IMG/VR virus record: IMGVR_UViG_3300018080_000517
Location: 1 to 26,905 of that record
Strand: one strand, 5' to 3'
Length of the DNA stretch: 26,905 nucleotides
From: a virus
Program-made: the position numbers and the translations under genes
The notes under the pieces: generated by a model
Database searches by the model: none
Seen by the model: the letters and a program-made list of their open reading frames with translations, nothing else
What the model was told of the DNA's origin: nothing
Part shown: positions 1-26,905 of the stretch, one piece after another
Numbering within the stretch: position 1 is the stretch's first letter
How the letters are laid out: each line of letters begins with the position of its first letter

Positions 1-12
1 ATTTGTCCTCTC
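1..12 (-). promoter_or_regulatory. Ribosome binding site of a gene beyond the left edge
   Basis: The reverse complement of the first 13 bases is GGAGAGGACAAAT, a strong Shine-Dalgarno sequence just after the TAG stop of the last gene in the window. It suggests the operon continues past the left edge with another minus-strand gene. Confidence 0.5.
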
Positions 13-435
13 CTAGAAGATCACTGGGTATCGATCTTCAACTATATCATCAACGAATCCGCCGACTTTAATCTCGCCTACTTGGATGGGGTTCGAAGCA
101 TCTGTGCCACCATCCTGAACTGAAGTGAAGAAATAAACTTCTTCATCTACAGTCTGCACTACTGTTGATGTGTCAAAACCTCCAACATGAGTTAGCGTAT
201 CCAAATGGTATTCTCCTGGACTATAAGTTGCGGAAATTTCTTCAAGCTGCTGGAGTAACTGCACCGGCGTAGCCTTGAATGTGTTGTCCGACCAGTCCAA
301 ATAGAATCCATCACTAGCGCGCCTAACCCTGATCTTGATGTCCGTCAGACCCGTTAACGGATCTCCGCTGGCATCTAAGATCAAGACAACAATGGGCTCT
401 GTTTCGCCCGTTTGTATTCTCGTGCAAGTTGCCAA
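13..435 (-). CDS. Beta-rich virion protein, BppU/baseplate-like N-terminal fold
   Basis: This 140-residue protein is not firmly recognised. Its N-terminal half has the pattern of phage upper-baseplate or fibre-attachment domains (BppU-like): a Gly-Glu-Thr near residue 10, then hydrophobic strands separated by D-x-x-G-x-P-L, a run of alternating charged and hydrophobic residues (IKIRVRR), and a P-G-E-Y turn near residue 75. It has no membrane segment or signal peptide. A TGA lies in frame just upstream of the TTG start, so TTG at 435 is the most upstream start possible; the ribosome site is weak. It ends in TAG at 13-15. It probably attaches to the virion, but its place in the particle cannot be told. 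Confidence 0.65.
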   Translation of the reverse strand: MATCTRIQTGETEPIVVLILDASGDPLTGLTDIKIRVRRASDGFYLDWSDNTFKATPVQLLQQLEEISATYSPGEYHLDTLTHVGGFDTSTVVQTVDEEVYFFTSVQDGGTDASNPIQVGEIKVGGFVDDIVEDRYPVIF

Positions 436-462
436 CGTTCAAACCCAACATAGGAATCTGAG

Positions 463-837
463 CTAATCACTATTGTCATCTGGTTTCACAATCGATAAAC
501 CAAGCTGACGGATTTCATTCGACGCAGTTAGACGCGTAAAATCATCAACGTCCATTTTTGCGTCTGATTTCGTATTTTTCCCCTCCTCTGGGGCTATGCA
601 CTTCAACTTAGACCACAGTCGGTGGATACCAGCTACCACCTGATTTTGTGTTTTCTGGTGCTCATTAATACTAGCAATGTCTGATTGGATCTTTTTTAAT
701 ACAGCTCCTATATCGCCGATCGAATCCGTGTGCTTCTCTAAAATTCTTCCGTGTGTGGCTAAAATCTCAATTATATCATCAAGTTGTTCTTTACATCGAA
801 TGTGCTCACTTTTAGAATCTGACTTCTTAGCACACAT
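463..837 (-). CDS. Coiled-coil protein of unknown function
   Basis: The product has 124 residues. Residues about 15-80 show heptad-like spacing of Ile, Leu and Val (DDIIEILATHGRILEKH, then IGAVLKKIQSDIASI), so a parallel coiled coil is likely. The C-terminal third is charged and low in structure. It has no membrane segment. Its ATG at 837 abuts the TGA stop of the upstream gene with no gap (TGAATG), with an AGAGAAGA ribosome site inside that gene, so the two are probably translationally coupled. It could be a partner of the membrane peptide or the MshEN-like protein just upstream, or a small virion protein. No function is claimed. Confidence 0.75.
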   Translation of the reverse strand: MCAKKSDSKSEHIRCKEQLDDIIEILATHGRILEKHTDSIGDIGAVLKKIQSDIASINEHQKTQNQVVAGIHRLWSKLKCIAPEEGKNTKSDAKMDVDDFTRLTASNEIRQLGLSIVKPDDNSD

Positions 838-1218
838 TCAATCTTCTCTTTCTGACACCGCTAATGAAGTAACAGCCGGAAAATCGGTCCCAGTTTTCCT
901 CCTCACCTCAGCGGCCCTACCACGCACACGATCTGCTAACTCCATCGTTGACGATCCACTTTGCTGTGCAATCGATGCTTGTGCCAATGCTCGTTTATGC
1001 TTTGCTTTGGATCTTAAGCCCTCTTGGGCACTTAGAGCAAGTTCCAGCTGCTCCATACTAATGAGCCCGTGAGCTACCAAAAAAATCCCTATTCTATCTT
1101 CGGAAGAAGAATTCTTCTGAAGTTCAACCACCCTTGCTACTTGTCCAGGAGTACAAAGTCCCATGGCAACTAAAATCCGTCCGACCGAGGTTGTATCGTC
1201 TTCTGGTCGGCCACTCAT
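838..1218 (-). CDS. Small MshEN-like protein (tandem c-di-GMP-binding motifs)
   Basis: This 126-residue protein carries two 24-residue motifs of the type found in the N-terminal MshEN domain of MshE/PilB/GspE secretion ATPases, which binds cyclic di-GMP. The known consensus is R-L-G-x2-L-V-x2-G-L-I-x4-L-x3-L-x2-Q. Motif II (residues 42-65) matches almost fully: RIG, LV, G-L-I, L, L and a final Gln. Motif I (11-34) keeps Gly13, Leu16-Val17, Gly20 and Gln34, but Ser replaces the leading Arg. The linker is 7 residues. No ATPase domain follows; the rest is a charged helix and a loose tail. The start overlaps the preceding short frame in ATGA. c-di-GMP binding is inferred; a purely structural reuse of the fold is possible. 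Confidence 0.75.
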   Translation of the reverse strand: MSGRPEDDTTSVGRILVAMGLCTPGQVARVVELQKNSSSEDRIGIFLVAHGLISMEQLELALSAQEGLRSKAKHKRALAQASIAQQSGSSTMELADRVRGRAAEVRRKTGTDFPAVTSLAVSERED

Positions 1219-1292
1219 AACTTAACTCTCCGACAAATGTCTTCAACGTCCTTTTCGACCGACTGAATAGCTTTCTGGGTTTCTGTGTTCAC
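1215..1292 (-). pseudogene. Coiled-coil continuation after in-frame TAA of the membrane peptide
   Basis: This 25-codon stretch continues the frame of the membrane peptide at 1299-1439 after a TAA, separated from it by two sense codons. It reads VNTETQKAIQSV followed by a charged amphipathic helix, and ends in a TGA that overlaps the ATG of the next gene (ATGA), the usual coupling in this operon. GTG at 1292 could start it alone, but no ribosome site stands in front. It looks like the rest of a longer holin- or XhlA-like protein cut by a CAA-to-TAA change. Readthrough, an independent micro-peptide or a sequencing error are alternatives. Confidence 0.4.
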
Positions 1293-1298
1293 TTTAAC

Positions 1299-1439
1299 TT
1301 AAGAAATAGCCAATTCGTAAAGACGATCGGAAAGAATATTACACCTCTTCCACAACACCCAAATTCCAAAAAGCAAAACAGCACATAGAATACCCCACGG
1401 TGCGCCAGTCTTTAGCAACCCCTGTAGCAACGCACTCAT
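1299..1439 (-). CDS. One-pass membrane peptide, holin-like
   Basis: A 46-residue peptide. Residues about 13-30 form one clear membrane segment (APWGILCAVLLFGIWVLW), followed by a positive WKRC stop-transfer edge and a short helical tail. The N-terminus is short with one Lys, so either topology is possible. A GGGAGAG ribosome site lies about 12 bases before the ATG, right after the patatin stop. Small one-pass proteins beside a lipase suggest a lysis role such as holin or spanin-like, but no family was recognised. The frame continues after TAA into a coiled-coil stretch, so the original protein may have been about 75 residues. Confidence 0.6.
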   Translation of the reverse strand: MSALLQGLLKTGAPWGILCAVLLFGIWVLWKRCNILSDRLYELAIS

Positions 1440-1458
1440 CGTCTATTGGTCTCTCCCG

Positions 1459-2295
1459 TTAACCAAGCATTTCTCGAGTTCGTGTGTAGCCCAAACTCTT
1501 CATCAAACGCATATGTTCCGGAACAAATTCAAGGCCATTCGAAGGCAAAGTTTTATGTGGGCGTATTATAATGAGATCTTCCTTATTTGGGACTACCGCA
1601 ACATCGTTTTTCTGGATCTCCGTTTGCATGGTATCAATTGACCAGATTCCAATTTCCGCAATATTCTCTGGAGTAGAAGAAGGTGTTGTTGAAGTTTTCG
1701 GTTTGTGAGAAACAGCAATGATTTTACTAGCACCTAACTGGTAAGCTAATGTAATCGGAATCACTTCACGAACACCACCGTCAAAACACAATTGCCCGTT
1801 TAATTTAACCGGCGGCATAATTACAGGTTGGTTAGTGCTCGCCAGAACAGCTCGAACGAACTCATCGAACGATTCCCATTTGTAAGTTTGAGGATGAGCT
1901 GTAGACGTCTGAGACCAATACCAAATCTCTTTAGTTTGACAAGCAACCGAACACAAAAAAACTGGAATCTCAGACTTCATCAATCGATCATAACGATTCC
2001 CAGCCATAGTTTTTCGGATCAGTCTCTCGAGGGGCTCGGTATGGTAGAGACTTTCTCTCCACAACTTCCAAGGTCTCCACCAATTCGACCGCATGATGTT
2101 GCGTTTAGTCACCGTCGTGTAAATACGGGAAAGTTCCTCGTGCTCCCCTATGGAGACCATCGGAGCAATTAAAGCTCCAGTAGAAGTTCCACAGATAAAA
2201 TCAGGGCGAATCTCTAACTCGTTAAGAGCCTCGGCGACCCCAACACTAAAGGCTCCTAAATCACCGCCCCCTGGGAAAACAAAAGCTGTCGTCAT
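1459..2295 (-). CDS. Patatin-like phospholipase
   Basis: The 278-residue product has the full patatin signature. There is a glycine-rich oxyanion loop PGGGDLG at residues 8-14, the nucleophile elbow G-T-S-T-G with Ser38, and the second member of the Ser-Asp dyad in the D-G-G motif (FDGGVREVIP, near residue 170). Patatins are lipid acyl hydrolases acting on membrane phospholipids. It has no signal peptide, so it would act from the cytoplasm. The ATG overlaps a short upstream reading frame with a strong ribosome site. It may damage the host membrane at lysis, remodel lipids, or be virion-linked. Both catalytic residues are present, so it is probably active. Confidence 0.9.
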   Translation of the reverse strand: MTTAFVFPGGGDLGAFSVGVAEALNELEIRPDFICGTSTGALIAPMVSIGEHEELSRIYTTVTKRNIMRSNWWRPWKLWRESLYHTEPLERLIRKTMAGNRYDRLMKSEIPVFLCSVACQTKEIWYWSQTSTAHPQTYKWESFDEFVRAVLASTNQPVIMPPVKLNGQLCFDGGVREVIPITLAYQLGASKIIAVSHKPKTSTTPSSTPENIAEIGIWSIDTMQTEIQKNDVAVVPNKEDLIIIRPHKTLPSNGLEFVPEHMRLMKSLGYTRTREMLG

Positions 2296-2374
2296 TGCTC
2301 AACGTTCTCTTTCGACTTTTTTCAGCTTCGGCCTTAAGGCGCTGAAGTGTCTTCGCTGTCAGCTTTTTTGGCAC
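2261..2374 (-). CDS. Very small basic ORF upstream of the patatin gene
   Basis: A 37-codon frame starting with GTG at 2374 behind a near-perfect AAAGGAG ribosome site with ideal spacing. The first part is Lys/Arg-rich and helical (PKKLTAKTLQRLKAEAEKSR); the end overlaps the patatin start by 35 bases in another frame. It may be a real micro-protein or a translational leader that loads ribosomes for the patatin gene. It matches no family I know. Confidence 0.42.
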   Translation of the reverse strand: MPKKLTAKTLQRLKAEAEKSRKRTLSNDDSFCFPRGR

Positions 2375-2421
2375 GTAAACTCCTTTGTCGCCTCAACCGG
2401 ATATAGCTAGTGATATAATCG

Positions 2422-2571
2422 TCAACCTTGTTGTCCTTCAGGTAACGCGGCTTTCTTTATAGATTGCCACACTTCCTTAGGTAGAGCTTTATTAATCTTT
2501 ATATTCTCTAGTTCCTCTCGTATCTTTTTAGGAACATAGTCTCTTTTCTTCCAGTTCTTAGGTAATGGCAT
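2422..2571 (-). CDS. Small basic protein, unknown
   Basis: A 49-residue protein rich in Lys and Glu, helical, with no membrane segment. Its ATG shares one base with the TAA stop of the upstream receptor-binding-type gene (TAATG), and GAGAGGA lies just upstream as ribosome site, so it is translationally coupled. It shares the AGA/CTA/ATA-rich codon use of the cassette 2.4-6.4 kb and closes it. Function unknown; it could be a chaperone or cap for the preceding surface protein, but nothing in the sequence proves it. Confidence 0.65.
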   Translation of the reverse strand: MPLPKNWKKRDYVPKKIREELENIKINKALPKEVWQSIKKAALPEGQQG

Positions 2572-3695
2572 TAAGTAGTATCCTCTCTAAAACAAGTGAA
2601 CCTACCTGCTATAGACGCAGCACCTCTATCCTCAGCGTCAACTCTAGTAGATTGTAAAACAAACTTCCATCTTGCTAGGATAGGCTCAACCTTATACGCA
2701 TCCAGCTCCCATGACCCTGTATTGTCTATACACAACATGTTTTTGACTAAGTGTATATCGTCCATAGCAAAGTCAAATAGCATGTAGTCCGCAGAACCTG
2801 GAGACGATGATGGGGTTAGAGTGTCGCTCCATTGGTCGTAATCCCAGTACCCTGAACCTTCTAGAGGAACTGCTATAGCCTCGGACGTGTCAACATCATA
2901 AGCTCCGTCACCTGCTGCAGGCACTATCACGTTAACCATATTTATCCAGTACGCAGCGTTAGGAGGAGATTGATTAGTGTTAGTCGTATGGCAGTAGTAG
3001 TTAACACCGTTATGCGTTACCAAGTCTCCTGGATCGTACTCTGTACCGCTGTCCCAAGGCGTCAGTTGCTGAGCCGCAGCGAGATTACAGTTACCTTCAT
3101 TAGAACCGTTAGGTGTAACTGAAGTCGCAGGGACTCTAACTAAAACACTTTGTTTGTCATCTTCGTGTCCCCATTTAGTTGAACTGTCGTCAACTCCCCA
3201 CATAGCTGGAAACCAGCTAGAGTGACCATCGTGCATCTCGACAGTCTCATAGAAAGTTATAACAGCTTCCTTAGTGTCTGCTTCTCCTGGTGTTCCTGCG
3301 TATGTTATTCTTAGCAGAGCACCTTCGCCACGAGATATAACTGAACCGGTTAGGTCATCTCCCTGAGAAGAGATGAACATGTACAGACCGTCTGTAAACG
3401 GAGCAGGAACAAATACAGGCTTACCGTCTGGCTCTATAGGGCTATCGGGTACAAAACCTAACCCTAGGATCATTGCCTTAGCTTCGCTCTCCTCCGTGAT
3501 TTCTACTGAGCCAGAAAAGTTAGACTGCCAATCCGCGTAGTCATCAGGTGATACCTCTGTTTTATACAAATAATTCCTGTTGCCTGAGTACGCTATAACC
3601 GTGTCGCTACTAGTAACTTCGTGGTAAGCACTCCAAGTTGAGTTCGCTTGGAATACAGTTTTAAAGTTTGTATAACCTAGCTTAAAAACTTCCAT
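2571..3695 (-). CDS. Receptor-binding-type virion protein with CBM5/12-like motif
   Basis: The 374-residue protein is rich in Ser, Thr, Asp, Tyr and Trp and poor in Lys, as expected of a beta-rich virion surface protein. Residues about 208-252 carry a CBM5/12 (chitin-binding type 3)-like motif: W-D-S-G-T-E-Y, then P-G-D-L-V-T-H-N-G-V-N-Y-Y and a closing S-P-P-N-x3-W. In that family, aromatic residues stack on sugar rings, so glycan binding is inferred. No hydrolase motif was seen. Its start overlaps the upstream stop in TGATG, and it belongs to the codon-distinct cassette at 2.4-6.4 kb. It is likely an adhesin, receptor-binding protein or decorating fibre. Confidence 0.72.
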   Translation of the reverse strand: MEVFKLGYTNFKTVFQANSTWSAYHEVTSSDTVIAYSGNRNYLYKTEVSPDDYADWQSNFSGSVEITEESEAKAMILGLGFVPDSPIEPDGKPVFVPAPFTDGLYMFISSQGDDLTGSVISRGEGALLRITYAGTPGEADTKEAVITFYETVEMHDGHSSWFPAMWGVDDSSTKWGHEDDKQSVLVRVPATSVTPNGSNEGNCNLAAAQQLTPWDSGTEYDPGDLVTHNGVNYYCHTTNTNQSPPNAAYWINMVNVIVPAAGDGAYDVDTSEAIAVPLEGSGYWDYDQWSDTLTPSSSPGSADYMLFDFAMDDIHLVKNMLCIDNTGSWELDAYKVEPILARWKFVLQSTRVDAEDRGAASIAGRFTCFREDTT

Positions 3696-4063
3696 CAGAA
3701 CCTACCCCACTCAGTAACACCGTAGTCTATTCGTCGTGTACCTGTTGACTTCTTCGCTTCTAGCTTAAACAGGTTAAACCTTATTGAGTGAGGTGGTCTA
3801 AAAGCCCACAACCCAGAACTGTAGTATAAACCAGAACTGTTATAATCAGGATTATACTTAGACCTAAAATCAGATAAATTCAACTCAAAACATGAGTCCT
3901 CGTCTATAGTTAATTTTAAAGAGACACCTGAGTCGCTGTTTAGTCTCAATATAAACCCAAATAAAAGACCCTCACCTAGTATCGAGTGAGCTTCACCGTA
4001 TGACGTAGTAAGAGTTAATGGATCCCACTCGTTTATAAAAACTCTTATAGGAGGTCTATTCAT
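3695..4063 (-). CDS. Beta-rich virion protein, unknown
   Basis: A 122-residue protein of unrecognised family. It shows alternating hydrophobic/polar strands, several Tyr-Ser-Ser-Gly turns (residues about 75-90), and no membrane segment. Its ATG overlaps the end of the upstream gene by 8 bases and its TGA overlaps the next ATG, so it is coupled on both sides. Codon use (AGA, CTA, ATA, TCT) matches the neighbouring surface-protein genes. It is probably a structural partner of the 374-residue CBM-bearing protein, by position only. Confidence 0.65.
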   Translation of the reverse strand: MNRPPIRVFINEWDPLTLTTSYGEAHSILGEGLLFGFILRLNSDSGVSLKLTIDEDSCFELNLSDFRSKYNPDYNSSGLYYSSGLWAFRPPHSIRFNLFKLEAKKSTGTRRIDYGVTEWGRF

Positions 4064-4706
4064 CAGAACCGATCTCCTGGTACCCTGAGACGATCATCTG
4101 GAACTTTAGAAAATCAGCATCAACTAGATTATCGTTAATTGTACAGACTATTCTATCTCCGACACCTAGAGGTAAAGCTACAGTAACTGGCATCTGTAAA
4201 TCGATAGATAAGAAGTCTGCTTGACTATCTACAGCATTAATAAAATTCTCGTACCCTGACTGGTAATAGAACAGGTCGCCCATAGTCTTGACGGACTCTG
4301 CGAAGATACCTGTTGTTACACCACCTTGCTCAACATGAAGTTCTGTGCCGTTAGTCAGTCCAGGGCTAGCTGCTACTGAACCCCATCTACGGAAATCACC
4401 TGATGCAGACAGGTCGAAGTTGTTGCCTTCTATTATGACTCTTATTCTGTCTATCCATCGTACACCTGACTCAGCAGCAACAAGGACAAACTCTTGTGCT
4501 GTTGATGAACCATCAACATTCATATCATTGGAGTCATCACTGAGTCTACGCAGAAAGTCTATGAATAGCTTTCGTCGTGTAAGAATCTCAGGAGACAGGT
4601 ATATAGCACGTTCCTCTACCTGAGTGACTTTTAGAGCGTGATCTACAGTCACACCAGCTAAACGGCTAGTGCCTTCACCGTCTTTTATGCTAGAATTTAT
4701 ACTCAA
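4056..4706 (-). CDS. Virion structural protein, unknown
   Basis: The 216-residue product begins with polar residues and a predicted helix (residues about 38-55, including RRKLFIDFLRRLSDD), followed by beta-rich sequence with many Gly and Asn turns. It has no catalytic motif and no membrane segment. The likely start is TTG at 4706, overlapping the upstream TGA in TTGA, with a GGGTA ribosome-site remnant ahead. It is part of the 2.4-6.4 kb cassette. A fibre, baseplate or decoration role is inferred from position and composition only. Confidence 0.65.
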   Translation of the reverse strand: MSINSSIKDGEGTSRLAGVTVDHALKVTQVEERAIYLSPEILTRRKLFIDFLRRLSDDSNDMNVDGSSTAQEFVLVAAESGVRWIDRIRVIIEGNNFDLSASGDFRRWGSVAASPGLTNGTELHVEQGGVTTGIFAESVKTMGDLFYYQSGYENFINAVDSQADFLSIDLQMPVTVALPLGVGDRIVCTINDNLVDADFLKFQMIVSGYQEIGSDE

Positions 4707-5281
4707 TCTACATACCCTAGTAGACCTATAGAGGCTTCTCCAACCTCACCTATAGCTTTAAGGTTAACAGAAAGCTTAGCTGATGGAGATACGATTATAG
4801 AACCTAACGTCTCTAGAACATGTGTCCCTACAGGTATAAACTGAGGTAACCACTCAGCACCCGCAGTATAACCAGTCATGCCGTCACCTACCTCATCCCA
4901 GTACTTAGCATCAATCTGGAAGGTGGTTTGCTTTCCAGTGTTAATGCAGATAGCGGTGTAATCAGTCGTGTTTGTTGTAGGCTCTGTATCACCTACGACC
5001 ATCTTCGCTTCTAGAGGTTTATTGTAGTTTGTGCTGCCACCATTCCAAGCATACGCTAACGACCATATGTAGACATTCTTTGTGTCGCTAGTGTTAGTCA
5101 ACCACAGTACTCTACCACCTGTAGTCGTAATTGTTAGAAGAGGTGTAGTTATACCAAAAGCTCTACCATCGATAGAAGCTTTAAGTGACATGCACTGTGA
5201 AGTAGATAAGGTAACTAACTCGTTATCATCTGTTACCTTAGCTTCAGACCCACTACCTGTTCCATCAGCTATCTTCAACAT
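4703..5281 (-). CDS. Beta-rich surface protein, paralogue B of a tandem pair
   Basis: This 192-residue protein shares its layout with the upstream 198-residue gene: an N-terminal ML-x-I/N-D-G-x-G-S-G, G-R-x-F/L-x-I/V-x-T-x-x-L-x-x-T-T-T-x-G, W-N-G-G-x-T-N-x-x-K-x-L-E, G-D-T-x-P-x-T-N, and G-M-T-G-x-T-x-G-x-E in the same order. The pair clearly arose by duplication and then diverged strongly. No enzyme motif is seen. The fold is probably a beta sandwich on the virion surface. ATG at 5281 lies two bases after the upstream stop. Confidence 0.75.
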   Translation of the reverse strand: MLKIADGTGSGSEAKVTDDNELVTLSTSQCMSLKASIDGRAFGITTPLLTITTTGGRVLWLTNTSDTKNVYIWSLAYAWNGGSTNYNKPLEAKMVVGDTEPTTNTTDYTAICINTGKQTTFQIDAKYWDEVGDGMTGYTAGAEWLPQFIPVGTHVLETLGSIIVSPSAKLSVNLKAIGEVGEASIGLLGYVD

Positions 5282-5283
5282 GA

Positions 5284-5880
5284 TTAGATCTCCAACTCCT
5301 CAGGATCGTATTCGAAGAACCAACCAGTGAATGCCATCTTACCTGCCTCAGCACCTTTAGCGTACAAACTCAAAGATGTCTTAGGACCTACTATCATTTT
5401 CCCATTGATCAGAGTCTCAGAAGTTGCCGGCATCGCAACTGACTCAGAGATCTCTGAACCCTCAGTATGGCCTGTCATACCAGTACCGGTACCGTTCCAT
5501 AAAAGAAGAGAGCTGCCTTCTAAAGTTAACTGACTAGCTGTGTTAGCGTTCTTTATAGTACCGACTGATATGTTAGTATCTGGCTGGGTGTCACCAGCAT
5601 GGTAAGTTATCTCTAGATGTTTATCAGCGTTAGTGTCACCACCATTCCATGTTACACTCATATTAGCTATAGCTAGATACTTAGTGGTAGAGCCGTAGTA
5701 CAACCAAGCCATCAAACCTTCGGTTGTTGTTACACTAAGGATACCTGTGTTTACTAGGAACAGGCGACCGTTTAGAGCTTTCCAAGCAGCTATATCTTTA
5801 CAGACAGATGCAGCAAGGACCATACGGTCTGCGTTTACCTCAGCTGCTCTGCCTGAGCCTCCTCCATCGTTAATTAGCAT
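5284..5880 (-). CDS. Beta-rich surface protein, paralogue A of a tandem pair
   Basis: The 198-residue product is the upstream copy of the tandem pair. Shared landmarks with its neighbour are an N-terminal MLINDGGGSG, L-S-V-T-T-T-E-G near residue 50, V-T-W-N-G-G-D-T-N-A-D-K near 76, A-G-D-T-Q-P-D-T-N near 95, and G-M-T-G-H-T-E-G-S-E near 133. It has no lysine-rich or membrane parts. ATG at 5880 follows the upstream TGA by two bases. It may be a decoration or fibre subunit; the two copies could form a hetero-oligomer or give alternative binding specificities. Confidence 0.75.
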   Translation of the reverse strand: MLINDGGGSGRAAEVNADRMVLAASVCKDIAAWKALNGRLFLVNTGILSVTTTEGLMAWLYYGSTTKYLAIANMSVTWNGGDTNADKHLEITYHAGDTQPDTNISVGTIKNANTASQLTLEGSSLLLWNGTGTGMTGHTEGSEISESVAMPATSETLINGKMIVGPKTSLSLYAKGAEAGKMAFTGWFFEYDPEELEI

Positions 5881-5882
5881 AC

Positions 5883-6101
5883 TCAGTCCTCATCAAAAAT
5901 GTCTGAAGGTAGTTCTAGGTCTACGAGTTTCGATAAATACAAGTTGGTTAACTTCAGTTGACTCAGTATACTTTTAAGAACTTCTAATTGTTGAGTATCT
6001 CTAACGTATAACGAATACTCGCTTCCCGGATTGACTATCTTAACTTCATTACCCTCTATATCCTTTAGCAGAACAGAGAGTAGTGACTTAGTTATACTCA
6101 T
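5883..6101 (-). CDS. Small virion-associated protein
   Basis: This 72-residue protein has a beta half (residues 1-35) followed by a helix rich in Leu (LEVLKSILSQLKLTNLYLSKL). This shape is common in small phage proteins next to decoration and fibre genes, and may make a trimer through the helix. It overlaps the preceding gene by 4 bases. Codon use is strongly ATA/CTA/AGA, in line with the cassette. No exact family was recognised. Confidence 0.7.
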   Translation of the reverse strand: MSITKSLLSVLLKDIEGNEVKIVNPGSEYSLYVRDTQQLEVLKSILSQLKLTNLYLSKLVDLELPSDIFDED

Positions 6102-6427
6102 GATACTTCTACACCGAATAGGTTAAACGACGTACTAACAGAACTCGAGTAAATTCTGACTACATCTGCTGCTGACAGAGTCATTCCGATAGTAGCTGAC
6201 AATGTGTCGTTACCTAGGACTTCTATATCGTAGAAAATATACTGTTTATCCGAGTCAGCTTCACCGTCTACAGCTACTGACACTCTTACTGTAGCTTTTT
6301 GAGATGTTTGATTACATATTGTAATAGTAGAAACAGTTGTAGAAGTACTAGTAGGTACCGTGTACATATCCGTCAACGTTAATGCTGACGGATTTGATTG
6401 TGCTAGTACTTTTAGAGTCTCTGCCAT
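6098..6427 (-). CDS. Small beta-sandwich decoration-type protein
   Basis: A 109-residue protein of a type often seen among phage virion genes: an N-terminal L-A-Q-S-N-P, then TDMYTVP, a strand with I-C-N-Q-T, a middle G-N-D-T-L, and a closing L-S-A-A-D-V-V-R-I-Y and F-G-V-E. The pattern gives about eight short beta strands with no helix. It is the first gene of the codon-distinct cassette. A head-decoration or fibre-cap role is inferred. GAG is the likely ribosome site, inside the end of the upstream gene. Confidence 0.75.
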   Translation of the reverse strand: MAETLKVLAQSNPSALTLTDMYTVPTSTSTTVSTITICNQTSQKATVRVSVAVDGEADSDKQYIFYDIEVLGNDTLSATIGMTLSAADVVRIYSSSVSTSFNLFGVEVS

Positions 6428-6431
6428 TAAC

Positions 6432-6911
6432 TCAAGCTCCCATCAGCATGAAATGCCTACGCCAAGCCCTATCGATTCCACCACCACCTGCAGTAATTGC
6501 TTCATCAAAATCAGATAAGGCACCCTGGACATTAGTAGCAGTCGTGTTGTCTAACCCAGTTGGATCAAAACCAACTCGAAGAGACCCAGATCGGTGAACC
6601 GCACTACAGGTTCCGCCAGTAGAATCGACTATAGATTCTGAAACTGAAAACGTTACCGAATCTATTATGGAATCTACTGTATAGGTCCCATCGGCCCCCG
6701 TCGTACCGGCGAGAGTAATAACATCTTCGGACTCCAATTGCTCAGGATCACGGTAAAGATCAATACCAGACACTGCGACCTGTTTTGTAGCAGCAGTTGT
6801 AGAAACAACTGTTACTCCACTAAAGATCTCAGATGTTCCGTCAGACGCTAACTCTACGGCATCGACAATATCCAGATCTTCAAGATCTTCTTTTGCAATC
6901 CCTCCGGGCAC
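6432..6911 (-). CDS. Virion protein with a beta module shared with the 656-residue protein
   Basis: A 159-residue protein starting with GTG at 6911, overlapping the upstream TAG by one base. Residues about 45-102 form a beta module (VITLAGTTGADGTYTVDSI, then a val/ser-rich strand pair) that resembles the three modules of the 656-residue gene upstream. Next comes F-D-P-T-G-L-D-N-T-T-A-T-N-V-Q-G-A-L, a motif typical of phage tail-fibre and collar proteins. A short Arg/His/Met C-terminus follows. It is probably a fibre or neck-attached protein. Its codon use differs from the cassette immediately downstream. Confidence 0.75.
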   Translation of the reverse strand: MPGGIAKEDLEDLDIVDAVELASDGTSEIFSGVTVVSTTAATKQVAVSGIDLYRDPEQLESEDVITLAGTTGADGTYTVDSIIDSVTFSVSESIVDSTGGTCSAVHRSGSLRVGFDPTGLDNTTATNVQGALSDFDEAITAGGGGIDRAWRRHFMLMGA

Positions 6912-7522
6912 TACTTCTTCTTCCTAGTCGATTTTTTACCAGGTTTACGTGTTGATCTCTTTTTGGTAACCGGTTTTACCTCAGCTAATTTTCCATCTGT
7001 CTTCCCGGCCTCATCTTCAAGCCGGCGGGCAGGGCATGTGACGCAGTTAGGGTTATCGCAGTATCCACCTTGGTGGCATACACAATCACAATTGGCTTCA
7101 TCTTCAGCGTCTACACATCCGCAAGCGCAAATACGTTGAAGCATCTCTTTATCAGAGATCCTTTCCCCGTTCTTTATCGGTGCTACTTCAGTTTTTGGTA
7201 AGCGGGACTCCCTAGACTTGGTCATTAGTATTCCAACAATAAGGCTAGAATACTGACTGGCCGCTCTTTGAGTAGCGCGGCAAAATTCAATCTTTCTTTC
7301 GTAGTCTCTAATTTGTCTTTCTTGATCCACCCTCTCTACTTCGAAAGCTCTGAGAATTGTTGCTAGCGTATCTTCGAACAGTTCCGGAGTTGCCCCTCCT
7401 TGATCTATGAGCTGCTGCATCTCCTTACGGAGAGAAACAATATGTTGAACAGCTGTTCCCGTTCTCTTTTGGTCCGTCGACGTGCCACCTTTAACAACAC
7501 TATCAAGATCGTTTTCTGCCAC
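6911..7522 (-). CDS. Cys-rich, Lys-tailed protein (zinc-cluster-like)
   Basis: The 203-residue product has three parts. Residues about 20-90 are helical and charged, likely a coiled coil. Residues about 130-167 hold a dense Cys/His cluster (CACGC, then CDCVCHQGGYCDNPNCVTC) that could bind one or more zinc ions. The last 30 residues are a Lys/Arg/Thr-rich tail ending in KKSTRKKK, suited to nucleic acid contact. The start is GTG at 7522 with AGGATAG ahead, overlapping the upstream gene by 20 bases. The family was not recognised; a DNA-binding internal virion protein is one idea. Confidence 0.7.
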   Translation of the reverse strand: MAENDLDSVVKGGTSTDQKRTGTAVQHIVSLRKEMQQLIDQGGATPELFEDTLATILRAFEVERVDQERQIRDYERKIEFCRATQRAASQYSSLIVGILMTKSRESRLPKTEVAPIKNGERISDKEMLQRICACGCVDAEDEANCDCVCHQGGYCDNPNCVTCPARRLEDEAGKTDGKLAEVKPVTKKRSTRKPGKKSTRKKK

Positions 7523-7748
7523 TGGCTATCCTATTGGCTGTTGCTATGCAAGCATCACAATAAACTCCATGACGATCGGGCGGCAAAGTGCGACCAGAAA
7601 TAGCAAAAAACCGAGCACCTGGAATCAGATGTCCAGTTTTGCACTTCCCATCAGACGGATAATTTGGATTAGGGACCATTTTTCCATCCTCATTTTTAAT
7701 GAGTTTTGGAATCTCTCCCATCACCAAATCTACCTTGTTAGATCGCAT
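7503..7748 (-). CDS. Small zinc-finger-like protein
   Basis: An 81-residue protein with Cys-x-x-x-His (CKTGH, about residue 36) and Cys-x-x-Cys (YCDAC, near 64), a possible treble-clef or zinc-ribbon site, plus a basic C-terminus (SGRKRS). Ribosome site AAGGCGG stands before the ATG at 7748, 17 bases after the stop of the 656-residue gene. It overlaps the next gene, which is also Cys-rich, so the two may work together. No function is claimed. Confidence 0.65.
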   Translation of the reverse strand: MRSNKVDLVMGEIPKLIKNEDGKMVPNPNYPSDGKCKTGHLIPGARFFAISGRTLPPDRHGVYCDACIATANRIASGRKRS

Positions 7749-7764
7749 CTTTGCCGCCTTAAAG

Positions 7765-9735
7765 TTACTGCCTAATCATAAAGTTGATCGAGTCACCAGC
7801 TTTGATCGTCTCGTAAGGAGTGATCTGAGTAGTGCTAGTCTCCTCATAATCGTTACTTTGAACTGTGTTAGGCCCTGGATCGCGTAACTGCTTTCTCCAG
7901 AACACATCCATGTTGAGTCCATTGTCTGTGGCATCAACTGTGTAGGTATTGCTGCCAGGTAGGGTGTGCGCTGTGTTCTTAGGCACTGCCGAAGACAGCC
8001 GCTCAATAACTCTAGTGACACTAGATCCAGCTATAGCATTAGCTATAGCTTCGATGCTAGCTGTGATGGTCTGCCCATCGGCTAGCCCTGACACTGCAGC
8101 AAGAGCCCCAGCAGAATAATCTCGATTGCCAATTTCTTGGTTCAGAATATTAACAATCTCCTCCAGATCAGTATCTGAAGGATTCGACAAGTCACTAAAC
8201 GGGAAGTAATTTCCAGTGTTACTTAGATCAGGAGTAGTATCCCCATCTGCTGCTCCGATAAACTCACGAACCTGTGCAATATCAAGAGTAATTTCAGCAT
8301 CAGCTTGGATACCACCAATCAGAGTAGTACGATGAGCTGTCTCCGACAATTCATCGTTACGATACCGATCACCATTATAGAAATCCCAAGTATCTGGGTG
8401 TCGACTGACTTGCCAATTAATCGCACCAGAAGCATCAGCAGTAAAGTTACTACCAGCCAAATCAACGCTAGTGGCCGAATTGACCGCCGTGATCATACGA
8501 TGGTCGGCTTCGTCTGCAGCTAAGTTCCAGATGGTTAAGTACCGACCGATGTCTTGGTCGGTCATACCCGTCAACCCAGTCACAGTAGTGCTTGCACCAG
8601 TTAACGAAGCGGCAGATCCACTACGGCCTGAAATGGGCTCTAAGGAGCTATCGGTAGCCGAGCCATCATTGTCCCCTGTAATAAGCTGAACAAAGAATCT
8701 TGTTCCCTCATTCGTAGAACCGGCGTTTGGCTCTTTGTCATCACCGAAAGACCGAGCATAGATTTCGTCACCATCTTCTTCAGAGGGACGTCCGCCTGCT
8801 ACTGGATCAATGATATCAGTAAAGGTAGCATCGTAATTGGTTGCATCGTACTCACCACTATCAGCAATGGGTATACCCCGACGATCAACAGCATCAGCAT
8901 AGCTTCTGCTCGACAGAATACCCTTGAGGTCGCCCTCGAGTACCCACGTAATGCTTCCTTCAGCCGTGGCCGAGTTGAGACCCTCTAGCTCCAACGTGTT
9001 ACCGTCTGTAACCGCCTTGATACGATAAGTACCGTCCGCATCAGTCGATCCGGATATCGTAATAAAACTATCTAGGTCCCCAGCGATGAAGTGGTAGCCC
9101 GTAAATTCGGCTGTTTCGTCACCGATGGCTAACGTTAAATCACCATCCGTAATGCTTGGACGAAGAACAATCCCTGCCTGCTTAACGGTCCTGACCGTAG
9201 TCAGCGCTTTTGCTGTTTGACCTGCAAGATTGGTCAAATTATCGTCGACATCCGTACCGATGGCACTTGGACGCTGGTAAGTTGGTACGTCGGTGTAGTG
9301 CTGCGCCGTGCCCTTGATGTTCTTCCGGTCCGTCTGGGTGAAGCCGATGTCATCTTCAATCATGTACGGAGCGTACACATCGAAGGTTGCGGAAGTGCTA
9401 GCCTCTACTACTCCAGTAGCATTGACATAACTAATTGTCGTTCCGCCTTGAGCTGTGACGTAGAACGACCCATCGTTAGCACCATTGGTTGCCGAAGCAA
9501 CCGTAACGAATTTCCCAACCATACTGGCTGCGAAGCTTGCCCCTGCTACTGTGGCTGTCTGTACGCCATCGCCGTCTGGAGCGGTGATATTGTCAGTAGT
9601 GCCGTTACCCGTGGCCTGTGACCCGTCCTGAGCCCCTCTCTGATTCTGCTCATCGGCCAAGTCGCGAGCATTCGATGCCTCCACCGCACCCTGAATGTCA
9701 TAAGTTGGATCAATGAGACCATCTCTAACTGTCAT
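7765..9735 (-). CDS. Large modular beta-rich virion protein (fibre or collar-like)
   Basis: The 656-residue protein is acidic and rich in Gly, Ser, Thr and Asp. It contains three related beta modules at about residues 58-119, 197-263 and 378-440, each with a hydrophobic strand, a G-x-Y-x-I/V-T/K-A-V turn and a closing strand (W-V-L or W-Q-V). Between and after them are non-repeated parts, including a Y-N-G-D-R-Y segment near 449, and a C-terminal region with aromatic strands. No enzyme motif, signal peptide or membrane segment is seen. A very good ribosome site (AAAGGAG) precedes ATG 9735. It is probably a head fibre, collar or tail-attached structural protein. Confidence 0.78.
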   Translation of the reverse strand: MTVRDGLIDPTYDIQGAVEASNARDLADEQNQRGAQDGSQATGNGTTDNITAPDGDGVQTATVAGASFAASMVGKFVTVASATNGANDGSFYVTAQGGTTISYVNATGVVEASTSATFDVYAPYMIEDDIGFTQTDRKNIKGTAQHYTDVPTYQRPSAIGTDVDDNLTNLAGQTAKALTTVRTVKQAGIVLRPSITDGDLTLAIGDETAEFTGYHFIAGDLDSFITISGSTDADGTYRIKAVTDGNTLELEGLNSATAEGSITWVLEGDLKGILSSRSYADAVDRRGIPIADSGEYDATNYDATFTDIIDPVAGGRPSEEDGDEIYARSFGDDKEPNAGSTNEGTRFFVQLITGDNDGSATDSSLEPISGRSGSAASLTGASTTVTGLTGMTDQDIGRYLTIWNLAADEADHRMITAVNSATSVDLAGSNFTADASGAINWQVSRHPDTWDFYNGDRYRNDELSETAHRTTLIGGIQADAEITLDIAQVREFIGAADGDTTPDLSNTGNYFPFSDLSNPSDTDLEEIVNILNQEIGNRDYSAGALAAVSGLADGQTITASIEAIANAIAGSSVTRVIERLSSAVPKNTAHTLPGSNTYTVDATDNGLNMDVFWRKQLRDPGPNTVQSNDYEETSTTQITPYETIKAGDSINFMIRQ

Positions 9736-9752
9736 TTCCTACTCTCCTTTGG

Positions 9753-10037
9753 CTATGCGGCTTGATAATCCGCAAACAAAATCGCATTAGGCCCAGGTGA
9801 AAACTCAGTTAAGCGAACTCTGTCTAATCCACTGCCAACTACACTTTCAAACACTTCAAACTCTCGATGCTTCATTCGTCTACCGCCGTGATACAGCTTT
9901 ACAGATGGAATAGGTGGCGAGTGAAGTACAGGTTCAGGAAGTTCAAAGATCCTATTCGTACCGTCATAAGTCCCAGACAACTCAGCGGTTTTCTCGGCAT
10001 TAGCCCCCGTTCCAGCATATACAGGTCTTAAAATCAT
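9753..10037 (-). CDS. Small beta-rich structural protein
   Basis: This 94-residue protein has a recognisable phage virion pattern: F-E-L-P-E-P-V, then V-K-L-Y-H-G-G-R-R-M, F-E-V-F-E-S, D-R-V-R-L, and a final L-F-A-D-Y. This N-G-R-R-like hairpin pattern occurs in small neck, head-completion and fibre-tip proteins. ATG shares one base with the upstream stop at 10037. Exact role unknown; probably part of the same virion appendage as its neighbours. Confidence 0.7.
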   Translation of the reverse strand: MILRPVYAGTGANAEKTAELSGTYDGTNRIFELPEPVLHSPPIPSVKLYHGGRRMKHREFEVFESVVGSGLDRVRLTEFSPGPNAILFADYQAA

Positions 10038-10351
10038 TAGATCACACCCATAATTGAGTAAGCTGCAGTACCGCCCGAAGCTCCGCGAAGCCTACAATTA
10101 TGTGTAGATATCGGAAATTGGATCGTAGTTGCGGGTGCGACAGCAAACCACCTGCCATCCCTCCCGTTAGCAAAACTGATCTCAAGATTTTGTGCAGCTT
10201 CGCGATTCGTAACAACAACTTGTATTGTTGATTGCCGACTCACAGTTGACCCCAAACCAAATGAGATCAAAGTACCCTCGGGAGTCGTAGCTGCGTCCGG
10301 TGCAGTGCCCGTCCCGTTCGATGGATGCACAGGTCGCCCTGGCTTGAACAT
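10037..10351 (-). CDS. Small beta-sandwich virion protein
   Basis: A 104-residue protein with a Pro/Gly/Thr-rich start and then about seven beta strands (STIQVVVTN, LEISFANG, RWFAVAPATTIQFPI). This arrangement is common in small head-decoration or fibre proteins. A strong AGGAGGAACCG ribosome site precedes ATG 10351. It has no Cys cluster or membrane segment. It is placed as a structural protein because of fold pattern and context only. Confidence 0.68.
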   Translation of the reverse strand: MFKPGRPVHPSNGTGTAPDAATTPEGTLISFGLGSTVSRQSTIQVVVTNREAAQNLEISFANGRDGRWFAVAPATTIQFPISTHNCRLRGASGGTAAYSIMGVI

Positions 10352-10458
10352 CGGTTCCTCCTAGTTTTCGAAGTCCCCAATTGGTGGGAGGGACAATGAC
10401 GTGAAGTTTCTATGGCCGAACGCTAAGCGTCGGTATATTATGGTGAGTAAGCAACAAA
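10352..10458 (-). other. Intergenic spacer with a short palindrome
   Basis: About 107 bases without a gene. They hold a palindrome around ACGCTTAGCGT flanked by CCG/CGG (near 10418-10435), an AT-rich ATAATATA run before it, and the ribosome site of the next gene. No T-run follows the hairpin, so it is not a convincing intrinsic terminator. A promoter or an RNA-processing hairpin is possible but not shown. Confidence 0.35.
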
Positions 10459-10710
10459 TTAGGACGATGGTGATCGTGATGGATTATTACCAACATTCGG
10501 ATCACCGCCGATAGCCACTACTTCTGCTGAGTCGGTTTCAATCTCGGCTAGAAACGCTGTTGCAGCAGCTGCAGAAGCACCAGCTGCGGTTTCAACCGAG
10601 TCCATAAAAGTACCAAGTGATTCCAACAGAGCATTGTAACTTTTCCGCAGCCTCTTCAGCTCTTCTGAGCCAGAGTCTTCGACTACGGTTACAGTTCTGA
10701 TGTCAGCCAT
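10459..10710 (-). CDS. Small Ala-rich helical protein
   Basis: An 83-residue protein. Residues about 15-65 form a long amphipathic Ala/Leu/Glu helix (ELKRLRKSYNALLESL, then an Ala run), and a short Gly/Asn/Pro/Ser tail follows. It may be a coiled-coil spacer or a small scaffold-like protein. GGAGATTTAG before ATG 10710 is a good ribosome site. No known family recognised. Confidence 0.65.
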   Translation of the reverse strand: MADIRTVTVVEDSGSEELKRLRKSYNALLESLGTFMDSVETAAGASAAAATAFLAEIETDSAEVVAIGGDPNVGNNPSRSPSS

Positions 10711-10726
10711 CTAAATCTCCTATGTA

Positions 10727-11314
10727 TTACCTGTTTCGGCCAGGCGGCTTCTTCGGAGGCCCTTTCTTACCAGGCTTCCTTGGAGGCTGAACCGGTTTTC
10801 CAGGAGCTGCTTTAGGAGCTTCAACCTCTGATTCTGCCTTCGCAGCCTCAGTTTTTACTTCCTCTTTTGGGGCTGTAACCTCTGATTCTGCCTTCGCAGC
10901 CTCAGTTTTTACTTCCTCTTTTGGAAGCTTTGAAGTGACCGCTTCTTTTTTCTCCAACTTCGAAGCGGTCACTTCTTTTTTCGATTCTTCGAGATAGGAT
11001 ACTAGGCCGTTAGATCGTTTGATCAATGCTGCAGCATCCAAACTCGAATTTGCAATATTCGGAATCTTGGCTACTCCCTCGTCATTAAATGGGAATACTG
11101 TGACTCCCACAACTAGATTCCGATTGCGCATCCATCGGTGCTTTAGCGTGATCATCGGCATTTCTTTCTGGGTTACATTACCGTTGCTGGCTTCAGATGC
11201 TTTATAAACATCTCCCAACACCGTATTAACATCCTTCCCTTTTGCGGACAGTTTCCCTTGACGATCAACTAGTTCATGAATCTTTAGGTTACTGTCGTCT
11301 GGTTCTGGTGCCAT
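10727..11314 (-). CDS. Basic-tailed protein with tandem Lys/Glu/Ala repeats
   Basis: The product has 195 residues from ATG 11314 (AGGGACG ribosome site). An upstream TTG/GTG-type start near 11374 would sit inside the terminator hairpin of the capsid gene and is rejected. The N-terminal 110 residues look folded (a beta core with LKHRWMRNRNLVVGV near residue 78). From about 112 on it is low-complexity: EVTASKL/AVTSKL, then two copies of KEEVKTEAAKAESEV 18 residues apart, then a Pro/Lys/Gly tail (KPGKKGPPKKPP). It follows the major capsid gene, so a capsid-associated or DNA-binding role is plausible but unproved. Confidence 0.72.
   Translation of the reverse strand: MAPEPDDSNLKIHELVDRQGKLSAKGKDVNTVLGDVYKASEASNGNVTQKEMPMITLKHRWMRNRNLVVGVTVFPFNDEGVAKIPNIANSSLDAAALIKRSNGLVSYLEESKKEVTASKLEKKEAVTSKLPKEEVKTEAAKAESEVTAPKEEVKTEAAKAESEVEAPKAAPGKPVQPPRKPGKKGPPKKPPGRNR
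10823..10924 (-). repeat. Perfect 48-base direct repeat, period 54
   Basis: Two identical 48-base copies lie at 10823-10870 and 10877-10924, coding for two copies of EEVKTEAAKAESEV inside the basic-tailed protein. Identity at all third positions means the duplication is recent or kept alike by recombination. Confidence 0.9.
10932..10975. repeat. Perfect 14-base inverted repeat inside a gene
   Basis: GAAGTGACCGCTTC (10932-10945) and its exact reverse complement (10962-10975) flank a 16-base loop. On the plus strand a run of six T follows, like an intrinsic terminator for antisense transcription. On the coding strand it encodes the similar peptides EVTASKL and AVTSKL. Confidence 0.8.
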
Positions 11315-11340
11315 TTCGTCCCTAAACCTACGCAATAGTA

Positions 11341-11378
11341 TTTTAATAACCCGGTGGCAGCCACAAACCGCCACCGGG
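11341..11378 (-). terminator. Intrinsic terminator after the major capsid gene
   Basis: The arms CCCGGTGGC and GCCACCGGG (9 base pairs, 11350-11358 and 11370-11378) enclose an 11-base loop. On the minus strand TTATTAAAA follows, a modest U-tract. It begins about 14 bases after the capsid stop, so it would end or reduce transcripts of the protease-scaffold-capsid unit. Confidence 0.75.
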
Positions 11379-11391
11379 CGCTAGGAGTTTA

Positions 11392-12828
11392 TTAGGTCAG
11401 TTGCCCGATATTGATCATCCGCAACCACTTAGCTGGAGCAAACAGAATTGGCGTGCCGTAAAGCAAGATCTGCCATCTGTAAGCTGGAGCAAGAGTTGCG
11501 AGATCAAGTCGCATCATCGGTGCAAGCTGACGGAACGTAATCACTGACGGAGTCAGTTCACCCATGTAAGCGATATTGGTGAACGGCAACAGGAAGTTGA
11601 CATCATCAACATCAGTAGTACCGCCAGCCGTCTGGTTACTAGCTGCCACTTGAAGAACAAGACTGAAATCCGTAACCGCCGTAGGAACCGCTGCCCCGGA
11701 CGCCAAAGGAAGCGACCGATAAATACGGAAATATTCAGGCGGGAAAGCACCAATAGACGCAGCATTGGTAACCTGCAGATCAACGTGGTTGCCTGCATCT
11801 TTCTGCACCTGGGTTATCGCCTGGTTGGCAGCGATAATTACCGGAGCGGATTCACCGAAACGGTTACAACTGGTGACAGCGTAAGCGATCTCAACAGTGC
11901 CCGACTGAATGCCCTTGTTAAAGTCACCATCGGTACCGGACAACGCCGAAGTAATAGAAGCTGGTGTAGCTGGTGCGCTAGCTGAAGTTGCTGCAGCTGG
12001 TGGAGAAGGTAAAGCCCGAATAAATACATCGGGATTGAACTCAATATGCCCCGCTTGCGTAGCCATTGAGTTAATCGACTGCCCAATAGTGCCATTCACC
12101 GGAGCTGGTAAAGTTATCCGCTCACGGGGATACATCGTCTTAACGAGATCCGAAAGCACACGGGTTCCGAGGAATAGATCCGTCGGGTAAGCATAGTTCT
12201 CAACGAGAACATTACTAGCCTCTTCAACAGGAGACTCGCTCAGCGGATTACCTTGGAGATCTAGGAACGAGGTAGCATCGATGAGAGCATCGAGGCCATC
12301 CCACTGCTCTGCCTCACCGTCAGCAGCCAGAGAGCTGTCGGCGGTAAACAGCGCATTTTCAACCCGCTCGAGAAGCCAAAGAATACCATTCTGGTTCTCC
12401 AAGGCAATAAGATCACCATGTGCGGGATGAACGAGAGTGGCTGGGTGGGTCACTTCTCTGGTCGTTGAAAGGAATTTTACCAGCTGAGTACGCCTAGCAT
12501 ACTGCGTGTCAGTTGCTGGGCTAAGCTCGCCCTCTTGAGTGAAGGCAAAACTATTCGGCCCATAACTTACCAGCTGATTATATTCTTCAACCGTTGAATA
12601 TGCTGGGCTTTTCGGGATCTTTTTCCAAAACTTAATGTGGTGGTTGGTGTAGGACACCACCTTGAGCGATGCTTCCAAACTCTCTACTCGGAGAGCAGAA
12701 CCACCCGTTTGATTCGTTACTTGATAGCCAGCTTCGAGAGCTTTGCTAAGTTCATGAACGTCCTGCGCGGGCACAGAGCCGAAGCCGTTGAGGCCCTCGT
12801 AGTGACGCAACCCAATCTGTCCGTACAT
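11392..12828 (-). CDS. Major capsid protein with FN3/Ig-like insertion
   Basis: A 478-residue protein placed directly after protease and scaffold genes, the standard order for the HK97-fold shell protein. The N-terminal part (LRVESLEASLKVVSY, KFWKKIPKSPAYSTVEEYN, TREVTHPATLV) resembles capsid proteins of several myo- and siphophage groups that I know by pattern. Residues about 283-400 look like an inserted FN3/Ig-like domain: an Ala/Pro/Thr linker, then V-E-I-A-Y-A-V-T-S-C-N-R-F-G-E-S and F-R-I-Y-R-S. Such insertions usually project from the capsid surface. A strong CAGGAG ribosome site precedes ATG 12828 and a terminator follows the gene, fitting high expression. Confidence 0.85.
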   Translation of the reverse strand: MYGQIGLRHYEGLNGFGSVPAQDVHELSKALEAGYQVTNQTGGSALRVESLEASLKVVSYTNHHIKFWKKIPKSPAYSTVEEYNQLVSYGPNSFAFTQEGELSPATDTQYARRTQLVKFLSTTREVTHPATLVHPAHGDLIALENQNGILWLLERVENALFTADSSLAADGEAEQWDGLDALIDATSFLDLQGNPLSESPVEEASNVLVENYAYPTDLFLGTRVLSDLVKTMYPRERITLPAPVNGTIGQSINSMATQAGHIEFNPDVFIRALPSPPAAATSASAPATPASITSALSGTDGDFNKGIQSGTVEIAYAVTSCNRFGESAPVIIAANQAITQVQKDAGNHVDLQVTNAASIGAFPPEYFRIYRSLPLASGAAVPTAVTDFSLVLQVAASNQTAGGTTDVDDVNFLLPFTNIAYMGELTPSVITFRQLAPMMRLDLATLAPAYRWQILLYGTPILFAPAKWLRMINIGQLT

Positions 12829-12905
12829 GTGAGAACTCCTGTTGCGTGTTTGCGAGAGGTCTAAAAGATCGTCCGCCAGCCGATCCCTACCTCACCGGTT
12901 ACGGC

Positions 12906-13913
12906 CTATTGGCCAGCTCCTTGAATTCGGGCTACAATCTTAGCCTGAAGCTCAGGACGAATTTCCCCTGTTGAGTCGAATTTGATGATCTCAACTGGCT
13001 GAATCCCACCTTCGCCCTTTTCGAGCATATCGGTCATCACCTCGGTCATCATCGACTTGCTAATTCCCTCACCAGGCCCGCCCAACGATTTCTGCACAAA
13101 ACCTTGCCGCTCCTGACCACCAGGAATTGCGCGCAATTGTTGACTCCGAGGAGGTCCAGCCGGCATTTCTGCTACTTGTTGTACTTGCTCCATCGAGCCA
13201 GCGACGCCGTGACCAATATTGACTATCGATTCAGCAAGCGACTTGTTGAAATCCGCCTGCTCGGCTTTAAACTCGTGCAGTGCGGTGAATAGCTGCTGGC
13301 CAATATCCTGCACAAAACCCATCGTTCGGTTCTCGCTGGCCTCTATTCCTGAACCGAAACTTTTAGCGAATTCACTAAGGAATTCCGAGACCTCAATCCC
13401 CTTCTGTAGGGTGTCGTTCTCGTTGACTACTTCATTGAAGCTCTTGCCGATATCTCGACCGAACTCTTCTTTGTCTTTGTCGTCTTTGGCCTTCTCTACG
13501 GACCCGCCGACCTCGTCTCCCTTTTCGAGATCCGACTTAAGCAGAGCCAGCTCGTCAGCCGTCAACGGGAGACCTTTAGCAACCTTCTCTGCAATCGACT
13601 TACGCATACCGCGCTCGTTATAGTCGGTTCCGTTTGGCTTGATCTTATCGGCCCCAGGACCATTTCCAGGGACATCACTGGTCTGCCCTCCTGGCCAACT
13701 AGTCCGTTCGCTGTTCGGACCAGTACAAATCTGGGACTTAACCAGATCCATTTCCTCTGCCGTCAACTGCTCACCCTTCTGCATCTTTTCAACGATTGCT
13801 TCCGGATTGAGCTGTGGCTGCTGAGTCTGCTGTTGCACACCCGCGAGGGCTTCGAGCTTACCCAAGCTCTTGTAGAAGCTCTCACGCGAAATCGTGGCCT
13901 TGTCTCCAGCCAT
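12906..13913 (-). CDS. Scaffold-like protein with internal duplication
   Basis: The 335-residue protein is charged, Gln/Glu/Lys-rich and mostly helical, and sits between protease and capsid genes, the usual place of a scaffolding protein. Residues about 41-62 (IVEKMQKGEQLTAEEMDLV) and 107-128 (IAEKVAKGLPLTADELALL) are two copies of one motif. A coiled-coil middle (about 165-250) and a C-terminal IIKFDSTGEIRPELQAKIVARI segment follow. A strong AGGAGGCG ribosome site precedes ATG 13913. Scaffolds are removed or digested during maturation, here probably by the upstream protease. Role assigned by position and composition. Confidence 0.72.
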   Translation of the reverse strand: MAGDKATISRESFYKSLGKLEALAGVQQQTQQPQLNPEAIVEKMQKGEQLTAEEMDLVKSQICTGPNSERTSWPGGQTSDVPGNGPGADKIKPNGTDYNERGMRKSIAEKVAKGLPLTADELALLKSDLEKGDEVGGSVEKAKDDKDKEEFGRDIGKSFNEVVNENDTLQKGIEVSEFLSEFAKSFGSGIEASENRTMGFVQDIGQQLFTALHEFKAEQADFNKSLAESIVNIGHGVAGSMEQVQQVAEMPAGPPRSQQLRAIPGGQERQGFVQKSLGGPGEGISKSMMTEVMTDMLEKGEGGIQPVEIIKFDSTGEIRPELQAKIVARIQGAGQ

Positions 13914-13927
13914 CTTACGCCTCCTGT

Positions 13928-14860
13928 TTAGAGCCCATTCATGTGAAAGACAGCCTTGGCCACGATTTTGGCTTCCGGCTGTGTGAACCCCTTGTATGCC
14001 TGCAACAAAACTACGGACTCGTCGAAGCTTAGCTGTTCATCAGGCATCAATGATTTTTTGGTATCTTCGTTCTTTTTAGGATCAGTACGACCCCAATCCT
14101 GATCTTTCGCTTCCCCATCCAGGCTCTCGGGGACAAGAACACTACCTGTAGCCTGGAGTGCTTTCTCTTGGTCAGGGTCCTTTTCGTCCTGTTTTTGCAA
14201 ATCCATGGACTCTGGCTTGAAAGCTTTATCCTGATCTCGAGCACCACCGGTGCAGTTACACGCCCCGCAACATTTACCTTCTGAGGCTTTCATGGCTTTA
14301 TTGGCGACATCAGGAGTAATAACGTAACAGCCTGTTTCGTCACACCAAATGTCAGGTGGTAGGGCATCAAGGCTTTTCACAACGTCCAACCAAGTATTGG
14401 TGTTGATTGGGGCTGCTGTAATAGCAATATCCTGGATCCAACACTTGACTATGGTCTTTCCGCGACGCTGCAGGACCTTACCTTGGATGGAAAAACCCAG
14501 TTTCCGGTCTGACCCTGAAGCCTCGAGGGAGTTGGCCATCTCCCAAATGTCGTCAGCCACCTTCTTGTTCTTGAACAGATAGCCTTTGACCCACAAGCCT
14601 TCTTTGGTGATCTTGCACTCAGTTGGTTGACCAACCTTGTTGGCAAACCCAGGCTTATGATCATTGTTGAAATACCCATGCTTCAGGAAGTAACTGGTGT
14701 CGATTCCAGCCTGTAGTACGATCTCATTTTGGAGATCTAGACTTGCGGTAGAGGCGATACCCTCAATCCATCGCTTACCATCTTTGCTCTTACTTTGGGA
14801 CTTCTCCAGTGAGAGAGGAACCCAAAATTCGAAACCATTTGGACTAAGGATGTCTAGCAT
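13928..14860 (-). CDS. Prohead maturation protease
   Basis: The product (310 residues from ATG 14860) fits phage prohead serine proteases of the herpesvirus-assemblin/HK97 type. W-I-E-G-I-A-S-T and D-L-Q-N-E lie near the N-terminus, a probable catalytic His in NNDHKPG (near residue 70), and a probable catalytic Ser in LGFSIQGK (near 122). A Cys cluster (CCGACNC, near 200) and an acidic, flexible C-terminal extension of about 100 residues follow; the latter may be a scaffold-like domain. A TTG start at 14929 would lie inside the terminator hairpin, so the shorter start is preferred, though its ribosome site is weak. It would cleave scaffold and capsid protein. Confidence 0.82.
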   Translation of the reverse strand: MLDILSPNGFEFWVPLSLEKSQSKSKDGKRWIEGIASTASLDLQNEIVLQAGIDTSYFLKHGYFNNDHKPGFANKVGQPTECKITKEGLWVKGYLFKNKKVADDIWEMANSLEASGSDRKLGFSIQGKVLQRRGKTIVKCWIQDIAITAAPINTNTWLDVVKSLDALPPDIWCDETGCYVITPDVANKAMKASEGKCCGACNCTGGARDQDKAFKPESMDLQKQDEKDPDQEKALQATGSVLVPESLDGEAKDQDWGRTDPKKNEDTKKSLMPDEQLSFDESVVLLQAYKGFTQPEAKIVAKAVFHMNGL

Positions 14861-14903
14861 TTGATCCGTTACGTTACCTACCCACGTAATGGTATTCGGT
14901 CCA

Positions 14904-14945
14904 AAAGCAAAAAGGGAGGCCAGGCGCAATGCCTGATCTCCCTTT
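14904..14945 (-). terminator. Intrinsic terminator or attenuator ahead of the protease gene
   Basis: AAAGGGAG and CTCCCTTT pair as the lower stem, then an A-C/T-G interruption, then CAGGC/GCCTG around a 5-base ATTGC loop. On the minus strand the arm runs into TTTTTGCTTTT. The mirror side ends in CCCTTTATT, so it may work on both strands. It separates the portal/polyvalent unit from the protease-scaffold-capsid unit. Confidence 0.75.
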
Positions 14946-14972
14946 ATTGGAGTCGTCCGATTGTTGAGTAGA

Positions 14973-15001
14973 TCAATAACTTATGAGATCTACCCTGTCA
15001 A
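14973..15001 (-). promoter_or_regulatory. Possible sigma70-type promoter before the terminator
   Basis: A perfect TTGACA (-35, 15001-14996) is followed after 17 bases by TATTGA (14978-14973), a poor -10. Transcription would begin about 20 bases before the terminator hairpin and lead into the protease gene, so it would be attenuated. The weak -10 leaves this uncertain. Confidence 0.35.
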
Positions 15002-15021
15002 GCAAAGATCGTAAGGGATCT

Positions 15022-15237
15022 TTAACCCTTTCGCAAGAAAAGACAGGGACGCCGATGCTCTTCCTTTAATTCTCGCTTATCTAATTGCATCGGAACCTCA
15101 TTTTCAGCTCCGCACGACTTACACACCGCAAACGCTTTCCCAGAACTGAACACTATGACTTTGTTGTGTATTTTAGTTTTTTCGTTAACCGATTTAACGA
15201 TAACTTCACCGCACCTACATGTCAGCAACCGCTGCAT
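15022..15237 (-). CDS. Small zinc-ribbon protein (Com-like)
   Basis: A 71-residue protein (from ATG 15237) with C-R-C near the start (LTCRCGEVIVK) and C-K-S-C-G-A about 30 residues later. This is a zinc-ribbon arrangement like the small Com-type and head-operon zinc ribbons of Mu-like phages. A TTG at 15243 overlapping the upstream TGA would add two residues and cannot be excluded. The basic C-terminal half (KRELKEEHRR) may bind nucleic acid. In Mu, Com promotes translation of the mom gene; here no mom gene is seen, so the job may be structural. Confidence 0.7.
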   Translation of the reverse strand: MQRLLTCRCGEVIVKSVNEKTKIHNKVIVFSSGKAFAVCKSCGAENEVPMQLDKRELKEEHRRPCLFLRKG

Positions 15238-15239
15238 AG

Positions 15240-18200
15240 TCAACTCGCTACTCGAAGCATAGAATCAAGTATGGATTTGACAGTTTCGGGTTCCTGCTCC
15301 TCTCCTTGAGGCTGCTGTTCCACTTCTTCTTCATCTGAACCGTGATGATACGACTCCTCTTGATCGAACACTGGGTGGTGTCGATCAGGTTGATCCCCAC
15401 CGTGAGCATACTCTCTGCCGTGATCCGGTTCAGGAAGATCTTCTACTTTAGTAGCATGTTTAAATGCTGACCAATGTTGGTCATGCTCATGCTGCGGGTG
15501 GTTATGGATCCATGCACCAAACGCTTCCTCGTCCGGAGTCCGCTCCGGGTGAGACACTGAAACCGTCCACGTAACCGGACCAGTGTCTGCGCTGCCTCGG
15601 AACGCCTTCTCGATCAGCTCCGAGTGTTCGCACGTGCCCCAAGACTTAGAGCACAGCGAACACAAAGACTTAGCAACTCCGTAAGCATGTTTTATCGGGT
15701 GCCAGGATCCATTCTCGTGTCGTATTTCTATATGATCCGCATGCACAGGTTTAGTGGTTACAATATCTCCTGTGCCTCGTTCAGTTTTAAAATGGTCTCT
15801 GTGAGGGGTCCTTAATATCACAGGACCCCCGCCCCCCTCTGGGGCAAACGAATGAACCAACCCCGCCTGCTTGGACCAATAAGATCTTTTCTCAGTGCTT
15901 CCGTCAGGCCAAGTAGACTGGTTTGTCCCATGAGACGGACTGTGAGTTTCCAAATGCCCCGCATGAGCTATGTCGTGAGCACTCCAGTCGTTAGTGGCAT
16001 GGTAGACATACCCAGGTTCGCTTGGGGTTTTTGAAGTAGGTTCGTGCGGACGAAACTCTTTCTGACCCTTGATTATCTGAGGACGCTTCTTCGTCGCCTG
16101 AAGCTTGTCCTTGAACTCGTCCAAGGTCAGCACTGACATGCTACCGAAGAAACGAGGATCATCGTATTGCTTCAAGAAGGCTCGTTTGGCTTCTTCCCCC
16201 GTGTCGAATCCCAGCATACACTTGTCTTCGTCGTACTCCTTAAAATCGGGAAGCTTCTTTTGGTGGATGACGAAAACCTTATCTGATTCCTTATTGGGAC
16301 CGATATACACATCAACCTCGTCGCCATCCATACCCTCCGTCCCACGGATGTATCCGTAAGCGTAATGCATCTTGGTTTTACCTTCAGTGCCGCTTTCTTT
16401 GTCTTTCCATTTCCTAACAGACCCCTTCCTATTCTCGATAGAAACCGGCATGCCTTGGAAAATCATTCTTCCATGGAGCTTATATGCCTTCTCTACTTCC
16501 TCTCCAGTTTTGGGGTCGTGGTGGTGGATAGCGGACATGAACAACGCTTCAACCGTGACCGGGTCAACAATTGTCTTTTGAGCCATATTAGGATCGACCT
16601 TTTGGTGACCCATCATTCGCATAACCCTGGCATAAGCTTTGTCAGCAAGTCGTGGAAGGTCTTTGGTTTCTAAAGAAGCCTGCTCTCCAACGATACGTTG
16701 AAACTCTTTCGAGAACAATTCCGTACCGTGGTAAGTACGGAACTGTTTCAGTTGCAAACCAAACTGCTCATCCAGTGCAGCCGCTACTTCACGTTGCTGA
16801 ATTGGCTGACCGTCTACTTCAAACACCTTGTCGCCTGGCTTTTTGCCTTGGGCCAACTCATGCAGAGCACTAGCAGCTGCAGAATCTAACACAGCAGTCA
16901 CTATGTGTGGGGACCCGCTCGCGTCCTTGTACTTCATCTTGAACGCGTTACCAGTGATCGACACGTCTTTGATCTTCATCGACAGAAGACCACTATCATC
17001 ACCGTCTGACAACGCTCTCGCCTGATCAACAAGAGCCAGCACCAAACCTACTGCTTTCTGACGCTGGTCTTCCCCCTGGATCAGCCGCAAGTAAAACTGC
17101 CTCACCTTCTCAAGCTGCGAATCCACCTGCCGGATATCCTCATTCAACGCCAAGCGGTGGTTGCCGACACGGTCACGATGCAGCGAAATGAATTCCTCGT
17201 TACCAGTCTCTGGGTCCTCGTATTTATGCGCCCAATGATTTACTTCAGGATCATATGCCGTGTTGGGTTCAGTCTCAACACCTTCCGGCGCTGGTCTGTG
17301 GAGCTTTCTACCGAACTCATCGAATATATGAGGTGCGGTCTCCCGAGTCGGCTCATGTGGATGAATCTCCGGTGGCCCAGCTTCTGGATCATGGTGGGGA
17401 TGACCCTCAGGAGCATTAGTGCCTCTGACGTGCTCGCCGAAGTTATCCTGATACATGTATTTATACGCACCTGGTTCGCCTTCGCGCCAAACGTAGTGCA
17501 TTTGATCTTGATCGTCTTCGGTTTCTTCTTCAGCTTTCGCTAACACATCAGCAGCCATCAACAGAGAATGATAATTAATCGATCTCTCAAATTCTTTGGG
17601 GTCAGCCACATGCTCCCCAGTAGATTCCCCAGTGTGGTGCTCGTAGGCAGTTCTAGTCCATGCTGGTGTGCTCGGAGCACTAAGATACTTGTCAAACCCA
17701 CGAGGATCTTCCCTGTGCCAATCCTTCATCATCCCGAGAATCTCGTGATGACCTTTTCCTTCTTTTTTCAACCACTGATCAAACTGGTTTAAATGGAGCT
17801 TTCTCTCCTCAGAAGAAAGTTCGCCCCTACCAACAGCCTCACCAGTTTCTACCATTCTTTGACGGCGCTTCTCTTCGCTTTCTCGTCGCAGAGCCGCCTG
17901 TTCGGGAGTTGGGAGGTGTTGAGTCCCCATATCGTGGCCGACACCGCCCTCTTGCCTTCCCTGACGAGCTTGGCCACCAGCAGGTCGTCGAGCTGTCCAC
18001 TCCCCACCCTCAGAACTAGTTCTTCTCGATGCTCCCGAACCAACCGTACTTCCTGTAGAACGGACATCACCACCTTCCATACCGGCGGCTGCTTGTTGGC
18101 GCGCAAGCTCCTCCTCAAGTTGCGGTAGAGTTTCTTTCCTCCGTTGGGCAAAACCACTTTCTTCACCAGTGGCAACATCCTGCTCGATCAGTTTTTTCTT

Positions 18201-20378
18201 ACGAGCCACAGTGCGGGCCAAGTCTTTCACTCGCCTCGTAGCGTACCTTTTGGGGTCACTTTCTGGGGTCATGTGCTTATCGATCGCACGCCCCATGTTG
18301 TCTGCTGCTTTGCGCCTGATGTGCTCAGCCAACCTGCGACCTTTATGGGGATCTTTTGGGTTGTAGGAATTAACATAGTCGTCGATCCCAGCAACCGCTT
18401 CCTGAGCCAGCTCCATCTTGGCGTTTCTCATACCTTCGCTGGTGCCAAGATCATTGCCGTTCCAGTTTCTCAAACCCTTCTTCTTCAAAAGAAACTCAGC
18501 ATCTGAAGCAAACGCAGATCCATGCTCATTTGCGATCTGCCGCATAAATTCCGCTTCATGTTCGGGTTCTATATGGAACGCAACACCATGCTGGATAGCT
18601 CGCTGCCCATGAGGGACATGCTGGTCTCTCGACAACGGACCTCGTTCTCCTTCACCAGCTCTGACGTATAAATGATCCGGTTTCCAACTCCAATTACCCA
18701 CATCACCGCGCTCGAGAGCATTGGTTATTTTATGCTCGATCTTGGCTGGTTTTCCGTCCTCGCCGACTCTCAGCTGCCCAGTGCCATAGTCGTAGTGATG
18801 CCCAAACGTAGGTTCCCAATCTTTAGCGTGGCCTTTCCGCTCCTCGGGATGCATTTGACCGCGTCCCTCTTGTTCTTTGAGGAACTCCATGTACGACTGC
18901 TGTTCTCCAACCCACTCACGCAATTGATCTATGTTAGTCTTAGGAGCTGGACTCCATTTCTTAGATTTGGGATCAGTAGGATCAATGTCCGGATTAAACC
19001 TACTACGGTGATCAAATACCACCCGTGGCCTACCAAGAGACTCCGGATCTCTGCCCTGCTTCACGTGGTAGTGCATCCAAGGATCACCGTACGGATCCTT
19101 TACCGTTTCCACAGGCCGTAAATTGCTCTCGATGGCAGTTACCGTATTACCTGCTCTTTTCTTCTTCCCAGTATTAGGATCGACGAAGTAATGATCTCCA
19201 ACTACGGGCATACCTTCTTTGTCGTGTTTTATGTTGCCTTCTTTATCCTTCGATCCTTTGCCTACTAGTTTTCGATCTACGAGTTGTTCTTGATCATGGT
19301 CCCACAACTTCACATCGTGCTCGCCACCCTCTGCCAAATGTGCACGTCGTGAATACTCGAATGCCTTCGCTTCTGATCCTGGCTGACCCGCCTGCTTGAA
19401 CCCAGGATGCACCTCAACCGTGTGACCGCTAATATCATGCATAGCGCCGATACCGTGGTTCGAGTGTTCCTCACCCTGGTAGGCGTAGTTCCATTTTCCG
19501 TCCTCAAACCAACGCTTGACGTATTTATGGTGAGGCGCTGGGGCTGATCCGATTCCTTTGTTAACATCGCCGGTATAAAAGCTGCCGCCAACAAAATCTT
19601 CACGCCAGACAGACAACAAGCCAGTGTCGTACCGATTGATCGCTTTGGTAAGAAGACGAGCTTCCCGTGTCATCTCCTCTGTTCTACCCTGCTCATGGTA
19701 CCGGCGAAGGTGGTGAATCGGATCACCAGTCAGGGGTAGCTTGGTGCCAATCACCTCTGACCATAAACGGTGCTGATTTTTACCAGGACGAACAGGAGCA
19801 GGCTCTTTGTACTTCTCATCTACCTGTTGGATCTTCAAGGAAACAGGATCACCGTTAGCATCAAGAGGATTGTAGTCACCAAAAGTGTCCACTGGGGATA
19901 CTTGCTGACCAGCAATATGCGCCATCGCTTTAGATACCGTTAGTGATTTACCTCGATCCTCCTGCTTTTGCTTTTCCTCTTCTTGAGCCTCCTCAATCTC
20001 TTCTTGGGTAGGCTCATCCCCAGTTTCCGCCTGAATGTCCTGATCCTCAAGCTGCCCAGAGTCTTCCATCTCTTGAAGCTTTTCTTCTCGCTTAATCCGG
20101 ATCTCTTCCGGATCACCCCCACGGAATGAACCAGCCTCCTCACCAGGCTGAGCTTTAATTACCTTTGGCTTTTTAGAAACATGACCACCTTCCGCCCGAT
20201 GCAACATTGCTGTTACTAACTTCTTGGCATCTTTCGGAAGGCGCTGAGTTTTCTTAACACCTTTATCGAGTTCTTTTTCTTCTTTTTTAATCTCGATTTC
20301 AGTGGGGTCACCGCCTCGAAATGAATCACCACTGTTGGCTTTAGAGATCATTTCGTCCAACATCAGTAACCTACTCAT
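15240..20378 (-). CDS. Giant polyvalent virion protein (topoisomerase IB-like, InPase-like, ART-like)
   Basis: A 1712-residue protein from ATG 20378; GGGAGGA stands before it and it overlaps the MuF stop by 8 bases (ATGAGTAG). In order: a charged N-terminus with two SFRGGDP repeats (19-36, 84-100); a long His/Trp/Tyr-rich region with two KYVKRW...Y-A-Y-type hairpins (near 284 and 959); a topoisomerase IB-like region (about 1080-1285) keeping LKQFRTYHGT and MMGH but with Ile where the catalytic Tyr is expected; a phage InPase-like region (about 1300-1422; YGYIRGTEGMDGDEVDVYIG); a possible ADP-ribosyltransferase-like region (1456-1562; YVYHAT); a C-x2-C-x5-C-x-H site near 1578; and an acidic tail. 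Such proteins are usually packaged and injected. Domain calls are from motifs only. Confidence 0.78.
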   Translation of the reverse strand: MSRLLMLDEMISKANSGDSFRGGDPTEIEIKKEEKELDKGVKKTQRLPKDAKKLVTAMLHRAEGGHVSKKPKVIKAQPGEEAGSFRGGDPEEIRIKREEKLQEMEDSGQLEDQDIQAETGDEPTQEEIEEAQEEEKQKQEDRGKSLTVSKAMAHIAGQQVSPVDTFGDYNPLDANGDPVSLKIQQVDEKYKEPAPVRPGKNQHRLWSEVIGTKLPLTGDPIHHLRRYHEQGRTEEMTREARLLTKAINRYDTGLLSVWREDFVGGSFYTGDVNKGIGSAPAPHHKYVKRWFEDGKWNYAYQGEEHSNHGIGAMHDISGHTVEVHPGFKQAGQPGSEAKAFEYSRRAHLAEGGEHDVKLWDHDQEQLVDRKLVGKGSKDKEGNIKHDKEGMPVVGDHYFVDPNTGKKKRAGNTVTAIESNLRPVETVKDPYGDPWMHYHVKQGRDPESLGRPRVVFDHRSRFNPDIDPTDPKSKKWSPAPKTNIDQLREWVGEQQSYMEFLKEQEGRGQMHPEERKGHAKDWEPTFGHHYDYGTGQLRVGEDGKPAKIEHKITNALERGDVGNWSWKPDHLYVRAGEGERGPLSRDQHVPHGQRAIQHGVAFHIEPEHEAEFMRQIANEHGSAFASDAEFLLKKKGLRNWNGNDLGTSEGMRNAKMELAQEAVAGIDDYVNSYNPKDPHKGRRLAEHIRRKAADNMGRAIDKHMTPESDPKRYATRRVKDLARTVARKKKLIEQDVATGEESGFAQRRKETLPQLEEELARQQAAAGMEGGDVRSTGSTVGSGASRRTSSEGGEWTARRPAGGQARQGRQEGGVGHDMGTQHLPTPEQAALRRESEEKRRQRMVETGEAVGRGELSSEERKLHLNQFDQWLKKEGKGHHEILGMMKDWHREDPRGFDKYLSAPSTPAWTRTAYEHHTGESTGEHVADPKEFERSINYHSLLMAADVLAKAEEETEDDQDQMHYVWREGEPGAYKYMYQDNFGEHVRGTNAPEGHPHHDPEAGPPEIHPHEPTRETAPHIFDEFGRKLHRPAPEGVETEPNTAYDPEVNHWAHKYEDPETGNEEFISLHRDRVGNHRLALNEDIRQVDSQLEKVRQFYLRLIQGEDQRQKAVGLVLALVDQARALSDGDDSGLLSMKIKDVSITGNAFKMKYKDASGSPHIVTAVLDSAAASALHELAQGKKPGDKVFEVDGQPIQQREVAAALDEQFGLQLKQFRTYHGTELFSKEFQRIVGEQASLETKDLPRLADKAYARVMRMMGHQKVDPNMAQKTIVDPVTVEALFMSAIHHHDPKTGEEVEKAYKLHGRMIFQGMPVSIENRKGSVRKWKDKESGTEGKTKMHYAYGYIRGTEGMDGDEVDVYIGPNKESDKVFVIHQKKLPDFKEYDEDKCMLGFDTGEEAKRAFLKQYDDPRFFGSMSVLTLDEFKDKLQATKKRPQIIKGQKEFRPHEPTSKTPSEPGYVYHATNDWSAHDIAHAGHLETHSPSHGTNQSTWPDGSTEKRSYWSKQAGLVHSFAPEGGGGPVILRTPHRDHFKTERGTGDIVTTKPVHADHIEIRHENGSWHPIKHAYGVAKSLCSLCSKSWGTCEHSELIEKAFRGSADTGPVTWTVSVSHPERTPDEEAFGAWIHNHPQHEHDQHWSAFKHATKVEDLPEPDHGREYAHGGDQPDRHHPVFDQEESYHHGSDEEEVEQQPQGEEQEPETVKSILDSMLRVAS

Positions 20379-21504
20379 TGGAATTCCTCCCACCAATGAC
20401 CCCTGATACACGTATCCACTGAACTTTCGCTTCGTGTAAAAGATGTTTCAACCGCTCGTGAATATCTCGATCACGTATGTACATCTGCTCGAGTTTCTTT
20501 AACCGTCTTTTCAACACTTGCAACTCTTCAGGATCATCAATCTGCCGAATGTAATCCTCTGTTGGAAGAGAAGCATTTGATCCTTGTAGGAGTGAATGTG
20601 AAACACTGTCAACGGACTTACCCAATTGGTCTGGAAACGCTTCTTCTGGTTTTGTCATAGTGAATTTTCCTTTATCGTTCCAACCCCAACCAGGAGGTAC
20701 GTATCGTAACATGCAATAGCAATTTGGATGAAGTGGAGGAATTACAGGTTTGGCGTTAGATCGCCAAGGCCGGACATAGTTGGTCCCAGTATTCTGCAGT
20801 AACTCTGACAACTGAAAAATCTTCGGCTTACCATTTTCTAAGTAGAGGCGAATACAATCTTGACAAGCATCACTTGCAGGAACGATGGCAACCTTACTAT
20901 TAGGTCCCTCCCCATGACTATAAATTCCAAGCTTATTAGTAATTGCATGCACTACGCCTGTTTGACGAGCATGATGTAACTCGGTTGCAGCAACTCGATA
21001 CCAATCCCTACTCTTATCCTGCAGGGTCCGGATCAACTCCTGGGCCACCGCTGAATGACTACGTCCTAACAAAACACCAGTTTCGATCTTGTCAGCGATA
21101 ATACCGCGTACCTGAGCCTCGGACACCGCCTCACTGTTAGCTATAGAAAGGCGCTCGAACACGCCATTAGCAACATCGTCTCCCAACTTCCTGAACTTTG
21201 TATGAGTGGAAAATACAGCCGCATCAATCTGAGCCTGTTCTTCCGACGTTACCTGCTCAGCAGCATGGGCCATATCGTCCCAACTGTAACCTTTCCACTC
21301 GGTTTCTTTGAGTTGGGCTTCCTCCTTACCTAGAACAAAAGACATTTGTGTTAATGAAGTAGGTAAGCCTTGTACTGAATCAGGAGCATCTACATGAGCC
21401 TGCTCATCAGTAAACTGACTTCCAAACACACGTCCAATAAACCAATCTACGTGCTGGCGAACAACAGCCCGAATCTGGTCAATCTTGTCTTTGGGGATCG
21501 GCAT
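20371..21504 (-). CDS. MuF-type minor head protein
   Basis: This 377-residue protein carries the Mu gpF/SPP1 gp7 head-morphogenesis domain at about residues 165-270: A-A-T-E-L-H-H-A-R-Q-T-G, then D-A-C-Q-D-C-I-R-L-Y, and the hallmark P-P-L-H-P-N-C-Y-C. The two C-x2-C and H-x-N-C sites may bind zinc. Known members sit near the portal inside the capsid and some are ejected with DNA. The N-terminal part is helical and may bind the portal. A basic coiled coil closes the protein. Downstream it overlaps the polyvalent gene, a usual partner of MuF domains. Confidence 0.88.
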   Translation of the reverse strand: MPIPKDKIDQIRAVVRQHVDWFIGRVFGSQFTDEQAHVDAPDSVQGLPTSLTQMSFVLGKEEAQLKETEWKGYSWDDMAHAAEQVTSEEQAQIDAAVFSTHTKFRKLGDDVANGVFERLSIANSEAVSEAQVRGIIADKIETGVLLGRSHSAVAQELIRTLQDKSRDWYRVAATELHHARQTGVVHAITNKLGIYSHGEGPNSKVAIVPASDACQDCIRLYLENGKPKIFQLSELLQNTGTNYVRPWRSNAKPVIPPLHPNCYCMLRYVPPGWGWNDKGKFTMTKPEEAFPDQLGKSVDSVSHSLLQGSNASLPTEDYIRQIDDPEELQVLKRRLKKLEQMYIRDRDIHERLKHLLHEAKVQWIRVSGVIGGRNSNE

Positions 21505-21516
21505 CCTGGCACAGCC

Positions 21517-22497
21517 TTATACCGAAAGGAGAAGTGGAACAGATTTTTTTGCGCGCCCCGCCATGTCAAGAGCGATAGCAATAGCTTGTTTTTGGGGCTT
21601 TCCCTCGCGCACTAACAGACTAATCTTGTCGCTAATCCATTTGTCAGTGCTTTTTGCTACATGTGGCGTTTTGACAACTTCAGTACCTTTTGGACCTGTC
21701 GTAGATACTGGTTTGGCTAATGCCGTACCCGCACTAGTCGACCCGATCGGGGCTACCCCAGTCGCCGCCTCATGAGGATGAGGAATTGGGGAAAACTTAC
21801 CAGTTACATCAATATGAGATTCTTCGACCTTTGCACCAGTTTGCTCCGGCGATGCCGTTTTTTGGTACAGCTCTTTTTGTTGCGGGGATGGAGTCGGATT
21901 CTGTGCTCTATTGTGATAAGTTGTCCCAATAGAAATATGATCGTCAGAGTGAGAACCGTGTGGGTTACTTGTATAATGCATCGTCCAATCTTTGTGGTGT
22001 TGCGGACCGGAACTAACCCCACGTTTCGCATAACTCTGTAACTTGTCCTCTACTTGCCCCAACACTCTTTGGCGGTGTTGAAGCATTGGGTGACTAGACT
22101 CGTGTCCAGCATTTGCATGACCTTGAATTTTATCTTGGAGATAAATTCTTTTAGCCACCAAACGAGCATGATCATGCTCCGGAGTATTTATATCAGCATG
22201 CCTAACCGTCGGAGCATTACCTTTCGGACCTTGCCACTGCTTGCTAAATTTTGCGATCTGGTGAAGTCCAGTCGGCATTTCCCCTTTACGTTTAGGGGCT
22301 TCAAATTTTTCCCAGGCTTCGGCTGCTTCCTTACCCTTAAGAGCCTTGCTCAAACAATCCACATGCTGCCTAACAGCAATGAACAATTCAACATCCGCTT
22401 TTGATAACGTATCCAAAATCGAAACTACCAAAACTGGTTGAGGTGATTTTGAAACAGCCGGTCGTAATGGTCGTGGTCCAATTAGATCATACCGCAT
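21517..22497 (-). CDS. His-rich head-operon protein with C-terminal KPQKQAIAIAL motif
   Basis: The 326-residue product is low-complexity in the middle and rich in His, Pro and Gly. The N-terminus (40-60) is a helical VELFIAVRQHVDCL segment. Near the C-terminus (about 290-320) a helical motif W-I-S-D-K-I-S-L-L-V-R-E-G-K-P-Q-K-Q-A-I occurs; this K-P-Q-x-Q-A-x-A-I-A pattern recurs in many phage head-region proteins of unknown function. AGGTGA precedes the ATG at 22497. It is probably internal to the virion or a cofactor of portal or MuF. Confidence 0.65.
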   Translation of the reverse strand: MRYDLIGPRPLRPAVSKSPQPVLVVSILDTLSKADVELFIAVRQHVDCLSKALKGKEAAEAWEKFEAPKRKGEMPTGLHQIAKFSKQWQGPKGNAPTVRHADINTPEHDHARLVAKRIYLQDKIQGHANAGHESSHPMLQHRQRVLGQVEDKLQSYAKRGVSSGPQHHKDWTMHYTSNPHGSHSDDHISIGTTYHNRAQNPTPSPQQKELYQKTASPEQTGAKVEESHIDVTGKFSPIPHPHEAATGVAPIGSTSAGTALAKPVSTTGPKGTEVVKTPHVAKSTDKWISDKISLLVREGKPQKQAIAIALDMAGRAKKSVPLLLSV

Positions 22498-22500
22498 CTA

Positions 22501-22653
22501 TCACCTCGCAATAGCTAGCAGAGCCACAGCTAAGGCAGGCCCGCCATCTTTCATTAACCGGAGCGCGTTAGGTTCCGACATCCCGTAATTGTCAACCAAC
22601 AACTTCAAAACTCGAAGACCTTCAACAGTTAGACCCGACTTTAACGGAGGCAT
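22501..22653 (-). CDS. 50-residue helical protein in the head operon
   Basis: ATG 22653 starts two bases after the preceding TAA, with GAGGT as ribosome site, and the frame ends in TGA at 22501, four bases before the next ATG. The peptide is helical and has a basic/hydrophobic middle (LRVLKLLVDNYGMSEPNALR) and an Ala/Leu-rich end (ALAVALLAIAR) that may be a weak membrane-contact helix. The exact fit into the spacing between two genes makes it very likely real. Function unknown. Confidence 0.72.
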   Translation of the reverse strand: MPPLKSGLTVEGLRVLKLLVDNYGMSEPNALRLMKDGGPALAVALLAIAR

Positions 22654-22655
22654 TA

Positions 22656-22898
22656 TTACCTCAACACATCCAAAATATGCTGATGTAAACTCTCCGTCAT
22701 TGCGTCATATGCTTCCTGTACCGTCTTCATCATCCGTTTTGTTGCCGGATTTTGATTTACAAAAAACTCTACCTGCTCGGACCCGTGATGGTGATCTTTA
22801 ACAGCTTTAAATAGACCCTCCAGACGATCTGCAGGTATTTCAATATTAACTACGGCTTGTGCTTCGTCCTGAGACACTTCCGCCTCCACGACCGGCAT
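22656..22898 (-). CDS. Small helical protein, unknown
   Basis: An 80-residue acidic protein with a beta-prone start (MPVVEAEVSQDEA) and two helices (about 23-37 and 55-80). The His run DHHHGS near residue 35 could bind metal but is short. ATG 22898 lies 53 bases inside the end of the upstream gene, with GAAGAAGAG as ribosome site. No family recognised. It is one of a run of four small proteins between portal and MuF. Confidence 0.62.
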   Translation of the reverse strand: MPVVEAEVSQDEAQAVVNIEIPADRLEGLFKAVKDHHHGSEQVEFFVNQNPATKRMMKTVQEAYDAMTESLHQHILDVLR

Positions 22899-23328
22899 TA
22901 AAGTTCTCTTCTTCCTTCAAGTGCCCTTGGAGGAGTATCGCGACCAACAAACGCTCTTCGTCTGACATACGGGCCATCGTCCTGGTCATCCGAACATCCA
23001 TCCCCGGATAATGGAATTGCGCCGGCAGAATCGAAGTCAGCAGAGCCTTTTCAAATTCTGTTAACTTTCCGCCGTCTTTAGCTTTGTGCACCAAATCAAC
23101 GATCTGTTGTGCTACATATTTTACGTCTAATTTGCCGTTAGGGTATCGACGGAGAGGTGTACAGCCCACATTTCGCTGCTGAAGACGAGGATCATCATAC
23201 TGACTACGGGTCACAGGGACACGATGACTCTCACCAGGACGATAACTGGTAGACTTGACAACTGTCTCTTCCCCACCAGGCTTTCTAAGATTCAGCGGTA
23301 CTGCTCCTGTTAATGGATTAGAGGGCAC
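22846..23328 (-). CDS. Head-operon protein, unknown, helical C-terminus
   Basis: A 160-residue protein starting at GTG 23328. AAGAGGAGG lies just ahead, and the start overlaps the upstream stop (GTGCCCTCTAA). An ATG 14 codons earlier lacks such a site. The N-terminal third is extended and basic; the C-terminal part is helical (VAQQIVDLVHKAKDGG, then TEFEKALLTSIL) and ends in a Gly/Ser-rich tail. No domain recognised. It may be a small connector or internal protein. Confidence 0.65.
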   Translation of the reverse strand: MPSNPLTGAVPLNLRKPGGEETVVKSTSYRPGESHRVPVTRSQYDDPRLQQRNVGCTPLRRYPNGKLDVKYVAQQIVDLVHKAKDGGKLTEFEKALLTSILPAQFHYPGMDVRMTRTMARMSDEERLLVAILLQGHLKEEENFNAGRGGGSVSGRSTSRS

Positions 23329-23506
23329 AGCTAACCTCCTCTTTGTACACCTCTGCCCAGCGTTCTCCATTCAAGATTTTTCCTATTAATCTTCTCGACA
23401 CGCTGAACTTAGAAGCGATTTTCTTTTGAGTTAGTCCGCCTTCCTTAAGGCGGAAGATCTGCCTTACTTGATCCTTAGACTCCAAAGTAGTTGCTGGCTT
23501 TGCCAT
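23318..23506 (-). CDS. Small helix-turn-helix protein
   Basis: A 62-residue protein with a clear HTH: IFRLKEGG, T-Q-K-K-I-A-S-K-F, then S-V-S-R-R-L-I-G-K-I-L-N-G. This resembles the DNA-binding part of Hin/Tc3-type resolvase and small phage regulators. There is no other domain. It may bind DNA for packaging or regulate the operon. No good ribosome site precedes the ATG. A short inverted repeat (TCCGCCTT/AAGGCGGA, 23435-23454) lies inside it and may be a structured mRNA element. Confidence 0.68.
   Translation of the reverse strand: MAKPATTLESKDQVRQIFRLKEGGLTQKKIASKFSVSRRLIGKILNGERWAEVYKEEVSCAL
23435..23454. repeat. 8-base hairpin inside the HTH gene
   Basis: TCCGCCTT, a 4-base loop CCTT, and AAGGCGGA make a perfect short stem. 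No T-run follows on either strand, so it is not a terminator. It may be a chance effect of coding, or a control element. Confidence 0.45.
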
Positions 23507-23543
23507 TACTAAAAACTATTAGCAAATAGATTGTTAGACATTG

Positions 23544-23942
23544 TCACCCTCCGATGTAAAGACCAGGATCAGATTTCCCGAGCTGCCCCCTGATATGTGA
23601 TGGAAAAGCTGCTTTGGCTTCCGAATAATGCTGCCCCGAAACCTTTCCCATATCAGCTCCGCTACTGATCGCTTGATGTGCGCCACGTAAATGCGTTTGG
23701 TACTGTTGACTTTTAGTCGGGTCTCCACCAGGGCCTGGTGTATTTCTTTTATGAAAATCCATTCCCATAAGATGATGCGCCAAGTGGTGCTCCGGAGACC
23801 AATTCTCTTTCGGATCTTTCGTCTGAAGAGGAATAGTCCTAGTACCAGCAATCGGTTTATACTCTGGAACGTACGCCTTAGCCGCAACCGATTTTTCAAG
23901 ATCGGATTTCGACAGCCGCACATACAGTGGAGGGTTTAACAT
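23544..23942 (-). CDS. Small His-rich protein, unknown
   Basis: The 132-residue product starts at ATG 23942 with the excellent ribosome site AGGAGGGCG. A central His-rich segment (WSPEHHLAHHLMGMDFHKR, about residues 47-65) and further His at 84-90 and 104 may bind metal. The end is Gly-rich. An overlapping frame of almost the same length is a shadow; the strong ribosome site fits only this one. No family recognised. Confidence 0.68.
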   Translation of the reverse strand: MLNPPLYVRLSKSDLEKSVAAKAYVPEYKPIAGTRTIPLQTKDPKENWSPEHHLAHHLMGMDFHKRNTPGPGGDPTKSQQYQTHLRGAHQAISSGADMGKVSGQHYSEAKAAFPSHIRGQLGKSDPGLYIGG

Positions 23943-23951
23943 AACGCCCTC

Positions 23952-24965
23952 CTAGTCAATTGTGGCTGGTATCAACAAACCACCACGACTCTTAGTCATA
24001 TTCCCACGATGAAGATTAGAACAAGTGGGGCACCCATCATCACTCTTTCGAAGCGTGTAAGTACGACCACACCCAGGACACGCTTTCATTACAGGATTAC
24101 GTGGCGAAGCCACTTGTTCGTCTACGGACTCGATTAGCTCACCATGGAGTGGTCCAGACATATCTCCAACTGTGTTGGTTCTAGTACTTGCCTTGGGAGC
24201 ATTACGCCATTGCTCAACCGAGACCGCAGCTAAAGCTCGAGGCATTCTGGGAACTGCCATCGAAGTAATAGCTTTACTTACTTGGCCAGCGTTGCCTGGA
24301 CCTTGCAGTGCCCCTACATCTGTCTGAGCGGGTCCACTATTAGGGTGATTTACACTAGTAGAGGTTTGCGCCGGACCTCTACCTGCATGAGCTGACCCGC
24401 CAACGTACATCTGAGCTGGTCCGCTATTTGGATGCTTCAAACTCCCAGTACTTTGTTGGGCCGGACCCGATCCTCCGTGCGGGGCACCACTAACCGGTCC
24501 GTTCTCATTAGCGCCATTCGCTGGTCTAGCTTTCTCTAACATACTGTCTAAAATCGACTTAGCAGTCTTCATGTCGCAAGCCTTTTCAGCTTCTTCAGAC
24601 TTCTCAGCTTTAACATCAGGCACCAATCGGACGCCTTTGCCAGTAATGTTCTCCATTGAGGCCATGATACACTTCTCCTTGCTTTTACCCATTTTTGCTC
24701 GCATAGCCCCGCCTGGGTCTTTCGGCATAGGGTTCAGGATGTCTTTTACTCCTCGGACAGATTCTTTATCCACTGACTGATGAGCCAATGTACCTGGTTT
24801 GGCAGAACCGCTACCGGTGAACCCCTGACCTGGGACGTACGTACCCCTATAATCTTTTTTCAGATCAGATTTTACGGCAGCATCCGATTTAACATACAGA
24901 TTCTCGCCCTGCTCCCAATCCTTGATCTTCTTATCCGAAGTGCCAGATAGATCTCCCTTGTTCAT
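23952..24965 (-). CDS. Repeat and zinc-ribbon protein following the portal gene
   Basis: The 337-residue protein has a basic, low-structure N-terminus with a KSILDSMLEKA helix near residue 140, four GPAQ repeats about 15 residues apart (near 165-215), and a C-terminal zinc ribbon (C-x2-C-x13-C-x2-C, within VMKACPGCGRTYTL onward). GGAG precedes ATG 24965, which directly follows the portal stop. The KSILDSML helix also ends the giant polyvalent protein. It may be an internal virion protein or portal partner. No family recognised. Confidence 0.7.
   Translation of the reverse strand: MNKGDLSGTSDKKIKDWEQGENLYVKSDAAVKSDLKKDYRGTYVPGQGFTGSGSAKPGTLAHQSVDKESVRGVKDILNPMPKDPGGAMRAKMGKSKEKCIMASMENITGKGVRLVPDVKAEKSEEAEKACDMKTAKSILDSMLEKARPANGANENGPVSGAPHGGSGPAQQSTGSLKHPNSGPAQMYVGGSAHAGRGPAQTSTSVNHPNSGPAQTDVGALQGPGNAGQVSKAITSMAVPRMPRALAAVSVEQWRNAPKASTRTNTVGDMSGPLHGELIESVDEQVASPRNPVMKACPGCGRTYTLRKSDDGCPTCSNLHRGNMTKSRGGLLIPATID
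24305..24475 (-). repeat. Four-copy GPAQ tandem repeat in the portal-adjacent gene
   Basis: Four imperfect copies of about 45 bases encode S-G-P-A-Q followed by 10-11 variable residues, with H-P-N-S before copies 2 and 4. The copies differ at many third positions, so the array is old or selected for sequence variety. Confidence 0.75.
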
Positions 24966-24966
24966 C

Positions 24967-26895
24967 TCAACGGCTCCTCATAAAATCAATAAAATCATCG
25001 AAAGTGACGGATTTACCAAACAGGGCAGCATACTGCTTTTTGGGATCACCTTTTGGCCTCTGTTGAGGCTTCGCTTCTTGCTCTGGTACGGTTATCTCTA
25101 CTGGTTGTTCCGGCGCGGTTGTTTCTGTCTGAGGCGGCCCCTGCGCTGCTGCAGACTCCTTAGGTACCTCCTCTGACGACTCCGTTCCAACTCCTCCCAT
25201 TTCTCCACCCGCAACAGCCACCTGAGCATTAGCTTGATCCACTTTCTGCCGAAGCAGCTCCATCTCAAGAGGATGCTTGTCCTCAGCATGTCTCACCTTT
25301 TGTTCTTTTTCAGCATCAGGAGGCTCTTCTTGCGGCTGTTCAAGAGCAGACTGTTGATCCTGCTCTTGAATCATTTGCTCTTGTTGTTGCTGCTCTTGCC
25401 TTAATTGGTCCTCACGCTGCTGCTGCATCTGAAGAAGTTGTACAAGTGTCGGGTTGAGCGGTAGATCACCAATCCCACCTGGAATCTCTGGAAGATCCAA
25501 TTCACGTCTCCCCTCATTCAACGTCATGTAGGAGTTGATCTGCTCTTTTAGTAGCTCGTGCTTCTCCTGCTCGGTCAGCTCGTCGAGACCAGCGAACTCG
25601 AACATGAAGTGATCGTCGATCTTATCGATCACGTACTCGTTGATCAAGCCCGCAAGGAACCGCAACAGCGGCTTCAACCCACGGTCTCGAGAAGCCTTGA
25701 GCTTCCACTCCTGGCTGCTCTCGAACAGTGGCGTTTGTTGAACGCCACCGTGAAGATCGAAGTTGATCTCAGCAGGATCGATGAGGAACACACCACAGGA
25801 GATCTTGATCAGATACTCGAGCCAGCCTTGGTACCCCATCTCCTGGTTCGAGTTCTGCAGCTGGATCCACTCGATGCCCTCCGACTGGGTGATCGGAGTC
25901 TTCCAGGCGTTCTCCGTGCCGGCGACCTGAGCGATCCACTGCCGCTTGAACGCCTCGAGTTGATCAGGAGTCCAGTTGTCGCCCTTGAAGTTCAACAGCC
26001 CCTTCGGATGTGCTCCCTGGGAGAAGTTGCGCCGGTTCCACTCCTCGGCGTACAGAATCGCAGTAATGATCGTGATCAACTGCTCGATCTCACTGTAGCC
26101 GTAACCTTGGATGTAGATATCTGATCTTGGATTTCTAATCCCAAAACCCAGCTCTCCATCCATAAAAACATTCTCAATTTGTCCGTTTATGACCTGAACA
26201 TAATCCACGATACGTCCTTGTCCAGGTTGGTTACCGTAAGTCTGATTTTGGTATAGATTACCGTAACGATGGGGCTGAAAATTAGTACCAATATTGTTAC
26301 GGTGATGGAGGCTGAATGGAGCTGATGAATGGTCCCGATCCGGAGATGCAATCCTTAATGTTGCGGCATCAGTGGCCCAGAACTCAAATGGAATTTTATT
26401 CCTTCTGGGAATAATCTCAAATCCAAGCTGATCATACTGTAACGTATCGCGCACAATCTTCTTTAAAAACACCTCAAACTTTGGTCGTTTCAGTCTTGTA
26501 AACGGATTACTGCGCCCCGGTTCACCGCAGCTAAGAACGAACGCCTCGAGATGCTCAATAAAATCCCGCTCACCATCAGTAGTCAAATGATCCGGACTTT
26601 TATGTTTGATCCTAAACCCTAATGACTTAGTAAATCGGTATGGCTCCGAAAAAGAAGCAATCTGTGCAATACGAGTATTAATAATAGCGTTAAGGATTGA
26701 TACCTGTTGAGCGACTCTCTTTAGGGTGTCATATGTGAGACTATATCGTCGATCCTTGTAGCCCAAACTGTACTGCAAGCTGAGAGGATCGAAAAACACG
26801 GCTTTCGGACCTCTGCTGGGACCGATCGAGTTGACTCCACCCGCCGGGGCCTCAGCCTTAGCCATCACCGGTAGATTGGCTGTTAGCTCTTTCAA
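24967..26895 (-). CDS. Portal protein
   Basis: The product has about 640 residues and begins the head operon. F-F-D-P-L-S-L-Q-Y-S-L-G-Y, then a helix of RVAQQVSILNAIINTRIAQI, is typical of phage portal N-termini; the middle (residues about 260-460) has D-P-A-E-I-N-F-D-L-H-G-G. The C-terminal 150 residues are Gln/Glu-rich and probably disordered, ending in VTFDDFIDFMRSR. Twelve copies would form the DNA-entry ring. The frame stays open to the right edge, so a TTG at 26895 or an ATG at 26865 is only the best start in view; the true start may lie outside. The segment 25505-26120 has different codon use. Confidence 0.85.
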   Translation of the reverse strand: MKELTANLPVMAKAEAPAGGVNSIGPSRGPKAVFFDPLSLQYSLGYKDRRYSLTYDTLKRVAQQVSILNAIINTRIAQIASFSEPYRFTKSLGFRIKHKSPDHLTTDGERDFIEHLEAFVLSCGEPGRSNPFTRLKRPKFEVFLKKIVRDTLQYDQLGFEIIPRRNKIPFEFWATDAATLRIASPDRDHSSAPFSLHHRNNIGTNFQPHRYGNLYQNQTYGNQPGQGRIVDYVQVINGQIENVFMDGELGFGIRNPRSDIYIQGYGYSEIEQLITIITAILYAEEWNRRNFSQGAHPKGLLNFKGDNWTPDQLEAFKRQWIAQVAGTENAWKTPITQSEGIEWIQLQNSNQEMGYQGWLEYLIKISCGVFLIDPAEINFDLHGGVQQTPLFESSQEWKLKASRDRGLKPLLRFLAGLINEYVIDKIDDHFMFEFAGLDELTEQEKHELLKEQINSYMTLNEGRRELDLPEIPGGIGDLPLNPTLVQLLQMQQQREDQLRQEQQQQEQMIQEQDQQSALEQPQEEPPDAEKEQKVRHAEDKHPLEMELLRQKVDQANAQVAVAGGEMGGVGTESSEEVPKESAAAQGPPQTETTAPEQPVEITVPEQEAKPQQRPKGDPKKQYAALFGKSVTFDDFIDFMRSR

Positions 26896-26905
26896 TTGAG
26901 AGACA

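Follow-up and report, generated by a model that had tools for sequence, protein, structure and literature searches.

Does a tailed phage encode its own receptor for host cyclic di-GMP (c-di-GMP), and what could such a protein do during infection? The question is raised by a gene at positions 838–1218 (minus strand) of IMG/VR record IMGVR_UViG_3300018080_000517. The whole 26.9-kb record (26,905 nucleotides) was analyzed and is called the window below. In many bacteria, c-di-GMP sets the decision between swimming and biofilm, and phages depend on host receptors that are under c-di-GMP control. MshEN domains, which normally sense c-di-GMP, are well known from pilus and secretion ATPases and from some other bacterial proteins. 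New here is a stand-alone, phage-borne, membrane-coupled MshEN_N protein in which the Arg of the textbook motif is partly missing. Judged from their sequences, the uncultured phages with a free-standing MshEN may read or block the c-di-GMP signal of the host. A stand-alone protein of 126 amino acids is easy to purify, so phage reading of c-di-GMP is directly testable, and natural Arg-less variants can probe which parts of the published motif are needed for binding.

The window belongs to a tailed phage. It encodes a portal protein and an SPO1-type major capsid protein, and a tail sheath was seen in relatives, in agreement with the phage origin given in a preliminary description of this DNA. 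The gene product, P0001, was scored against the consensus RLGxx[LVI][LVI]xxG[LVI][LVI]xxxxLxxxLxxQ, which has 11 key positions (PMC5013675). P0001 contains two tandem 24-residue motifs of this consensus, and the translated ORF confirmed the places assigned to them before. Motif I (SVGRILVAMGLCTPGQVARVVELQ) spans residues 11–34 (S11–Q34; positions 1117–1188, minus strand), and motif II (RIGIFLVAHGLISMEQLELALSAQ) spans residues 42–65 (R42–Q65; positions 1024–1095, minus strand). Motif II matched 10 of the 11 key positions, the exception being Ile for Leu at position 2; the single mismatch reported for it earlier is thus correct. Motif I matched six of the 11 strictly and nine when conservative changes were allowed, and it is the most degenerate motif I among the family members. 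Besides the ortholog alignment, composition-preserving shuffles of P0001 support both motifs: in 5,000 of them, neither the score of a single motif nor that of the pair was ever as high as in P0001, the best shuffled pair scoring 12 and the real one 16. The preliminary description of a protein made of two motifs was right about their presence but omitted residues ~66–126, an additional part that is partly conserved and mostly helical. It contains a conserved stretch with GLRS and a predicted long helix (residues 73–109; positions 892–1002, minus strand; AlphaFold2 model).

Family membership was examined with several searches. With NCBIfam NF053729, a model of the MshE-related cyclic di-GMP-binding domain whose curated threshold is 38 bits, P0001 scored 39.5 bits. 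Five close orthologs also passed, with 51.6, 46.7, 53.6, 41.1, and 44.3 bits, and a divergent member stayed under the cut-off with 32.5 bits. With P0001 alone, phmmer found PilB N-domains of Geobacter (E = 2.7e-4), ungapped across residues 10–70. A domain profile of seven phage proteins searched against the PDB matched PilF (3.8e-19), PilB (9e-10), the c-di-GMP-bound PilF GSPII-B domain (7e-9), and MshE (1e-7); at E < 0.01, this profile matched only GSPII/MshEN chains. The reversed profile, used as a control, gave one unrelated helical match (E = 0.0025). Six members, namely the window protein and the five orthologs, locally matched the MshEN segment of NfrB/NF008411. NfrB is a c-di-GMP-activated glycosyltransferase; the match covers one segment of this large enzyme. 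The Pfam MshEN model PF05157 (90 positions, gathering cut-off 23.1 bits) matched neither P0001 nor anything else in the window, and P0001 was therefore filed as a member of the two-motif MshEN_N group and not as a full Pfam MshEN. Pfam, PHROGs, and PADLOC gave P0001 no significant assignment. DUF4388 and Phage_holin_10 matched the motif segment weakly, below cut-off, and were rejected. On these sequence comparisons, P0001 is a phage MshEN_N protein, as had been proposed.

AlphaFold2 models were made of the domain alone and of the full protein. The domain model had four helices at the expected places, two per motif, with a pLDDT of 87 and a pTM of only 0.57; the pTM of the full model was 0.49. 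The predicted C-terminal helix had a block mean pLDDT of 90, falling to 73 over residues 71–110. It is not part of MshEN_N and occupies the place of the alpha/beta MshEN_C subdomain of MshE. Foldseek/VIA searches with the full-length and domain models returned no MshEN match. Since the packing of the models, built from 6–7 sequences, was too uncertain for a judgement of the fold, this result was not counted against it.

Orthologs were found in six of 50 related IMG/VR records, so that the gene does recur in related phages, a point on which the preliminary description had asked for a check. Near-identical copies turned up in later scans, as did a single divergent member, on a 166-kb phage contig. 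The five distinct close orthologs are 41–46% identical to P0001. Their divergence was highest at third codon positions, lower at first, and lowest at second, which shows that the gene is truly coding and that its protein sequence is constrained; near-identical pairs had zero nucleotide differences. Further relatives sharing the capsid type lacked the gene, but many of their records are fragments that possibly stop short of the site. In INPHARED, tblastn with P0001 found no match, and tblastn with the orthologs found two weak matches, both on faecal scaffolds that are labelled "Bacteriophage sp." and carry no annotation. One of them was inspected: MT835655.1 encodes a PilB-type ATPase beside a prepilin-peptidase-like gene and is therefore probably bacterial DNA; it was rejected. 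The searches made found no orthologs in genomes of bacterial species. The earlier remark that no described phage system of this kind was known also agrees with the titles and abstracts of the literature on MshEN and phages, which mention no phage-encoded MshEN. Their subject is MshEN proteins of the host, for example one that phage N4, whose receptor depends on c-di-GMP, needs for infection.

We then considered the positions that contact the ligand. In MshE, c-di-GMP makes direct polar contacts with the backbone of Gly-3 and of the residue after it and with the Gln-24 side chain; its guanine bases lie on hydrophobic positions 2, 17, and 21, and Arg-1 stacks outside (PMC5013675). In the phage family, the six close members (window included) all keep Gly-3 and Gln-24 in both motifs, and their positions 2, 17, and 21 remain hydrophobic, with Val, Met, or Ile instead of Leu at position 21 of motif I. 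In motif I of the divergent member, Gln-24 is missing. Mean identity was 0.81 for the 12 contact columns and 0.58 for the other domain columns, and 2% of random column sets scored at least as high as the contact columns. Arg (or Lys or Leu) at position 1 of each motif was not found: position 1 of motif I is Ser in all seven members, and position 1 of motif II is Arg in the window only and Leu or Met in the others. Of the residues named earlier, Arg42 is unique to the window, and Gly-3 and Gln-24 are constant in the close members. The invariance of this Gly and Gln, rather than Arg, is the better evidence for a putative ligand pocket in the family.

Published affinities suggest that Arg is not essential. 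Isolated MshEN_N (residues 1–62) binds c-di-GMP with a KD of 0.35 µM, and changes of Arg9 or Gln32 cost less than fivefold in affinity, with Gly11 being essential (PMC5013675). The PilF GSPII-B domain, where Lys and Leu replace the two Arg, has an affinity of 6 nM (PMC11731258). The absence of Arg therefore lowers the binding claim but does not end it. In XpsE, whose domain does not bind, Gly-3, Leu-17/21, and Gln-24 have been lost (PMC5013675), and the six close phage members keep the same or a similar residue at these positions. Binding of c-di-GMP by the phage family is, as a rough estimate, probable. We rated the window's own protein somewhat lower because its motif I is the most degenerate.

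The phage protein was compared with solved relatives. With MshEN_N of Vibrio cholerae MshE (PDB 5htl; PMC5013675), it shares two tandem 24-residue motifs in the same order with a similar spacer, Gly-3, Gly-10, Gln-24, the hydrophobic positions, and two predicted helices per motif. Unlike MshE, it is phage-borne, has neither the ATPase nor the alpha/beta MshEN_C, starts motif I with Ser instead of Arg, has a spacer of seven residues instead of five, and carries its own C-terminal part with the long predicted helix. GSPII-B of Thermus thermophilus PilF (PDB 8pe0; PMC11731258), among the best PDB matches of the family profile, binds c-di-GMP without any Arg and starts motif II with Leu, as do three phage orthologs. 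It differs in belonging to a three-domain traffic ATPase and in starting motif I with Lys, not Ser. The PilB N-domain (PDB 5tsg/5zfr) was the best single-sequence match, ungapped across both motifs; it has the seven-residue spacer of the phage protein but is part of a hexameric ATPase.

The strongest clue to function, missed in the preliminary description, is a coupled membrane-protein gene. In the window it lies at positions 1215–1442 (minus strand), where the frame matched with E = 6.7e-17 and contains one TAA. In six of six close phage lineages (window included), this gene is directly upstream of the MshEN gene, and its stop overlaps the MshEN start, as ATGA or, in one lineage, as TTGA/TGATG. 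The overlap implies coupled translation of the two proteins. The membrane partner is small, with a single transmembrane segment near the N-terminus, followed by positive residues and a coiled-coil tail. Given the positive residues after the segment, the tail is predicted to be cytoplasmic. The gene is intact in the five related lineages. In the window, the in-frame TAA at 1299–1301 shortens the product to 46 amino acids; the frame past it is still recognizable and conserved, and its terminal TGA forms the ATGA overlap with the start codon of the MshEN gene. The TAA may reflect either genuine loss or an error in sequencing. The BhlA holin family PF10960 was rejected as an assignment for the partner, as it matched a single ortholog, with 15.6–16.8 bits against a cut-off of 22.6; a holin identity is only hinted at by the sequences.

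The surroundings of the pair vary. Tail-fibre genes lie on one side of the pair and, on the other, the gene block that leads to the tail sheath; by this position the pair was counted among the late genes. Downstream, a conserved gene for a 140-residue, possibly virion protein (positions 13–435, minus strand; no Pfam or PHROG match) adjoins the MshEN gene in related phages. In the window only, a gene at 463–837 (minus strand) lies between them; it encodes a coiled-coil protein with a weak match to phrog_937 "hemolysin" (XhlA-like; E = 0.0034). The slot directly upstream of the pair holds a patatin-like phospholipase gene in the window (1459–2295, minus strand; PF01734, E = 6.8e-27) and other genes in relatives. 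In relatives such as L104 (positions 6982–7530), it is occupied by a C92 papain-like amidase gene, with a sub-threshold Pfam match. The divergent member on the 166-kb phage (G051) is flanked by other membrane-protein genes, DUF1003 upstream and a transmembrane coiled coil downstream. At positions 7496–8435 of that contig (IMGVR_UViG_3300009506_000019, L106), the DUF1003 gene overlaps a gene that encodes a predicted coiled-coil segment and then the divergent MshEN domain; the transmembrane coiled-coil gene comes next. These phage records contain no GGDEF genes and no PilZ genes above cut-off. A PADLOC scan showed no relation to defence, with a single chance Cas11e match.

Our leading explanation, to which we give a probability of about 0.45, is that the MshEN_N protein binds host c-di-GMP, works with the membrane protein, and modulates a late membrane function of the phage. 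A lineage of large tailed phages would have captured a free-standing MshEN N-terminal domain of four helices and two motifs. In the cytoplasm of a host assumed to use c-di-GMP, the domain would bind the ligand in a two-fold pocket built from both motifs, with the Gly-3 backbone amides, the Gln-24 side chains, and the hydrophobic residues at positions 2, 17, and 21. It would then act, presumably by physical contact, with the membrane protein encoded upstream, the coiled-coil tail of which has a predicted cytoplasmic location. The host c-di-GMP level would in this way modulate lysis timing or the exclusion of other phages. Several results speak against this explanation: Ser at the start of motif I in every member, the degenerate motif I of the window, the divergent member's loss of Gln-24, the negative Pfam MshEN and Foldseek searches, the stop codon in the window's membrane partner, and the absence from these phage records of GGDEF genes and of PilZ genes above cut-off. 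That a phage c-di-GMP receptor and its own membrane protein let the biofilm or motility state of the host gate lysis or exclusion directly is a doubtful extension. Sensing, sequestering, and links to pili or biofilm, which were suggested from the start, might all apply to a phage MshEN.

The MshEN-derived fold might not bind a ligand at all and might serve as an adaptor or a part of the virion or of tail assembly, comparable to the N-domain of XpsE/GspE, which lost c-di-GMP binding. The missing Arg, a motif I that is weak and weakest in the window, the place among structural genes, and the extra conserved region with GLRS and the long helix after the domain are consistent with this. However, the six close members show none of the XpsE-type losses (PMC5013675), and the hydrophobic contact positions remain hydrophobic, which makes a non-binding role unlikely. 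The protein might instead be a sponge that sequesters c-di-GMP or another cyclic dinucleotide and thereby defeats STING-type CBASS or shifts the host from the biofilm state. A small cytosolic domain without an output domain would suit this role, MshEN affinities range from nM to sub-µM (PMC5013675, PMC11731258), and bacterial STING is reported to use c-di-GMP (PMC8748872). Phage sponges are a known class, and common host domains can give rise to them (PMC11722364). The phage cyclic-nucleotide sponges Acb2 and Acb4 (PMC11722364) would be analogous only if the phage MshEN sequesters c-di-GMP; no relation between them and the phage protein was found. We consider a sponge improbable, since the block holds virion and late genes (capsid and fibres, then tail sheath) and not early counter-defence genes, PADLOC showed no defence context, and sequestration would not require a coupled membrane protein.

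Phage proteins Tip and Aqs1 inhibit PilB, and pilus control through PilB inhibitors is a known phage strategy. In type II secretion, the N-domain of the ATPase docks on GspL. A free phage domain could accordingly mimic the N-domain of PilB or MshE, block docking of the motor, and stop type IV pili, and the pilus shutdown would exclude other pilus-dependent phages. The closest solved relatives, the PilB/PilF N-domains, and the known strategy argue for such a competitor. But the conserved parts are ligand-contact residues and not an identified docking surface, and the sole link to piliated hosts is a distant capsid match, 47% identical, in a Myxococcales MAG. We regard this mechanism as quite improbable. 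Unrelated helical repeats with a chance resemblance to the motifs would agree with the Foldseek result and with a short, helical domain. This explanation is close to refuted by the six proteins passing NF053729, the PDB profile match (E = 4e-19), and the failure of all shuffles. The reading in which the protein binds c-di-GMP and works with its membrane partner remains the one we prefer.

Some further features of the source phage were observed. Capsid proteins 44–55% identical to that of the window occur on low-coverage contigs (L121, L122, L124, and L125) of one Myxococcales MAG. These capsid matches are a weak hint of the host. Up to 22 MshEN genes occur in Myxococcus xanthus (PMC5013675). 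In the window, a 1,723-aa ORF at 15240–20411 matches an inorganic-pyrophosphatase-like domain (PF18823, E = 1.3e-37) and the catalytic core of eukaryotic-type topoisomerase I (PF01028, E = 6.5e-12), a polyvalent-protein architecture. The product of the gene at 2571–3695 is probably a tail fibre; it carries a CBM_5_12 carbohydrate-binding module (E = 4.4e-7).
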